This document shows positions 1-64,000 of a stretch of DNA of 64,000 nt, in pieces (position 1 is the stretch's first letter; each line of letters begins with the position of its first letter). The notes below the pieces were generated by a model that saw only the letters and a list, made by a program, of their open reading frames with translations, did no database searches and was not told where the DNA came from. The stretch covers positions 1 through 64,000 of the forward strand of contig JAFGXR010000001.1 in the NCBI GenBank assembly GCA_016936555.1, written 5' to 3'. The stretch is from Spirochaetales bacterium (GTDB lineage: Bacteria; Spirochaetota; Spirochaetia; DSM-2461). The position numbers and the translations under genes were made by a program.

Positions 1-74
1 CCCGAACACGGAAGTTAAGCTCAACTGCGCCGATGGTACTGCAATTTTGTGGGAGAGTAGGTCGTCGCCAGGCT
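1..74 (+). rRNA. rrf: 5S ribosomal RNA, 3' portion (5' end outside window)
   Basis: cccgaacacggaagttaagctc...gccgatggtactgc...gggagagtaggtcgtcgccaggc is the conserved 5S 3' half, followed by a T-run. Confidence 0.93.
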
Positions 75-711
75 TTTTTATTTATAAACATCTTCATAGA
101 ATCAAAAACGAGTTTGTTTAGAAGTGCGACGACCCCTGGGCTAGTGTGGCTTTGACGAAGTCAAAACGAACGATGGTAGTGAGCGAAGCGAACGGAACTG
201 GCGGACTCGTTCCTCGGCAAGCCTGCGGTACGATCCTGATGTCGCCAGGCTTTTTTTTGCCAGAATGGTTTTTGGGAAGTAGTTTTGGCTAATTGCTGGC
301 GTTTGCAGTGAAAAAAAGAATGAACAATAACCTGCCTCAGTCTGTGATCAGATTTTTGCAAAAAAAAAAATTAAGAATAAATAAGTCCCGTTCGAGTCTA
401 TTCTCCTGTTTTTTATAATAATCGATTTTTATGTATTGTATAGGAAAGTCTGGTTTCAAAGGCTTGGCTTTGAGTTTTTTTGTAATACATCAATAAATGT
501 GGCATATATAATTAAAATTTTATTGTATAAAGTTGTTGTGAGAACTTCTATGAAAAACAGAGTTGAGTCTCTACTGATTTTTTTATTTCACTTATATCTA
601 GTGTTTTTTTCCTGACGAAATATTTGATACGGTTCAACTATGGGTTCTGGTGCACCTGTTTTCGACAGTCCTTATGGGTATGTAATTGATTCTTAATGAA
701 AAGATGGATCT

Positions 712-939
712 ATGGAAGATTATATCAAAATTGTTACTGAGTCATCTGGCAAAGATATTTCATTTAATACATATGTTTATTTATCCGAATCTCGGCAATG
801 GGTTATGTATGGGGCGGGTACTCTACCAGATTCAGGAGATATAGAAATAAGAGATAGAATTATGAGAGACGATATTGCTGCTGTAGAAGAGCCGCAAGTG
901 ACTATCGAATCGATCGGAGTAAGCGATAATTCGGGATAG
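712..939 (+). CDS. small hypothetical ORF, possibly a gene remnant
   Basis: ORF track; followed directly by a decayed CsgG/FlgO-like frame. Confidence 0.3.
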   Translation: MEDYIKIVTESSGKDISFNTYVYLSESRQWVMYGAGTLPDSGDIEIRDRIMRDDIAAVEEPQVTIESIGVSDNSG

Positions 940-942
940 AGG

Positions 943-1364
943 GTTGGTACTCAAAGAGTTTCAGATAAATTAAATAAGAAAAGAATCGCCATCGTCGGGA
1001 TTAAATCTACTACCAATTCAGTCAGTCAGGAAACTCTTGACGGATTTTTACTTTTCATTGAGAACAGTTTTGTAAAGACAGGGATAGTTCCTGTCGAAAA
1101 TCAAAAATCAATAGAAGAAATAATCGAAGAATATAATTTTCAATTGACCTGGCTGACAGATGAAGCAGCTGCTGTTCAGATCGGAAGATTGCCGAAGCTC
1201 AGGTCATTGTCAATGGTACCCACAGTATGGTAGGGTTTAATCATTATCTTAAATTCAGATTGCTGGATGTTCAGACAGCTGAGGTAATCGCAAGCAGTCT
1301 GGATAAGGCAAATATCGAAAATGAATTTCTTTTGAGCGAGCAGGCGGTTAAGCAGTTTTTTTGA
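943..1364 (+). pseudogene. CsgG/FlgO/LpoB-like lipoprotein-family fragment, frameshifted
   Basis: Translation KKRIAIVGIKSTTNSVSQETLDGFLLFIENSFVKTG...LTDEAAAVQIG then, after a frame change near 1180, KIAEAQVIVNGTHSMVGFNHYLKFRLLDVQTAEVIASSLDKAN...QAVKQFF*. Confidence 0.65.
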
Positions 1365-1506
1365 TTTTTTGGTATCCATCTTCAATGTAAAAAGGACATG
1401 AATAACCTTTTCGCTTCTTAATGAAGAAAAAAAAATCAAAATCGGGTATCTTTAAAATTATTAAGAATCATTGAAGAATCTCATTTTAACATTTAAAATA
1501 CTGAGT

Positions 1507-1542
1507 AGGGGATATAATTTTCCTTATCCCCTCCCAGGGAGG
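1507..1542 (+). promoter_or_regulatory. Leader with two mutually exclusive hairpins overlapping the cheW Shine-Dalgarno
   Basis: aggggata(1507-1514)/tatcccct(1525-1532) versus cctccc(1530-1535)/gggagg(1537-1542); ATG at 1547. Confidence 0.35.
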
Positions 1543-1546
1543 TAAG

Positions 1547-2026
1547 ATGGCTGAATCAGACAACAGAGTTCAAATGGTGACATTCCAGCTTGGCGCGGAA
1601 CAATATGGTATCGATATCATGGATATTAAAGAGATCTATGGTAAACAGGATGTCCGGCCTATTCCCAATGCACCTTCCTATGTAGAGGGAATTTTCAATC
1701 TTCGCGGAAATATCATTCCCATTATTAATCTGCACAGACGCTTCCATATCAAAAAAGCAGAACTTCAGGAAGAAGATGAATTGTTGAGCGGATTCGTCAT
1801 TATCACCCTGGATGGAATGCAGGTCGGTATAATAATCGATAAGGTTTTAAGAGTCGTCACCGTTGAAACATCAACGATTCAGCCTCCTCCTCAGATGATT
1901 TCAGGGATTGGCGCTGAATATATTCAGGGTGTTGTTCATAAAGATGAGGGGTATCTTATCATTCTTGATATCAGGCGTCTCTTCGATCCCGAGGAACTCA
2001 AACATTTAGCCATTTACAACAGATAG
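1547..2026 (+). CDS. cheW: CheW chemotaxis coupling protein
   Basis: FQLGAEQYGIDIMDIKEIYGKQDVRPIPNAPSYVEGIFNLRGNIIPIINLHRRF is a canonical CheW pattern; strong RBS. Confidence 0.95.
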   Translation: MAESDNRVQMVTFQLGAEQYGIDIMDIKEIYGKQDVRPIPNAPSYVEGIFNLRGNIIPIINLHRRFHIKKAELQEEDELLSGFVIITLDGMQVGIIIDKVLRVVTVETSTIQPPPQMISGIGAEYIQGVVHKDEGYLIILDIRRLFDPEELKHLAIYNR

Positions 2027-2035
2027 CGGAGTTCT

Positions 2036-3061
2036 ATGCTATTACCTGTTTTTAAACCTTATATAAGAAGGGCGGATATGGATTCTGTCCTTTCTTGCCT
2101 AATCTCTGATGAGCTCGGTCCCGGACCGATAGCCCAGGACCTGACATCGGAATTGAGCAATTACCTCAATCTTGAAAACGGTGTGCTCCTCAGGGATTAC
2201 TACAGAGCCGTTTCTCTTGTTCTCGAGGTTCTTGAATTGAAAAGTGGTTCAAGAATTATTCTGTCACCTTTGAGTCCCGGAGTTTATATTGATGTTTTTA
2301 GGGAGAAAGGGATTATTCCTCTTTTTGCAGATGTCGATTCACATACGGCATTAATGAATCGGGCAAATATTGAAAAATACATTGAGCAGGGCGCAGACGC
2401 TTTGCTTCTTTTTTGTCCTCTCGGTTCTGTTGAAGATATGAATTATTATCAATCTCTCAATATTCCCTTGATTGAGGATATTTCTGAAAATTTTGGTGCT
2501 GCATTTAACGGAGCTAAATGCGGCTCTTTTTCAAAACTGACCCTTTTTTCTATGGAACCGGATAAAGTCTTGACCTGCGGTGGCGGGGCTGCTGTCTTTT
2601 CCGGAGATTCATACCTCTCTCAGCAGATTGAGGCGTTGAAAAGTTCTTATGGAAATGAAATATTTTTACCGGACATTAATGCGGCGCTGGCAATTGTCCA
2701 GTTAAAGAATATAGAGGAGAATTTACAGAAACGAGAGAGGATTGCTGAGATCTATCAGTCATCTCTGAATAAAACTGATCATAAAACACTTTCCATTGTA
2801 GATGGTGGTGAAAATGTCTATTTTTCTTTTCCTCTCATGCTGAAAAGCGGAATGAAAGAAGCTAAGTCATATATTATGAAAAAGAATATTGAGCCCAGAC
2901 GCGCGTTTCTCAGGACAGCCCTTGAAATCAGCGGAAATGATTCCGCTTTATGCCCCGTTGCATCGGGTCTGATTCTGAGAACACTGCTCATGCCGCTTTA
3001 TCCCTCGCTCGGTAAAAAGAATGTTGAAATGATTTCTAAGGTGATTTCCACATTACCATGA
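2036..3061 (+). CDS. DegT/DnrJ/EryC1-like PLP-dependent aminotransferase family protein
   Basis: Fold-type I pattern with PDKVLTCGGGAAV as candidate PLP-Lys region, SDELGPGPIAQDLTSELSNYL N-terminus. Confidence 0.7.
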   Translation: MLLPVFKPYIRRADMDSVLSCLISDELGPGPIAQDLTSELSNYLNLENGVLLRDYYRAVSLVLEVLELKSGSRIILSPLSPGVYIDVFREKGIIPLFADVDSHTALMNRANIEKYIEQGADALLLFCPLGSVEDMNYYQSLNIPLIEDISENFGAAFNGAKCGSFSKLTLFSMEPDKVLTCGGGAAVFSGDSYLSQQIEALKSSYGNEIFLPDINAALAIVQLKNIEENLQKRERIAEIYQSSLNKTDHKTLSIVDGGENVYFSFPLMLKSGMKEAKSYIMKKNIEPRRAFLRTALEISGNDSALCPVASGLILRTLLMPLYPSLGKKNVEMISKVISTLP

Positions 3062-3077
3062 ATCGGAAATAACAGTT

Positions 3078-3932
3078 ATGCGAAAGATAAATAAAGTACT
3101 GATCATAGTTAACAGAAAAAAAAAAGACTCGTTATCAATAGCCGGAGAAATTCGTTCCTATCTTCAGGAAAAGAATATTGAAACGGCTCAACATGAAACA
3201 GAGACCGATTTGGGAGAAATCGGCAAACTGCAGGAAATTGATCTCGCGATCAGCCTCGGAGGCGATGGTACTGTATTATATGCTTCCAGACTCCTGGCTG
3301 ATTTTTCCATACCTGTGATGCCAATAAACCTCGGAACATTCGGGTTCATCACTGAAGTTTCATTTTCGGAGTGGATCAATGCCTTTGAGGAGTACCGATC
3401 CGGGGTTCTCGGGGTGAGTCCTCGCGTTATGGTAGATGTTTCCGTATTCAGAGAAGGTGACTTGATCAGACATTTCAAAGGTTTGAATGATGTTGTTGTC
3501 AATGCTGACGGAATAGCCAAGCTTCTCTATCTGAATGTTGATATCAATCATGAGAATCTGGGAATTTATCGTGCTGACGGGGTAATTATCGCAACTCCTA
3601 CCGGTTCTACCGCCTATTCTATTGCAGCGGGCGGGCCGATTATGCACCCCGATATGACTTCCATGATATTAACTCCTATTTGTCCTTTCTCTCTTTCTAA
3701 CAGGCCGATTGTTGTTCCTTCTTCCGATATCATTAAGATCCGTGTTGAAGAGGAACAGAGAGCAAAAGTCATACTGACAGTGGACGGTCAGCTCACATTT
3801 CCCCTTGAAGAGAGGGATGAAATCCATATTACAGAATTTAAACATCGGATTCCGATTATCAGATCTGATAAACGGTCATTTTTCGGAGTCGTTAAATCCA
3901 AGCTTCGGTGGTCCGGAGGTAATAATGCTTGA
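3078..3932 (+). CDS. nadK: NAD kinase
   Basis: ISLGGDGTVLYASR (GGDGT), GVIIATPTGSTAYSIAAGGPIMHP. Confidence 0.95.
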   Translation: MRKINKVLIIVNRKKKDSLSIAGEIRSYLQEKNIETAQHETETDLGEIGKLQEIDLAISLGGDGTVLYASRLLADFSIPVMPINLGTFGFITEVSFSEWINAFEEYRSGVLGVSPRVMVDVSVFREGDLIRHFKGLNDVVVNADGIAKLLYLNVDINHENLGIYRADGVIIATPTGSTAYSIAAGGPIMHPDMTSMILTPICPFSLSNRPIVVPSSDIIKIRVEEEQRAKVILTVDGQLTFPLEERDEIHITEFKHRIPIIRSDKRSFFGVVKSKLRWSGGNNA

Positions 3933-5613
3933 AGAGCTAAATGTTAAAAATTTTGCCTTGATAGATGATATAACCGTTTCCTTCAGCGGAGGTTTTAATG
4001 TTCTTTCCGGAGAGACAGGTGCAGGGAAATCCATTCTTGTAGGGGCTCTGGGGGTTCTACTCGGGAAAAAGTCCGATACTTCTTTCATCCGTAATGGTTG
4101 TCAGGAAGCTGTTATATCCGGAATAATTAACATCAGCGGCCACAGGGAAGTCTCCCTGTGGATGGAGAAACACGGGATCAGCGACGAAGACGGTGCATTG
4201 ATCATCCGCAGAACTTTGAAAAGAACTGGTCGAGGGGCAATTTATGTCCAGTCCGTACCTGTTTTACGCACCGATCTGGAAGAATTGACTTCCTATCTTG
4301 TGGATATGCACAGCCAGCATGAACATCAATCGCTTTTTGTCGTTGAAAACCACAGGAAACTGCTTGATCGTTTTGCCGGTCTGGAAAAGGAGGCGCTCTC
4401 CTTCAATGAGATGTTCCAGTCTCTCTCAAGGATGAAAAGAAATATGAAGCAGCTGCAGGAGTCGCAGGAGGATCATATCTTTCTTGTTGAGAAGCTGAAA
4501 AAGGAAATTACCGAGATAGAAAAGGCTGAGCTGGTTCCCGGTGAAGAGGAAAATCTGGAAAAGGACATTGCCATTCTTGCCAGGAGGGAAGAGGTTTTCA
4601 GCTCCATTGACGCATTCCGCAATCTTATTTCCGAAAACAGAGGGGGTGTTTTGAGCCGCTTGCGGGAAGCCGGTGCAACTCTTGAGAATCTTTCGGAAAT
4701 CGATGCCACTCTGTCACCCCTGCAGAAAAGACTGGAGAGCAGTTTCATCGAGCTGGAGGATATTGGCGATACGCTAAGGACTTATCAACAGCAGTTCGAA
4801 GTAGATCCGGAGGAACTGTCCCGCAAGGAGGAACGGCTGGCGCTTATAAGTTCTCTGGAGAAAAAATACGGCAATACACTGGAAGATGTCATCGGAAAGT
4901 GTGAGGAGAACCGCCGGAGACTCAGCGACCTCGAAGATTCGGACTTTGATATGGAACAGCTGGCAAAGAAAATTGAGGCCGAAACGGAAAGGCTCAAGGA
5001 AGCAGCACAGACTCTTTCAAAAAAGAGGTCTGAAGCATCAGTTAATCTCCAGCAGAAGATCGAAAGCAATCTCAGAGAGCTGGGGATGAAATCTGCGAGA
5101 TTCATTGTCGATCTCGACAGGCAGAAGAATCGGAGCGGTAACTCCGTATATACACCCTGGGGAATTGATTCGATCGAATTCCTGCTCTCAGCCAACAGCG
5201 GCGAACCGGAAAAACCTCTGAAATCTGTCGCGTCTGGCGGGGAGATCTCACGGGTTATGCTGGCCTTGAAGACGGTATTAGCCGACTCGGATGATGTCTC
5301 TTCTCTTGTCTTTGATGAGATCGATACGGGCATCGGAGGAGAAGTCGCACTGGCTGTTGGAGCTCATATGAGAGATCTTGCACAATATAAGCAGGTATTG
5401 AGTATAACTCATCTTGCATCTATTGCCGTATTTGCCGATAATCATATAATAGTGAAGAAAGAATTAATCGAAGGCAGGACCGTTACATCCGTTTCCAATC
5501 TTGAAAATGGTGAAAGGACCAGGGAGATTGCGCGCATGTTGTCCGGCGATCGTGACGGATCGGCATCTCTTTCTCATGCGGAAGAAATGCTTCGAACCTA
5601 CGGTTCGGTTTAA
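3925..5613 (+). CDS. recN: DNA repair protein RecN
   Basis: MLEELNVKNFALIDDITVSFSGGFNVLSGETGAGKSILVGALGVLLG; C-terminal VASGGEISRVMLALK, VFDEIDTGIGGEVA. Start placed at ATG 3925, overlapping the nadK stop, instead of the track start 3805. Confidence 0.95.
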   Translation: MLEELNVKNFALIDDITVSFSGGFNVLSGETGAGKSILVGALGVLLGKKSDTSFIRNGCQEAVISGIINISGHREVSLWMEKHGISDEDGALIIRRTLKRTGRGAIYVQSVPVLRTDLEELTSYLVDMHSQHEHQSLFVVENHRKLLDRFAGLEKEALSFNEMFQSLSRMKRNMKQLQESQEDHIFLVEKLKKEITEIEKAELVPGEEENLEKDIAILARREEVFSSIDAFRNLISENRGGVLSRLREAGATLENLSEIDATLSPLQKRLESSFIELEDIGDTLRTYQQQFEVDPEELSRKEERLALISSLEKKYGNTLEDVIGKCEENRRRLSDLEDSDFDMEQLAKKIEAETERLKEAAQTLSKKRSEASVNLQQKIESNLRELGMKSARFIVDLDRQKNRSGNSVYTPWGIDSIEFLLSANSGEPEKPLKSVASGGEISRVMLALKTVLADSDDVSSLVFDEIDTGIGGEVALAVGAHMRDLAQYKQVLSITHLASIAVFADNHIIVKKELIEGRTVTSVSNLENGERTREIARMLSGDRDGSASLSHAEEMLRTYGSV

Positions 5614-5623
5614 GGTGTTCTAG

Positions 5624-6463
5624 ATGGCAAAAGTCAGCGAAGAAGCGAAGAGGAAATACTCGGAGAAGATTAAAGTCTATAAAAAGAAAATCGACGATCA
5701 GCTTCTGAGTGAACAACAGATTCTCCAGATTCTTAAAAGCGATGATAAAGGTGCCGGATACAAGAAACTAATGCTGGCCAATGAGACTCTTAATGTTGTT
5801 TCCTATTATCTATTAATGAATGAATTATCTCTCGCTCTTCTTGGTATAAAAAATGATGCTTTTATAAACGAAGGTCGCAAAGCCTGTTTTAAAGCCCTGA
5901 TCTATCTGGAAGAGGTTTTTTCTGATTACCTCGATGTCCCCTATTCCGAATATGAAGATAAATTGGAGGAAGTCGCAGGCTTTTCCGACGACGACCGCTT
6001 TAATCTAATACGAAAGACAGGCTTCTCTATCGATTCCATAAACTCGGCTTTCGGGGAGGGGTCAAAATGGAAATGGTCCTTTGTCGATATGAACGGAAGG
6101 CTGGCGGTTGTTGCAAAGAACTGTATGGATCTTAAGAAAATGTCTGCCGGAATGGATCCCCGTGTCCCCGGGTATCAGACCCGCTTGAAACAGCTGAACC
6201 TGACAAGAAGGCTTCTTCAGCAATCAGCTGATGATTTCAGAAAGAAATATGAACTATCGACGTTCCGTATCGATGATTTCAAGAGAGCCATAGGTTTTCT
6301 GGCATCCCTGAAAAGGCTGTCGATTGTTCTGAAGCGGAATAGCGATGTTGAAGCATTGAAAAAGAAAATAGATATCTGGAAACAGAAAATGGATACGGAC
6401 CTGAAAAGAATGGAAGACAAACAGAAAAGGGCCCGTCTCGGTGTCGGACCCTCTGATTCGTAA
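5624..6463 (+). CDS. conserved hypothetical, helical/Lys-rich protein
   Basis: Long ORF abutting recN; no recognised domain. Confidence 0.75.
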   Translation: MAKVSEEAKRKYSEKIKVYKKKIDDQLLSEQQILQILKSDDKGAGYKKLMLANETLNVVSYYLLMNELSLALLGIKNDAFINEGRKACFKALIYLEEVFSDYLDVPYSEYEDKLEEVAGFSDDDRFNLIRKTGFSIDSINSAFGEGSKWKWSFVDMNGRLAVVAKNCMDLKKMSAGMDPRVPGYQTRLKQLNLTRRLLQQSADDFRKKYELSTFRIDDFKRAIGFLASLKRLSIVLKRNSDVEALKKKIDIWKQKMDTDLKRMEDKQKRARLGVGPSDS

Positions 6464-6466
6464 ACC

Positions 6467-6868
6467 CTATCGTTCCCTTAATTCGTCCAGGGCGTTGTAG
6501 GGAAATAATTCACCTATTGTGGATTCCGTATAATCTTTATCATTTCCGGAAAAAAATATAGGAAAATCGCTACTTGTGAACTCACTTATTACCTGACGGC
6601 AGGCTCCGCAGGGGCTTACAGCGTAATCCGCATCGGGGCAGTGGATGGCAAGTGCTTTAAAGTCTTTTTTGCCTTTGGACAGAGCGGTAAATATGGCACT
6701 TCTTTCCGCACAGTTTGTAAGACCAAATGATCTGTTCTCGATATTCGCTCCGGTTATTATTTCTCCATCAGTGCAGAGCAATGCAGCTCCCACCCGGAAT
6801 TTTGAGTATGGAGAATAGGAATATTGCGCTGCTTTTTCTGCTTCTGAAAAAAGAGTCTCTTTATCCAT
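6467..6868 (-). CDS. cdd: cytidine deaminase
   Basis: NIENRSFGLTNCAERSAIFTALSKG and SPCGACRQVISEF zinc motifs. Confidence 0.95.
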   Translation of the reverse strand: MDKETLFSEAEKAAQYSYSPYSKFRVGAALLCTDGEIITGANIENRSFGLTNCAERSAIFTALSKGKKDFKALAIHCPDADYAVSPCGACRQVISEFTSSDFPIFFSGNDKDYTESTIGELFPYNALDELRER

Positions 6869-6953
6869 ATCGTGTCTCTCCTTTTCTGTGTTTGACAGTT
6901 TTTCGTCTTGTTGATACTATAAAAGCTACTAATAATAAACAATTGCGGGTCTA

Positions 6954-8015
6954 TTGTACATGGGAAAAAAAGGCTATTTCGCTACACTTTTCGTATTACT
7001 GCTGTTTGTTTTCTTTCTTTTCCCGATTCCGACTGGGGAAGAGCGGTATCTTGTCCCCGAACGGGTTATAGATCTCGATAATCAATCCATTTTTCATCAC
7101 ACAGCGGATAGAGATTCGGGGCTTTATGCTTTCTCTCTGGGAGATTATTTCGGATATTTTTCTGGGAATTTCAGACTTTCATATTCGGGAATAAAGAACT
7201 TCGGTGTTGCTATCGGGGATCTGGCCTTTATAAATTACAGCAAAGTCCCGGGAATTCTGGATATTCAGAACAATAACGGTGAGGGGCGATCCATTATTGA
7301 AACAGCCGGTTATCCTGTTATCCGGGACGATAGAATTGTGATTCTCTCTGAAGATTATATCAGCTTCTATGACCTGGAGGGAAATCTGTTCTGGGAGAAA
7401 GAGATTCTTTCCTTTGTTACATCACTATCAATAACCCGTGGGCTTGTTCTGATCGGATACCTGGACGGTTCCTGTGAACTGATTGCCGATTCAGGAGAAG
7501 TTGTTCTTGCTTATCGTCCCGGAGGGAGCCGGATAGAGGCTATTTACTCTGCAGCCGTTTCCGGAGACAGTCAGACCGTTGCCCTGATTGCCGGTCTTGA
7601 TCCGCAACGGTTTATCATTCTGGAGAAGAGGAAAAACGAATATAAAACGGTTCAGCACTTCGAGCTTGATGCTCAATACCGGCGAACCGTCGATATGTAT
7701 TTTTCATCCGATAATACTGAAATCTTTTTTGAAAACCCCGAAGGGGTGAATGTATACAATATCTTTTCGCAGGAGTTCAAAACCATCGGCGGATCGGGTA
7801 GGCTTGAAAATATATATCTGGATGAAAGTTCGGGTTTCTATTCTCTCCTCCTGAATGAGGGGAATCGTGCGGTCTTGAAAGTTCTTACTCCTGCAAACCG
7901 CAATCTTTATGAAAAGGAAATACCCGGTGAAGATTTTTATTTCAGGAAAGAAGGTGATAATTATTATATCGGATTCGACAGTAAGCTCATGTTTCTGAAA
8001 ATGGAGAATGGTTGA
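6954..8015 (+). CDS. hypothetical membrane-anchored beta-propeller-like protein
   Basis: N-terminal TM (YFATLFVLLLFVFFLFPIP) and repeated beta-rich segments. Confidence 0.65.
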   Translation: MYMGKKGYFATLFVLLLFVFFLFPIPTGEERYLVPERVIDLDNQSIFHHTADRDSGLYAFSLGDYFGYFSGNFRLSYSGIKNFGVAIGDLAFINYSKVPGILDIQNNNGEGRSIIETAGYPVIRDDRIVILSEDYISFYDLEGNLFWEKEILSFVTSLSITRGLVLIGYLDGSCELIADSGEVVLAYRPGGSRIEAIYSAAVSGDSQTVALIAGLDPQRFIILEKRKNEYKTVQHFELDAQYRRTVDMYFSSDNTEIFFENPEGVNVYNIFSQEFKTIGGSGRLENIYLDESSGFYSLLLNEGNRAVLKVLTPANRNLYEKEIPGEDFYFRKEGDNYYIGFDSKLMFLKMENG

Positions 8016-8863
8016 TGAAGAAAATATTGGCGGTTCTTCTTTTTTCACTAAGCCCTTCTCTTTTTGCCTTTCAGTGGCCTATTGCCGGAGGTTTTTTAAC
8101 AGCCTCTTTCGGAGAAAACAGTAGAGAATCTTTTCTGAAGGGAATTCACATATCTGGGCCGGGGAGCATAGTCTCTCCCTTTCTGAGCGGTGAACTTATC
8201 TATTACGGTAATGTGGAGGATCAGCAGGCTCCTGTTCTGGGGAATGTCAAGGTTCTTCATCACGAGAATGGTTTCCGTTCGATTTACGGACATCTCGAAC
8301 CTTTTTCCGGTGAGCAGAAGGTCTATCTGGAAGAACGGGATCAGCTCGGTCTCATTGGAGATTCAGGGCGTACAGATGAGAAAAATCTGTTTTTTATGGT
8401 TTATGATACTAAAATGAATCAGTATGTAAATCCTCAGATTATATTGCCGCCCTCGGGAGATTCAACCCCTCCCCGTATCGAATCTGTAACATTGAAATCA
8501 TTGGAGAGCCTCGTTTTTCTCAATGACCGGAACAGTTTGAGATCCGGCAGAGTTCAGGTTTATGCCCGTATCGTCGATTCAGACGGAAGTGTGTCCCGTA
8601 CTATAGAAACAGTTCCCTACAGCATAACTATGTTTTATCTGGGGAATGAAATAAACCAGATAAAATTTGATACATTGAAAGAGGAAAATGGAAAGTTGGT
8701 ACTTCGTGGCGGGCATCCAGTAACATTTAAGGATTTGTACAATGATGAATCGCTGTTTTTAGGTGAGATCTACCTGAACCGCGGTATCGGATATCTGGAG
8801 ATTTCCGCCTCTGATATAAGCGGCAATAATAGTGTCAGAACATTCCAGTTGAATATAGATTGA
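8012..8863 (+). CDS. M23/LytM-like protein with degenerate metal site, secreted
   Basis: Signal peptide; WPIAGGFLTASFGENSRESFLKGIHISGPGSIVSPFLSGELIYYGN...IYGHLEPF aligns with the LytM fold but the first HxxxD ligands are not conserved. Confidence 0.7.
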   Translation: MMKKILAVLLFSLSPSLFAFQWPIAGGFLTASFGENSRESFLKGIHISGPGSIVSPFLSGELIYYGNVEDQQAPVLGNVKVLHHENGFRSIYGHLEPFSGEQKVYLEERDQLGLIGDSGRTDEKNLFFMVYDTKMNQYVNPQIILPPSGDSTPPRIESVTLKSLESLVFLNDRNSLRSGRVQVYARIVDSDGSVSRTIETVPYSITMFYLGNEINQIKFDTLKEENGKLVLRGGHPVTFKDLYNDESLFLGEIYLNRGIGYLEISASDISGNNSVRTFQLNID

Positions 8864-9705
8864 TGAAAACTTTTTCCACAGTTCCTGAAGGTCCTGAAAA
8901 ATCCGAAGAAATTCACTGTCCCGTCTGCGGGGGAGCTGATTTTAAAAAAAAATGGGATTGCGGAGGATTTTCCTTCAGTCTATGCCGCTCCTGCCGGCTG
9001 ATTTTACAGAACCCGCAACCTCTCTTTGAGGCGCTGGATAAAAGGTACGATGAGGAATATTTCCGATACGAGCGGGAGAATGACCGGATCTTTTTTAACT
9101 TGATGATCAAGGGGCTCTCTGATATCGGTTTTGACAGTCTGTACCCCGAATCCGGCGTGGAGAGGAATTTTCTCGATATCGGCTGTGCGACGGGATTTCT
9201 CGTATGGCATATGCAGAATAAAGGCTGGAGCTCCCGCGGAGTGGAGATCTGCGGTCCCGCGGCGGAGTGGGGAATCCGAGAGAGGAGAATCGATATTCGT
9301 ATAGGAACGGTGGAGCAGGCCTGTTTTGCCGATGAATCATTCGATGTCGTCCATTGTTCCCACCTTATTGAGCATTTGAACGATCCCGCGTCATTCCTCG
9401 ATGAGGTTTACAGAATTCTGAAACCGGGCGGGCGTTTTATCTGTACGACTCCCAATGCTTCGGGTCTTCAGGCTCGTTTTTTCAAATCCCGTTGGCGTTC
9501 GGCAATCGGCGATCATATGTTCCTTTTTTCCATAGAGACGCTGAGCAGGCTACTGGTCGGGAAATCTTTTACAATAGAGAAAGTGAAAACATGGGGCGGC
9601 CTCGGAAAAGGATACGGTCCGGCTTATCTCAAAGTCTTTCTTGATCGAATGGCCAAGAAATTGAATTTCGGTGATGTGATGATTATTTCATCGCGAAAAA
9701 GCTGA
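8860..9705 (+). CDS. class I SAM-dependent methyltransferase with N-terminal zinc-ribbon-like segment
   Basis: CPVCGGADF...CRSCRLILQNP; LDIGCATGFLVWHMQNKGW; DVVHCSHLIEHLNDPASFLDEVYRILKPGG. Confidence 0.88.
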   Translation: MMKTFSTVPEGPEKSEEIHCPVCGGADFKKKWDCGGFSFSLCRSCRLILQNPQPLFEALDKRYDEEYFRYERENDRIFFNLMIKGLSDIGFDSLYPESGVERNFLDIGCATGFLVWHMQNKGWSSRGVEICGPAAEWGIRERRIDIRIGTVEQACFADESFDVVHCSHLIEHLNDPASFLDEVYRILKPGGRFICTTPNASGLQARFFKSRWRSAIGDHMFLFSIETLSRLLVGKSFTIEKVKTWGGLGKGYGPAYLKVFLDRMAKKLNFGDVMIISSRKS

Positions 9706-9742
9706 AGGGATCCCACAAAAAGTCTGCTGACTCTCTACCCCC

Positions 9743-9772
9743 TTGACTCATCCCCCTGATTTTAAATAGGAT
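9743..9772 (+). promoter_or_regulatory. candidate sigma70-type promoter upstream of the DUF4912 gene
   Basis: TTGACT (9743-9748), 18-nt spacer, TAGGAT (9767-9772). Confidence 0.4.
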
Positions 9773-9813
9773 AACGTATTGAATAAAGTTAAACTGAGTT
9801 TGTTGAGGTCTGT

Positions 9814-10560
9814 ATGACGAAAGAACGTTTGCAGTCGCTTTCTTATAAATCACTTCTGGAAATCGCAGAAAGAGACCATCTGGCTTACGATGAGGGAATA
9901 GATAAAGAGGAGCTTATCTCTCTTGTTCTCGATTCTCTCGAAGAGGAAAGACAGGACAGAGAAAGGCTGAATAATCTTGCTGTGAGAATTGAAGCCACTA
10001 AATTCAATGTGTCTCTGGATGAAGAATTCGACTTCAGCTCCGCAGAGGAGATCAATCTACCCGAAAGATACAATGAAACCAAGATTATGCTTATGCTTAG
10101 AGAGCCGACCTGGGGTTTTGTTTATTGGGATTTGAAATTCGATACTGTAAAGGAACTGGAAAATGATCCCTCATTTCAGGGTCTTTTCCTCAGGATGGTG
10201 GAATTGCCGGAAGCCCGGTACAGTAAAGATGATATTCTCGACTTTTTTGATATTCCCGTTAATCTGACGGATCGGAGACGTTATATAAAATTCCCCAATG
10301 AGGATTCATATTACACGATCGAACTTTTTTCCATGCACAATGAAGATGAGAAACTTATTGTCCGGTCGAATTTTATTGAAACTTCCCGGAATTATATTCT
10401 CCCATCGAGAAATTCCGGGATGACAAACAGCGATGAGCTGATCAGGCTATCCGGCTTTTCTTCGGAATTCGGAGCTGCAGTTCCTGTGGCGTCCTATATA
10501 AAAATACCTCAGCGGATTCTGCCTCTTGATGATGAATTCTCTGAAGAGGATGATCAATGA
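9814..10560 (+). CDS. DUF4912 domain protein
   Basis: LPERYNETKIMLMLREPTWGFVYWDL...LRMVELP; located directly before a GH57 gene. Confidence 0.75.
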   Translation: MTKERLQSLSYKSLLEIAERDHLAYDEGIDKEELISLVLDSLEEERQDRERLNNLAVRIEATKFNVSLDEEFDFSSAEEINLPERYNETKIMLMLREPTWGFVYWDLKFDTVKELENDPSFQGLFLRMVELPEARYSKDDILDFFDIPVNLTDRRRYIKFPNEDSYYTIELFSMHNEDEKLIVRSNFIETSRNYILPSRNSGMTNSDELIRLSGFSSEFGAAVPVASYIKIPQRILPLDDEFSEEDDQ

Positions 10561-12167
10561 TCGATAATTTCACAGATAAAAAAGGCCTGATTTCCATGGT
10601 CCTCCATGCTCATCTTCCCTTTGTCCGTCACCCTGAATACGAGAGCTTTCTCGAGGAAAGCTGGCTGTTCGAGGCTCTGTCAGAAACCTATCTGCCTCTT
10701 TTGAGAGTCTTCCGGTCCCTTGAAAAAGATTCCGTACCATTCCGCATGGTTATGTCTATTTCTCCGACTCTTGCCTCCATGCTCAAAGATGAGTTCCTTC
10801 AGGAAAGATATATCAAGCACCTGAATAAAGTGCTCGCTCTGGCCGAACAGGAAGTTGAGTTCACGCAGAAGAATGAACCGGAATCCCATGAACTTGCCTT
10901 GATGTACAGAGAGCTTTTCTCGAGAAATCTCAGGGATTATACGGAAGTATACGATCGGAATCTGATAAGGGAATTCTCCCACTTTCAGAAAAAGGGCAAC
11001 CTGGAATTAATGACTACCACGGCGACGCACGCTTTTCTGCCCTGTTTCCGCGAGTATCCGGAAATGATCAAGGTTCAGATTCTGGCTGCTGTAGAATCGC
11101 ATGACCGCATTTTCGGAGTCATGCCCGATGGTTTATGGCTTCCCGAGTGCGGATATTTCCCCGGTCTTGAAGAATTTATCAAGCCTTTCGGGCTCAGGTA
11201 TTTCGTTTCATCTTCACATGGGATCCTTTATGCCGACGAAAGACCTGAGTATGGTGTTTACGGTCCGATCAGCTGTCCCAACGGCGTTCATGTTTTCGGA
11301 AGGGACAAAGCGTCATCCAGAGCGGTCTGGAGTACCGATGACGGCTACCCCGGAAACGAGGTTTATAGAGATTTCTACCGGGATATCGGTTTCGACAGAC
11401 CCAGAGATTATATCGATCCTTATACCAATGCGGGTAACCGCGTTAATACCGGTTTTAAATATTACGCCATTACCGATAAGGAAGATCTCGGGAATAAAAA
11501 TTTCTATGATATAGCCAAGGCTGAGAAACAGGTTGTCTGCGATGCCGCTGATTTTGTCCAGAAACGTGTCGAGCAGGTCGACGTCCTTGCAGGTCTTATG
11601 GATCGGAAACCGATTATCCTCTGCCCCTACGATGCGGAATTATTCGGTCACTGGTGGTTTGAAGGACCCCGTTTTATTGAAGAGGTTTTCAGGGGGATCG
11701 CCTCAACAGACCTCGTTGCAGCCACTCCTCTGGATTATCTGGAAATTTATCCCCACAATCAGAAAGCGACGCCGGCTTTTTCCAGTTGGGGCGATAAAGG
11801 ATACGGGCAGGTCTGGATCGATGGTTCCAATGACTGGATCTACCGGCATCTTCACAAGGTTATCGAGCGTATGAGGGAGCTTGTGGAGCGGTATCCCGAT
11901 GAATCCGGTCTGAAGGAACGGGCTTTGAACCAGGCCGCCAGAGAAGTTCTTCTTTCGCAGGCTTCGGACTGGCCTTTTATTATGAAAACCGGAACGACAG
12001 TTCCCTACGCCGTGAAACGGGTTAAGACCCATATTCACAATTTCAATTTTATCTATGATTCTCTCTCCAGGAATGTTGTCAAAACCGAATGGTTGACGAA
12101 GCTCGAGAAGAGAAATAACATCTTCCCGGGTATAAATTACCGCATGTTCGGTAAAGAGTATCTATGA
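10557..12167 (+). CDS. GH57-family/DUF1957 protein (putative 1,4-alpha-glucan branching enzyme type)
   Basis: MVLHAHLPFVRHPEYESFLEESWLFEALSETYLPLL; GVMPDGLWLPECGYFPGLEEF; CPYDAELFGHWWFEGPRFIEEVF. Confidence 0.9.
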   Translation: MIDNFTDKKGLISMVLHAHLPFVRHPEYESFLEESWLFEALSETYLPLLRVFRSLEKDSVPFRMVMSISPTLASMLKDEFLQERYIKHLNKVLALAEQEVEFTQKNEPESHELALMYRELFSRNLRDYTEVYDRNLIREFSHFQKKGNLELMTTTATHAFLPCFREYPEMIKVQILAAVESHDRIFGVMPDGLWLPECGYFPGLEEFIKPFGLRYFVSSSHGILYADERPEYGVYGPISCPNGVHVFGRDKASSRAVWSTDDGYPGNEVYRDFYRDIGFDRPRDYIDPYTNAGNRVNTGFKYYAITDKEDLGNKNFYDIAKAEKQVVCDAADFVQKRVEQVDVLAGLMDRKPIILCPYDAELFGHWWFEGPRFIEEVFRGIASTDLVAATPLDYLEIYPHNQKATPAFSSWGDKGYGQVWIDGSNDWIYRHLHKVIERMRELVERYPDESGLKERALNQAAREVLLSQASDWPFIMKTGTTVPYAVKRVKTHIHNFNFIYDSLSRNVVKTEWLTKLEKRNNIFPGINYRMFGKEYL

Positions 12168-12168
12168 T

Positions 12169-12195
12169 AAAGCGGGCTGCAGCCCGCTTTTTTTT
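12169..12195 (+). terminator. Rho-independent terminator
   Basis: aaagcgggct-gc-agcccgcttt followed by a T-run. Confidence 0.85.
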
Positions 12196-12329
12196 ATCCT
12201 TTCATTCTTACTTAAGCCTTTTTTTCTTCACTATGTGGAATTTTTCACGTTTTTCTCTTTTTATCTAAACGTGTGTTTAGTGTTCTTCCTCTATTTTTCA
12301 TAATGCCGGAATAGAAGCACTTTTCATTG

Positions 12330-12358
12330 TTGACAATGGAATTTACGAATCATAATAT
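12330..12358 (+). promoter_or_regulatory. candidate dcw-cluster promoter
   Basis: TTGACA (12330-12335), 17-nt spacer, TAATAT (12353-12358). Confidence 0.6.
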
Positions 12359-12368
12359 GGTAATATTA

Positions 12369-12413
12369 GTGGGATAAAGTGGGAAATTGTAGGTATTTGT
12401 GGAAATTCGTGGT
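12369..12413 (+). promoter_or_regulatory. MraZ operator-like direct repeats at 10-nt period
   Basis: GTGGG(12369), GTGGG(12379), GTAGG(12389), GTGGA(12399), GTGGT(12409), exactly 10 nt apart, just downstream of the candidate promoter. Confidence 0.7.
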
Positions 12414-12854
12414 TTAAGCGGGCAATATAACAGTACTCTGGATGAAAAAGGGCGGATTCTGCTGCCCTCGAAGCTGAGGGAGCAGCTGGGAGGCAGCTCT
12501 CTGGTCCTGACCCGGGGAGTCGATAAATGTCTCTGGCTTTTCCCCGGTGATGAATGGGAAAAAGTTTCGAAGATTCTGCTTGAGAACTCATCGCTATTCC
12601 GCGCCCGTTCCCAGATGATTCAGCGGCGGCTTCTTGCTCCGGCAACCGGCATGGCCGTTGATAAAAACGGTCGGATCAATATTCCGTCATCACTGCAGAA
12701 GTCGGCAGGTCTGGTCCGTGACTGTATTTTCATCGGCCTTGACGATCATGTGGAGATCTGGGACGAGGAGCTTTATCTCGAATTCGAAGAGAAATGCGAA
12801 CACGATATTAAAGATGCCTGGGAAGAACTGGGCCGCCTCGGGGATCAGGGCTGA
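12399..12854 (+). CDS. mraZ: MraZ transcriptional regulator (GTG start)
   Basis: GQYNSTLDEKGRILLPSKLREQL and DKNGRINIPSSLQKSAGL: the two AbrB-like halves. Confidence 0.93.
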   Translation: MEIRGLSGQYNSTLDEKGRILLPSKLREQLGGSSLVLTRGVDKCLWLFPGDEWEKVSKILLENSSLFRARSQMIQRRLLAPATGMAVDKNGRINIPSSLQKSAGLVRDCIFIGLDDHVEIWDEELYLEFEEKCEHDIKDAWEELGRLGDQG

Positions 12855-12856
12855 TT

Positions 12857-13816
12857 ATGGATATAGTTCACTATTCGGTTTTGAAAGAGGAAGTCTGCGA
12901 CTATCTGAAACCCGACCGTCCGGAACAACTTCTCATTGACTGCACGATGGGAGAGGGAGGGCATTCAGAGATGTTCCTGTCCCGTTTTAACGATTTGAAG
13001 GTTATCGGACTTGATGCGGACCGGGAGATACAGCAGATTGCCATGAAAAGACTGGAGTCCTTCGGTGAGCGGGTCGGTTTCAGGCATAGCTGGTTTAATG
13101 AATATTTCCGGGATTACCCCGAAACGGAAAGGCCCGACCGGATTCTTATTGATCTGGGGATCTCCGTTTTTCATTATGAGAAGAGCGGAGCGGGGTTTTC
13201 GTTCTCCCGCGATGAAAAGCTCGATATGAGGCTCAACCGGGAAAGCGGACTGTCGGCAGAGGATGTGGTTAATGATTTTGATGAGAAGGAGCTGGCTGAT
13301 CTGATTTATCAGTTGGGAGAAGAGCGTCTTTCCCGTAAAATTGCCGCTGCTATCTGCCGGGAGAGGAAACAGAACCGGATTATCTCATCTCTTCAGCTGG
13401 CGGAGCTCATCAAAGGGGCTGTTCCTCCTTCTTACCGGCACGGCAGGATTCATCCGGCTACCAGAACGTTTCAGGCCATCAGGATTGCCGTGAATTCCGA
13501 ACTGGACAGGCTTGATGATGTAATGATGGAAGCCCTTGATGTGTTGAAGATCGGCGGGAGACTGGGGATTATAACCTTTCATTCTCTCGAAGACAGGGCG
13601 GTAAAACTCTTTTTCCGGGAAATGGGGAAGAAGTGTATCTGCCCTCCGGAGCTGCCGAAGTGCGAGTGCGGTGGAAATCCGGTTGTCCATATTCTGACCC
13701 GGAAGCCCGTCGCTCCTACAGAAGAGGAAGTCCGCATGAACGCTCCTTCGAGAAGTGCAAAGCTGAGGGTCGTCGAAAAATTGAGGGATCTCGGTGAGAG
13801 GAGAGTGCTCAAGTGA
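12857..13816 (+). CDS. rsmH: 16S rRNA (cytosine1402-N4)-methyltransferase RsmH
   Basis: HYSVLKEEVCDYL, DCTMGEGGHSEMFLSRF, FHSLEDRAVKLFFR. Confidence 0.96.
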   Translation: MDIVHYSVLKEEVCDYLKPDRPEQLLIDCTMGEGGHSEMFLSRFNDLKVIGLDADREIQQIAMKRLESFGERVGFRHSWFNEYFRDYPETERPDRILIDLGISVFHYEKSGAGFSFSRDEKLDMRLNRESGLSAEDVVNDFDEKELADLIYQLGEERLSRKIAAAICRERKQNRIISSLQLAELIKGAVPPSYRHGRIHPATRTFQAIRIAVNSELDRLDDVMMEALDVLKIGGRLGIITFHSLEDRAVKLFFREMGKKCICPPELPKCECGGNPVVHILTRKPVAPTEEEVRMNAPSRSAKLRVVEKLRDLGERRVLK

Positions 13817-14100
13817 GAAGGCTTAACTTTTTTATGGCTATGGCCGCTGTTGTTCTGGCCGTGGGGATGCTTTTTCTCAATGTGTGGCAGTCTTTTCGAT
13901 ATAACCGGATTGTCGATGAAGTGTCGGCTCTGGAACTGGAGCAGAAGCGCCTTCTCGAGCAGAATAAGAGATTGATTGCCGGGACGGCTGTGCTCAGTTC
14001 GCCCGGAAGAATAGATGAAATAGCAAAGGATGAACTGGGATTGGAGAAGCAGGATCCGACTGATATTATCCGGATCGAGCTGCCGGAGGAGCGCCCTTAG
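13813..14100 (+). CDS. ftsL: FtsL-like cell division protein
   Basis: Single TM plus leucine-rich coiled coil, 95 aa, between rsmH and murF. Confidence 0.75.
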   Translation: MRRLNFFMAMAAVVLAVGMLFLNVWQSFRYNRIVDEVSALELEQKRLLEQNKRLIAGTAVLSSPGRIDEIAKDELGLEKQDPTDIIRIELPEERP

Positions 14101-15479
14101 TGGACAGAATATTATTTACAGCTGAAAAGATAGGCGAGATCCTGGGAAAATCCTGGGTCGGGACCCCGGGGGCCGGGGTTGAAAATGTTCAAATTGATTC
14201 CAGAAAGTGCGGGAGGGGCACTTTATTTGTTCCGCTTAAGGGGGAGCGCACCGACGGCCATCTCTATCTGAGTGAGGTGGCGGACCGGGGCACGAAGCTT
14301 TCCCTGGTGGATTATAAGTGGTTTTCGGAGAACCGCGGCCTGGTGGAAGAGCTTGTCAGCCAAAGGGATATGGCTTTTCTGCCGGTTGCGGGAACTCTGG
14401 AGGCGATGCAGCAGCTGGCTGTGTATCACATGGGGCTTTTCCCCGATCTGACTGTCCTGGGGATAACGGGCAGCAACGGGAAAACGACGACGAAAGAGAT
14501 TCTGGGAGCCATTCTCTCGGAATCGGTGGAAACTGTGGTGAATGAGGGGAATCTCAACTCCGATATCGGACTGCCTTTATCTGTATTCCGGGTGGAGAAG
14601 AGACATGAAGTCGCAGTTTTCGAAATGGGGATGAACCGGGAAGGGGAAATGGACCTTCTCGCGTCCATCGTCAGGCCCGATTATGCCCTTATCACCAATA
14701 TCGGAACGGCCCATATCGGAATGCTGGGAAGCCGGGATGCTATTGCGCAGGCGAAAAAGCAGATTTTTTCCTGTTTTGACGGATCCCAGACCGCGATAAT
14801 CCCCGATGACGATCCCTACCGGGATTATCTCGGTGAAGGCGTTAAGGGGAAGGTCGTCTATTACGGTCCGGGCGTTGCCGGCGCGGTCGAACCTGTTTCG
14901 GATTTTTCCATTGAAGGGGTTGACCTTGATATCGGCGGATACTTCTGCCATTTCTGTCTGCCCGGCGAGCATAATCTGGCTAATGTCAGGGCTGCTGTCG
15001 CTGCGGCTGTCGAAATGGGTGTCGAACCGGAGCTGATCGCCAAGGGGATCGGTAAGCTGAAGCCTCTGTTCGGAAGAGGGGAGCTGATTAAGGGCGATAT
15101 TACCCTGTTGAGAGATTGCTATAATGCCAATCCCGATTCAACGGAACAGTCGCTCAAGCTGCTGCGCTACTGGAAAAACCGTTCCGTAGCCGTCCTGGGT
15201 GATATGCTGGAGCTGGGGGCAGCGGCAAAAGCGGAGCACCGTCGCATCGGGGAGATCGCGGCGGAGAGCGGCGCCTCGGCGCTGTTTCTTTTCGGCGAAG
15301 AGATGGAGGAGGCTTTTGAAGCGGTCAGGCAGTCGGGGTATCCCGGATACTCCTTCTGGACAGTACATTATGAAGATCTGGAAGCCGCTGTCAGGGATTA
15401 TGTGCAGAAAGGCGACCTCGTGCTTCTCAAAGGGTCCCGGGGCGTCGCATTGGAAAGGCTGACGCCGATTTTGACCTGA
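14100..15479 (+). CDS. murF: UDP-N-acetylmuramoyl-tripeptide--D-alanyl-D-alanine ligase
   Basis: GITGSNGKTTTKEILGAIL, NEGNLNSDIGLPLSV, DCYNANPDS, LLKGSRGVALERL. Confidence 0.95.
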   Translation: MDRILFTAEKIGEILGKSWVGTPGAGVENVQIDSRKCGRGTLFVPLKGERTDGHLYLSEVADRGTKLSLVDYKWFSENRGLVEELVSQRDMAFLPVAGTLEAMQQLAVYHMGLFPDLTVLGITGSNGKTTTKEILGAILSESVETVVNEGNLNSDIGLPLSVFRVEKRHEVAVFEMGMNREGEMDLLASIVRPDYALITNIGTAHIGMLGSRDAIAQAKKQIFSCFDGSQTAIIPDDDPYRDYLGEGVKGKVVYYGPGVAGAVEPVSDFSIEGVDLDIGGYFCHFCLPGEHNLANVRAAVAAAVEMGVEPELIAKGIGKLKPLFGRGELIKGDITLLRDCYNANPDSTEQSLKLLRYWKNRSVAVLGDMLELGAAAKAEHRRIGEIAAESGASALFLFGEEMEEAFEAVRQSGYPGYSFWTVHYEDLEAAVRDYVQKGDLVLLKGSRGVALERLTPILT

Positions 15480-15535
15480 TATTGATTTAAAAAAAGTGCC
15501 GTCGGGGTAATAAACGGCAAGAACGGGAGGGAGAC

Positions 15536-16615
15536 ATGTTTAAAGCACTATTTTACCCATTGGTAAAATATTTTTCTTTTTTTAATATTTTTCAATACAC
15601 CACATTCAGGGCGGCTTATGCCGCTGTTACGGCTTTACTGATCGCTTTCCTTTTCGGCCCTTCGGTTATCAAGATGCTGGCCAGGCTGAAGCTCGGCCAG
15701 GAAGTCCGGCAGGACGGGCCGGAATCCCATCTTTCCAAAGCAGGGACACCGACTATGGGTGGTTTGCTTATCATTATCTCTGTCGTTATTTCGGTTCTGC
15801 TCTGGCAGGACCTTTCCCAGTTTTATACCTGGGTCCTTCTGATTACGATTGTCGGTTTCGGAGCTATCGGATTTACAGATGATTACCTGAAAATTTCCCG
15901 GAAAAGCTCCGACGGGCTTCAGTCCCGTTTCAAGTTCTTCGGGCAGATTGCCGTTTCGCTGCTTGTTGTCCTGCTTCTCTATTACAACCGCAATGACCAC
16001 ACGACTCTCCTCTACGTTCCCTTTTTTAAAAATCCCGTACTGGATATGTCTTTTTTTTATATTCCCTTCGGCGTTTTTACAATCGTGTCATTTTCCAATG
16101 CGGTTAATCTGACAGACGGTCTGGATGGTCTGGCCACGGGACTGTTTCTGATCGCCACGATAGCATTTACGCTAATCGCCTATATGACGGGTCATGCCGT
16201 GTTCGCGGACTATCTGCAGATCCCCTTTCTGAAGGGGTCGAGCGAAGTTGTGATTCTCTGTATGGCTCTTCTGGGGGCCAGTGTCGGGTTCCTCTGGTTC
16301 AACTGCCATCCATCGGAAGTGTTTATGGGTGATACGGGCAGTCTGGCCCTGGGGGCCATCATGGGGGTTCTGGCTCTCGTCCTGAAAAAAGAGATTCTGA
16401 CAATTATCATCGGAGGGGTTTTCGTAATGGAAACACTTTCAGTTATCATTCAGGTCGTTCATTTTAAAAGAACAGGGAAGAGGGTTTTCAAGATGGCTCC
16501 TCTCCATCATCACTTCGAGCTCATAGGCTGGGCCGAAGGTAAAGTTGTTACGCGCTTGTGGATTGTCGGGGGGATGTTCGCCATTATCGCCCTGTCCACA
16601 TTGAAAATCAGGTAG
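15536..16615 (+). CDS. mraY: phospho-N-acetylmuramoyl-pentapeptide-transferase
   Basis: KAGTPTMGGLLII, GFTDDYLKI, NAVNLTDGLDGLATG, FMGDTGSLALG, HHHFELIGW. Confidence 0.97.
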   Translation: MFKALFYPLVKYFSFFNIFQYTTFRAAYAAVTALLIAFLFGPSVIKMLARLKLGQEVRQDGPESHLSKAGTPTMGGLLIIISVVISVLLWQDLSQFYTWVLLITIVGFGAIGFTDDYLKISRKSSDGLQSRFKFFGQIAVSLLVVLLLYYNRNDHTTLLYVPFFKNPVLDMSFFYIPFGVFTIVSFSNAVNLTDGLDGLATGLFLIATIAFTLIAYMTGHAVFADYLQIPFLKGSSEVVILCMALLGASVGFLWFNCHPSEVFMGDTGSLALGAIMGVLALVLKKEILTIIIGGVFVMETLSVIIQVVHFKRTGKRVFKMAPLHHHFELIGWAEGKVVTRLWIVGGMFAIIALSTLKIR

Positions 16616-16618
16616 GGT

Positions 16619-17791
16619 ATGAGCGGGTTCACCATTCAGGGCCGTCAGGTGGTCAATAACAGTTTTTCTGCTCAGAAAATCAATGAGCCGGCATTCGATG
16701 CCGTTTTTCTCCTATTAATTGTCCTCCTGTCGGGAATGGGGCTCACGGCGCTCTTTTCTTCCTCCTATCACTTCGGCGAAGCCGTTTTCGGCTCTCCTTT
16801 CTATTTCGTTTTCAAGCAGCTGGTCTGGCTGGTTCTGGGGACCGGCGGAGCGGTGATCGCATCGCGGATTCCTCTGGATTTTCTGAAAAATTACATTCCG
16901 GCTATCATGTTTGTTTCCATCGGAATCAACCTGCTGCTCTACGTTCCCGGGCTGGGAATCGAATCGGGCGGAGCGAAGCGCTGGCTCGAACTGGGCGGTT
17001 TCTCTTTTCAGCCCTCGGAATTGATACGCCTTTCCCTTGTTCTTTATATCGCGAAAATGCTGGAGAAGAATAAGGGGAGGATGAAGGATCTGAGCAAGGC
17101 CATCGTTCCTCAGCTTCTGGTGATTGTCGTCTCGACTCTGATCGTCTATTCCCAGAATGACTTTTCTTCGGCGGCTCTTATTTTCGCGGTGGCTTTTCTC
17201 ATGCTCATTATGGGAGGCCTGAGTCCGGTTTTCATTCTTATTATGGGATCCATCGGATCTCTGGCCGCATATATCATGCTGAAATCAAAACCCTACAGAA
17301 TTAGCAGGGTTCTCTCCTGGCTGAATCCTGAATCGGATCCTTCGGGTGCCGGGTATCAGGTTCTGACGGCCAGAAAGGCCTTACAGGCCGGCGGTCTCTG
17401 GGGAAAAGGAGCGGGGCAGAGCACTATGAAGCTCGGTGCGCTCCCCCAGGCCCATTCCGATTTCGTTTTCGCCATTATAGGAGAGGAGGCGGGATTTATC
17501 GGAATTCTGACTGTATTTATCCTCTTCGGCCTTTTTGCCTGGAAAGGGTATTCCATTGCTTTCAAAGCCCATAACGATTTTAAAAAATATGCGGCTTTCG
17601 GACTCACTTCGGCGGTGTATTTTCAAGCCATGACCAATATCGCCGTCGTCTGCGGTTATATCCCGGCGACCGGTATTCCTCTGCCGCTTTTTTCGGCGGG
17701 AGGATCAACTTCTCTGATCACTCTTATCATTTTCGGACTGCTTCTGAATATATCCAGAAGATCGCCCGACAGATCGGGAGGAGAGATATGA
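16619..17791 (+). CDS. ftsW: FtsW (SEDS family)
   Basis: SGGAKRWLELGGFSFQPSELIRLSLVLYIA, GQSTMKLGALPQAHSDFVFAIIGEEAGF, GIPLPLFSAGGSTSLI. Confidence 0.95.
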   Translation: MSGFTIQGRQVVNNSFSAQKINEPAFDAVFLLLIVLLSGMGLTALFSSSYHFGEAVFGSPFYFVFKQLVWLVLGTGGAVIASRIPLDFLKNYIPAIMFVSIGINLLLYVPGLGIESGGAKRWLELGGFSFQPSELIRLSLVLYIAKMLEKNKGRMKDLSKAIVPQLLVIVVSTLIVYSQNDFSSAALIFAVAFLMLIMGGLSPVFILIMGSIGSLAAYIMLKSKPYRISRVLSWLNPESDPSGAGYQVLTARKALQAGGLWGKGAGQSTMKLGALPQAHSDFVFAIIGEEAGFIGILTVFILFGLFAWKGYSIAFKAHNDFKKYAAFGLTSAVYFQAMTNIAVVCGYIPATGIPLPLFSAGGSTSLITLIIFGLLLNISRRSPDRSGGEI

Positions 17792-18576
17792 TCGTTCTGA
17801 ATCCCAACGAGAGAGAAAGGATCAGGAGTCTTCTCAGGACTGTAATTATTCTGCTGATCGTGATAGTGGCGGGACAGCTCGTGTTTAAAATCGCCGTTGT
17901 GCCCAATATCGTCCTGAAAAAAATCAAGGTCGAGAGCGATATCGAGCTGAGCGATAGTGAAATACGTTCCATAGCGGGGATAGAAACGGGGCACTATTAT
18001 TACAATCTCGATGCCGGAGATATTAAAAGCCGGCTGGAGAAATATCCCCCCATCAGGAAAGCTTCGGTAGAAAAGATATTTCCCGATAAACTGCAGCTTT
18101 ATCTTTTCGGACGGAAAGCCGTGGCCCAGTCGATTCTCAATATCAATGAGAAGTCTGTTCCCGTAGCCATAGACGGAGAGGGGGTCGTTTTCGAAAAGGG
18201 TGAGGATATGGACGACTGGGACCTCCCGGTTATTTCCGGTATCAATTTTACTTCGGTGCAGCTGGGCGATGGTTTTCCCGTTCCGCTTCTCCCGCTTCTG
18301 GAAGATCTTGAGAATATGCGGGACAGGGACAGGGCTCTATACGACCTGATATCGGAGATCCGGGTGGAAAAGAGAGGTGAGCAGGGATACGACCTCATCC
18401 TCTTTCTCCACAATTATCCGCTGAAAGCCAGAACAGGCCGGAAACTGGACGGCGATGTTCTGAAGAATATAATAATGGTTTTCGATGTTCTGAAGCAGCA
18501 GAAGCTGACTGAGAAAATCGGAGAAGTGGACTTCAGGTCCAAAGAGATCATTTATCGACTCAGGGAGGAAGTGTAG
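17788..18576 (+). CDS. ftsQ: FtsQ/DivIB-type POTRA protein
   Basis: TM, then POTRA-like segment SRLEKYPPIRKASVEKIFPDKLQLYLFGRKAVA; position between ftsW and ftsA. Confidence 0.85.
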   Translation: MIVLNPNERERIRSLLRTVIILLIVIVAGQLVFKIAVVPNIVLKKIKVESDIELSDSEIRSIAGIETGHYYYNLDAGDIKSRLEKYPPIRKASVEKIFPDKLQLYLFGRKAVAQSILNINEKSVPVAIDGEGVVFEKGEDMDDWDLPVISGINFTSVQLGDGFPVPLLPLLEDLENMRDRDRALYDLISEIRVEKRGEQGYDLILFLHNYPLKARTGRKLDGDVLKNIIMVFDVLKQQKLTEKIGEVDFRSKEIIYRLREEV

Positions 18577-18577
18577 A

Positions 18578-19819
18578 TTGACTTCAGAAGATATTATTGT
18601 AGCCCTCGATATGGGGACAAGCAAAATCTGCGCTCTTATTGCGGAATTTGATGAAGAGGGTGATCTCACTGTCGCGGGCATGGGAACTGCCGAGTCTAAA
18701 GGACTGAGGCGCGGCGTCGTCATCAATATCGAAGCGGCCATGAAAGCTGTGGAGGAAGCTATTGATAAGGCGGAACAGCAGGCGGGCCGGACTGTGGAGA
18801 CTGTTCTGGCTGGAATCGCCGGCGGCAATATCGAGGGGATCAACTCCCGGGGTGTCGTAGCTGTAACAGGAAAGGGAAGGGAGATTAACCGGAATGATGT
18901 GGACCGTGTCATAGATGCGGCGAAAGCCATCGTTATGCCCATGGACAGGGAAGTTCTCCATGTCATTCCCCAGGAGTACATCGTCGATGACCAGCCGGGG
19001 ATTAAAAATCCCGTCGATATGATCGGGGTCCGTCTCGAAGCGGAAGTGCATATCATCACATCGACGATTTCGGCCTCGAAGAATATTATAAAATGCATCA
19101 ACAGGAGCGGTTATAAGGTAGATGAGATCGTTCTTGAATCAATAGCGGCATCTTCTTCCGTATTATCTAAAGACGAGAGGGATCTGGGCACGCTGTTTAT
19201 CGACATCGGAAACGGAACGACGGATCTTCTGGTTCATCTGGGCGGCGCACCTTATTACACGGGTGTCCTTCCCGTCGGGGCCAGGGAAGTGACCAACGAC
19301 CTGGCCATTATGCTCAATATCCCCTTTGAAGAGGCGGAGAAGATAAAGCTCCAGTCGGGCTGCTGCTGGGATGAACTGATAGACCGGAATGAATCGGTTA
19401 TTATACCTGGAATCGGGGGGCGGCCTCCCGTCTCGGTTCCGGAGCTGAGAATCTGCCGGATCCTCGAGCCCAGGATGACCGAGCTTTTCATGCTTGTCAA
19501 AAAACAGCTCGGAGACAAGGGGTATCTGAACCGTCTGGGCGGAGGCGTCGTCATAACGGGGGGGGGTGCTCTGTTGCCCGGTGTGGCTGAACTGGCGCAG
19601 CATGTCTTCAATATGCCGGCCAGAATAGGTTTTCCGAAAAATATCAAAGGGCTGGATGAGCGGTACCGGAACCCCGAATATTCGACTGTTACAGGGCTTC
19701 TGCTACACCGGGCCCGACAGATAGAAGAGGAGGGGCTGGTGATCGATACCGCAACCCGGAGCAGCAGTGCTCCGGAATTCCTGAAAAGGATCGGCTCCTG
19801 GTTTAAAGAATTTATATAG
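18578..19819 (+). CDS. ftsA: FtsA (TTG start)
   Basis: ALDMGTSKICALIAEFDE, SRGVVAVTGKGREI, VITGGGALLPGVAELAQHVF. Confidence 0.96.
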   Translation: MTSEDIIVALDMGTSKICALIAEFDEEGDLTVAGMGTAESKGLRRGVVINIEAAMKAVEEAIDKAEQQAGRTVETVLAGIAGGNIEGINSRGVVAVTGKGREINRNDVDRVIDAAKAIVMPMDREVLHVIPQEYIVDDQPGIKNPVDMIGVRLEAEVHIITSTISASKNIIKCINRSGYKVDEIVLESIAASSSVLSKDERDLGTLFIDIGNGTTDLLVHLGGAPYYTGVLPVGAREVTNDLAIMLNIPFEEAEKIKLQSGCCWDELIDRNESVIIPGIGGRPPVSVPELRICRILEPRMTELFMLVKKQLGDKGYLNRLGGGVVITGGGALLPGVAELAQHVFNMPARIGFPKNIKGLDERYRNPEYSTVTGLLLHRARQIEEEGLVIDTATRSSSAPEFLKRIGSWFKEFI

Positions 19820-19851
19820 GATTTTAGTGATTATCCTTAATGGGAGGGGAT

Positions 19852-21045
19852 ATGGATATTGAATTAGTTGAATCGAGAAACAGCACCGGAACGGTTATCA
19901 AGGTAATCGGAACGGGCGGCGGAGGGAGCAATGCGGTCAACCGCATGATCGAATGCGAACTCAAGGACGTGCATTTTATCGCCTGTAACACGGACCAGCA
20001 GGCTTTGAACAAATCAAAGGCCGATGTGCGGGTCCCTCTCGGAAGCAAACTGACGAACGGTCTGGGTGCGGGCGGGAAGCCCGAAATCGGAGAAAAAGCG
20101 GCCGAGGAGGACCGGGAGACGATTAAAAAGCTTCTGGAAGGTTCCGATATGGTTTTCGTTACCGCCGGCATGGGAGGGGGAACCGGAACGGGGTCCGCTG
20201 CGGTTATCGCTTCTGTCGCCAAGGAAGTGGGCGCCCTGACGGTGGCTGTGGTCACCAAACCTTTCGGTTTCGAGGGGAAGAAGAAGATGGCTCTGGCCGA
20301 AGAGGGCATCGCGAAGCTCCACGAGCATGTGGATACGCTGATCACCATTCCCAACGAGCATCTTCTCAAAATTGTCGATAAGAGAACACCGATCCGTCAG
20401 GCTTTTCTGAAGGCCGACGATGTGCTGAGAATGGGGGTACAGGGAATTTCCGACCTCATCACGCTTCACGGTGATATCAATATTGACTTTGCCGATGTGA
20501 AAACGGTTATGGAAGGGCAGGGCGACGCCCTTATGGGAATCGGTTTCGGACAGGGGGACAACCGGGCTGTCGATGCGGCGACCAGCGCGATCAACAATCC
20601 CCTACTGGAGGACGCTTCGATCGAAGGGGCCAGAGGGCTTCTGGTCAACGTTACGGGGGGAGCGGATTTCTCGCTCTCCGAATACAACGAGGTCATGGAA
20701 ATCATCAGTTCCAATATCGATCCCGACGCCATCATTATTGCCGGAACGACTATCGACGAAACTCTTGACGACGAGCTGAAAGTTACGGTCATTGCCACGG
20801 GATTTTCTCATGGAGCCGCGGAAGAGACGGAGACCGCGGTTTCGACGACGATGGATTCCGATAAAAACGAAATTCTCTCTTTCCGGGACTGGGAAGCTCT
20901 GAGCACTGGCAGTGATCTGACGGAAACGAAAAAGAAGCCCGTTGATTTCCTTTTCGGTCATGATGACGATCCTCTCGGAGACGATCTCTACGTACCCACG
21001 ATCATGAGGGACAGGACCAAGCTGATCGGCGGAAAGAGAAACTGA
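19852..21045 (+). CDS. ftsZ: FtsZ
   Basis: [25 protein letters not shown] tubulin signature; C-terminal VPTIMRDR peptide. Confidence 0.97.
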
Positions 21046-21047
21046 AA

Positions 21048-21944
21048 ATGACCGGGGACCAGTGGACCGAAAGGGCTTTTGAAGATTATCTGAATATTGA
21101 ACTCCGCATGGCGGCCAATACGGTCGAGACATACATGCGCGAAGTGAGGGAATTCATTCTCTGGCTCGCAAAAGAGGGCTTCCGCGCGGCAGATATCAGC
21201 GATGCGGAAGTTTCGGGCTACATTATTTTCAGACAGTCTGTCGATTCAACTCTTTCGGCGCGAACCGTCTCCCGGATAATCAGTACGCTGAAATCCTATT
21301 TCGAGTTTATCATCCAGTCGGGACAGAGAAAGGATAATCCGGTCCGGCTCATCGATATGCCGAGGCTGGCCAGACACCTTCCCGATGTCATGACCATAGA
21401 AGAGGTGGACCTCTTTCTCCAGGAGATCGACTGTTCCACAGTGGCGGGATTGAGGGACAGGGCTCTTTTCGAGCTGATCTATTCCTGCGGGCTGCGGGTT
21501 TCCGAAGCCGTGGGGCTCCATGTGTCGGATCTCTATTTTGAAGAGGGACTGATAAAAGTGACCGGAAAAGGGAGTAAGGAGAGGCTTGTGCCCCTGGGCG
21601 AAAGCGCCGAGTACTGGCTCAAAATGTACCTGAGAGAAGGCCGGCCCGGATTTGTCCGGCCCGGAAAGGTAACGGAGATTCTGTTCCTCAACCGTCTGGG
21701 GAACGGGCTTTCGAGAAAGGGAATGTGGAAGAGATTCCGGGAGACCGCCGAGCGGGCCGGAGTTTCGGGGAAAATACATACCCTCCGGCACTCCTTTGCC
21801 ACCCATCTTCTCCAGGGCGGCGCCGATTTGAGAAGTGTCCAGGAACTACTCGGACATTCGGATATCAGCACGACCCAGATTTACACACATCTGGACAACC
21901 GCGATCTGCAGACCGCGCACCGGGAGTATCATCCCAGAGGGTAA
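21048..21944 (+). CDS. xerD: Xer-type tyrosine recombinase (1)
   Basis: [49 protein letters not shown]: complete R-K-H-R-H-Y set; XerC versus XerD not resolved. Confidence 0.88.
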   Translation: MTGDQWTERAFEDYLNIELRMAANTVETYMREVREFILWLAKEGFRAADISDAEVSGYIIFRQSVDSTLSARTVSRIISTLKSYFEFIIQSGQRKDNPVRLIDMPRLARHLPDVMTIEEVDLFLQEIDCSTVAGLRDRALFELIYSCGLRVSEAVGLHVSDLYFEEGLIKVTGKGSKERLVPLGESAEYWLKMYLREGRPGFVRPGKVTEILFLNRLGNGLSRKGMWKRFRETAERAGVSGKIHTLRHSFATHLLQGGADLRSVQELLGHSDISTTQIYTHLDNRDLQTAHREYHPRG

Positions 21945-21949
21945 ACGAG

Positions 21950-22699
21950 ATGAACGGACGAAGAGTGAAACAGATAATTACAGTCAATCTCATGGTTATA
22001 CCGGCAATGATACTGCTGCTTCAGTCCTGCCGGCAGAGCGATCCCGATTTGCTTCAGAGAATGGCGGCTATGGAAAGCGGGGCGGATCCCGAAGCGGTTC
22101 TGGAAGGAGATAAAAACTATGCCGAACTTAAAAGCGACATTGCCAGATTCAGAAAAATCCTCGACGGGAAAGTCGATGCGGCGGAAAAACTGGGGACATA
22201 CTACAAGCTGATCGGGCTGAAGTATGTGGATTACAGTATGTACGGACTGGCTCTGGAGGCCTTTCAGGAGGCTCTGGCCATATACCCCGAAAATCCGAAT
22301 GTGCTTTACTATGCCGGGTTGTGTTCGGCCCGTCTCTACAAAACGGAAAGCTCCGCTGTTAAATCGGGGCAGTATCTCGATCAGGCCGTGCGTTATTACG
22401 AAGCCTCACTGGCCGTGAACAACCGCTTTTCCTCTCCCATGTATGGACTGGCGGTGCTCTACGTCTACGAACTGAATATGCCTGAACTGGCCGTTCCCCT
22501 GCTCGAGATGTACAACACAATTCAGAAGAGCAGCATGGACGGACGTTTCCTTCTGGCCGCGGCCCATTACGCAGCCGGTGACGAGGATGAGGCTGTCGAT
22601 CTCTATAATGATATTGCAGAAAAAACTGATGACCCCGCGCTGAGGGAAGCGGCGCGGAACAACCGGAACGAAATCCTGAGAGGAGGAAGCGATGAGTAG
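21950..22699 (+). CDS. TPR-containing lipoprotein
   Basis: Signal with lipobox-like LLLQSC, TPR-like repeats. ATG at 21950 used instead of the track start 21725. Confidence 0.75.
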   Translation: MNGRRVKQIITVNLMVIPAMILLLQSCRQSDPDLLQRMAAMESGADPEAVLEGDKNYAELKSDIARFRKILDGKVDAAEKLGTYYKLIGLKYVDYSMYGLALEAFQEALAIYPENPNVLYYAGLCSARLYKTESSAVKSGQYLDQAVRYYEASLAVNNRFSSPMYGLAVLYVYELNMPELAVPLLEMYNTIQKSSMDGRFLLAAAHYAAGDEDEAVDLYNDIAEKTDDPALREAARNNRNEILRGGSDE

Positions 22700-23696
22700 C
22701 GATCTTCTCTGGAAACTGGCGGTTCAGCGGATCTCATTTCTGAAAACAGGGGAAAAGGAGAAGGTTTTTTCCTACTGTGTCGACAGGAACGGTCTGCCTG
22801 ACCGGAAGACACTTGCCTGTTTGATTCAGCGGGATTTCCGGTCGGATTATAACCGGGCGGCTCTTCTAGGCGAAGCAGAGAGTGATCTCTCTCTGATGGT
22901 TAAGCAGGGAATTTTCATCCTTCCTATCGATGATGAAAACTATCCTGAAAAACTCCGTTCAATCCACAACCCGCCCTTCCTCCTTTACGGAAAAGGGGAA
23001 AGGCTTCTTTCCGATGCTCTGAGCATTTCCGTTGTGGGAACCAGAAAGGCGACAGGACTGGCCCTTGAAAAAACCTTTGCCCTCGCATTTCATCTTGTCC
23101 GGTCCGGCGCTGCTGTTATTTCGGGCCTGGCAGCGGGAACCGACAGCGCGGCCCACAGCGGGGCATTGGCCGGCAAAGGCTACACCGTCGCTGTTTTCGG
23201 CTGCGGGATCGACAGAGTCTACCCCTCGTCAAACAAGGCGCTGGCCGCCCGGATCCTTGATGAAGGCGGAACCCTGCTTAGCGAATACCCGCCGGGAACA
23301 GCCCCCCTTCCCTATAATTTTCCCGAAAGAAACCGCATTGTCAGTGCCCTGTGTGAAGCGTTGATCGTCGTGGAATCTCCATCGCGATCCGGCGCTCTTA
23401 TCACGGCCGATTTCGCTCTGGAACAGGGGCGTGACGTCTTTGTTCTCAGAACGGCTTCGCCATCGGCATCAGCCGGAGCGGGCACGGACAGCCTGGTGGG
23501 GGATGGGGCGATAACCGTCGAATCGGCTGAACAGGTTCTCAGAGAATTGTCCTATCCGGCGGCTGAGGAAAAAACCTCTCCCCGGCTTCCGGCCCGTTCC
23601 GGCAGCCGGGCGACGGGGCGTTTTCTGGCGGATCGTTTCAGGGCTGAGCTGGAAGGACTGGAAGTGTCCAGAGAAGGAGTGTTCTACAGCTTATGA
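22692..23696 (+). CDS. dprA: DNA-processing protein DprA
   Basis: SVVGTRKATGLALE, SGLAAGTDSAAHSGALA, AVFGCGIDRVYPSSN, FPERNRIVSAL. Confidence 0.94.
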   Translation: MSSDLLWKLAVQRISFLKTGEKEKVFSYCVDRNGLPDRKTLACLIQRDFRSDYNRAALLGEAESDLSLMVKQGIFILPIDDENYPEKLRSIHNPPFLLYGKGERLLSDALSISVVGTRKATGLALEKTFALAFHLVRSGAAVISGLAAGTDSAAHSGALAGKGYTVAVFGCGIDRVYPSSNKALAARILDEGGTLLSEYPPGTAPLPYNFPERNRIVSALCEALIVVESPSRSGALITADFALEQGRDVFVLRTASPSASAGAGTDSLVGDGAITVESAEQVLRELSYPAAEEKTSPRLPARSGSRATGRFLADRFRAELEGLEVSREGVFYSL

Positions 23697-24604
23697 TGGA
23701 AGAGTATCTGAAGTATCTGGAAAATGTGAGAAAACTCTCGGACGCGACGCTGACTTCCTACCGGAAAGATATCTCCGACTGGTTTGATTATCTGGTCGAA
23801 TGGGAAATCGAACCCGCCGATGTGGAAAAGAACATCGCCCGGTCTTTTATCGGACAGTTATCGCGGGACGGTCTGGCATCGTCGTCGATCAACAGAAAAA
23901 TATCTTCCCTGAAAGGGTATTATGATTTTCTGATAAAAAGAAAAATGAGTCCCTACAATCCCTTTGCCGGAATCAAATCGATGAAGCTCCACCGGACTCT
24001 GCCCGTTCATCTTTCCGATCGTGAAATAACCGAGCTGATTGATATGACCGATGATGACTTTTCAGGCACAAGGGACCGCCTCCTTTTCGAGCTTCTTTAT
24101 TCAACGGGCTGCCGTGTCAGTGAGATCTGCAACATGAAATGTCAGGATCTTCTGAACAGCCACCCCGTGGTCCGCGGTAAAGGGGGCAGGGACAGATGGG
24201 TTTTTGTGGGGCGGGAAGCCCGAAAAGCTCTGGCAGATTACCTGCCTCTCAGAGAAGAGAGGGCCAATGATAAAAAAAATAACAGTCTCATCCTCGATGC
24301 GGCGGGAAATCCCATTACGGCGCGGGGAATTTATTATATTATAGAAAAATATACGCTTAAGGCCGGATTCCCCAAGAAAGTGACGCCCCATACCTTCAGA
24401 CACAGTTTTGCTACGGGATTGGTCAACGAAGGGGCGGATATCAGAGTCGTTCAGGAGCTGCTCGGCCATGCCAGCATTTCCACGACCCAGATTTACACCC
24501 ATACGGGGATCGAGAGGCTGAAACAGGTTTACCGCAGCTCTCATCCTCACGGAAGAAACGGCGGAACCAAAGCGGAAAAAGAGGTTATGACCTATGAAAA
24601 TTGA
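23693..24604 (+). CDS. xerC: Xer-type tyrosine recombinase (2)
   Basis: [49 protein letters not shown]; directly upstream of hslVU. Confidence 0.88.
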
Positions 24605-25130
24605 AGGAACTACCATACTGGCCGTACGGAAAAACGGACAGGTCGCCATAGCGGGAGACGGACAGGTTACGATGGGCGAGTCTGTCATAATGAAAGGCAA
24701 TGCCAGGAAGGTCAGAACACTTCTCGGCGGGAAAGTCCTGACAGGATTTGCCGGCTCCACAGCCGATGCTTTTACCCTGATGGAGCGGTTCGAAGCCAAG
24801 CTCAAGGAGTTCGGAGGCGATTTGACCAGAGCGGCTGTAGAGCTGGCCAAAGACTGGAGAACCGACCGGGCTCTCCGCCGTCTCGAGGCAATGCTTCTCG
24901 TTGCGGACAGGGAAAAGACATTCGTGCTTTCAGGTACCGGTGATGTGATCGAACCGGAGAAAGGGGCTATCGCCATCGGCTCGGGGGGCATGTACGCTTA
25001 TTCGGCGGCGCTGGCTTATCTCGACGGCTCGGAGCTGACGGCCCGGGAGATCGCGGAGCGGTCCCTGGGCATCGCAGGTGATATCTGCGTTTTTACTAAC
25101 AAAAACATTATTGTGGAGGAACTGGCTTAA
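24594..25130 (+). CDS. hslV: ATP-dependent protease subunit HslV
   Basis: [36 protein letters not shown]. Confidence 0.96.
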
Positions 25131-26512
25131 TGAAAATCGATCTGGACAATCTGACTCCCAGAGAAATTACAGCTGAGCTTGACAAATACATAATCGGACA
25201 GGAGAACGCGAAGAAATCCGTTGCCATCGCCCTGAGAAACAGGTTGAGGCGGTCCCGTCTACCCGATGATATCAAGGACGAAGTGGCGCCGAAGAATATC
25301 ATCATGATCGGACCGACCGGCGTGGGAAAAACGGAAATCGCCCGGAGGCTTTCCAAGCTCTCGGGAGCTCCTTTTCTGAAAGTGGAAGCCACCAAATTCA
25401 CCGAAGTGGGATATGTGGGGCGCGATGTCGAATCCATGGTCCGAGATCTTATGGCTGCCGCTGTCTCCATGGTCAAAACGGAACTGCAGGAAGGGGTTCA
25501 GGAAGAAGCGGAACGGGCCGCCGAGGAAGCGCTCCTCGATATACTTCTGCCCGCTTCCAAAAAAGTGGAGCCCCAGAAACCGGGCTTTAATGCAGCTCCG
25601 GCGGAACAGCCCCTGGTGATAACCGATGATAACTCGACCAGGGAAAAATTCCGGCAGATGCTCCGCGACGGCAAACTCGATGACCGTCCGGTCGAAGTGT
25701 CTGTCAGCAAGCAGAAGGGGATGCCCACCATCGAAATTTTTTCGGGCAATAACTTCGAAGAGATGGATTTCAATATGGGATCTCTCTCCAATCTCTTCGG
25801 CGGGGGCAGGAAAAAAAAGAAAGTGACCGTTAAGAAGGCGAGGGAGATTCTCCTGGCCGAGCATCAGGAAAAGCTGGTCGATTCGGAAAACGCCGCCGAT
25901 CTGGCACGGGAAAGGGTTCAGAATATGGGGATTATATTTATCGATGAGATCGATAAAATCGCCACAAGACAGAACCGCGCCGGAGGTCAGGATGTTTCCC
26001 GAGAAGGTGTGCAGAGAGATATTCTGCCCATAGTGGAGGGAAGCAAGGTCAACACCAAGTACGGTATTGTCGACACATCCCACATCCTCTTTATTGCGGC
26101 CGGGGCTTTTTCCATGAGCAAGCCCTCGGATCTGATTCCCGAATTGCAGGGCCGTTTCCCCCTGAGAGTTGAGCTGCAGGATCTGAACCGGGAAGCTTTC
26201 AAGACGATCCTGACCGTTCCGAAAAACGCCTTGACCAAACAGTATGTGGAACTGCTGAAGACCGAGGACGTCTATCTGGATTTCAAGGAGGACGCCATCG
26301 ACAAGCTGGCGGAGATAGCCGAGGAGGTCAATCAGAGGACCGAGAACATCGGAGCCAGAAGGCTGCATACCATTATGGAACTGCTGCTGGAGGAAGTTTC
26401 ATTCAACGCTCCCGATTTGAAGGGGCAGACCATAACCATAACGGCGGATTATGTGGATGAGAAGCTCAAAGATATCGTCGAAGACAGAGATTTGAGCCGA
26501 TATATTCTCTAA
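25130..26512 (+). CDS. hslU: ATP-dependent protease ATPase HslU
   Basis: LTPREITAELDKYIIGQENAKKSVAIALRNR, GPTGVGKTEIARRL, GIIFIDEIDKIA, NIGARRLHTIMELLLEE. Confidence 0.97.
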   Translation: MKIDLDNLTPREITAELDKYIIGQENAKKSVAIALRNRLRRSRLPDDIKDEVAPKNIIMIGPTGVGKTEIARRLSKLSGAPFLKVEATKFTEVGYVGRDVESMVRDLMAAAVSMVKTELQEGVQEEAERAAEEALLDILLPASKKVEPQKPGFNAAPAEQPLVITDDNSTREKFRQMLRDGKLDDRPVEVSVSKQKGMPTIEIFSGNNFEEMDFNMGSLSNLFGGGRKKKKVTVKKAREILLAEHQEKLVDSENAADLARERVQNMGIIFIDEIDKIATRQNRAGGQDVSREGVQRDILPIVEGSKVNTKYGIVDTSHILFIAAGAFSMSKPSDLIPELQGRFPLRVELQDLNREAFKTILTVPKNALTKQYVELLKTEDVYLDFKEDAIDKLAEIAEEVNQRTENIGARRLHTIMELLLEEVSFNAPDLKGQTITITADYVDEKLKDIVEDRDLSRYIL

Positions 26513-26580
26513 AAACACTAATATGAGAAAAAAAAAGGCCGATTTTAGAAGGTAAGGACCAGATTTAAAGGAAGTTTTAA

Positions 26581-27000
26581 ATGTTTACAAACAATTCTTT
26601 TGGAAAGACAGTCGATATTCTCCAGCGGACCATGGATGTCAGTATGGTCAGACGGGAAGTGATTGCCAACAACATAGCCAATGCGGAGACGCCCAACTTC
26701 AAGAGAACCGATGTGAACTTCGAGGCTTCTCTGGCCAGGGCTCTGGCGTCGGAGAAAGAGCCGCAGGGGCTTGAGGCGAAGATGTCCAGTGAAAGGCATA
26801 TTCCTTTCAACAGGCCGGTGGATTATAAATCGGTTCAGCCGAGATTCGTGCTCGATTACCTGACCCAGACGAACAACAACGGCAACAATGTCGACATAGA
26901 GACGGAAACCATGGCGGCTACGGAAAACCAGATGATGTACGAGCTTATGACGTCGTCCCTTTCCAGCCAGTTCAAGCGGATCAATGCGGTCCTGAGATAA
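26581..27000 (+). CDS. flgB: flagellar basal-body rod protein FlgB
   Basis: VIANNIANAETPNFKRTDVNFEASL. Confidence 0.95.
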   Translation: MFTNNSFGKTVDILQRTMDVSMVRREVIANNIANAETPNFKRTDVNFEASLARALASEKEPQGLEAKMSSERHIPFNRPVDYKSVQPRFVLDYLTQTNNNGNNVDIETETMAATENQMMYELMTSSLSSQFKRINAVLR

Positions 27001-27014
27001 GAGGGAATTAAGAT

Positions 27015-27473
27015 ATGGGAATGTTCAGTTCGATAAATACAGCGGCATCGGGATTAACGGCGGAAAGGCTCAGGCTTGATGTTATCGCCGATAACATCGC
27101 CAATGCCAACACGACGCGCACGGCCGACGGCGGCCCTTACAGAAGAAGCCGCGTCATCTTCCGCCCCAGAGTGGAGCAGCCCTACTGGAGAAGCCCTTTT
27201 CTCCCCGATTCACTGGACAACAATATCGGGAAAGGCGTCCGCGTTGCCGAGATTGAAAAAGATTACGATTCGGAGCTGAGGCTGGTGTACGACCCGACTC
27301 ATCCCGATGCCATAAAGACGGGACCGAAAAAGGGATACGTCGAGTATTCCAATGTCAATACGGTCAGTGAAATGGTGGACATGATCGCCGCATCGAGGGC
27401 TTACGAGGCCAATGTCGCGGTTATGGACGGCAGCAAAAGCATGTTCAGCAAGGCGCTTGAGATCGGGAGGTAA
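27015..27473 (+). CDS. flgC: flagellar basal-body rod protein FlgC
   Basis: MGMFSSINTAASGLTAERLRLDVIADNIANANTTRT; NVNTVSEMVDMIAASRAYEANV. Confidence 0.96.
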   Translation: MGMFSSINTAASGLTAERLRLDVIADNIANANTTRTADGGPYRRSRVIFRPRVEQPYWRSPFLPDSLDNNIGKGVRVAEIEKDYDSELRLVYDPTHPDAIKTGPKKGYVEYSNVNTVSEMVDMIAASRAYEANVAVMDGSKSMFSKALEIGR

Positions 27474-27476
27474 ATC

Positions 27477-27815
27477 ATGAGTCTATTGAATCCGGTTGGA
27501 GCCGATTCGGCTTTCGGCGATGTGGTACAATTGAAGAGGAGCCGTCCGAGGCACCTGAATGAAGAGGGACTGATGACCGAAGCGCCGGCAAAAACGGGGA
27601 AATTCGGTGAGATGGTTGTCGATGCCCTGAACAGCGCCAATAATGCAGAGCAGAGCAGCGCGGGAATTATGCAGCAGATGATTACCGATCCTGATTCCGT
27701 TGATGTGCACGATGTGACCATTGCCATGGCCAAAGCGGAAATGGCAGTGAATCTGACAAAATCCGTGATAGACGGAGCGGTAAAAGCCTATAAGGAGATT
27801 TTATCCACGCGGTAA
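27477..27815 (+). CDS. fliE: flagellar hook-basal body complex protein FliE
   Basis: DPDSVDVHDVTIAMAKAEMAVNLTKSVIDGAVKAYKEI. Confidence 0.93.
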   Translation: MSLLNPVGADSAFGDVVQLKRSRPRHLNEEGLMTEAPAKTGKFGEMVVDALNSANNAEQSSAGIMQQMITDPDSVDVHDVTIAMAKAEMAVNLTKSVIDGAVKAYKEILSTR

Positions 27816-27871
27816 TCGTCCTTTTTAAGGGCATGATCACCCTTTAAGGTTTCTTTCTTGGGAGGGGAGAA

Positions 27872-29581
27872 ATGAACGAATTTTTTAAACGTATAATTGA
27901 ACAGCTCAAGTCCTTCTGGACGAAATGGTCGGTTGTTCAGAAAATCATCTTTTTCGCCATTGTGGCGGTAACGGTTGTCGGGCTGGTTCTTCTGGTCAGT
28001 TTTTCCGCGTCTCCGTCCATGGTCAAACTGATCAACACGCCGATCACCGATGTGGAACAGCGCGACAAAATCATTGTCAGCCTGACAGAGCAGAATGTGG
28101 ACAGCAAGATTACGACCGACGGGTACATCATGGTTCCCGATGAAAGTTCGGCCAAGAAAATGCGCGCTATTCTGATCCGCGACGGTATCATCACCGATAC
28201 GACAGATCCCTGGGCCCTATTCGATGAGGACCGGTGGACTCTGACCGATTTTGAACGGAACGTCAATCTCAGACGGGCGATCATCGCCTCGATGGAACAG
28301 CATATAGAAGCGCTCGACGATGTGGATTCGGCTAAGATCACGCTGGTTATGCCGGAAAAGGAACTCTTTGTCGATCAGCAGGATCCCGTAACCGCTTCGG
28401 TTATCATCACGCCCAGACCGGGCAGTGATATATCGGAGAACAGAAAAAAAGTCGAAGGGATCGTCAAACTGATCCAGTTCGGCGTTCAGGGGCTTCTTCC
28501 CGAAAATATCACGATCATGGATTACTCGGGGAATGTCCTCAATGATTTTGAAGGGCTGGAAGATGCCACCCGCCTGACTATCGTAGAACGTATGCTCAAC
28601 CAGAAAAAAAGGCTCGAAGCCCAGTATATGAGCAAGATTCTCAGTTCCCTCAGAAATATCTATTCCCCCCAGAGAGTGGAAATCCTCAATATCGAAATTG
28701 ATCTGGAGTTCATCAACAAACAGGTGGAGACGGAAGAGCATTTTCCCATTACCATGAGAGAGGATGATCCCAACACGCCCTACAGTGAATATGAAGGTGT
28801 TCCCTCCATACTGGAATCGTCCCAGGCGGAAAATGAGTTGTTCGAGGGGACGGGATTCAATCCCGAGGGGCCTCCGGGGCAGGAAGGCCAGACGCCTCCG
28901 GCCTACCAGGATCTCTCCTCCCTGGTCGGCAAATACTCGAAAGACAATGAAATCCAGAACTTCGTGGTCAATACGCGCAATATTTCGGAAGACAGCAATC
29001 CCTTCCAGATCTCCCGGATCAGCGTGGCCGTGGCCATAGACGGCATCTGGAAAAAGAAATTCGATGACGGCGGCAAACTGGTCATCACTCCCGAGGGCAG
29101 TATCGACAGGACATATGTTCCGGTCAGTACCGAAGACCTGGCCATTTCCGAGAACCTGGTCGCCACGGCGGTAGGCTATAATAAGGGAAGGGGCGATGTC
29201 GTTTCCGTTTCTCATATTCCCTTCGATCGGACGTCGGAACACGAGGAAGAGGATGCAGAGTACAGAAGGCGTCAGCAGATACAGCAGACCGTACTGTTCT
29301 CCCTGATCGGTCTGGCTATTTTCGTTGTGGCGGCGGTCATCTTCAGGATCATTTCAAAAGAGATGGAGAGAAGGCGGCGCCTGCGAGAGGAAGAGCTGTC
29401 GCGGCAGCATCAGGCCATGAGAGAGGCGGCTTTGAGAAGCGCCGAGGAAGAGGGCATCGATGTGGAAATGTCGGTCCAGGAAAGAGCCAGAATCGAAATG
29501 CAGGAAAACGCCATCAATATGGCCAGAGAGCATCCTGAAGATGTGGCGCAACTTATAAGAACATGGCTGGCGGAGGAATAG
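27872..29581 (+). CDS. fliF: flagellar MS-ring protein FliF
   Basis: Two TMs, SAKITLVMPEKELFVDQQDPVTASVIITPRPG. Confidence 0.96.
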   Translation: MNEFFKRIIEQLKSFWTKWSVVQKIIFFAIVAVTVVGLVLLVSFSASPSMVKLINTPITDVEQRDKIIVSLTEQNVDSKITTDGYIMVPDESSAKKMRAILIRDGIITDTTDPWALFDEDRWTLTDFERNVNLRRAIIASMEQHIEALDDVDSAKITLVMPEKELFVDQQDPVTASVIITPRPGSDISENRKKVEGIVKLIQFGVQGLLPENITIMDYSGNVLNDFEGLEDATRLTIVERMLNQKKRLEAQYMSKILSSLRNIYSPQRVEILNIEIDLEFINKQVETEEHFPITMREDDPNTPYSEYEGVPSILESSQAENELFEGTGFNPEGPPGQEGQTPPAYQDLSSLVGKYSKDNEIQNFVVNTRNISEDSNPFQISRISVAVAIDGIWKKKFDDGGKLVITPEGSIDRTYVPVSTEDLAISENLVATAVGYNKGRGDVVSVSHIPFDRTSEHEEEDAEYRRRQQIQQTVLFSLIGLAIFVVAAVIFRIISKEMERRRRLREEELSRQHQAMREAALRSAEEEGIDVEMSVQERARIEMQENAINMAREHPEDVAQLIRTWLAEE

Positions 29582-29582
29582 A

Positions 29583-30608
29583 ATGGCAAAGCAGGGTTCA
29601 ACCCATAAAGAAGACTTAACGGGAAGGCAGAAAGCGGCCATATTCCTCGTCACCCTGGGCTCGGAGATCTCCGCGGAGATCTTCAAGCACCTCAGAGAGG
29701 ACGAGATCGAAACGCTCACTTTCGAGATAGCCCGTCTGGAAAATATCGATTCGGAACAGAGGGATCTGGTGCTGCAGGAGTTCCAGGAGCTCATGATGGC
29801 TCAGGACTTTATTTCCTCCGGCGGTATCGATTACGCCAGGGAGCTTCTGGAGAAATCACTGGGGAACCAGAAAGCGGTCGATATTATCAGCCGCCTGACC
29901 AGTTCTCTCAAAACCCGTCCCTTCGATTTTATCCGGAGGACCGACCCGGCTCATCTGCTCAACTTTATCCAGCAGGAGCATCCCCAGACCATCGCCCTGA
30001 TCCTGGCCTATCTGGAACCGGCCAAGGCGTCGGTCATACTGGGGAATCTGCCCCAGGAAAAGCAGTCCGATGTCGCCAAGAGAATCGCCACCATGGACCG
30101 TACTTCGCCGGAAGTCCTGAGAGAGGTGGAAAGGGTTCTGGAGAAGAAACTGTCTTCTCTGTCTCAGGAGGACTACACGGCGGCCGGCGGTGTCGGGGCC
30201 ATTGTCGATATCCTCAACCTCGTCGACCGTTCGACCGAGAAGATCATCATCGAGTCCCTTGAAGAGGACGATCCGGAACTTGCCGAAGAGATCAAGAAAC
30301 GCATGTTCGTATTCGAAGATATCGTTATGCTCGATGACAGGGCCATTCAGAAGGTTATGCGTGAGGTCGATACGAACGAACTGGCCAAAGCCCTCAAAGC
30401 CGTCGATCCCGATGTTCAGGACAAGATATACAGGAACATGTCCAAACGGGCCGCCGCTCTCCTCAAAGAGGATATGGAGTTTATGGGGCCGACGCGGAGA
30501 AAGGATGTTGAGGAAGCTCAGCAGAAAATCGTTTCGATCATCAGGAAACTGGAAGAACAGGGTGAAGTCGTCATCGCCAGAAGCGGCGAAGAGGATGTTC
30601 TGGTATAA
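29583..30608 (+). CDS. fliG: flagellar motor switch protein FliG
   Basis: LTGRQKAAIFLVTLGSEISAEIFKHLREDEIETLTFEIA; EHPQTIALILAYL. Confidence 0.97.
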   Translation: MAKQGSTHKEDLTGRQKAAIFLVTLGSEISAEIFKHLREDEIETLTFEIARLENIDSEQRDLVLQEFQELMMAQDFISSGGIDYARELLEKSLGNQKAVDIISRLTSSLKTRPFDFIRRTDPAHLLNFIQQEHPQTIALILAYLEPAKASVILGNLPQEKQSDVAKRIATMDRTSPEVLREVERVLEKKLSSLSQEDYTAAGGVGAIVDILNLVDRSTEKIIIESLEEDDPELAEEIKKRMFVFEDIVMLDDRAIQKVMREVDTNELAKALKAVDPDVQDKIYRNMSKRAAALLKEDMEFMGPTRRKDVEEAQQKIVSIIRKLEEQGEVVIARSGEEDVLV

Positions 30609-30632
30609 CAGAACCGCTTAAGGAGTTGAGTC

Positions 30633-31547
30633 GTGGCAAAAAGTGTATTCAGACCGCAGGAAATAGTGAATCTCACAGCGCAGAAGGTCAAAATTGAAGC
30701 TCCCGTTTTCGAAACGGAAGTGGAGGAAGTGGAAGAACTTGAAGAGTTTGAATACACGGGACCCACGGCGGAGGACCTGAAGCGGGAAGCCGATGCCTTC
30801 AAAGCCTCCTGGGAGCGGGAAAAGCAGGCCATGATCGAAGAGGCCCAGGCCCGTGCAGAGGCCATTATCCGCGAAGCCGAGGAGACCGCCTTCGAAGAGG
30901 TCCGCAAGAAAACGGACCAGGCCACGGCGGAAAAACAGAACGCCGAGGAAGAGGCCCAGAAAACCCGGGAAAGTGCCGAAGCCGAAGCGGCGCGCCTCCG
31001 CGGCGATACGGAGCGGCAGATCGAGGACTTTAAAAAAGACGCTTATGAGAAGGGTTATGAAGCGGGCCGCGAAGAGGGTTTCAAATCGGGCGAAGCGGAA
31101 GTGGCGCGGCTGATCGACCGGATTCATACGATCATGAATAAATCGATTGAAAAGAGGATCGAAATTATTGAGGAAGCGGAATCCCAGCTTATCGATCTGG
31201 TCCTGCAGATCTCACGGAAGGTGATCAAAGTCGTTTCGGAAAACCAGAAAAACGTGGTTATCAACAATGTCGTCCAGGCTCTGAGAAAGATGAAGAGCCG
31301 GGGTGATGTGGCTATCAAAGTCAATCTGGCGGACCTGGAGATCACCACGGAGCACACTCAGGACTTCCTGCGCATGGTTGAAAACGTCAAATCCATTACA
31401 GTTCTTGAAGATTCCTCCGTGGACAAGGGGGGATGCATCATCGAAACCGATTTCGGCCAGATCGATGCGAGAATCTCCTCGCAGCTTAAGGAAATCGAAG
31501 AAAAGATCCTCGATATCGTGCCAATTAAGACGGGAATTGAGTCTTAA
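30633..31547 (+). CDS. fliH: flagellar export regulator FliH (GTG start)
   Basis: Long charged coiled coil, GYEAGREEGFKSG; position between fliG and fliI. Confidence 0.92.
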   Translation: MAKSVFRPQEIVNLTAQKVKIEAPVFETEVEEVEELEEFEYTGPTAEDLKREADAFKASWEREKQAMIEEAQARAEAIIREAEETAFEEVRKKTDQATAEKQNAEEEAQKTRESAEAEAARLRGDTERQIEDFKKDAYEKGYEAGREEGFKSGEAEVARLIDRIHTIMNKSIEKRIEIIEEAESQLIDLVLQISRKVIKVVSENQKNVVINNVVQALRKMKSRGDVAIKVNLADLEITTEHTQDFLRMVENVKSITVLEDSSVDKGGCIIETDFGQIDARISSQLKEIEEKILDIVPIKTGIES

Positions 31548-31556
31548 GGGGGATTT

Positions 31557-32903
31557 ATGCAGATTCTGGAGAAGTATTTTACCGTTCTCGACTCGATGGA
31601 CTCCATTAAATGCACCGGAACAGTCACGAAAGTTCAGGGTGTCATCATCGAGAGTCTCGGCCCCGTCGCCGCGGTCGGCGAGGTCTGCAAAATCGAGATT
31701 CCCCGGGGGAACCGGGAAGTCTATGCCGAAGTGGTCGCCCTGAAAGGGGATGCCGTCCAGCTTATGCCTTACGATGAAATGCACGGTATCGAGCTGGGGT
31801 GCAAGGTTATTGCCACAGGTGAAATGCTCACCGTCAATGTTTCCGCTGATATGCTCGGACGGGTTCTCGACGGAAGGGGCAATCCTATCGATGACAAAGG
31901 GCCTATCCCCTGTTGTGATGTCTATCCTGCCATGAATCCCCCCCCCGATTCCATGAAGAGGAAAATGATCAAGGAGCGGATCGTCACGGGAGTGCGGGCC
32001 ATCGACGGTCTGATTCCCGTGGGAAGAGGCCAGCGGCTGGGGATTTTCTCCGGTTCCGGGGTCGGAAAATCGACATTGCTCAGTATGATCGCCCGCAATA
32101 CCAATGCCGATATCAACGTCATCGCCCTGATCGGGGAAAGAGGACGGGAAGTCCGCGAATTTATAGAGAATGACCTGGGGGAAGAAGGTTTGAAGCGGTC
32201 TGTCGTGATCGTCTCGACCTCCGACACGCCGGCTCTCTCCCGTGTCCGCGGGGCATTCGTCGCCACGGCCGTCGCCGAGTATTTCCGGGATCAGGGGAAG
32301 GACGTTATGCTCCTTTTCGATTCGGTGACCCGTTTCGCCATGTCTCAGAGGGAGATCGGGCTGGCCATCGGCGAGCCTCCGGCATCAAAGGGATACACGC
32401 CCAGTGTTTTCACCCTTCTCCCCAAGCTGCTCGAGCGTTCGGGAACGTCGGATAAAGGTTCCATTACGGGCATCTATACGGTTCTGGTGGAAGGGGGTGA
32501 TATGGATGACCCCGTTGCCGACACGGTCAGAGGTATCCTCGACGGCCATATTGTTCTTTCCAGAAAGCTGGCGGAAAAATATCACTATCCCGCCATCGAT
32601 GTGCTCAGTTCCATTTCGAGGCTGGAGCCGGCTATCACCAACCCCGCAACCAGAAGGGGATTCGGGAATATCCGGAGACTGCTGGCCCTCTATACGGAAA
32701 AAGAGGACCTGATCAATATCGGCGCCTATGTGAAGGGGAGCAATGACGAGATTGATGAGGCCATCGATAAAATAGGTGAAATCAACTCCTTCCTGCGGCA
32801 GGGAACCCATGAAAAGGCCGAGCTGGACAGAACCATGGATCTGGGCGGAGAGATCTCCGGCATAGATCTTTTCCCCGAGCGGATAATCGATGAAGAAGTT
32901 TGA
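31557..32903 (+). CDS. fliI: flagellar export ATPase FliI
   Basis: GQRLGIFSGSGVGKSTLLSMIARNT, VIALIGERGREVREF, LLFDSVTRFAMSQREIGLA. Confidence 0.97.
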   Translation: MQILEKYFTVLDSMDSIKCTGTVTKVQGVIIESLGPVAAVGEVCKIEIPRGNREVYAEVVALKGDAVQLMPYDEMHGIELGCKVIATGEMLTVNVSADMLGRVLDGRGNPIDDKGPIPCCDVYPAMNPPPDSMKRKMIKERIVTGVRAIDGLIPVGRGQRLGIFSGSGVGKSTLLSMIARNTNADINVIALIGERGREVREFIENDLGEEGLKRSVVIVSTSDTPALSRVRGAFVATAVAEYFRDQGKDVMLLFDSVTRFAMSQREIGLAIGEPPASKGYTPSVFTLLPKLLERSGTSDKGSITGIYTVLVEGGDMDDPVADTVRGILDGHIVLSRKLAEKYHYPAIDVLSSISRLEPAITNPATRRGFGNIRRLLALYTEKEDLINIGAYVKGSNDEIDEAIDKIGEINSFLRQGTHEKAELDRTMDLGGEISGIDLFPERIIDEEV

Positions 32904-33324
32904 GTTTTCCCTGCAGACAGTTCTGAATCTCAGGGAAAGCGAAGAGCGGGAGTGGGAGAACAGACTGGCCGCTGTAACCGGCGAATGCGCCAGACTGAGA
33001 AGAGATATCAGCGGTTACAAAGAGGAGAAGAACCGCTGTGCCCTTGAAAACACACTCCGCGATGTGAACAGTCTACTGGCCGTTGCCAATTATCAGGCCC
33101 TTATGGACAGAAAAGCCGATGAAGCGCGGCGGCAGCTCTCTCTGAAGGAAAAAGAGAGGGAAAGAGTGCTGAAAGACTTTATTGAAGCGTCGAAAAAACG
33201 GAAAATTCTGGACAAACTGAAAGAGAAACAGCACGATGAGTATCATCATGAGCGAATCAAATACGAAGAAAAAATGAACGATGACCTGAATATCTCCCGC
33301 AGGGCCAGGGTAAACGGAGGATAA
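32890..33324 (+). CDS. fliJ: FliJ-like flagellar export chaperone
   Basis: KKFEFSLQTVLNLRESEEREWENRLA; coiled coil; position. Confidence 0.88.
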   Translation: MKKFEFSLQTVLNLRESEEREWENRLAAVTGECARLRRDISGYKEEKNRCALENTLRDVNSLLAVANYQALMDRKADEARRQLSLKEKERERVLKDFIEASKKRKILDKLKEKQHDEYHHERIKYEEKMNDDLNISRRARVNGG

Positions 33325-33325
33325 C

Positions 33326-33946
33326 ATGGCGAGTGCAGCCGGCAATGTCTTGAAAATATTTCTGCTATTGCTTCTCATAGCGGTATTGATTGTGGGAGGC
33401 GCTATCTGGTTCGATTACCTGGGGGTTATCGATGCCAAGGAGCAGCTGTCTCCCGTCACCTCACTCCTGGGGATTAAATCGCCGGAAGTGATTGAAGAAG
33501 TTTCCCAGCCTATCGTTCTGGACCGCGAAAGAATGAATATGCAGATCGAGGCACTCGACCTGCTCCGCGATGAGCTGGCTAAGCGGGAAGCGGCTGTCCA
33601 GCTGTCCGAGGCGGAAATCCTCCAGAAGCAGACGGAACTGGAAGAGAGGGAGAAGGCGCTGGACGAAAAGGAGAAATCTATTAACGATGCGCTGAACCGC
33701 TATAACAACAAGCAGACGAATCTGGAACAGAACGCCCGGTATCTGGAAGGCATGCCGCCGGAAGACGCCGTGAATATCATGATGAAAATGGAAAACCTCG
33801 ATGTGGTCGACGTTCTGAGAACCGCCGAAAGACTGGCTCAGGAGGAGGGGCGGAACTCTCTGGTTTCCTACTGGATTTCCCTTATGACGCCGGAAAAAGG
33901 GGCGGCCATCCAGAAGTTGATGGCCGATGAGCCGAAAACCAATTGA
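33326..33946 (+). CDS. flbB: FlbB-like periplasmic flagellar protein (MotE/MgtE-N-like)
   Basis: N-terminal TM, coiled coil, EGMPPEDAVNIMMKMENLDVVDVLRTAERLAQEEGRNSLVSYWISLMTPEKGAAIQKLM; spirochaete gene order. Confidence 0.8.
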   Translation: MASAAGNVLKIFLLLLLIAVLIVGGAIWFDYLGVIDAKEQLSPVTSLLGIKSPEVIEEVSQPIVLDRERMNMQIEALDLLRDELAKREAAVQLSEAEILQKQTELEEREKALDEKEKSINDALNRYNNKQTNLEQNARYLEGMPPEDAVNIMMKMENLDVVDVLRTAERLAQEEGRNSLVSYWISLMTPEKGAAIQKLMADEPKTN

Positions 33947-33949
33947 TAG

Positions 33950-34425
33950 GTGGGACTCTATTACTACGGATTCAGGGATTACAGTCCGGTGATGCAGAGA
34001 TTTACGACTGTTGATCCCATAAAAGCAGGTAGCAACTGGTATTCCTATGTGTCCAATGACCCTGTGAATCTGATCGATCCGTTCGAGTTGACGGAGAGTG
34101 ACTCTCAATCATCAACAAATCCTTTTGTGATATGGGCAGAAAAACCAAATGGAGCACCTTTGACTGATGCTGAAGCAGCTGTACAAACAGGCATTGGATC
34201 TGGAGAAATGGTACTCGGCGCAGCAGGTGTTGTTGTCTCGGGAACTGCTTCTACCGTTGGTGGTGCATATGGATTTTCCCATCGTTATGGGCTATGGCTG
34301 ATGGTGCAAATTTAATTAGTGAAGTACAAAATAATACCAAAGCTACACCTGGGGATATGTTTATTCAACTTGCAAGCACGTTGATTAATATGGGTGATAT
34401 TGATTTCGTAGTTCCGCTACCTTAG
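33950..34425 (+). pseudogene. RHS-repeat core C-terminus plus variable tip, truncated 5' and frameshifted
   Basis: GLYYYGFRDYSPVMQRFTTVDPIKAGSNWYSYVSNDPVNLIDPFEL (RHS core motif); in-frame stop at 34313-34315, but the alternate frame continues A MADGANLISEVQNNTKATPGDMFIQLASTLINMGDIDFVVPLP* to 34425. Confidence 0.75.
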
Positions 34426-34433
34426 GAGAAATT

Positions 34434-34649
34434 ATGACTCAAACAATTATTGCGTTATCAGCATTTGTTATATTTGGTCTCTTTATCTCTATTATATCAA
34501 TACGTAGATATTTGAAGTTTCGAAATTTGAAAGATGATATGAAGTTAAGGAAGAAACAGGTAATTTCAAGCATAATTGGAATGGTTCTAGGGATACCTGT
34601 GACACTGTTCTTTATTTATGTTGTCTCAGTTCTTATTTTTAATTCTTAA
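34434..34649 (+). CDS. small two-TM protein, candidate immunity protein for the RHS tip
   Basis: MTQTIIALSAFVIFGLFISIISIRRYLKF...IIGMVLGIPVTLFFIYVVSVLIFNS; starts 8 nt after the RHS tip stop, with RBS aggaga. Confidence 0.55.
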   Translation: MTQTIIALSAFVIFGLFISIISIRRYLKFRNLKDDMKLRKKQVISSIIGMVLGIPVTLFFIYVVSVLIFNS

Positions 34650-34939
34650 TAATGGATTTGTATATGTTTATATTTTGAGCCCCGATGTTCTCAGAATGTT
34701 GGTTCTGGGAATCCAAAGGGTGATCTTAAAAGACCAGCAGGTCCAGCCCTCCGCCGTCGTGGCTTCGGGCTTAGACAAAATTTTCGTTTTAGTCAGCCGG
34801 CATCCGTGCCGGCGGTTCGTTCGCTTTCGCTCACCAGAAAACGAAGATTCTGAATCCATCGGAATAAAGCGCGCTTTGCTTGCATTGCACATTGTTCGAG
34901 GCTGCGAGTCTCGCCTCTCATCTGCAAGTTGTATAAATG

Positions 34940-34979
34940 CGGTCAGTTGATTTTGAATTAAGAATCAGCTGACCGTTTT
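34940..34979. repeat. hairpin (13-bp stem) followed by TTTT, possible terminator
   Basis: cggtcagttgatt-ttgaattaag-aatcagctgaccg. Confidence 0.6.
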
Positions 34980-35332
34980 GCGTTTCTGGTTAAAGTGTAT
35001 ACTGTTACAACGGCGGCGGGATTCTTCGAAACCATCACCTTTTATATCCGCCGACAGATCCGGTCAAAAAACCTCATTCTGAGGATCTTTTACCGGATCA
35101 GTCGTTGTTTCAACTGGTATCCAGTCATGTGACCGGATTGAGAAATCCGCTCAACTCTGAGTGGGGAAGTCGCACAGAATCTCGGATATCGGGCGAGCTT
35201 GCGAGCGAACAGCCGCTAGGATACCGTCCGCTGATCACATACCCTTGATGTGTGATTATTAAAAAGGAAAAAACCTGTGAGAACAGATGAAAGAGAGGTA
35301 CATTAGTGTTAGAGTATGACAGGAGGATCAGT

Positions 35333-35578
35333 ATGTCATCGGAAATGAAAGATTATGAATTGAACGGACGCATAGACAAGAATCATCATCTGGTGATCGA
35401 GGAGAAAGACATTCCTCTTGATCCTCAGGATGTGACAATCATTGTACGCCCGAAAAGCGCCGAAGACAGAAAAGCCCGTTTCGAAAGACTCAAGGCACTT
35501 CAGGGTTCATTGAAAGATTGGGGTGTCGATGGAGTCGAGTATCAGAGAGAACTGCGGAAAGAATGGGATAACAGATGA
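35333..35578 (+). CDS. VapB-like antitoxin
   Basis: MSSEMKDYELNGRIDKNHHLVIEEKDIPLDPQDVTIIVRP...GSLKDWGVDGVEYQRELRKEWDNR; RBS aggagg; overlaps the PIN gene by 4 nt. Confidence 0.8.
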   Translation: MSSEMKDYELNGRIDKNHHLVIEEKDIPLDPQDVTIIVRPKSAEDRKARFERLKALQGSLKDWGVDGVEYQRELRKEWDNR

Positions 35579-35952
35579 GATACCTGTTGGACACCAACGC
35601 CGTAGTGTACTGTCTGGAAGGCGTTTTCCCTCTCTTTGAAAAGATATCCTTTGAAGATGAATTGTTTCTCTCCTTTATTTCCCGGATAGAACTGTATTGC
35701 GGCAAGAACAATGAAGATCAGGAGTTTTCGATTCGCCGGTTTGTCAGTGACCTGGTTGAGTTTGAAACAGACGGCGACATTACCGAGCGGACTATCTTTG
35801 TCCGGAAAAAGTATGGGCTGAAAATTCCCGATGCGATTATTGTTGCTACCGCTATCGAGAAAGGTTTAACTCTGGTAACAGCTGACAAGGAAATTCTGAA
35901 AAAGGTAAAAGATATTGAGATCATTGATCCTCTGGAATGGTCAAAGGCTTGA
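35575..35952 (+). CDS. PIN-domain toxin (VapC family)
   Basis: LLDTNAVVYCL, ISRIELYCGK, GLKIPDAIIVATAIEKGLTLVTADKEI: acidic PIN residues present. Confidence 0.9.
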   Translation: MRYLLDTNAVVYCLEGVFPLFEKISFEDELFLSFISRIELYCGKNNEDQEFSIRRFVSDLVEFETDGDITERTIFVRKKYGLKIPDAIIVATAIEKGLTLVTADKEILKKVKDIEIIDPLEWSKA

Positions 35953-36007
35953 GATAACTGTTGTTTTTGAATCCTGTACGTGAATCCGAACAGATGATTT
36001 TCTCGAA

Positions 36008-36103
36008 ATGTCTAACTCCATGGGAGCAAAGGCTTTCGGGGGCGTAGGTCTCTATTACTTCAATGCACGGTGGTATGATCCGCAGCAGGTGTATTATATT
36101 TGA
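36008..36103 (+). pseudogene. short RHS core fragment
   Basis: MSNSMGAKAFGGVGLYYFNARWYDPQQVYYI*: GLYYFNARWYDP RHS signature, then truncation. Confidence 0.75.
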
Positions 36104-36156
36104 GGTTTCTTCAAATGAGAGGTACATTAATGTTAGAGTATTCTAGAGGTTGCAGT

Positions 36157-36414
36157 ATGGCAGTAGAAGTGAAAAAGATAGAATTAACAGGTCATGTCGA
36201 CAGGAACGGTCATTTGAAGCTGGAAGCTGATGTTCCATTTAAACAGGGCGATGTAAAGGTTTTACCTGCAACGGGATCTGAAGTAGTCGAAGATGAAGAT
36301 ATCTCGACTATGGATATCCTGAGAACCGCTCAGGCCGGAGGGGCTTTTGATTTTTTGAATGACCCGGAAGAAGATATTTACACTTTGGAAGACGGAGTTC
36401 CATTTAATGATTAA
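36157..36414 (+). CDS. antitoxin-like protein with N-terminus related to the VapB-like protein at 35333
   Basis: VKKIELTGHVDRNGHLKLEADVPFKQGDVKVLP matches KDYELNGRIDKNHHLVIEEKDIPLDPQDVTIIV by eye; C-terminus DPEEDIYTLEDGVPFND; overlaps a MazF-like start. Confidence 0.75.
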   Translation: MAVEVKKIELTGHVDRNGHLKLEADVPFKQGDVKVLPATGSEVVEDEDISTMDILRTAQAGGAFDFLNDPEEDIYTLEDGVPFND

Positions 36415-36520
36415 AGGAAAAATTGTTCTGGCGCCGTTTCCTTTTACCGACTTAACATCGAGTAAAGTAAGACCTGTCTTATGCCTGTCCGAGCACATCG
36501 GTTCACATAAGTATATTTAG
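36407..36520 (+). pseudogene. truncated MazF/PemK-family toxin
   Basis: MIKGKIVLAPFPFTDLTSSKVRPVLCLSEHIGSHKYI*: typical PemK N-terminus, stops after 37 aa. Confidence 0.75.
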
Positions 36521-36679
36521 ATCGCCGTCAATGGCCATTTCAAAGTATTCCCGAAAACCCGGATCATTCTCCAGCCGGAAGTTGAATTCTCCGGATTTCA
36601 AATATTCGATTGCCCCGGACCAGGGAAGCTGAAAAAAAAATCCATAATTCAATCCGCAAATAATTTCACTTAACCAACT
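36503..36679 (-). pseudogene. unidentified reverse-strand coding remnant without start
   Basis: Open frame SWLSEIICGLNYGFFFQLPWSGAIEYLKSGEFNFRLENDPGFREYFEMAIDGDLNILM*; no family recognised. Confidence 0.3.
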
Positions 36680-36725
36680 TTAAAAACGGTCGAAAATTAA
36701 AAAGAGTAAACATCCTGGAGGATTT

Positions 36726-38120
36726 ATGACCTCAACGATAAACGCTCTTATGCAGTCCGGCCCGCCGGAACAGAAGAGCCGGATTACAAAAACGGAAAGC
36801 CCTTCCCGGCAGGACGGCTCCGATAACCGCTTTAAAGACTCTCTCGAAAAAGCCATGAACGGCAATGAAGAGAAAGAAGCGGCAAAAAGCGGCGAAAAAT
36901 CAGAAGCGACTGCGGTTGCTGACAAAAAAGAAGTCAGCGATGTAAAGAAGAAATCTGAATCAGCAGACGGTGAAAAGAAACTCTCATCTGAAAAAACTCT
37001 CAATTTCCCCCGGGGAGATAAAAAACCGGTTTTGAAGATCAAGGGAGAAAAGTCCGGCGAAGAAGATTCTGAAGATGTTTCAAATGAGTCGGTTTCTCAG
37101 CTTATTGATAATGAATCAATAAAAAAGAGGCTTTCAACTGCCAGAGCAAATGATTCAGAAAACTCCCGGCGAATAGTAAAAAAAGATGAAAAGCCTTCAG
37201 GCGGGGCAGTAAAAGACCGGAGTCCCGAACAGATTGTCTCCGGGAATCCTCTGGAAACAGAACATGTTGTTGATGATAAATTGAAATCCCTGATGCCTGA
37301 AAAGGAACGGAAGATTTCTGATTCCGAAGAAAAAGGTGCGGAAAGCGTAATAATCCCCTTCCCGAAAGCAGGCGATAGTAAAACGGCGGAAATGGCATCT
37401 GCTCAGAATCAGGCATCTGAAAAATTTGTCAGTACGGCAAAAGAGCCGGCTTCCAGGCTGAAGAAAGGCAAGGATGAGCCGGTCCTGACCGTTATCGATA
37501 CCCGATCCAAAGGAGCGGAGAACCGGGAGACGGCCCAGGGGCTCACAAAAGCATCAGCCTCAGTGGAAACGACGGACCAAACCTCGAAGGAATCGAACCA
37601 GATCGTTCTCGGGGAACAGGCTGCCGATAAAGCTTCCGGAGAGGAAACCAGATCATTTCAGAGCCGCTTTACTGAAAACCGGGAAGTCGTGCTGGCCCGG
37701 GAATTGCGGGAATCGGGCAATGAGCAGATTGTCAGAAAAGCTTCGTTTATTCTCAAGGACAGCAACCAGGGTGAGATCAGACTCATCCTCAAACCCGAGG
37801 CTCTGGGGCAGGTCAAAATTCATCTCGATATGAATGAAAACAATTTAGTCGGAAAAATTATTGTCGAGAATCATAGGGTGGGACAGATCTTCGAAAACAA
37901 TCTGAGCAATCTGTCCAAAGCCTTTGAGGAAGCCGGAATCAGCAGTTCATCCATTGAAGTGACAGTGGGAGACGGCAACGGCCGGAACGGGGGAAACCAA
38001 GCCTCGCGGGAAGATCAGCCCTTCTTCAGCGAAAGACTTAAAACCCTTGATAAGGCTGTTCCCTCGGTAGAACGGATGGCTTCCGGTCTGGGAACACAGC
38101 ATATCAATCTGGTCATATAA
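36726..38120 (+). CDS. fliK: flagellar hook-length control protein FliK
   Basis: Low-complexity charged N-terminus; C-terminal ASFILKDSNQGEIRLILKPEALGQVKIHLDMNENNLVGKIIVENHRVGQIFENNLSNLSKAFEEAGI. Confidence 0.92.
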   Translation: MTSTINALMQSGPPEQKSRITKTESPSRQDGSDNRFKDSLEKAMNGNEEKEAAKSGEKSEATAVADKKEVSDVKKKSESADGEKKLSSEKTLNFPRGDKKPVLKIKGEKSGEEDSEDVSNESVSQLIDNESIKKRLSTARANDSENSRRIVKKDEKPSGGAVKDRSPEQIVSGNPLETEHVVDDKLKSLMPEKERKISDSEEKGAESVIIPFPKAGDSKTAEMASAQNQASEKFVSTAKEPASRLKKGKDEPVLTVIDTRSKGAENRETAQGLTKASASVETTDQTSKESNQIVLGEQAADKASGEETRSFQSRFTENREVVLARELRESGNEQIVRKASFILKDSNQGEIRLILKPEALGQVKIHLDMNENNLVGKIIVENHRVGQIFENNLSNLSKAFEEAGISSSSIEVTVGDGNGRNGGNQASREDQPFFSERLKTLDKAVPSVERMASGLGTQHINLVI

Positions 38121-38136
38121 GGAATAAGGAGATTTC

Positions 38137-38571
38137 ATGGATTTTTCAACATTGATGTCATCTACAGATCAATCCAAAGTGTCAATGCAGGTTGACGCCT
38201 TCAATAAAACCATTAATGCGGGGAGAGTCCGCAAGGACGGTCTCGATAAGGATGATTTTCTGAAAATCCTCATCTCCCAGCTCTCCAACCAGGATCCGAC
38301 CAAACCGATGGAAGATAAGGAATTCATTGCCCAGATGGCCCAGTTCTCCTCTCTGGAGCAGATGACCAATATGAGCAGCGAGTTCGCCAAAGTGGCTGAC
38401 AGAATCCAGTCCTCCCAGGCTCTGGGCATGCTCGGGCGGACAGTGGAAATCGCCCAGGGCGATAACCTTGTCAGTGGAAAAGTCGAGGCTGTAACAGGCG
38501 GTGAATACCCCAACATCCTCGTTGACGGAAAATATTACGGACTGGAAAGTGTTTCCAGGATCAGAGAATAA
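38137..38571 (+). CDS. flgD: flagellar hook capping protein FlgD
   Basis: KDDFLKILISQLSNQDPTKPMEDKEFIAQMAQFSSLEQMTNM. Confidence 0.96.
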   Translation: MDFSTLMSSTDQSKVSMQVDAFNKTINAGRVRKDGLDKDDFLKILISQLSNQDPTKPMEDKEFIAQMAQFSSLEQMTNMSSEFAKVADRIQSSQALGMLGRTVEIAQGDNLVSGKVEAVTGGEYPNILVDGKYYGLESVSRIRE

Positions 38572-38587
38572 GAGGAGATTGTAAGTT

Positions 38588-39976
38588 ATGATGCGATCAC
38601 TATACTCCGGTGTTTCCGGACTGCAGAATCATCAGGTGAGAATGGATGTTATCGGTAACAACATCTCCAATGTCAATACAATCGGTTTTAAAAAGGGACG
38701 TGTCAATTTTCAGGACATGATCTCCCAGAGCATGGGCGGAGCCGCCAAGCCGACGGAGGAGCTGGGAGGGGTTAACCCCAAGCAGATCGGTCTCGGTATG
38801 GCCGTGGCCTCCATCGACACGATCCACACCCAGGGATCCCTTCAGACGACCGGTAAGACCGATGACGTGGCTGTCCAGGGCAACGGATTCTTCATTATGC
38901 GGTCCGGTGCGAAAGAGTTCTATACCAGAGCCGGTGCTTTCGGGCTCGATCAGGATGGAATGCTCGTCAATCCCGCGAACGGAATGCTCGTTCAGGGCTG
39001 GTCCGCCGAAGTCGTCGACGGACAGAGATTTATCAATACGGCCGCCGATCCGGGAGATCTCTATATACCCATAGGCGGGAAAGACCCCGCTTCCGCCACC
39101 ACGGAAGTGGAGTTCGCCTGCAACCTCGACAAGAGGATGCCCGAAGTTGCTGAAGGAGCCGGCGCCGCGGAAACCCGCGAGGGGACCTGGTCCATAGACA
39201 AGGATCTTTACGACACATTCGGAAATGTACACAAACTGAATATCAGTTTCACGAAAGTTCCTGGAGTGGCCAATCAGTGGGAAGCGACTGTTACAGTGGA
39301 CGGCGACGCGGAAGTGGATACCAACACGCTGACAAATATCGGAGCCGAAGGAAATACGACCAATACGTTCCTTCTCAACTTCGATAACCTTGGATCGCTG
39401 GCTTCGGTTGAAGATGCCCAGGGCGATGCCATTACGGAAGGCTCTCTTCTGATTCCCATCGCCTTCGATGTAGCCGATACGACGCCCGACGGAGAAGGGA
39501 ACCAGATCAGACAGATATTCAATCTTAATCTCGGTGATGTGGGCAGCTATACGAACTCCATCACCCAGTTCGCCGAGACATCATCCACCAAAGCTTTTAA
39601 ACAGGACGGATACGGCATGGGATATCTCGACACGTTCAAGATCGATCAGAGCGGTATCATCACCGGTGTCTATTCAAACGGGACGAACCGCGAACTGGGA
39701 CAGATAGCCCTGGCCTCCTTCGTTAATCCCGGCGGACTGGAAAAAGCAGGTGACACCACATTCGTGGTTTCCAATAACTCGGGCGATCCCAATATCGGAC
39801 CTTCGGGAATCGCAGGGAAAGGGAAGTTTATCGCCGGTGCTCTGGAAATGAGTAACGTCGATCTGGCTGAACAGTTTACCGACATGATCGTCACTCAAAG
39901 AGGTTTCCAGGCCAACAGCAAGACCATCACCACGTCGGACCAGATGCTTCAGGAACTGCTGACTCTGAAACGGTAA
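38588..39976 (+). CDS. flgE: flagellar hook protein FlgE
   Basis: [45 protein letters not shown]-terminal [33 protein letters not shown]. Confidence 0.97.
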
Positions 39977-39988
39977 TAATTGAAATCC

Positions 39989-40024
39989 CGTTATAGGGGA
40001 CACTCGCGAGTGTCCCCTATAACG
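39989..40024. repeat. perfect 36-bp palindrome between flgE and flbD
   Basis: CGTTATAGGGGACACTCG|CGAGTGTCCCCTATAACG. Confidence 0.95.
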
Positions 40025-40066
40025 TATTAATACAATGGCTCGATGAGAGATCCATGGAGATGAAAA

Positions 40067-40270
40067 TTGGTAAAAGTTACAATGATGGGGAAATACGGAA
40101 GAGAATTCTATGTAAATCCCCATCAGATAGAGTATATTGAAAACAATCCCGATACCACCATCGTTATGCTGTCGGGGAAGAAGCTGGTAGTCCAGGAGGA
40201 GTATTCCGAAATTTTCGACCGTATAGTCGAATATCGGCGGCTGATCGGCGCATTCAAGAATGAGGAGTAG
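40067..40270 (+). CDS. flbD: FlbD-family flagellar protein
   Basis: VNPHQIEYIENNPDTTIVMLSGKKLVVQEEYSEIFDRIVEYRRLIG; position between flgE and motA. Confidence 0.92.
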   Translation: MVKVTMMGKYGREFYVNPHQIEYIENNPDTTIVMLSGKKLVVQEEYSEIFDRIVEYRRLIGAFKNEE

Positions 40271-40276
40271 GTTTTA

Positions 40277-41056
40277 ATGGATATTGCAACAATAGGCGGT
40301 TTTGCGGGGGGTATGATCCTTCTCGTTTTGAGTATCATCGTTGCGGGTAACGCACTCTCTCTCTTCCTCGATGCGGCCTCTTTCCTTATTGTAATCGTCG
40401 GGTCGCTGATGGCTCTGATGGCTGCCAATCCCCTTTCCAGAACTCTCGGAATGATGAAATTCCTCAGCAATGCTTTCAATCTCAAGGTCTACAATAAAGA
40501 TGAATTGATCCGTCAGTTGGTGGCTTTTTCCGAAAGTGCCCGTAAAGAAGGTCTCCTTTCTCTCGATGATGCACTCAATGATGTGGAGGACGAGTTTATG
40601 AAAGGCGGAATGCGGCTTGTCGTAGACGGAACAGACCCTGATGTCATCAAAAAAGTACTGTACACCAATCTCAATCAGATAGAAGCAAGGCACCAGAAGG
40701 GGATCGATTTTGTCGGCGGCTGGGGAACTCTCGCTCCGGCGTTCGGGATGATCGGAACCCTGCTCGGACTGATCGGTATGATGGCAAACCTGGAAGATAC
40801 GGCTTCGGTAGGTCCGAACATGGCTGTCGCCCTGATTACCACTCTCTATGGTTCTCTTTTTGCCAACCTCTTTCTCGCGCCTCTCAAAATGAAACTGGAA
40901 GACAGAAACGCCGATGAAATGCTCGTAAAGGAGATCATGATCGAGGGGATTCTCTCCATCCAGTCCGGTGACAATCCGAGGATTCTCGAACAGAAACTCT
41001 ATACCTTCCTGCCGCCTTCAGAGCGGCCCTCCGGCGGCGGCGGCGGAGATGAGTAG
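40277..41056 (+). CDS. motA: flagellar motor stator protein MotA
   Basis: DIATIGGFAGGMILLVLSII, GWGTLAPAFGMIGTLLGLIGMMANLEDTASVGPNMAVALITTLYGSLFANL. Confidence 0.97.
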   Translation: MDIATIGGFAGGMILLVLSIIVAGNALSLFLDAASFLIVIVGSLMALMAANPLSRTLGMMKFLSNAFNLKVYNKDELIRQLVAFSESARKEGLLSLDDALNDVEDEFMKGGMRLVVDGTDPDVIKKVLYTNLNQIEARHQKGIDFVGGWGTLAPAFGMIGTLLGLIGMMANLEDTASVGPNMAVALITTLYGSLFANLFLAPLKMKLEDRNADEMLVKEIMIEGILSIQSGDNPRILEQKLYTFLPPSERPSGGGGGDE

Positions 41057-41067
41057 AGGAGCAGCCT

Positions 41068-41799
41068 ATGGCAGATGAACAGCAGAAATGCCCGAAATGT
41101 GAAGAAGGCGCACCGGAGTGGATGACCACCTACGGGGATATGGTTACTCTGCTTCTGTGTTTTTTCGTAATACTCATGAACCCCGAAGCCATAGACGGGC
41201 ACCGTCTGGATATGATCATGCAGTCCTTTAACGGTCTCGGAGTGCTTCAGGGCGGTAATACCCTGTCGGTCGGAGAATTGACCGAATTGGGTAACAATAT
41301 ATTATCCATGCCCTCTCAGAGCAGAGGGACGGGACTGGACAAAGCGAGACAGAGCGCCGTTTCCATGTTCAAGCCCGAAATCAAGAGTGAAAAAGTTAAA
41401 ATCACCGAAGATGAAAGGGGGTTAATCATATCGCTTGCCGGCGATATGTTATTCAGGCCCGCGTCAGCTGAAGTGAATATCGAAGAGTCAAGGGTCATCC
41501 TGCAAAAGCTGGCGCGGATACTCAGCAATCCCGAGCTTTCGGACAGGTCTTTCAAGGTGGAGGGCCATGCTGATGAGGGTCCGACCGATCCGGACGGGCC
41601 TTTCCCTACAAACTGGGAGCTTTCGACGGCCCGATCGGCCAGCGTTCTCCACTATCTGGTGGATTTCGGGGCCGATGAGCGGCAGTTTCAGATCAGCGGC
41701 TTTTCCTCCATGAGGCCTGTGGCGCCTAATGATTCGGAGGAGGGGAGAGCTTTCAACCGCAGGGTCGATGTTGTCATTCTTTCGGAAGGGCATCTCTGA
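41068..41799 (+). CDS. motB: flagellar motor stator protein MotB
   Basis: CEEGAPEWMTTYGDMVTLLLCFFVIL plus OmpA-like VEGHADEGPTDPDGPFPTNWELSTARSASVLHYL. Confidence 0.96.
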   Translation: MADEQQKCPKCEEGAPEWMTTYGDMVTLLLCFFVILMNPEAIDGHRLDMIMQSFNGLGVLQGGNTLSVGELTELGNNILSMPSQSRGTGLDKARQSAVSMFKPEIKSEKVKITEDERGLIISLAGDMLFRPASAEVNIEESRVILQKLARILSNPELSDRSFKVEGHADEGPTDPDGPFPTNWELSTARSASVLHYLVDFGADERQFQISGFSSMRPVAPNDSEEGRAFNRRVDVVILSEGHL

Positions 41800-41834
41800 T
41801 ACCGGAACCGTGAACACTTTAAAATTAGATATAT

Positions 41835-41863
41835 TTGCATATTTGGTGCAATTCTGGTACTAT
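41835..41863 (+). promoter_or_regulatory. candidate internal promoter upstream of fliL
   Basis: TTGCAT (41835-41840), 17-nt spacer, TACTAT (41858-41863). Confidence 0.35.
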
Positions 41864-41894
41864 TACAGTAGATAACTGGGGAAACAGGGGAATT

Positions 41895-42452
41895 ATGTCA
41901 GACGAAGATGTTGGAAATGCTCTTGAGGATATGGCTGATGAGGGTTTTAAAGAACCTTCTGAAAGCAAAGCGAGTAAAGGTCTTTCTAAAACACTAGTAA
42001 AACTTCTCACTTACATTGTCGGTGGTATCATCGGGATTATTCTCGTCGTCACCATCGTCGTCATTACAGTCAAGTTTCTCGACAGAGGGGACCGGGCCCA
42101 GACTTTCAAGGAATTTTCCGAGGAGTACCAGGGCAAAACTCCTCCCTTTGTTTATTTCGGCATGATCGATCAGATCCGGACCCGGACCGCCGATAAAGCG
42201 CCTCATTCCGTGTCCGTCAAGGTCGAGATCGGTTACAACGATGGTGATGAGAAACTGGCTACCGAACTGACAGCGCGAAACCCGCAGCTTACAGACCTTG
42301 TCCGGACCTATTTCGGCAGCAAAACGGCGGAAGAACTGCTTACAGATGAGCAGGCCATCAAGGATGAGCTGAAAGAGCGCATCAATGCCGTTCTGACAAA
42401 CGGACGGGTTGAAAGCATCATTTTTCCCGAATATCAGGTTTTTGAATTCTAG
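41895..42452 (+). CDS. fliL: flagellar basal body-associated protein FliL
   Basis: N-terminal TM then FliL-like periplasmic domain; position between motB and fliM; ATG 41895 preferred over track start. Confidence 0.88.
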   Translation: MSDEDVGNALEDMADEGFKEPSESKASKGLSKTLVKLLTYIVGGIIGIILVVTIVVITVKFLDRGDRAQTFKEFSEEYQGKTPPFVYFGMIDQIRTRTADKAPHSVSVKVEIGYNDGDEKLATELTARNPQLTDLVRTYFGSKTAEELLTDEQAIKDELKERINAVLTNGRVESIIFPEYQVFEF

Positions 42453-42516
42453 AAGGTGTGAATATTCGGATTAAGGTGATCGTCCTTTTTTCCCGAAATT
42501 CTAATAGAGGAATTGA

Positions 42517-43545
42517 ATGACAGAAGTTTTATCGCAGGATGAAATAGATCAGCTGCTCACAGCCATTTCCACGGGAGATATGGACAGTGAGGATACCCAG
42601 CAGGTTGCTGACCGCAAAAACATCAAGATCTATGACTTCAAGAGACCGGATAAGTTCTCCAAGGAACAGATCCGTACGGTCTCCATCATGCATGAAACCT
42701 TTGCCCGTCTGACAACAACATCTCTTTCGGCCCAGCTCCGGTCTCTGGTTCACGTCCATGTGGCATCTGTAGACCAGCTGACATATGAAGAGTTTATCAG
42801 GTCGATTCCTTCGCCCACGGCGCTGGCCGTTATCAATATGGATCCCCTGAAAGGGTCGGCTATTCTTGAAATCGACCCGGCTATTACCTTTACAATAATA
42901 GACCGCCTTTTCGGTGGAACCGGAGAGGGATCTAAAGTTAACCGGGAGCTGTCGGAAATCGAGCAGTCCGTAATGGAGTCAATCATCGTCAGGATCCTGG
43001 GGAATATGCGTGAAGCCTGGTCTCAGGTTATCGATCTGAGGCCCCGTCTCGGTCAGATCGAGACGAATCCCCAGTTCGCCCAGATCGTACCGCCTACGGA
43101 AATGGTCGTTCTGGTAACGCTGGAAACTAAAGTTGAAGATGTCGAGGGGATGATGAACTTCTGTATCCCCTATCTTACAATAGAGCCGATCATATCCAAG
43201 CTGTCGGCCCAGTACTGGTATTCCTCGGTCCGCCGCGGTGCCACTACGGAAAACCTCAATATTCTGAGGGAAAGGCTGGCTACGATCGGTGTGACCATGG
43301 TGGCGGAAGTCGGCAGCATGGATCTTCCGGTCCGCGATGTTCTATCGCTGACTCAGGGGGATATTATCCGGCTTCAGAACACAAGGGTGACAGACCCCAT
43401 GGTTCTGAAAATCGGAAACCGGCCGAAATTTGAATGCCGGCCCGGAGTCGTCGGCAACAAAGTTGCTGTACAGATAACCAGAAAACTGGAAGATGTTCAG
43501 CAGGAAGATTTTGAAGAACTTTCTGTAGAAGGAGAAGAAGAATGA
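42517..43545 (+). CDS. fliM: flagellar motor switch protein FliM
   Basis: MTEVLSQDEIDQLLTAISTGD; GGTGEGSKVNRELSEIEQSVMESIIVRILGNMREAW. Confidence 0.97.
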   Translation: MTEVLSQDEIDQLLTAISTGDMDSEDTQQVADRKNIKIYDFKRPDKFSKEQIRTVSIMHETFARLTTTSLSAQLRSLVHVHVASVDQLTYEEFIRSIPSPTALAVINMDPLKGSAILEIDPAITFTIIDRLFGGTGEGSKVNRELSEIEQSVMESIIVRILGNMREAWSQVIDLRPRLGQIETNPQFAQIVPPTEMVVLVTLETKVEDVEGMMNFCIPYLTIEPIISKLSAQYWYSSVRRGATTENLNILRERLATIGVTMVAEVGSMDLPVRDVLSLTQGDIIRLQNTRVTDPMVLKIGNRPKFECRPGVVGNKVAVQITRKLEDVQQEDFEELSVEGEEE

Positions 43546-44738
43546 GTGATGGTTCCCTCTCTCAGGATGAAATAGATGCCTTGTTGTTAGGCGGTAGCGT
43601 AGATACTCCCTCGGCCGGATCATTCGGCGGCGGTTCTTCACTCTCTGCTTCGGAGGAAAATGCTCTGGCGGCACTTCTGCAGAAAGCCAGCGAATCCCAG
43701 TCGGGGACCCTCTCCGGAATGATGGGTGCTTCCGTATCGATAGGAGCCCCTTCTCTGGAAGTCGTGACCAAAGAGGAGCTTCAGAAGGCTCTGAGCGATG
43801 AAACGGTTGAGATAAAAATTGACTTTAAAGAGGGAGTTTCCGGGGGACACCTTTATTATTTCTCTCCCGGAGATGCCCTGAAGCTCGCCGGGCCTATGAT
43901 GGGTCAGGATGATGTGGAGCTTAATGCCACGGCTATTTCAGCCATTGGAGAAGCCGTATCCCAGATTACCGGAGCGGCTGTTACGGTAATCGGCGATAAG
44001 ATCGGCAGGACCATAATGCCCGATTCGCCCGACGGACAGAGTATTCCCAAGACTATGATCCGGGCTCCTCAGGGTGAGATGGTTAAAGTCAACTATAAAG
44101 TATCCCTGGACAACGGCGATTCGTTCAGCCTAGTTGAAATCATTGATCTCCCGGTTGCCAGGGAAATCGCATCCCTCGCCGGAGGCTCGGACAGCTCCGA
44201 TATGATGTCCGATTTCGATTCCATGACCGGAGGTTCCGGTGCAATGGATATGATGGGTGGAATGGGCGGCATGAACCAGATGGGCGGCATGAACCAGATG
44301 GGCGGCATGGGCCAGATGGGCGGCATGAACCAGATGGGCGGCATGGGCCAGATGGGCGGCATGGGCCAGATGGGCGGCATGAATATGGGTATGGGCGGCA
44401 TGATGGGTATGGGTCAGCAGCCCCCGAATGTGCAGGGAGTTCAGCTTCCCGATTTCGGCGCATCGGTCTCTCCGTCGGAGCAGCGGAATATCGGTCTTCT
44501 GATGGATGTTTCCATGGAGCTGACCGTAGAGCTGGGACGAACTAAATGGCAGATCAAGGATATTCTGGGAATGGGGGAAGGTACCATCATCGAGCTGGAC
44601 AAACTGGCCGGTGAGCCTGTCGATATACTGGTCAACCATAATCTTATCGCCAAAGGCGAGGTTGTCGTCATCGATGAAAACTTTGGAGTCCGCGTTACGG
44701 AAATCGTGTCCAGTATGGACCGGCTTCAGAAAGGATAG
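43542..44738 (+). CDS. fliY: flagellar motor switch protein FliN/FliY
   Basis: SQDEIDALL N-terminus, C-terminal LLMDVSMELTVELGRTKWQIKDILGMGEGTIIELDKLAGEPVDILVNHNLIAKGEVVVIDENFGVRVTEI. Confidence 0.95.
   Translation: MSDGSLSQDEIDALLLGGSVDTPSAGSFGGGSSLSASEENALAALLQKASESQSGTLSGMMGASVSIGAPSLEVVTKEELQKALSDETVEIKIDFKEGVSGGHLYYFSPGDALKLAGPMMGQDDVELNATAISAIGEAVSQITGAAVTVIGDKIGRTIMPDSPDGQSIPKTMIRAPQGEMVKVNYKVSLDNGDSFSLVEIIDLPVAREIASLAGGSDSSDMMSDFDSMTGGSGAMDMMGGMGGMNQMGGMNQMGGMGQMGGMNQMGGMGQMGGMGQMGGMNMGMGGMMGMGQQPPNVQGVQLPDFGASVSPSEQRNIGLLMDVSMELTVELGRTKWQIKDILGMGEGTIIELDKLAGEPVDILVNHNLIAKGEVVVIDENFGVRVTEIVSSMDRLQKG
44262..44387 (+). repeat. 18-bp tandem repeat (7 near-identical units) within fliY
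   Basis: ATGGGCGGCATG(AAC/GGC)CAG units starting at 44262, 44280, 44298, 44316, 44334, 44352, 44370; encodes MGGM(N/G)Q. Confidence 0.93.
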
Positions 44739-44763
44739 TTAATAAACCGCTTTACGCGGCGAT

Positions 44764-44791
44764 TTGACATAAATACATTAAAGTGTACTTT
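44764..44791 (+). promoter_or_regulatory. candidate promoter upstream of fliO
   Basis: TTGACA (44764-44769), 16-nt spacer, TACTTT (44786-44791), then RBS gggagggg. Confidence 0.45.
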
Positions 44792-44805
44792 GGGAGGGGA
44801 ACACT

Positions 44806-45417
44806 TTGAACAGACTGGCAATAATGCTGGCGGCGGGGATATTCGCTTTGGCGGGTGTCTCTCTAGTCGCTCAGGAGAACGGGGAAAATTCATCTGAGCA
44901 GATCAATGCCGCACAGGCAGTAGATGAAACAACTTTAATAATCAACACGGAAAATCAACCCGCACAGGACATTCCTGAGGTGAGTCCTTCGGCTATCGGT
45001 ATCGCCGATCTTGTCAGAACGGTTGTGGTGCTTCTTCTCGTCATCGGTGCGATTTATCTGGTTATGTACATTCTCAGGCGTTTTTCCGCCTCATCCCTTG
45101 ACGGCAGCTCACTCATCAAAGTCGTTGGTTCCAGGGGGTTGATGAAAGATTCGGCTGTCCATCTTCTTGAGGTGGGTAATCAGGTTTTTCTTGTGGGAAC
45201 CGGAAACAGTGCGGTCAATCTCATATCTGAAATTACCGATCAGGAGACGATCGACAATATCAGGCTGAATCTGTCGGAAGGAAATAATCAGACATCGAGT
45301 TTTGCTCAGAGGATCGCCATGAACCTCGGTCTGGGACGGAACAAAACCGCTGATAAAAAAATCAGTGAAGCCGAGGGTTTTATACGCAGTCAGCGCGACA
45401 GGCTCAAGGATCTGTGA
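44806..45417 (+). CDS. fliO: FliO/FliZ flagellar biosynthesis protein (TTG start)
   Basis: Signal/TM, IYLVMYILRRFSASSLDGSSLIKVVGSRGLMKDSAVHLLEVGNQVFLVGTGNSAVNLISEI. Confidence 0.9.
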   Translation: MNRLAIMLAAGIFALAGVSLVAQENGENSSEQINAAQAVDETTLIINTENQPAQDIPEVSPSAIGIADLVRTVVVLLLVIGAIYLVMYILRRFSASSLDGSSLIKVVGSRGLMKDSAVHLLEVGNQVFLVGTGNSAVNLISEITDQETIDNIRLNLSEGNNQTSSFAQRIAMNLGLGRNKTADKKISEAEGFIRSQRDRLKDL

Positions 45418-46217
45418 TGAGAAAAGCCGTATTTGCCCTGGTTATCCTGTTCGCGTCAGTTCTTCCCCTGTCCTCCCAGACGAATGAAGGGGAAGCTGTC
45501 GCCCAGATCATCGAAGAGGCTCAGAACTCGAATTTTCAAATTCCTTTTCTCAATCTCCAGGTAAGGGATCCCCAATCCAATAACGAAGTGGCTTTGTCCA
45601 TACAGCTTATTCTTCTGCTGACAGTTCTTTCCCTGGCGCCGTCCATTGTCATTCTCATGACATCGTTTCTGAGGATTTCCATTGTTCTGGACTTTATCAA
45701 ACGTGCCATGTCTCTGCAGCAGGTTCCCCCCTCCAATGTACTGATGGGTATCGCTCTGTTTCTCACGCTTTTTATCATGTGGCCGACTTTCGATCAGATT
45801 TATGAAGATGCTTTCAAGCCCTTTGCCGAGGGGCAGATCGGGTTCGAGCAGATGTATGACCAGGGTATCGGACCGCTGAGGCTCTTTATGTTCCGTCAGC
45901 TCGATGGCAATCACGATACCATAGCTCTTTTTATGAATATGAGCGGGCTGGAACAGCCGCGGACCTTCGCCGATGTTCCCACTTACGTGCTGATTCCCGC
46001 TTTTATTCTCAATGAGCTGACTCTGGCTTTCAAGATCGGGATTCTTCTCTACTTCCCGTTTATCATTATCGATATGGTCGTTTCGTCCATTCTCATGTCC
46101 ATGGGGATGATCATGCTTCCGCCTGTTATGATTTCCATGCCCTTCAAACTCATTCTCTTTGTTCTTGTCGACGGATGGGGGCTTGTGGTGCGGCAGCTGA
46201 TATTGAGTTTCTTATAG
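45414..46217 (+). CDS. fliP: flagellar biosynthesis protein FliP
   Basis: LSLAPSIVILMTSFLRISIVLDFIKRAMSLQQVPPSNVLMGIALFLTLFIM. Confidence 0.97.
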   Translation: MMRKAVFALVILFASVLPLSSQTNEGEAVAQIIEEAQNSNFQIPFLNLQVRDPQSNNEVALSIQLILLLTVLSLAPSIVILMTSFLRISIVLDFIKRAMSLQQVPPSNVLMGIALFLTLFIMWPTFDQIYEDAFKPFAEGQIGFEQMYDQGIGPLRLFMFRQLDGNHDTIALFMNMSGLEQPRTFADVPTYVLIPAFILNELTLAFKIGILLYFPFIIIDMVVSSILMSMGMIMLPPVMISMPFKLILFVLVDGWGLVVRQLILSFL

Positions 46218-46229
46218 GAGGGTTGATTA

Positions 46230-46499
46230 ATGACAACAGGTTTTATCGTCAGTCTTCTCAGGAGCAGCATTATACAGACTCTTTCCATAGCTGCGCCTGT
46301 TCTTCTGGTCTCCATGTTTATCGGTCTGATAATCTCCATTTTCCAGGCGGTTACGTCGATTCAGGATCAGACACTTACCTTCGTGCCGAAAATTGTTGCC
46401 ATACTAACGATTATCGGCTTTTTCGGAGCCTGGATGATGAATTCCATGGCGAATTTTACAGCAAATCTTTTCAATATGATTCCGAATATCACCGGGTGA
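46230..46499 (+). CDS. fliQ: flagellar biosynthesis protein FliQ
   Basis: 89 aa, two TMs, GLIISIFQAVTSIQDQTLTFVPKI. Confidence 0.97.
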   Translation: MTTGFIVSLLRSSIIQTLSIAAPVLLVSMFIGLIISIFQAVTSIQDQTLTFVPKIVAILTIIGFFGAWMMNSMANFTANLFNMIPNITG

Positions 46500-46502
46500 T
46501 AG

Positions 46503-47297
46503 ATGAATTTTGACATGCTTCTGACGGACGGACAGATTTTTCTTCTCATTTTCGCGCGGATTATCGCGTTGATGCTGCTGATTCCCATCATGTCTTCGAC
46601 GGCATTTCCCGGTCCGGCCAGAGCCGGCCTGGCCTTCTTTACGGCCCTGGCTGTTTTTCCCATGGCAAAAAACCTCGGTTTTGTTATTCCCGATACAGGT
46701 TTGATATATGCTCTGCTCATAATCGGCGAAGTTCTTATTGGTGTGCTCCTCGCCTTCATAGTACAGCTGGTCTTTACAGTTTTCCAGCTGGCGGGACAGA
46801 TGTTTTCCATTCAGATGGGCTTCGGTGCCTCCCAGGTCTACGATCCCCTTTCCCAGATCGAAGTGCCTCTTCTCGGCCAGTTTCTCAACCTCGTATCCAT
46901 GCTTGTGTTTCTCGTTATCGGAGGAATGAAGAAGATCTTTCTCACGGGAATCTATCAGTCTTTTGCCGCGGTCAAGGCCATCGATGTATTCTCCCAGAGA
47001 GATATGCTGGTTACTTATTTTTCCGGCGTTCTCGGGAAACTGTTCGAACAGGCCATTATCATCGCATTTCCTATCATGGGGACGCTGATTCTGCTTTCCG
47101 TGACTATGGGGCTCCTGGCCAAAGCCGCTCCCCAGATGAATCTTCTCATGGTGGGTTTTCCCATCCAGATTACGGTCGGCTTTATCATGATGCTGGCGGC
47201 CATGCCTTTTCTGATTGAAAAGTTTTCGATGATTATCGATGCGGGATTTTCCCAGATCCTCACTATTCTCGACAGTGCCTACAGGGGGGCTCTATGA
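46503..47297 (+). CDS. fliR: flagellar biosynthesis protein FliR
   Basis: Multi-TM, MSSTAFPGPARAGLAFFTALAVFP, GQMFSIQMGFGASQVYDPLSQIEVPLLGQFLNL. Confidence 0.95.
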   Translation: MNFDMLLTDGQIFLLIFARIIALMLLIPIMSSTAFPGPARAGLAFFTALAVFPMAKNLGFVIPDTGLIYALLIIGEVLIGVLLAFIVQLVFTVFQLAGQMFSIQMGFGASQVYDPLSQIEVPLLGQFLNLVSMLVFLVIGGMKKIFLTGIYQSFAAVKAIDVFSQRDMLVTYFSGVLGKLFEQAIIIAFPIMGTLILLSVTMGLLAKAAPQMNLLMVGFPIQITVGFIMMLAAMPFLIEKFSMIIDAGFSQILTILDSAYRGAL

Positions 47298-48451
47298 ATG
47301 AATCTCTCCTGAAGCTCCGTTTGCTCCGCGGCGATGACTACGAGCTCCTTCTTCCGGATATGGACCTCCAGTGGTTCGCCGCGGAAGAGGAAGGACGGAC
47401 GGAAGACCCGACGGAACAGAAGAAAAAGAAGGCCCGGGAAGATGGCAAAGTCGCCAAGACCCAGGAGCTGACCGCATCTCTGGTTATGCTTTTTCCCCTG
47501 GTGACCATCGGTATTCTATCGGGATATATGATCAATCAGCTGGCTCAGATGATCAATTACTTCCTGAAAAACAGCACGGTTATCGACGTGGTCGGCAGCG
47601 GCCTTCCCTGGAGGGCTTTTCTCAGCTATTTTCTCAAGCTGACGGTACCGGTCTGGGCCATCGCCTATGTATCGGCTTTTCTCGGCAATGTCGTCCAGGT
47701 CGGCTTTAAATTCACTCCGAAGGCGATCAAACCGGATTTCAAGAAAATCAAGCCGGACATCATCAACTGGGCGAAAAAGTCTCTGTTTTCCGTTGAGGCG
47801 ATGTTTAATTTCGCCAAATCGATCCTGAAAATTGTCATAATTGGCGTAGTCGCCTATCTGGATGTGAGAAAGAACGGTCCTCAGTTGGCCAATCTTACGA
47901 ATATTCCCCTTGGCGAAAGTTTCGGATTCGTGGCGGGCATCGCCTTCGGTCTGGCTGTCAAAGCGGCCCTGATTCTCATGGCGTTATCTCTTCCCGACTA
48001 TCTCTTCCAGAGAAAACAGCATCTCGATTCGCTGAAAATGACAAAGCACGAAGTGAAGGAAGAGCATAAGCAGATGGAAGGGGATCCCCTGGTCAAAAGC
48101 CGGCTCAGGCAGAGAATGCAGGAGATTCTCACCTCCAATATGATCCAGAACGTGCCTCAGGCCGATGTGGTCGTTACAAACCCGACCCACTTTGCCGTTG
48201 CTCTGGAGTGGAACAACGAAACAATGGTAGCTCCGACCGTAACGGCCAAGGGGCAGGATCATATCGCCTTCCGCATCAGGGATGTGGCGAAGGAACACAA
48301 TGTGCCCGTTATTGAAAACAAACCCCTCGCCAGAGGGCTCTATGCCGCAGTGGAGATCGGGGAGCAGATTCCCGAGGAGTACTGGGATATCGTGTCCCGG
48401 GTCCTGGCCGAGGTATACCGCATCAGCGGGAAGATGGCGGGAGAGATGTAA
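47294..48451 (+). CDS. flhB: flagellar biosynthesis protein FlhB
   Basis: EDPTEQKKKKAREDGKVAKTQEL; VVVTNPTHFAVAL (NPTH autocleavage motif). Confidence 0.97.
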   Translation: MNESLLKLRLLRGDDYELLLPDMDLQWFAAEEEGRTEDPTEQKKKKAREDGKVAKTQELTASLVMLFPLVTIGILSGYMINQLAQMINYFLKNSTVIDVVGSGLPWRAFLSYFLKLTVPVWAIAYVSAFLGNVVQVGFKFTPKAIKPDFKKIKPDIINWAKKSLFSVEAMFNFAKSILKIVIIGVVAYLDVRKNGPQLANLTNIPLGESFGFVAGIAFGLAVKAALILMALSLPDYLFQRKQHLDSLKMTKHEVKEEHKQMEGDPLVKSRLRQRMQEILTSNMIQNVPQADVVVTNPTHFAVALEWNNETMVAPTVTAKGQDHIAFRIRDVAKEHNVPVIENKPLARGLYAAVEIGEQIPEEYWDIVSRVLAEVYRISGKMAGEM

Positions 48452-48463
48452 TGGAGATAGTTT

Positions 48464-50563
48464 ATGGCTGATATACAGAAAACTCTGAGAAGCGCTTTCG
48501 GCAAAGAGAGAACCGACCTCCTTATTACGGTGGGCGTTCTGATGATCGTCATGATGCTCATCGTCCCCCTGCCCACATGGATCCTCGATACCATGATGTC
48601 GGTCAATCTCATGCTGGCCATAATGATCATTCTGATCGTTCTCTTTACCAATGACCCGCTTGAGTTCTCTCTCTTCCCGACCATACTTCTTGTCTCAACT
48701 GTTTTCGGACTGGCTCTGAACGTTTCTTCGACCAGGCTGATTCTTGCCAAAGGGGAGGGGTTCGACGGAAGAATCGTAAAGGCTTTCGCTACATTCGTCG
48801 TGGGCGCCGAAGGGACCCAGGGGATCGTTATCGGGGCGATTATTTTTATCATAATCATCGCGGTTCAGTTCCTGGTTATCACCAAAGGAGCCACGAGGGT
48901 CGCCGAGGTCGCCGCGAGATTCACTCTCGACGCGCTTCCCGGCAAACAGATGGCCATTGATGCCGAATACAATTCGGGTCTGATCACCGACGATCAGGCG
49001 AGGAAGAGAAAAGCGGACCTCCAGAAATCCGTCGATTTTTACGGAGCCATGGACGGTGCCACCAAGTTCGTCTCCGGAACCGTTCAGGTGGGTATCGTCA
49101 TCACTCTGATCAATGTCATCGGCGGTATCATAGTCGGAGTGACTATCCATGGGGAACCGATTGCCAACGCCCTTAACACCTATACTTCGCTGACTATAGG
49201 GGACGGGCTTGTTTCCCAGCTTCCCACCCTGATTATTTCCGTGTCAACCGGTCTGATCGTAACCCGTTCTGTTTCCGACGGGTCTTTCGGAACCGATGTG
49301 AAGAAGCAGTTTTCCGCCCAGTCCAGAATTTACTGGATCACCGCTGTTTTTCTCTTCTTCCTGGGCGTTCTGCCGGGATTCCCCTGGTATCTGCTGTTCC
49401 CTCTTTCGGCTATGACCGGATTCATGGCTTACAGATTGACCCGGCGGAAAATGATAGAGGAAGAGCTGGCAAAAACGGCCGGAGAACAGGAAAAGGCCGA
49501 GAAGGATGCACCGGCGGAAATGTCACCGGTTGTGCCTCTCGATCCCCTTTCTCTCGAGCTTGGATACGGACTAATCCCGCTGGTCGATCAGGACAATGGC
49601 GCCGAACTGCTCGACAGGTTGACCCGAATCCGCCGGGAGGCGGCGCTCGATCTCGGTCTTGTGGTGCCGCGGATCCGCATTATAGACAATATGCGCCTTG
49701 AGCCTTCGGAGTACTGCCTGAAAATCAAAGGCGTCGAGATGGGCCGCGGAGCCATCCGCATGGGCCATTTTCTGGCTATCAATCCCGGAGGGGAAAGAGA
49801 GCCGCTGGAAGGGGAAAAAACCACCGATCCGGCATTCGGGCTCCCCGCTATCTGGATTTCCGATACGTACAGGGAAAAAGCCGAAAGAAACGGTTATACC
49901 GTGGTCGATCCGCCTTCGATCGTCGCCACGCACCTGACCGAAATTATCAAAAAGCACTCTTCGGAGATTATCGGCCGTCAGGAAGTCCGTTCGATGCTCG
50001 ATACGCTCAAGGAAAATTACCCCGCCGTTGTCGAGGAAGTCTCAAAATCCTTTTCCACAGGAGAAATCCAGAAGGTCTTTCAGGGGCTTCTCAGAGAACA
50101 GGTTTCCATCAGGAATCTCGTGGTCATTCTCGAGACACTGGGCGATTACGGATCGGTCACGAAAGATACGGGATTTCTCATTGAAAAGGTCAGACAGGCT
50201 CTGGGCAGACAGATATGTTTACAGTATGCTGAGGAGGATAATACGCTCCGGGTTCTTACAATCCATCCTGAAATTGAACAGCGCATCGTCGACTCCCGGA
50301 TGGAGTCGGCTGCCGGTGTTATCGCGGCACTTGATCCCCGTTTTCAGAGGCAATGGATCAATGCCGTGCTCAATAGTGTTCAGGATGTCCAGAATCTTGG
50401 ATATTATCCCCTGATACTGTGCAGCGAAGCGGCCAGAGCTCTTGTCAGGTCGTCGACCGAAAGGGATATTCCCGATCTAGTCGTTCTCTCGGTTCCCGAG
50501 ATAGCGCAGAATATTTCGATTGAGTCTCTTGGCGAAATATCATTTGAATGGAAGGAATCGTAA
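48464..50563 (+). CDS. flhA: flagellar biosynthesis protein FlhA
   Basis: SVNLMLAIMIILIVLFTNDPLEFSLFPTILLVSTVFGLALNVSSTRLIL and large cytosolic domain. Confidence 0.97.
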   Translation: MADIQKTLRSAFGKERTDLLITVGVLMIVMMLIVPLPTWILDTMMSVNLMLAIMIILIVLFTNDPLEFSLFPTILLVSTVFGLALNVSSTRLILAKGEGFDGRIVKAFATFVVGAEGTQGIVIGAIIFIIIIAVQFLVITKGATRVAEVAARFTLDALPGKQMAIDAEYNSGLITDDQARKRKADLQKSVDFYGAMDGATKFVSGTVQVGIVITLINVIGGIIVGVTIHGEPIANALNTYTSLTIGDGLVSQLPTLIISVSTGLIVTRSVSDGSFGTDVKKQFSAQSRIYWITAVFLFFLGVLPGFPWYLLFPLSAMTGFMAYRLTRRKMIEEELAKTAGEQEKAEKDAPAEMSPVVPLDPLSLELGYGLIPLVDQDNGAELLDRLTRIRREAALDLGLVVPRIRIIDNMRLEPSEYCLKIKGVEMGRGAIRMGHFLAINPGGEREPLEGEKTTDPAFGLPAIWISDTYREKAERNGYTVVDPPSIVATHLTEIIKKHSSEIIGRQEVRSMLDTLKENYPAVVEEVSKSFSTGEIQKVFQGLLREQVSIRNLVVILETLGDYGSVTKDTGFLIEKVRQALGRQICLQYAEEDNTLRVLTIHPEIEQRIVDSRMESAAGVIAALDPRFQRQWINAVLNSVQDVQNLGYYPLILCSEAARALVRSSTERDIPDLVVLSVPEIAQNISIESLGEISFEWKES

Positions 50564-51774
50564 TGGAGCATTTTACCGAACGGGGAATAAGCCATCTGGA
50601 AGTACTGGATAAAATCAGTTCCAAATACGGAAAGAACGCAAAGATCCTCACCAGAAAAAATATCACAATGGGCGGTTTCCTCGGACTGTTCAAAAAAGAA
50701 GGCGTCGAATACACCGGCTATGTCTACGACAATGTTCTGCAGGACCGGGCGGCAAGGGATTCCTTTGAGAAAAAAGCCATACTGAATTCGGTCGGAAAAA
50801 GCGATATTCCTCCCGCTTCGGCAAAACCGGCAGGTGATCCGCTGGCGGAGGAAGTGAAAAGCCTGACGGAAGTCGTCAAAACCCTGATCGAAAGAGGTCC
50901 GGCTACGTCAGAGCCGAAAAAGCACGAAAATCTGGTTAAGCTCGAAGACCTTCTGGAAGAAAATGATTTTTCCCGGGATTTCATCCGCGATATGATCGAC
51001 CGACTGAAAAGGGAGCTCTCCCTCGAAGACCTGGATGATTACTCTCTGGTTCAGCAGTCGGTTCTCGAATGGATCGGTGATAAAATCAGCATTTACAGAG
51101 AAAAGCCCGCCCGGGTTCCCCGCGTGTTTATTCTTGTCGGACCCACCGGGGTCGGGAAGACCACGACAATTGCCAAGCTGGCGGCCATCAAGGGAATTGC
51201 CACCGGCGATCAATCTCCTCTAAGTGTCCGCATGATAACGATCGATAATTATCGTATAGGTGCAAAAAAGCAGATTGAGACCTATGGAGATATTATGGGC
51301 ATTCCCGTGGCCTGCGTAGAGACATTCAGCGATCTCGAGAAGAAAATACAGCAGTTCAGCGATGCCGACCTGATCCTTGTCGACACAATCGGCAAGAGTC
51401 CGTCGGACTTTATGAAGCTGGCGGAGATGCGGAAGCTCCTGGCGGCCTGCGGCAGCAACAGTGAAGTCCATCTGGCCGTTTCTTCAACCACAAAAACCCG
51501 CGATATCAGAGAGATTCTCAGTCAGTTCGAACCTTTTAAATATCAGTCAGTCATACTGACGAAACTCGATGAGACTTCCCAGGTCGGGAACCTCATCAGC
51601 CTTATGGCTGAAGCGGGCAAGCCGCTGTCTTATATCACGGACGGACAGGTCGTCCCCCAGGATATTGAAACGGCGACGGAAATCAAATTACTTGAAAAGC
51701 TGACGGGCTTTTCCGTGGACAGGGAAAAACTGCTGCGGAAGTTCCCCATTTACAATTCGGCAATCTGGAGATAG
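50563..51774 (+). CDS. flhF: flagellar SRP-like GTPase FlhF
   Basis: VFILVGPTGVGKTTTIAKLAAI, VDTIGKSPSD, LTKLDETSQVGNLISL. Confidence 0.95.
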   Translation: MEHFTERGISHLEVLDKISSKYGKNAKILTRKNITMGGFLGLFKKEGVEYTGYVYDNVLQDRAARDSFEKKAILNSVGKSDIPPASAKPAGDPLAEEVKSLTEVVKTLIERGPATSEPKKHENLVKLEDLLEENDFSRDFIRDMIDRLKRELSLEDLDDYSLVQQSVLEWIGDKISIYREKPARVPRVFILVGPTGVGKTTTIAKLAAIKGIATGDQSPLSVRMITIDNYRIGAKKQIETYGDIMGIPVACVETFSDLEKKIQQFSDADLILVDTIGKSPSDFMKLAEMRKLLAACGSNSEVHLAVSSTTKTRDIREILSQFEPFKYQSVILTKLDETSQVGNLISLMAEAGKPLSYITDGQVVPQDIETATEIKLLEKLTGFSVDREKLLRKFPIYNSAIWR

Positions 51775-51777
51775 AAG

Positions 51778-52680
51778 TTGGAAGATCAGGCAGAGAAACT
51801 TAGAGAGATAATGAAAAACAGGCAGTCCGGGGAGAGCTCGAACGAGATTCAGGGTGTTTTCGGGAAGAAGACGAAAATCATAACCGTAGCGAGCGGCAAG
51901 GGCGGCGTAGGGAAGACGAATGTCTCCACCAATCTGGCTCTCGCCTACGCCAAAATCGGGAAAAAGGTCATCGTTCTGGATGCGGATCTCGGGCTGGCCA
52001 ATGTCAATGTTGTTATGGGGATGATCCCCAAATACAATCTCTACCATGTAATACGCAAGCAGAAGACCATGAAAGAGGTCATTCTCGATACGGACTACGG
52101 AATCCAGATCGTAGCCGGCGCTTCGGGGTTCAGCAAGATTGCCAATCTGACCGATGAAGAGCGCGAATCCTTTATCACGGAGCTGACCGAGCTCTCTTCA
52201 GCTGATATTATAATCATCGATACGAGCGCAGGTGTTTCCAGCAATGTTCTCTCCTTTGTGCAGGCGGCCGATGAAGTGCTTATCGTAACGACGCCCGAGC
52301 CCACGGCAATTACCGATGCCTACGGTATTATCAAAATCATATCCACAGAGATCGATGATCTGGATCTGGATCTCAAGCTTATCATCAACAGGGTCGCTTC
52401 CGTTACAGAGGCAAAAAAGATTTCCCAGAGAGTGATCAATATCGCGGGACAGTTCCTCAATCTCAAAGTGGATTATCTCGGATTTGTCTATGAGGATCCA
52501 TCGGTTCCCAGCTCTGTGCGCAAGCAGGTGCCCTTTATGATCGCCGATCCCAATGGAAAAGCGGCGGGCTGCATACAGCATATCGTAGGACGCCTTGAAA
52601 ACATAGAATTCAAGGAAGGCGGCGGTGTGGGGAAATTCATCAGGAAACTTCTGGGAAAAGAAGGCAGCTTGACTACTTGA
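51778..52680 (+). CDS. flhG: MinD-like ATPase FlhG/YlxH (TTG start)
   Basis: ITVASGKGGVGKTNVSTNLALAYAKIGKKVIVLDADLGLANVNVVMG. Confidence 0.95.
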   Translation: MEDQAEKLREIMKNRQSGESSNEIQGVFGKKTKIITVASGKGGVGKTNVSTNLALAYAKIGKKVIVLDADLGLANVNVVMGMIPKYNLYHVIRKQKTMKEVILDTDYGIQIVAGASGFSKIANLTDEERESFITELTELSSADIIIIDTSAGVSSNVLSFVQAADEVLIVTTPEPTAITDAYGIIKIISTEIDDLDLDLKLIINRVASVTEAKKISQRVINIAGQFLNLKVDYLGFVYEDPSVPSSVRKQVPFMIADPNGKAAGCIQHIVGRLENIEFKEGGGVGKFIRKLLGKEGSLTT

Positions 52681-52718
52681 GTTTATTGACCTAATCTGAA
52701 TACGGGAGGGATTCGTCT

Positions 52719-53375
52719 CTGATCTGGGAGAAGCTTAACTGGAAATTCATTGCAATCACAGCTCTTGTCGCAGCGTTCATTTCCGTTCTTAGCGGTCTTG
52801 TCGGAGGTGTCGATGCGTCTTCGGTATTGCTCCGGGCCATCGTTGTTCTGATTTTTTTCGCTATTTTCGCCGCAGCTGTAAATTGGGTGGCTGTTTCTTT
52901 TCTTGTCAGTGGAGAAACTTTTTCCGGAGATGAAACCGCTCCTTCCGAAAATGCCGGGGGAGGCCGGGTCAATATTATTCTGGATGATGACGATAATCCC
53001 GTTTCGGTGACGCCCGAATCCGATGAAGAGAATGAGGATGATCCCGGTTCCGATGAAGATGATGATGATATACCGCGGGGGGCATCACGGAAGCTTGGAG
53101 AGCGAAGCCGTCAGGTTGATCTGGAAATGGCGACAGCGATGGATATCGACAGTTTGCCCGATCTCGGCTCATTTTCTTCAACTTTTTCTTCTTCAGGACC
53201 TGATGAAGAAAAAAAGACTGATTCCGGTGAAGAAAACGAGTATAATAATAATGCGTCCTTCAGCTCGGGACGCCGCTTAAGTCCGGAAGGAATTGCCGGC
53301 ACTATTGCTGAACAGAACAGTCCTGAAGATTTAGCGAAAGCAGTAAAAACTGTGATGAATAAGGAGACCAAGTAG
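52719..53375 (+). CDS. hypothetical two-TM acidic protein, probable CTG start
   Basis: Frame of the track ORF 52827 continues upstream as [42 protein letters not shown] lies just upstream of CTG 52719; no ATG/GTG/TTG found in that upstream extension. Confidence 0.55.
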
Positions 53376-53383
53376 GATCGCTT

Positions 53384-54172
53384 ATGGCTGACAATATTAT
53401 AAACGGCATTCCCGAAGCGGAATTGTGGAGCAGATACAGAAAAACCAGAGATGCCGGTATCAGAGATGCGATTATCAAGCAGTATGCCCCGCTGGTAAAA
53501 TACGTGGCGGGCAAGGTCTCCATCGGTATGCCCCACAATGTGGATTTTGATGATCTGGTCGGGTTCGGTGTTTTCGGTCTCTTTGATGCTATTGAAAAAT
53601 TCGATCCGGAAAAGCATGTTAAATTTAAAACCTATGCCGTAACGAGGATCCGGGGCTCGATTATCGATGAGCTCAGGTCGATAGACTGGGTTCCCCGGTC
53701 GGTCCGGCAGAAAAGCCGTGAACTCGATGAAGCCGTGCAGAGGCTGGAATCGAGACTCGGCAGATCGGCAACCGATGAGGAAATCGCATCTGAGATGAAT
53801 CTCGATCAGGATGATTTCAACCGCGTTATGCTCAAGGTCAGCGGGACCTCTCTTCTTTCTCTCAATGATATCTGGAACAGCGGTGACGAAAATGATAAGG
53901 TCTCGCTTGTCGATACGATAGAATCTCCCTCTAGCCTGCAGCCGGAAATGATTGTGGAAAAAGAGGAAATTAAAAGGGTTATAGTCGAAGCGATACAGAA
54001 TCTTCCGGAGAAAGAGAAGAAAGTGCTCGTTCTTTATTATTACGAGGATCTGACTCTCAAGGAGATCGGAAACGTTCTGGATGTAACGGAATCCCGTATT
54101 TCACAGCTCCATACCAAAGCCATTTCCCGGCTGAGAGCAAAACTGACGAATGTGAAAAAGGGAATTATGTAA
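53384..54172 (+). CDS. fliA: FliA/WhiG-type RNA polymerase sigma factor
   Basis: [117 protein letters not shown]. Confidence 0.96.
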
Positions 54173-54185
54173 AACAGAGGTCATT

Positions 54186-56156
54186 ATGGTTTCCAATGAG
54201 CAGATCCGAGAATTCATGCTTCATCAGATTGAATTGGATAAAGAACGCACCTCTGTCCACGTCACAGGTAAAAATATAGAAGATGCTCTTCTGCAGGGGT
54301 CCATTGAACTGGGAGTCCCGGTGAGGAAACTGGAATATGAAATCCTTGACAGGGGAAAGAGGGGCGTCTTCGGAGTCGGCCATAAAGATTGCACACTCAT
54401 CGTATATCAGGCGGAAAAGATCGTATTCGACGATAATTCCGATCTGGACGATCTCGATCATCTGGGTAACATGGATCAGGGGGAGGACGTTATCAGAGAG
54501 GACAGGACCGGCGAGTTCTCTCTCCGTCTCAGTCGCGACGGATACGCCTATCTGAAAGTTAAAAAGCCCTATGGCGAGGGCGAACCGGTGACTTCGGAAG
54601 AGATTGAAGCCGAAATCTTTAACAGGGCACTTACTTCCTATGATATGAAAATCGTTGAGGATGTCCTTCGCCGGGCAGACGATATGTTTGTTAAAATCGG
54701 CGAGTTTTCCTATAATCCCGTAAACGATCCGCTTATGTCTATCGAAGTGGATGATGAGGAAATGACCGCTTCAATTTACGTTTCAGAACCCGGTCCCGGA
54801 GGGGCGAATCTCACATCTGATGATATCAGGGGCTTTCTGAAAAACAACCGTGTCATAGCGGGTATAGAAGATGAGCTCCTTCAGGCTTTCGAGGATAATC
54901 CGGTTTACCGGCAGACCTATGTGGTAGCCAGAGGAATCGAACCGGTCCACGGTCAGGACGGCTATATAAAATATCTCTTTGAAATCGATCCCCATAAGGT
55001 AAAACTGAAAATCAAAGATGACGGAAAAGTCGATTTTAAAGAGCTGAATCTGATTCAGAATGTCATTAAAGGGCAGCCTCTGGCTAAAAAGATTCCTCCG
55101 GAACTCGGTAAAAACGGAAAAAACATATACGGAACGCCGATCAAGGCCCGTGACGGAAAAGACATACAGATAGGTCTGGGGAAAAACGTAACCATTGCTC
55201 AGAATGGTGAGCTGGCCGTAGCTGAAGAGAGCGGACAGGTCCTGCTCAGCAAGGGCAAGATCAGTGTGGAAACCGTTATGGTTATTTCCGGTGACGTCAA
55301 CACTTCGACCGGTAATATAAATGCCCTGGGCACAGTCGTAATCAAGGGGAATGTCGAAGACGGATTTGAAGTAACAGCCCAGGGGACGATTGAAGTTCTG
55401 GGATTTGTCGGGAAGTCAAAATTGACATCGGGCGGTGATATCGTGGTCAAACAGGGTATCAACGGCGGTGAGGGAGATGATTCGGGAATGATTAAAGCTC
55501 AGAAAAGCGTCTGGGCGTCATTTATTACAAATGCCACTGTAGAGTCGGGCAGCAATGTTATCGTCAGCGACGGTATTGTCAATTCGAAGGTTGACGCCAA
55601 CTCAAAAATTCTCTGTCAGGGAAAAAGAGCCAAGATCGTGGGCGGCCATGTCCGGGCTGCCGAAGAGGTCAACGCCGCCGTTCTGGGGTCTCCCCATGGC
55701 GCTGAAACCATTATCGAAGTAGGTTACGACCCCAAAACGAAAGAAGAGATAGAAAAGTTCGAAGCCGAACAGAAAACCATCGAAGAGAAACTCGATGAAC
55801 TGGGGCGCAACATTCAGGGGCTTCTCAAGCAGAAGAAGATTATGAAAGACAAATTCCCCTCGCAGAAAGTCCAGGCACTGATGAACCAGAAAAAGATCCT
55901 GAACAAGTTGTCGCTTGAGAAAAACAAGGTCACAGCCGAAATTGAAAGAAGACTGGACTATCTTGAATCCCTGAAAGTATCTGGCAAGATCAGCGCATCC
56001 AAGACAGTTCATGCGGGAGTCAAGGTTTTTATAAAGGACGCGGCTCTCGATATTACGAACCCCTACGACAACGCAGTTACATTTGTCGTGGAAAACGGTT
56101 TTATTACGACCACCGCCTATGAAGAAATTGCGGAGGAACTGATCCGGAGGGATTAA
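54186..56156 (+). CDS. FapA/DUF342 family protein with N-terminal Jag-N-like domain
   Basis: VTGKNIEDALLQGSIELGVPVRKLEYEILDRGKRGVFGVG; FapA-type GTPIKARDGKDIQIGLGKNV and beta-helix-like repeats. Confidence 0.88.
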   Translation: MVSNEQIREFMLHQIELDKERTSVHVTGKNIEDALLQGSIELGVPVRKLEYEILDRGKRGVFGVGHKDCTLIVYQAEKIVFDDNSDLDDLDHLGNMDQGEDVIREDRTGEFSLRLSRDGYAYLKVKKPYGEGEPVTSEEIEAEIFNRALTSYDMKIVEDVLRRADDMFVKIGEFSYNPVNDPLMSIEVDDEEMTASIYVSEPGPGGANLTSDDIRGFLKNNRVIAGIEDELLQAFEDNPVYRQTYVVARGIEPVHGQDGYIKYLFEIDPHKVKLKIKDDGKVDFKELNLIQNVIKGQPLAKKIPPELGKNGKNIYGTPIKARDGKDIQIGLGKNVTIAQNGELAVAEESGQVLLSKGKISVETVMVISGDVNTSTGNINALGTVVIKGNVEDGFEVTAQGTIEVLGFVGKSKLTSGGDIVVKQGINGGEGDDSGMIKAQKSVWASFITNATVESGSNVIVSDGIVNSKVDANSKILCQGKRAKIVGGHVRAAEEVNAAVLGSPHGAETIIEVGYDPKTKEEIEKFEAEQKTIEEKLDELGRNIQGLLKQKKIMKDKFPSQKVQALMNQKKILNKLSLEKNKVTAEIERRLDYLESLKVSGKISASKTVHAGVKVFIKDAALDITNPYDNAVTFVVENGFITTTAYEEIAEELIRRD

Positions 56157-56479
56157 TGGCTATCACGCCCCTCGACCTGCAGACTATGTTTGTCAGGTTG
56201 AATGAAGTGGGAAAAGAGCAGAATCATCTCAAAGAAGCTGTGGCGTCGCAGCAGGCTGCCGGAGCTAAAGAATTGAAGGAACAGGAACTCAGGCAGGACA
56301 AATCGGTCAATAAAGCGGAAGAGGACAAGGAAGCCCAGAAGCTGAAAGAGGAAGGCGGCGGTGAAAAGAACGGGGCGGACTCGAGAGAAAGGGAAAAAAG
56401 CGAAGAACAATCTGCCCGTCCTCAGAGAAAAGTATTCAGCGATCCCGAAATGGGATCTCACATCGATATATCAGGTTAA
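56156..56479 (+). CDS. hypothetical Lys/Glu-rich protein
   Basis: ORF directly coupled to the FapA-like gene; highly charged, low complexity. Confidence 0.7.
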   Translation: MAITPLDLQTMFVRLNEVGKEQNHLKEAVASQQAAGAKELKEQELRQDKSVNKAEEDKEAQKLKEEGGGEKNGADSREREKSEEQSARPQRKVFSDPEMGSHIDISG

Positions 56480-56482
56480 TCT

Positions 56483-56977
56483 ATGACAACAGCTTTTACG
56501 GTTGCGGGAATTTGTCTCCTGGCCATTTACTCTGTTTATTTTCTTCTGAACAGGCGAATTTCGAATATTCTAGAGTCGGAAAAAATCCTGTCGAGGGTTG
56601 ATGAAGAAGTCAATTCTCTCATCCTTGAACTGAATCAGACCACAGAAAGGAATATACTTCTGGTGGAGGACCGGATCAAAAAACTGACGGCACTCATGGA
56701 GGATGCAGATAAGACGGTTTTAAGGCTCAATCGGGAGCTGAACAGAAAAAAGGAGGAGACCGAAGGTTATTCCCATCTTTCAAAGATGAGAAAAATTCCC
56801 CCGCCTGTTGATGAAAAGGTAAGGGAGCCTGAGAATTCTGACGAAAATCTAAGTGAAAAAAATAGAATACTGGAGATGTACAACCGGGGGATGGCCCCCG
56901 AACTGATCGCTTCGCGCACCGGGACATCCATCGGAGAAGTGGAACTGATCATCACATTGAATTCCAGAAAGGGCTGA
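56483..56977 (+). CDS. membrane-anchored coiled-coil protein, DUF2802-like C-terminus
   Basis: N-terminal TM, coiled coil, MYNRGMAPELIASRTGTSIGEVELIITLNSRKG. Confidence 0.7.
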   Translation: MTTAFTVAGICLLAIYSVYFLLNRRISNILESEKILSRVDEEVNSLILELNQTTERNILLVEDRIKKLTALMEDADKTVLRLNRELNRKKEETEGYSHLSKMRKIPPPVDEKVREPENSDENLSEKNRILEMYNRGMAPELIASRTGTSIGEVELIITLNSRKG

Positions 56978-56980
56978 TGT

Positions 56981-58675
56981 TTGAAACATATAATCGGTAT
57001 CGACCTGGGAACGACCAATTCCTCGGCGGCATTTTACGACAAAAGAGAACTGACCATTATTCCCAACAGCAGGGGACAGCGGATAACGCCTTCCGCCGTG
57101 GCGATTGATCCCTCCGGAGAAATCCTTGTGGGGGAGTCCGCCAGAAACCAGGCTCTGGTCAATAAAGACGCGACAGTTCTGAATGTGAAACGCCGTATGG
57201 GATCCGATTATATCTATACGATTAATGGCAGGGGATACAGCCCCCAGGAAATTTCTTCTTTTATTCTCAGATCTCTTAAAAAGGACTGTGAAAACTATCT
57301 CGGAGAAACGGTGACAGAAGCGGTTATCACCGTTCCGGCCTATTTTAACGAAAGACAGAGAAAAGCCACAATAGAGGCGGGACGCCTTGCCGGGCTGAAA
57401 GTGCGAAAGATCATCAACGAGCCCACTTCTTCAGCTCTCATATTCGCGGACCGGAAAAAAGAGGACCGCACTCTTCTCGTTTACGATCTGGGCGGCGGGA
57501 CTTTTGACGTATCGCTTCTCCGCAAAGAGGGAAACCGTTTTATCGTCATCGCGTCCAACGGGGAATCGAGACTGGGCGGCGTTGATTTTGACGATCTCCT
57601 CTACAAAAGGGTCGCGACTTATTTTTCCTCCCGATCCGGTATCAATGTTGATGAGGATAAACTGCTTGTCCAGCACCTCAGAAACCGGGTGGAACAGGCT
57701 AAAATCGAACTGTCCACAAGACAGAGCGCTACGATCTCTCTCCCCTTTATCGCTACGGGCAGAGGACCCGTTCACCTGACATGTACCGTGACCAGAGATG
57801 AGTTCAACAGAATGATATCACCTCTGGCGGAACGGACCATGAATCTTCTCGACAAGACTCTCCGCGAGTCGGGTACGGACCGCGGGAAAATAGACAATCT
57901 GGTCCTCTCCGGCGGTTCGAGCCGTATCCCTCTGATCCGGGAGATGCTGCAGGACCGTTTCGGTTTCACATTTGAGAAGCAGGTCAATCCCGAAGAGTCC
58001 GTCGCTCTGGGAGCGGCGTTCCAGGGATATCTTCTCGAACAGGGAGAAAAGGAAATAGAGATACAGGATGTGACATCCCATAGTCTCGGCGTAGAAATCG
58101 ACGACGGCACGTTCATCCCCATTATCCGGAAAAATTCTCCTCTTCCCTCTATTCAGTTCAAGACTTTCACTACGGTCGCAGACAACCAGAGATCGGTTGA
58201 AATCAAGATTCTCGAGGGGGAACACCGCAGGGCTTCACTTAATTCGCCCTACGGACGATTTCTCCTTTCGGGAATCCGGCAGGGCAGGAGAGGCGATGCC
58301 CGCATCAAAGTCGCATTTAAAGTCGATACTGACGGGCTGCTCCATGTCAAAGCCAAGGATATGGATACGGGAATCAGGCAGAATATCATATTCACATCTT
58401 CTGTCATGGATAGCGGAAGCCGGTCCGAGGACGAAGAGCTGATTATTCTGGAAAAAAGAGTTCATTCCCTGATCAACAGGGTGCAGGGGCTCAATAAAAT
58501 GTCGCCTCTTTCTTATGATTTCAATTTTCAGTTTGAGATCCGGGAAGTCCTGTCAAGCGCCGGACAGTCTCTTCAGGACCGGGATTCAGAGGGATTGTGG
58601 GAAGCTAAAACGGCTCTTGAATCCATTGCGGCGGAACTGAATGCTATTCTCGACGGGGAGGTTCAGGCTGTATGA
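56981..58675 (+). CDS. Hsp70/DnaK family protein (TTG start)
   Basis: IIGIDLGTTNSSAAFYDKRELTIIPN, VPAYFNERQRKATIEAGRLAGLKVRKIINEPTSSALIF, VYDLGGGTFDVSLL, LSGGSSRIPLIREMLQDRFG. Confidence 0.95.
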   Translation: MKHIIGIDLGTTNSSAAFYDKRELTIIPNSRGQRITPSAVAIDPSGEILVGESARNQALVNKDATVLNVKRRMGSDYIYTINGRGYSPQEISSFILRSLKKDCENYLGETVTEAVITVPAYFNERQRKATIEAGRLAGLKVRKIINEPTSSALIFADRKKEDRTLLVYDLGGGTFDVSLLRKEGNRFIVIASNGESRLGGVDFDDLLYKRVATYFSSRSGINVDEDKLLVQHLRNRVEQAKIELSTRQSATISLPFIATGRGPVHLTCTVTRDEFNRMISPLAERTMNLLDKTLRESGTDRGKIDNLVLSGGSSRIPLIREMLQDRFGFTFEKQVNPEESVALGAAFQGYLLEQGEKEIEIQDVTSHSLGVEIDDGTFIPIIRKNSPLPSIQFKTFTTVADNQRSVEIKILEGEHRRASLNSPYGRFLLSGIRQGRRGDARIKVAFKVDTDGLLHVKAKDMDTGIRQNIIFTSSVMDSGSRSEDEELIILEKRVHSLINRVQGLNKMSPLSYDFNFQFEIREVLSSAGQSLQDRDSEGLWEAKTALESIAAELNAILDGEVQAV

Positions 58676-59556
58676 CCGTCAACGACTGTTTCCGCATTCT
58701 CGAATTGCCGAGAACAGCCGGGATCGATGAGCTGAAATTCGCTTACCGCACCATGGCCAAGAAATATCATCCCGACAGAAAAGGCGGTGACAGCAGAAAG
58801 TTCACCCGTCTCCATGAAGCTTACGAATTCCTTCTCGATTACGGCCCTTTTAAGAGCGGCTTTACCGCCAGAACTGTAAATCCTTCAGCCGGAGAGACCG
58901 GAGGGAGAACCGCTGAGGAGAAAAAAAGGCGTGAAGAGGAGCTGTACAGGCGCCGTCAGGCCGAAATGCGCAGAAAAGAAGAAGAGCGGGAATCGGAGCG
59001 CCGCGCCGCCGAAGAGAAAAAAAAGCAGGATATCAGGGAATCAGTCCGACGCGCTGCCGAGGAGCGGAAAAGACGGCAGGAAGCGATGGAACGGGAGCGT
59101 AGAAAGGCCGATGCGAAAGGGCGGAGAGATAAAGAGGAAAAACTCAGGAAGGATGCGGACCGTTTGAAAAATCCGGTTCACCTTGCCCGTCTCGCCGGAG
59201 AAGTCCTCTCGGGAAACAAACCGGACAGGGATAAGCTGAAGGCGATAGAAACTCTTGTCAGTCTTAAAAGGAAATCAGCCTATCCCTACCTGAAAAAAGG
59301 TTTTTACAACTCTTCCGAGAAGGTGACAGCCGCTTCGATCCGAGCTGTCGGCCTTCTCCAGATCGTTCAGGCCGGCCCTGAATTGACTTCGCTCATGTGT
59401 TCGGGCTCTCCCCTGATCAGAAAAGCTGTGCTCGATGCGGTCTCATCCTTCAGAAATCCCTCTCTGTTCAGAAGCATTATCGAACTGGGGCTGAGTGACC
59501 GGGATAAATCGCTGCAGGCTCAGGCAGAGCAAATCCGGAGCCGTTTCAATGGATAG
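58672..59556 (+). CDS. J-domain protein with C-terminal HEAT-like repeats
   Basis: DCFRILELPRTAGIDELKFAYRTMAKKYHPDRKGG (HPD), charged helix, HEAT-like helical repeats. Confidence 0.88.
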   Translation: MTVNDCFRILELPRTAGIDELKFAYRTMAKKYHPDRKGGDSRKFTRLHEAYEFLLDYGPFKSGFTARTVNPSAGETGGRTAEEKKRREEELYRRRQAEMRRKEEERESERRAAEEKKKQDIRESVRRAAEERKRRQEAMERERRKADAKGRRDKEEKLRKDADRLKNPVHLARLAGEVLSGNKPDRDKLKAIETLVSLKRKSAYPYLKKGFYNSSEKVTAASIRAVGLLQIVQAGPELTSLMCSGSPLIRKAVLDAVSSFRNPSLFRSIIELGLSDRDKSLQAQAEQIRSRFNG

Positions 59557-61408
59557 CGCCACTGCCCATACCGATGAGTTTCTCCGCAACGCCGAAGAGA
59601 TCATGGAGTCGCTGATCTCCGACCTGGAAGACTGGAAGAAAGATCCCTACAACAGACACCTGATTGACCGGATATTCCGTTACATGCATTCTCTGAAATC
59701 GGGAGCGGCCTTTCTGGAAATGTCGACCCTTGAATCATTGGCCCATTCTCTGGAATCTCTATTCGACAGTTATCGCAGGGGCGCTGAGACCGATGAGGCA
59801 ACCATCGGAAAGGTCATGAAAGCCCAATCGATTATGAGCAGAGAACTGGACAGGCTTTTGGAGGAGAACCTTCCGCCGCTGGTCGATTTTTCTCATTCGG
59901 GGGAAGATCGCAAGGTTGAAGAGTCCTCCTTGCAGAAACGGGACCTTTTCTCGCCTTTCGAGAAGGAGCTGCTCGGTGAAGCATCGCGCAGGGGAGAGAA
60001 ACTCTACAGAATCATCTGTCATCTCGATGAGTTCCCCCAGATGCTCTACGCCCGGGCCTATCTGCTGATGAATAATCTGGAGCTTTCGGTCAATGTTATT
60101 GCCACGAATCCTCCCATGGATGATCGGAAAGCCGATTTTTCACGATTCACTGCTTATATCACGACCGATCTCGATGAGAGCGGGATCTATAAAGCGGTTA
60201 ATGTCGATTCGGTGGTCAGAGTCGATCTTATCAGACTTGATTATGCATCCTATCTTGAGCGTGACGATGATGTCATTAACCTCAATTTTGACGAGGATAA
60301 AGCACATCCCGCGGGATCGTGGATCCGGGTCGAACAGAGGAAAGTCGATGAACTGGCCGGGTATATCGAGCAGTTGAAAGTTTCGACGGGCCGCTTCTCC
60401 TCGTACAGAACAAAAATGGATGATCTTCACGCCCTGGCCAGAGGGATGGAAAGGGTTCTTCTCGATGTAACTATGGTCCCCCTCAATACGCTGCTTAAGG
60501 GGTTTCCGAGATTTGTAGAAGAACTCTGCCGGAAAACGGGAAAATCCGCCGAACTGATTATGAGCGGAGAATCCTGTACGGTGGACAGAACGGTTTTCGA
60601 TATCATTTCGGAGACTCTCCAGCATCTGATCCGCAATGCCGTATATCACGGGCTTGAAAAATTCGATCAGAGGCGGAAAGCAGGCAAGAGCGAATCGGGA
60701 TCACTGGTCATACATACGGAAATGTCCGATGAACTCATCCATATAACTATAAGCGACGACGGAAGGGGTATCGACAGGGAGAAAGTTCTGGAACGGGCTT
60801 CGAAACTCGGCCTGAGAGAGCGGGGGGACGGAGATCTGCTCTCCATTCTGGCCAAACCGGGATTCTCCACTGTCGAAGAAGCGGATTCACTCTCGGGCCG
60901 GGGAGTCGGGCTCGATCTGGTTCTCCACAATATCCAGGACAAACTCAAAGGGGAGATCGAGCTGATAAACGACGAGGGCCGCGGTGTCACATATAAAATT
61001 GTCATTCCCACATCACGGGTCATGACAAAAATCCTTCTGATGAGAAGCGGCGGCCGGACCATGGCTTTTCCCGCCCGGAATGTCGACAGCACGCTGCCTT
61101 TCAACATCCGTTCCCTGACGGGAGAGCGGGAGGATTTTCTTTACTACAGATATGGAGAGGAAGAGCTTCCCCTTTACACGGAATCGGGCCGGCTCCATCA
61201 TGTTTCGGAAGGCTTTGAGGGGGGATATATCCTGATCGTTACCTATCTCGGGCTCAAAGCGGCAATTTATACGGAAGAGCTGCTTATGGAGAAGGAAATA
61301 CTCTCTGACAATCTCCGGCTCAACGAAGAAGCCGAACCCTTTCTCTATAAAGCTGTTCTTTCCGGCGAAGACTGCCTCTATCTGTCTCCGTCCATAATCA
61401 GTATCTGA
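59549..61408 (+). CDS. CheA-like histidine kinase (Hpt, dimerisation, HATPase, CheW-like)
   Basis: RYMHSLKSGAAFLEM (Hpt His), HLIRNAVYHGLEKFDQRRKAGK, DDGRGIDREKV, LSGRGVGLDLV; ATG 59549 preferred over track start. Confidence 0.9.
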   Translation: MDSATAHTDEFLRNAEEIMESLISDLEDWKKDPYNRHLIDRIFRYMHSLKSGAAFLEMSTLESLAHSLESLFDSYRRGAETDEATIGKVMKAQSIMSRELDRLLEENLPPLVDFSHSGEDRKVEESSLQKRDLFSPFEKELLGEASRRGEKLYRIICHLDEFPQMLYARAYLLMNNLELSVNVIATNPPMDDRKADFSRFTAYITTDLDESGIYKAVNVDSVVRVDLIRLDYASYLERDDDVINLNFDEDKAHPAGSWIRVEQRKVDELAGYIEQLKVSTGRFSSYRTKMDDLHALARGMERVLLDVTMVPLNTLLKGFPRFVEELCRKTGKSAELIMSGESCTVDRTVFDIISETLQHLIRNAVYHGLEKFDQRRKAGKSESGSLVIHTEMSDELIHITISDDGRGIDREKVLERASKLGLRERGDGDLLSILAKPGFSTVEEADSLSGRGVGLDLVLHNIQDKLKGEIELINDEGRGVTYKIVIPTSRVMTKILLMRSGGRTMAFPARNVDSTLPFNIRSLTGEREDFLYYRYGEEELPLYTESGRLHHVSEGFEGGYILIVTYLGLKAAIYTEELLMEKEILSDNLRLNEEAEPFLYKAVLSGEDCLYLSPSIISI

Positions 61409-61492
61409 TCTTTTACGCCAATATCTGTGCAAAATTAAATTGCTTCTCTTATACTTATTTAAATAGTACAAAACAGTATCCGGAGGATCAAT

Positions 61493-63778
61493 ATGGCCTG
61501 GAAAGATGTGAAGGTTCAGCGGAAGTTTGCTCTCGGTTTCGGATCCATTATCATCATGCTGATCGGCACGAGCCTCGTTTCCATTTATCTCATACAGCAG
61601 ATAGTCTCCAATGCAGGTCAGGTCATTGAGGGCAATAATCTGAAATCGGACATAATTCAGAAAGAGGTCGATCATCTTAACTGGCAGAAGACATTATCCC
61701 TTTATGTCAATGACAGCACCGGGAAAGTCGCCTCTGTGCAGACTGATCCCGATAAATGTCTCTTCGGATTATGGCTCAACAGCCAGGAGAGAAAAGCGGC
61801 GGAGAATCTGGTTCCCTCTTTGGCTCCGATGCTACAGGAATTGGAAACCTACCACGAACAGCTCCATGATAGTGCTCGGAAAATCGAACAGATCCATACT
61901 GTATTCGACCCGGACCTGGGAAATATCCTCAGGGAAAGCAAGAATATACATCTTGAGTGGAACCTGGGATTCCTCGATTTTATAACGGGGGAAGAGGCAG
62001 TAGTGAATTATGCCGATTCAGAACTGGAAACCTGCGAGCTTACCCAATGGATTGCCTCATCGGGAGCGGCGAATCTGCTGTCTCATCACAGGGAGCTGCA
62101 ACAGATGATTTCTGAGCTCGAAACAGCCCATAATGCAGTGCATGAGGGCATCGCAGGGATAGGGCAGGAGCTGGCCGATGGAAATCTCGAGAAGGCTTCC
62201 GAGTCCTATTACGGGAGCTACGGGAAAAGCATGGCCGATCTCATTAATTCTCTCGACAAGTTAATAACCTGGCAGGATAAGGAGTTGCAGAACAGACAGA
62301 GGTCCATGCAGATTTTTTCTACTGAAACAAGAGATGCTTTGATAAATGTTCAGAATATCATGCATGATATGGTGGATACGGTTTCGGAAAATATTCTGTC
62401 GGAAGACGATATGCTGGAATCCGCCCGTGTCGGAGCTCAGAAATTGCTGATCAGCAGCCTTATAATTATATTCGCCGCCATCGTAAGCGCCGTCATTCTC
62501 ACTTTGTCTCTTCTCAGACCGATCATTAAATGTGTCGGTTTTGCCGATCAGGTTTCATCGGGAGATCTCAAGGCAACGCTCGGTATCGATCAGAAGGATC
62601 AGATAGGGGAACTGGCGGAATCTCTCCGCCGTGTACTTAAGGGATTCCGCGAAAAAGCGGAAATCGTTGAACGTTTTGCCGAAGGGGACCTGACAGCCGA
62701 GGTTGCAACCTTATCGGATAAAGACGGCCTTGGTATTTCACTTAAAAAAATGAAGAGAGATCTCAATGAACTGATTGGGCAGGTCGTAGCTTCGGTCGAT
62801 CAGATAACCTCAGGTGCCGAGCAGATCGCCCAGGCCAGCCAGAGCCTCTCCGAAGGGGCGGCGACACAGGCCAGCAGTACCGAAGAAGTTTCGGTCATGG
62901 TCAACGAGATCTCCGGTCAGGCCGCTCAAAATGCCGACAACGCCTCTCAGGCGAAGAGCATATCGGAAAAAGCGACTATTGATGCGGAAAAGGGTAATGA
63001 AAGCATGAAAGCCGTTGTTGCCCTTATGGAGAAAATCAATACCGGTGCCGATGAAACGAAGAAAATCGTCAAAGTAATCGACGATATCGCTTTTCAGATC
63101 AATCTTCTCGCCCTCAATGCCAATGTTGAGGCTGCCAGAGCGGGTAAATACGGGAAAGGTTTTGCCGTGGTCGCCGATGAAGTCAGAAATCTCGCGGTGA
63201 AAAGCGCTCAGGCAGCCAGGGAGACATCCGACATGATGGAAGAGTCGATCGGTAATATTCAAAACGGATATTCAGCCGTTCTGAAATCAGCTGAACAACT
63301 GAGGGAAATTGTTACGGGATCCCGGCAGGTTACGGAAATCCTCGAGGAAATCGCCGCGGCGAGCAGGAATCAGGATGACGGTATTTCCCAGGCGACCGGT
63401 GCTCTTGATCTGATAGACAAGATCACACAGGAGAATACCGGTAACGCCGAGGAAACCGCCTCGGCATCGGAAGAGCTTTCCAGTCAGAGCCTTCAGCTCA
63501 AAGGTCTCGTTGAGCGCTTCAAACTGGAAAAAACTGAGGCGCCCAAACCTCTTCCCGGCCGACCGATTCCGGTCCGGAAGCCGGGGGCTCTGAAGTCTCT
63601 ACCCGAAAAGGGCTTCGGGAAACCGGCAGAGAAAAAAGAGAATTTCCTGAAGAGCGGACAATTCTCCGGGGAGAACAGTTTCGACAAACAGCCGGGAAAT
63701 TCTTTCTCCACGGGAATTAAACCCGTTAATCCATCTGAGGTCATTTCGCTCGATGATAACGATTTCGATCAGTTCTAG
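61493..63778 (+). CDS. methyl-accepting chemotaxis protein with CZB-like zinc-binding sensor region
   Basis: Two TMs, HAMP, INLLALNANVEAARAGKYGKGFAVVADEVRNLA; N-terminal DHLNWQKTLSLYVN...DPDKCLFGLWLNS resembles CZB. Confidence 0.93.
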   Translation: MAWKDVKVQRKFALGFGSIIIMLIGTSLVSIYLIQQIVSNAGQVIEGNNLKSDIIQKEVDHLNWQKTLSLYVNDSTGKVASVQTDPDKCLFGLWLNSQERKAAENLVPSLAPMLQELETYHEQLHDSARKIEQIHTVFDPDLGNILRESKNIHLEWNLGFLDFITGEEAVVNYADSELETCELTQWIASSGAANLLSHHRELQQMISELETAHNAVHEGIAGIGQELADGNLEKASESYYGSYGKSMADLINSLDKLITWQDKELQNRQRSMQIFSTETRDALINVQNIMHDMVDTVSENILSEDDMLESARVGAQKLLISSLIIIFAAIVSAVILTLSLLRPIIKCVGFADQVSSGDLKATLGIDQKDQIGELAESLRRVLKGFREKAEIVERFAEGDLTAEVATLSDKDGLGISLKKMKRDLNELIGQVVASVDQITSGAEQIAQASQSLSEGAATQASSTEEVSVMVNEISGQAAQNADNASQAKSISEKATIDAEKGNESMKAVVALMEKINTGADETKKIVKVIDDIAFQINLLALNANVEAARAGKYGKGFAVVADEVRNLAVKSAQAARETSDMMEESIGNIQNGYSAVLKSAEQLREIVTGSRQVTEILEEIAAASRNQDDGISQATGALDLIDKITQENTGNAEETASASEELSSQSLQLKGLVERFKLEKTEAPKPLPGRPIPVRKPGALKSLPEKGFGKPAEKKENFLKSGQFSGENSFDKQPGNSFSTGIKPVNPSEVISLDDNDFDQF

Positions 63779-64000
63779 CGGAGACGGAATACCAGCGAGT
63801 TAAACTCCTCTTCTGTCATGGAGAGGGGTTTTTCTTCAAAGGTATTTCTCGTAGAGGAATAGACCTCTCCGTCGGGGCCACTGATTCTCAAGCCGATGTT
63901 GTTGCCCCATTCATCGTATTCCTTCCGGGTTTGTTCCATAAGTCCCCCTTCGTAGTTATAGGCGGCTCTTTCGATTTCATTCCCTTTCTCATCGTAGAAT
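63775..64000 (-). CDS. C-terminal part of a YD-repeat/RHS-like protein (5' end beyond window)
   Basis: Reverse strand reads FYDEKGNEIERAAYNYEGGLMEQTRKEYDEWGNNIGLRISGPDGEVYSSTRNTFEEKPLSMTEEEFNSLVFRLR*; convergent with and overlapping the MCP stop. Confidence 0.6.
   Translation of the reverse strand, partial: FYDEKGNEIERAAYNYEGGLMEQTRKEYDEWGNNIGLRISGPDGEVYSSTRNTFEEKPLSMTEEEFNSLVFRLR

Follow-up and report, generated by a model that had tools for sequence, protein, structure and literature searches.

In the 64,000-nt stretch of Spirochaetales DNA analysed here (the window), the flagellar gene row is interrupted between flbB and fliK by 2.7 kb of Rhs and toxin-antitoxin fragments. Taken as a whole, the arrangement is quite probably explained by two transcription units that meet at the flbB-fliK junction, a seam at which fliK would possess its own sigma28-type promoter and in which the island would have landed with little polar effect. 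The first unit would run from flgB to flbB and end after flbB, while the second would start at a promoter located at 36670-36696 and comprise fliK, flgD, flgE and motAB on towards fliA. A decayed patch, i.e., the 3' end of an Rhs locus together with two toxin-antitoxin pairs (antitoxin-PIN and a second, broken one), would have come to lie in the inter-unit spacer, where it carries a strong putative terminator, with the fliK promoter and ribosome site left intact. The island and the seam represent a fresh instance of known things: an ordinary decayed Rhs/toxin-antitoxin patch at an interesting seam.

The flagellar gene row and its insert

The genes on both sides of the insert were described as tightly packed in the initial annotation, which is borne out by the spacings observed: fliG, fliH and fliI are separated by gaps of 24 and 9 nt, fliI, fliJ and flbB touch or overlap, and fliK is followed by a gap of 16 nt. 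From fliK to fliA, the genes are located on a single strand with all gaps at or below 146 nt. The coordinates of an Rhs/toxin-antitoxin island inside this row also hold, as the flbB stop codon ends at 33946, an Rhs frame opens at 33950 and fliK begins at 36726. The proposed extent of the accessory DNA, about 2.8 kb reaching up to fliK, stands for the foreign sequence from 33947 to ~36661 and not for the last 64 nt (36662-36725), which constitute the native fliK leader. The features are as follows:

33326-33946, + strand: flbB, encoding the periplasmic flagellar collar protein; intact, and the final gene ahead of the seam (NF047368 collar_FlbB, E 5.2e-74)
33947 to ~36661 (2.7 kb), no strand given: the Rhs/toxin-antitoxin insert, not present at the junction in G001, G002, G003 or any further relative examined
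33950-34315, + strand: Rhs core tail and C-terminal tip (TIGR03696, E 3.8e-14, above the curated cut-off)
34434-34649, + strand: small membrane ORF of 71 aa (ORF list; no family match)
34737-35192, + strand: noncoding Rhs 3'-flank repeat (75-83% identity matches in congeners)
34939-34976, + strand: strong intrinsic-terminator-like hairpin of 16 pairs with a T-rich tail (-24.6 kcal/mol, z -6.7)
35306-35578, + strand: antitoxin-like ORF 1, start possibly at 35333 (weak NF050107, E 0.1)
35575-35952, + strand: predicted PIN-domain (VapC-type) toxin, intact ORF (PF01850, E 5.1e-14)
~36044-36100, + strand: second Rhs core scrap, truncated at both ends, with the GLYYFNARWYDP motif (TIGR03696, E 0.013, below the cut-off)
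36130-36414, + strand: antitoxin-like ORF 2, start possibly at 36115 (weak NF050107, E 0.04)
36407-36520, + strand: truncated MazF/PemK-like toxin start of 37 aa (named by eye)
36662-36725, + strand: native fliK leader (60/64 positions identical to G002)
36670-36696, + strand: sigma28-type site TTAA-N15-GTCGAAAA, 29 nt before the fliK ATG (motif score)
36726-38120 (ATG at 36726), + strand: fliK (hook-length control), intact, first gene of the predicted downstream unit (PF02120, E 1.7e-14)
53384-54172, + strand: fliA (sigma28), further down the gene row that contains fliK (TIGR02479, E 3.7e-88, over the cut-off; match 53471-54148)

The ORFs and profiles agree with the contents proposed earlier (an RHS tip, a membrane protein, a PIN pair, an RHS fragment, an antitoxin and a truncated MazF, the last being named by eye), and the recognisable island genes are on the same strand as the flagellar operon. 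The frame that opens at 33950 harbours an RHS-associated core domain (TIGR03696, 52.9 bits versus a cut-off of 32.5). It does not represent a full-length Rhs protein, with 121 aa and profile positions 29-73 of 76 left; intact Rhs proteins of ~1,680-1,700 aa are encoded elsewhere in the genome, on contigs C57 and C77. The tail is probably frame-shifted near 34290, with a continuation in another frame at 34294-34425. Based on its position, the 71-aa membrane ORF may encode the immunity protein of the Rhs tip.

The noncoding Rhs 3'-flank repeat is also found behind Rhs tips in two of the three congeners, G002 (two copies, both on G002:C4) and G003 (G003:C518). A motif of 30-56 bp within the noncoding part of the island (window 34866-34921) is a dispersed repeat that recurs on several contigs of the source genome, including G000:C36 and G000:C74, and in G001. 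The second Rhs scrap exhibits 80-95% DNA matches to Rhs cores within the class.

Antitoxin-like ORF 1 overlaps the PIN toxin gene by 4 nt and has a homolog in G003:C404 (NF050107, E 3.5e-4). A PIN domain with an adjacent antitoxin identifies the two as a predicted VapBC-type pair, in which the antitoxin is assigned by its position and a weak profile. The likeness to VapBC consists of a PIN toxin with an overlapping upstream antitoxin ORF, whereas the antitoxin, like its counterpart ORF 2, weakly resembles the RelN family and not a VapB profile. A homolog of the complete pair is present at G003:C404 650-1281, where the PIN toxin is apparently broken. ORF 2 has a homologous antitoxin in G003:C161. 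The 37-aa MazF-like ORF returned no match in Pfam and NCBIfam profile searches, and its label as truncated reflects a longer homologous stretch found in G002 (G002:C5).

Origin of the patch

Regions of Rhs orphan tips, or displaced C-terminal modules, offer the closest likeness to the island, as there, too, short core tails precede tips and small ORFs; G030:C4, for example, carries arrays of repeated Rhs core ends. The island differs from such regions in that decayed remnants are all that is left, interspersed with type II toxin-antitoxin genes.

An active mobile element, or an array of cassettes equipped with mobility genes, might be suspected from the related island pieces that congeners carry at other sites and from the two further patches of Rhs fragments and toxin-antitoxin genes in the source genome (on C106 and C82, giving three in all). 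This is very improbable, however, as several of the island genes are broken and neither an integrase, a transposase nor terminal repeats were found in the island (ORFs, Pfam, repeat search). Furthermore, the check for a target-site duplication that had been suggested did not find a direct repeat joining the two ends of the island, all Rfam matches within it fell well short of a family's gathering score, and a PADLOC scan returned zero matches. The island appears to be a decayed Rhs/toxin-antitoxin patch, in which no sign of an active element was seen. An assembly error or contamination is hardly credible: the assembly is a draft of 134 contigs, but the island is internal to a 98.5-kb contig, its pieces best match the same genus, and a second copy is absent from the assembly.

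The patch on C106 (G000:C106 4897-6916) contains an Rhs fragment and BrnT/BrnA, and is flanked by ArfB-like and valyl-tRNA synthetase-like genes (both named by eye). That on C82 (G000:C82 4128-4975) consists of an Rhs core fragment that continues into a short, unrelated tail and, behind it, a 123-aa ORF that is nearly identical to one beside the Rhs gene of G002:C4. In the latter contig (G002:C4:266100-286000), a block with an Rhs end and ParA-like and primase-like genes is present twice, 9.8 kb apart, with two tyrosine-recombinase-like ORFs between the copies (6577-8462, by eye); this block is possibly an element or a tandem duplication.

The fliK leader and its predicted promoter

The 60/64 identity of the fliK leader to that of G002 compares with 53% identity across the 725 fourfold-degenerate sites in five neighbouring genes (P ~1e-12), and 44/48 positions remain identical when the ribosome-site end is left out (P ~9e-9). 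Similarity between the source genome and G002 stops at the insert boundary, and nothing aligns upstream of the leader. At the protein level, FlbB is 94% identical to that of G002 over its full length, and FlbB, FlgD, FlgE and MotA range from 92 to 98%, as opposed to just 61% for FliK; a fast-evolving FliK protein is therefore located behind a strongly conserved leader.

Within the leader, TTAA-N15-GTCGAAAA is the sole full-score site in the 64-kb window and displays the features of a sigma28 (FliA) promoter, i.e., a -35 element of TAAA or TTAA, a spacer of ~15 and a GCCGATAA-like -10 element. FliA itself is encoded in the window. Each of the genus's four species has a flagellin gene preceded by the form TTAA-N15-GTCGARAA, and other flagellin genes of the genus have a different, canonical TAAAGT...GCCGATA form; the sigma28 promoter of Treponema denticola flaB2 has been mapped as TTAA / CCGATAA (PMC9481697). 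Genome-wide, the motif is not above chance (12 hits versus 19 in a reversed-pattern control), and its weight thus derives from its position, its conservation and its match to flagellin promoters. A scan for sigma70-type promoters gave chance-level results. The site before fliK is a predicted sigma28-type promoter, assigned from its sequence.

Comparable elements are present in the short, island-free spacers of two congeners. That of G002 combines a terminator-like hairpin (11 pairs and a T tail, z -4.2) with the promoter site, and that of G001 is a weaker version, with a weak hairpin (z -0.97) and TAAA-N15-GTCGACAA. If such hairpins act as terminators, the upstream transcript would end after flbB in at least the source genome and G002.

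The flbB-fliK seam in spirochaetes

The distance between flbB and fliK is 146 nt in G002, 279 nt in G001 and 17 nt in G003, and Rhs or toxin-antitoxin genes were not found at this junction in any of these three congeners. The wider comparison of relatives, which had been recommended as a check, located island genes at the junction in the source genome only. Among the 104 Spirochaetia genomes with a judgeable junction, flbB and fliK are adjacent in ~94, mostly at 50 nt or less, some spacer lengths being approximate because a few start codons are uncertain. Four genomes (G086, G087, G071 and G120) were ambiguous due to contig ends or start calls, and in two (G035 and G038) contiguity can be traced up to the contig ends only. 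The spacers of the source genome, G001 and G002 are exceptions to the tight junction, and complete splits are observed in seven genomes, namely those of genus g3 (G005, G010 and G014), part of family f26 (G050, G070 and G101) and G046, in agreement with the earlier suggestion of a recurrent breakpoint. G072 was also considered as a split genome and rejected, as flbB directly precedes fliK.

In the three f26 genomes, the fliK block and the flgB-flbB block are parted at the junction that corresponds to the seam of the source genome; the two halves are side by side in the latter, whereas the split genomes have a separate cluster that begins with fliK. The site TAAA-N16-GCCGAAAA precedes fliK in G050 and G070. 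Sigma28 scores in the g3 splits and G046 were not above those of shuffled sequences, and a link between splitting and sigma28 is therefore not general on these data. No sigma28-type site was found before fliK at the tight junction of G003, and a direct comparison of scores with the tight group would be unfair because their upstream DNA is coding.

The Treponema gene tap1 is, we presume, fliK. Where PMC6557892 touches on this operon, it describes the T. denticola 'PFla' as sigma28-recognised, citing the tap1 paper, and a sigma28 'fla' promoter as heading the tap1 operon. To that extent, the Treponema 'fla' operon resembles the arrangement described here, with a hook-to-motor block that starts at fliK and a sigma28-type site before it. 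In Borrelia burgdorferi, fliK belongs to a 26-gene flgB operon, at a distance of 8 bp from bb0286, and sigma28 is lacking (PMC4032328), consistent with the statement in the initial annotation that these genes are contiguous in Borrelia. This superoperon resembles the tight relatives in that fliK, flgD and the bb0286 gene are side by side, and differs from the present arrangement as one 26-gene operon lacking sigma28.

Because the leader and its sigma28-type site also occur in G002, the nearest relative, which lacks the island, the seam is probably older than the insertion. A similarity search found no trace of island sequence in the G002 spacer. That spacer was also considered as a scar of the island, for which no matching sequence was found, and an island-first order is not favoured. 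Seam first and island second is the simplest reading, given the leader shared with island-free G002 and a G002 spacer devoid of island traces, and it is most likely that the island landed in a pre-existing seam. G003, which has a tight junction and no seam, is placed as sister to G001 (support 0.908); the seam would therefore either go back to the ancestor of the genus, with a loss in G003, or have been gained twice.

A single operon, with read-through from flbB across the island into fliK and with the leader acting as an untranslated or translation-control element in place of a promoter, is unlikely. The tight packing and presumed co-transcription of flbB and fliK in most relatives would fit such an operon, as would the orientation of the recognisable island genes, but the 16-pair hairpin with its T-rich tail and the good terminator in the G002 spacer argue against it, and the leader shares its motif and spacing with flagellin promoters of the genus. 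Conversely, the hairpin inside the island might block fliK and all later genes, yielding a strain that is non-motile or expresses them poorly. Such an outcome is highly improbable, as fliK through fliA are open and packed without visible decay and the native fliK leader is intact. The initial annotation had predicted a polar effect of the island on fliK and the genes that follow, which is probably incorrect given the conserved leader and sigma28-type site directly before fliK, shared with G002. Under the preferred reading of two units, the island probably does little harm because fliK keeps its own conserved flagellin-type start signal, and little polarity is expected of it, since the promoter and ribosome site are unaffected. 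As a caution, polarity should not be assumed from gene order alone.

The junction makes operon breakage comparable across species at a defined point, from tight (G003), through a spacer with terminator and promoter (G002 and G001) and foreign cargo (source genome), to full separation (g3 and part of f26). It is conceivable, though rather less than probable, that flbB-fliK is a recurrent regulatory seam of spirochaetes, at which a sigma28 promoter was gained more than once, rendering the hook, export and fliA half FliA-autoregulated, and which then became a tolerated site for foreign DNA or operon fission. If the predicted sigma28 promoter is real, the hook, motor, export and fliA genes of the source genome would be under FliA control; this departs from the textbook order, which places fliA and the hook at the beginning, and raises the question of start-up. 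Should transcription start mainly at the fliK promoter, FliA would drive a unit containing its own gene together with export genes, and another promoter or leakage must then start the loop.

What the first reader, a model, noticed from the sequence alone, without database searches (positions are those of the whole stretch)
33950..34649. Orphan RHS C-terminal tip with a candidate cognate immunity protein
The RHS core motif (GLYYYGFRDYSPVMQRFTTVDP...NWYSYVSNDPVNLIDP) leads into a variable tail with a hydrophobic Gly/Ala-rich stretch. It reaches a stop at 34315 but continues in another frame to 34425. A 71-aa two-TM protein starts 8 nt later. RHS/CDI systems are known to displace toxin-tip/immunity cassettes. 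A hydrophobic tip beside a membrane protein would fit a membrane-targeting effector with membrane immunity; that pairing is inference.
Basis: partly seen in the sequence, partly recalled or inferred. Interest (0 to 1): 0.7.

Follow-up and report, generated by a model that had tools for sequence, protein, structure and literature searches.

The report
Broken, stranded RHS toxin tip cassette
A fragment of a bacterial "RHS" weapon, namely the last piece of its toxin-carrying arm plus a small membrane protein that probably protected the owner, sits stranded and frame-broken inside a spirochaete's flagellar gene cluster; intact relatives elsewhere show that it belongs to an undescribed toxin/protector family that travels on two unrelated delivery vehicles.

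Summary
At 33950 an RHS core 3' end (Rhs_assc_core, E 2.6e-14) runs into a ~100-residue glycine-rich tip. A tip profile built only from other genomes matches the window in two different frames, 34118-34258 (E 1.4e-9) and 34282-34422 (E 7.8e-10), so the tip is one ancestral reading frame now broken. Intact homologues were found in three other Spirochaetia genomes. Each is followed within about 50 nt by a 70-78-aa two-helix membrane protein, as in the window. Two carriers are RHS proteins; the third is a protein with a double-glycine leader, beside a C39-peptidase ABC exporter. This is a polymorphic toxin/immunity family with no convincing Pfam, NCBIfam, PHROGs, PADLOC or PDB match. The window's 71-aa protein shares size, topology and position with the other partners, but homology is unproven. 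The cassette lies in a 2.7-kb island between flbB and fliK, absent from the closest relative, with toxin-antitoxin genes and a second RHS scrap. Orphan rhs-CT/rhsI modules are a known kind; the tip family and its use by two vehicles look new. The likely mode is membrane depolarisation, as for Tse5/Tsi5 and CDI ionophores; this is inferred. The window copy is probably a relic.

The parts
33326..33946 (+). flbB-like flagellar gene (left neighbour of the island)
   Evidence: 94% identical, complete orthologue in G002 directly upstream of fliK; the name is by gene order (fliJ upstream, fliK downstream in relatives) and general knowledge of spirochaete flagellar operons
33947..36661 (.). Acquired island of about 2.7 kb, in place of part of the 146-nt flbB-fliK spacer of the closest relative
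   Evidence: Alignment with G002: left identity stops at 33933 (flbB stop at 33946), right identity resumes at 36662; G+C falls from about 0.52 to 0.30-0.47
33950..34087 (+). RHS core remnant, starting abruptly at GLYYY
   Evidence: TIGR03696 E 2.6e-14, model positions 26-73 of 76; no RHS similarity further upstream in any frame
34088..34315 (+). Variable tip, first half (frame of the core), ending at a premature stop
   Evidence: 57% identical over 64 aa to the intact tip of G085; profile A3 positions 2-48 at 34118-34258
34282..34425 (+). Variable tip, second half, in another frame, ending in TAG
   Evidence: Profile A3 positions 54-102, E 7.8e-10; 52% identical to the end of the G223 tip
34424..34428 (+). 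Shine-Dalgarno-like AGGAG before the 71-aa gene, overlapping the tip's stop
   Evidence: Sequence; the same stop-TAGGAGAA arrangement occurs in L034
34434..34649 (+). 71-aa two-TM protein, candidate immunity
   Evidence: Hydropathy, two-helix model, same position and size as the partners of intact tips
34939..34976 (+). Terminator-like hairpin downstream of the cassette (16 bp stem, few T)
   Evidence: consensus scan only
35306..35952 (+). VapBC-like toxin-antitoxin pair (90-aa antitoxin candidate 35306-35578, PIN-domain toxin 35575-35952)
   Evidence: PF01850 PIN E 5.1e-14; the antitoxin is assigned by position only
36044..36092 (+). Second RHS core scrap (GVGLYYFNARWYDPQQ)
   Evidence: Translation; exact match to the degenerate core pattern
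36100..36520 (+). Second, apparently truncated toxin-antitoxin-like pair (104 aa and 53 aa)
   Evidence: ORFs; upstream 62 nt 79% identical to that of the 35306 gene; no family match, so tentative
36726..38120 (+). fliK (right neighbour of the island)
   Evidence: PF02120 E 1.7e-14

Best explanation
This is a displaced (orphan) RHS C-terminal toxin/immunity cassette from a polymorphic toxin system. In an intact carrier, the RHS shell (or, in one relative, a double-glycine-leader protein exported by a C39-peptidase ABC transporter) delivers the ~100-aa glycine-rich C-terminal tip to a competing bacterium. There the tip most likely inserts into the inner membrane and dissipates the membrane potential. 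The adjacent two-TM protein blocks it in the producer's own membrane. In this genome the cassette arrived in a horizontally acquired island between flbB and fliK with only about 45 codons of RHS core, and its tip frame has since broken, so the toxin is inactive; the immunity gene is intact and may still be read. SHOWN: RHS core remnant, tip homology in two frames, conserved tip-plus-two-TM gene pair in three other genomes, carrier switching, absence of the island in the relative. INFERRED: toxicity, membrane target, protection by the 71-aa protein, and horizontal arrival.
For: RHS core match. Profile A3 hits in two frames. Intact tips with adjacent two-TM genes in G085/L034, G254/L035 and G223/L036-L037. 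Vehicle switching: RHS core TIGR03696 E 2e-20 and 7e-10 in two carriers, against a double-glycine leader (TIGR03949 0.006, PF10439 0.018, both below cut-off) next to a C39 peptidase (E 5.8e-39) in the third. Hydropathy and two-helix model. Empty site in G002. Literature: orphan rhs-CT/rhsI modules resemble displaced fragments and usually lack start signals (PMC3967940, PMC3150448); Tse5, an Rhs pore former, has an immunity protein with two predicted TM regions (PMC9637101); CDI ionophore immunities are two-helix hairpins (PMC11630599).
Against: No tip of this family has been tested. Tip hydrophobicity is only moderate (best 19-residue means 1.4-1.8) and the tip model is unusable (pLDDT 34). 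The window's 71-aa protein does not match the other immunities at a reliable level. The only close relative of the 71-aa protein (28 aa, 71%, G107) has no tip or RHS remnant nearby.
Confidence: 0.66

Rival explanations
1. The tip is a genuine toxin but an enzyme; the Gly-rich hydrophobic part is only the translocation (entry) segment and the last ~40 residues (PGDMY...SPLP) carry the activity, blocked by a membrane-anchored immunity protein.
For: The most conserved block outside the Gly-rich part is the VMADGANLV...NPGDMY...IP..SPLP tail; hydrophobicity is only moderate.
Against: The post-glycine segment is only about 40 residues, short for an enzyme; no catalytic signature or family match; all partner proteins are short two-TM hairpins with no soluble domain to cover an active site.
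Confidence: 0.25
2. The 71-aa window protein is not the cognate immunity but an unrelated small membrane protein; the true immunity gene was lost and the tip is plain debris.
For: Only 22-25% identity in a forced alignment, hhalign probability 13%; profile A4 does not find it; its closest relative lies near a RelE-type toxin-antitoxin pair with no tip.
Against: Same length, charge (+5 to +7), topology, strand, spacing and overlapping stop/SD arrangement as the verified partners. Immunity proteins diverge fast: two cross-related CDI immunities are 36% identical (PMC11630599).
Confidence: 0.25
3. The frame break is a sequencing or assembly error and the orphan tip is an intact, translated gene coupled to flbB.
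For: The genome is a 134-contig draft; the GTG at 33950 lies 3 nt after the flbB stop, so coupled translation is possible.
Against: Both tip halves match the family, but the stretch between them (about 34259-34281) has also diverged from it. An intact toxin in an expressed flagellar operon with no secretion part would be costly.
Confidence: 0.15
4. The region is a chance ORF or part of a housekeeping gene, not an RHS feature.
For: None found.
Against: RHS core and tip profile E-values; island absent from the relative.
Confidence: 0.01

Closest known systems
Orphan rhs-CT/rhsI modules (Poole et al. 2011, PMC3150448; Koskiniemi et al. 2014, PMC3967940)
   Same: 3' RHS fragment with a short core remnant, variable C-terminal tip, small downstream immunity ORF, no secretion part
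   Different: Those orphans are described downstream of a main rhs or cdi locus; this one is far from any intact rhs gene, inside a flagellar operon, has only about 45 core codons, and is frame-broken
Tse5/Tsi5 of Pseudomonas aeruginosa (PMC9637101)
   Same: Rhs C-terminal tip paired with an immunity protein that has two predicted TM regions; pore formation depolarises the target
   Different: Profiles A3 and A4 found no convincing PDB relative; Tse5-CT is 149 residues against about 100 here; activity untested here
CDI ionophore toxins and their CdiI proteins (PMC11630599)
   Same: Membrane-targeted C-terminal toxins neutralised by small two-helix hairpin membrane proteins that are highly polymorphic
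   Different: Carried by CdiA, with an entry domain plus a five-helix ionophore domain; the tip here is shorter and carried by RHS or double-glycine-leader proteins
Double-glycine-leader proteins beside Treponema ABC exporters with a C39 domain (tepA, PMC4947327)
   Same: The G223 carrier has a bacteriocin-like leader ending in VNGG and lies beside a C39-peptidase ABC exporter
   Different: That paper describes putative double-glycine proteins, not exchangeable RHS-type tips with adjacent immunity

Membership tests
Orphan rhs-CT/rhsI module | 3' fragment of an RHS gene that includes the end of the conserved core | tested here: met
   TIGR03696 positions 26-73, E 2.6e-14
Orphan rhs-CT/rhsI module | Variable C-terminal tip found on full carriers elsewhere | tested here: met
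   Intact homologous tips at the C-termini of two RHS carriers and one double-glycine-leader carrier; the G085 RHS gene is cut by the contig end
Orphan rhs-CT/rhsI module | Small immunity gene immediately downstream | tested here: inconclusive
   A two-TM ORF is present 8 nt downstream; homology to the other partners is weak
Orphan rhs-CT/rhsI module | Main rhs gene nearby to recombine with | tested here: not met
   Intact rhs genes lie on contigs C77 and C57 with different tips and about 50% identical core ends. This is a usual setting rather than a strict criterion, so it lowers the chance that the tip is re-used, not the orphan status
Orphan rhs-CT/rhsI module | Tip toxic, neighbour protects | not testable with these tools
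   Needs expression assays
Pore-forming Rhs/CDI membrane toxin (Tse5-like or CDI ionophore-like) | Hydrophobic, membrane-spanning tip | tested here: inconclusive
   Gly-rich segments of moderate hydropathy; model pLDDT 34
Pore-forming Rhs/CDI membrane toxin (Tse5-like or CDI ionophore-like) | Two-TM hairpin immunity | tested here: met
Pore-forming Rhs/CDI membrane toxin (Tse5-like or CDI ionophore-like) | Sequence relationship to the known toxins | tested here: not met
   No convincing Pfam, NCBIfam, PHROGs, PADLOC or PDB match of the tip. Not filed as a member; 'works like' only

The most novel reading that the evidence does not exclude
A previously undescribed family of about 100-aa membrane-depolarising toxin tips with two-helix membrane immunity proteins is exchanged, as a tip-plus-immunity unit, between two unrelated delivery vehicles in Spirochaetia: RHS shells, and double-glycine-leader proteins exported by C39-peptidase ABC transporters. 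In addition, orphan RHS scraps in this taxonomic family arise by a recurrent breakage at the GLYYFNARWYDP codons.
Probability: 0.4. Interest if true: 0.62.

Novelty: new member of a known kind. Interest (0 to 1): 0.42.

Why it matters
Little was found on RHS weapons of spirochaetes: a search of the paper library for spirochaetes, RHS, polymorphic toxins and immunity proteins together gave two papers, one a broad survey and one on Rickettsia. An undescribed tip/immunity family that sits behind both an RHS core and a bacteriocin-type leader would show that tip cassettes cross between shell-delivered and ABC-exported systems, and gives intact pairs that can be tested directly. The repeated breakpoint of RHS scraps at one conserved core motif, several of them beside toxin-antitoxin genes, gives a testable clue to how orphan tips spread. 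The window copy itself is a relic and by itself ordinary.

Tried and rejected
Searching the 71-aa protein alone in 41 relatives gave only chance-level matches. The tip was sought in plasmids, phages and viral contigs: none. G329 matched profile A3 at 1.2e-4 but is a long repetitive protein matched in 'AADGT'-like strands: rejected. PDB matches to designed WD40 proteins are composition matches: rejected. The AlphaFold2 model of the tip (pLDDT 34, 2 sequences) was discarded and no fold search was run on it. The T4SS_pilin hit of the 71-aa protein (E 0.001, below Pfam's cut-off) was taken as generic hydrophobic similarity. No Rfam RNA (only a sub-threshold microRNA match), tRNA or tandem repeat marks the island ends. 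An integron-cassette origin was considered because of hairpins near orphan scraps, but no array of attC-like sites was demonstrated and it was not pursued. One weak tblastn hit of RHS core to a non-coding frame of the 35306 antitoxin was judged chance.

Full report
CHECK OF THE OBSERVATION. The window lies on contig C73 of a 4.7-Mb, 134-contig genome. Gene order 27872-40000 is a flagellar operon (fliF-, fliG-, fliH-, fliI- and fliJ-like, an flbB-like gene, then fliK and flgD/flgE-like genes; names of genes not run through Pfam rest on the sequences and general knowledge). The ORF 33950-34315 begins GLYYYGFRDYSPVMQRFTTVDPIKAGSNWYSYVSNDPVNLIDP and is recognised by the NCBI RHS core model (TIGR03696) from model position 26 to 73 with E 2.6e-14. 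The premature stop, the continuation in another frame to 34425, and the 71-aa ORF at 34434-34649 are all present.

THE TIP IS A REAL FAMILY. A search of 297 genomes of the class with the first tip half found homologues in three other genomes: G085 (57% identity over 64 aa, E 1.3e-17; JAIPFV010000150, a Spirochaetia MAG), G254 (E 1e-5; a Treponema sp. MAG, JAEEIU010000052) and G223 (E 0.002, two copies). All are intact C-termini. A profile made only from these three (A3) then matches the window in two pieces that together span the profile, positions 2-48 at 34118-34258 and 54-102 at 34282-34422, in two different frames, with E 1.4e-9 and 7.8e-10. This establishes without any repair that the window tip is one ancestral reading frame that has been broken between about 34259 and 34281.

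THE PARTNER. In every one of the three genomes the tip gene is followed on the same strand by a 70-78-aa protein with two hydrophobic segments. In G085 the gap is 15 nt and the stop is followed by TAGGAGAA, as in the window. The three partners resemble each other (31-38% identity, SVRSILIGKG-KHP motif). The window's 71-aa protein has the same length, net charge, topology and position, but only 22-25% identity in a forced alignment; profile comparison gives E 0.002 with probability 13% and the partner profile does not retrieve it. Its one clear relative is a 31-aa 3' remnant in G107 (71% over 28 aa) between an unrelated gene and a RelE-type toxin-antitoxin pair, with no tip nearby. So the pairing in the window rests on position and architecture, not on proven homology. 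AlphaFold2 gives a two-helix hairpin for it (pLDDT 77). The partner family is rare (6 of 395 class genomes) and occurs three times without a neighbouring tip, once between other RHS-type ORFs, as expected of orphan immunity genes.

CARRIERS. In G085 and G254 the tip ends an RHS protein (TIGR03696 E 2e-20 and 7e-10). In G223 the carrier is not RHS: it begins MKMFLEGFQELDHAELINVNGGYA, a double-glycine bacteriocin-type leader (best matches TIGR03949 E 0.006 and PF10439 E 0.018, both below the curated cut-offs). It lies in an array of ORFs with the same leader and different C-termini, next to a C39 peptidase ORF (E 5.8e-39) and ABC transporter domains. One tip-plus-partner unit therefore sits behind two unrelated N-termini, which is the hallmark of polymorphic toxin tips.

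THE ISLAND. In the closest relative, G002 (flbB-like protein 94% identical), the flbB-fliK spacer is 146 nt. In the window identity stops in the last codons of flbB (33933) and resumes at 36662, so about 2.7 kb is extra. The island holds the RHS cassette, a VapBC-like pair (PIN domain E 5e-14), a second RHS core scrap of 16 codons at 36044-36092 and an apparently truncated second toxin-antitoxin-like pair. Two more RHS scraps elsewhere in this genome sit the same way: C106, followed by BrnT/BrnA (PF04365, PF14384), and C82, followed by an unassigned small gene. The genome's two full-length rhs genes (C77, C57) have other tips and core ends about 50% identical to the window's.

RECURRENT BREAKPOINT. 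Of eleven RHS scraps checked in this taxonomic family, seven (window 33950, window 36044, C82, three in G007, one in G003) start within about nine codons of LYY(F/Y)NARWYDP and show no RHS similarity further upstream in any frame; three keep 13-20 more codons and C106 keeps more. The scraps were picked by that motif, so only the upstream end is informative. No formal null was computed.

MECHANISM. Shown: gene structure, homology, carrier switching and the empty site. Inferred: the tip is a toxin, because it has the position and exchange pattern of polymorphic toxin tips; it acts on the membrane, because it is Gly-rich with moderately hydrophobic segments, is too short for an evident enzyme, has no catalytic family match, and its partners are bare two-TM hairpins. 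The nearest tested analogues are Tse5 with Tsi5 (two predicted TM regions; PMC9637101) and the CDI ionophores, whose immunities are two-helix hairpins (PMC11630599). Confidence is about 0.9 that this is a displaced tip cassette, about 0.85 that the window toxin is broken, and about 0.5 that the intact family depolarises membranes.

KNOWN OR NEW. Orphan rhs-CT/rhsI modules are a described kind (PMC3150448, PMC3967940). New here, as far as these libraries show, are the tip family, its partner family, their sharing between RHS and double-glycine carriers, and dispersal far from any matching rhs gene. The window copy alone would score low; the family behind it raises the interest.

Noticed in passing
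window 36044-36092; L032 4844-4939; L104, L115, L117, L123: RHS core scraps repeatedly begin within a few codons of GLYY(F/Y)NARWYDP, with no RHS similarity upstream: a recurrent 5' breakpoint at a motif that is highly conserved at the DNA level.
   Followed up: partly
L049 (G223 C1:2458000-2476000): Array of ORFs sharing the leader MKMFLEGFQ(E/K)LDH-(V)NGGYA with different C-terminal domains and interleaved small genes, ending in a C39 peptidase/ABC exporter: looks like a polymorphic, ABC-exported toxin locus.
   Followed up: partly
window 35306-36520; L031 5668-6229; L038 1602-2275: Type II toxin-antitoxin genes (VapBC-like, BrnTA, RelE-type) lie beside RHS or immunity scraps at separate chromosomal sites.
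   Followed up: partly
window 34729-34856 and L027 (C106:28338-28464): A 128-nt non-coding stretch, 70% identical, occurs in both the flagellar island and the C106 island; a 30-nt piece (window 34892-34921) recurs on contigs C74 and C36.
   Followed up: no
window 35290-35351 and 36114-36174: The upstream regions of the two toxin-antitoxin-like pairs are 79% identical over 62 nt, suggesting duplication or a shared operator.
   Followed up: no
L043 1357-3717 and 3741-4364: In G085 a second RHS gene with a different tip and a 207-aa hydrophobic, probably polytopic neighbour follows directly: a tandem RHS tip array.
   Followed up: no
L009 (C77) and L010 (C57): Two full-length, clearly related RHS genes of about 1690 aa with different tips and different secreted-looking downstream proteins in the same genome.
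   Followed up: no
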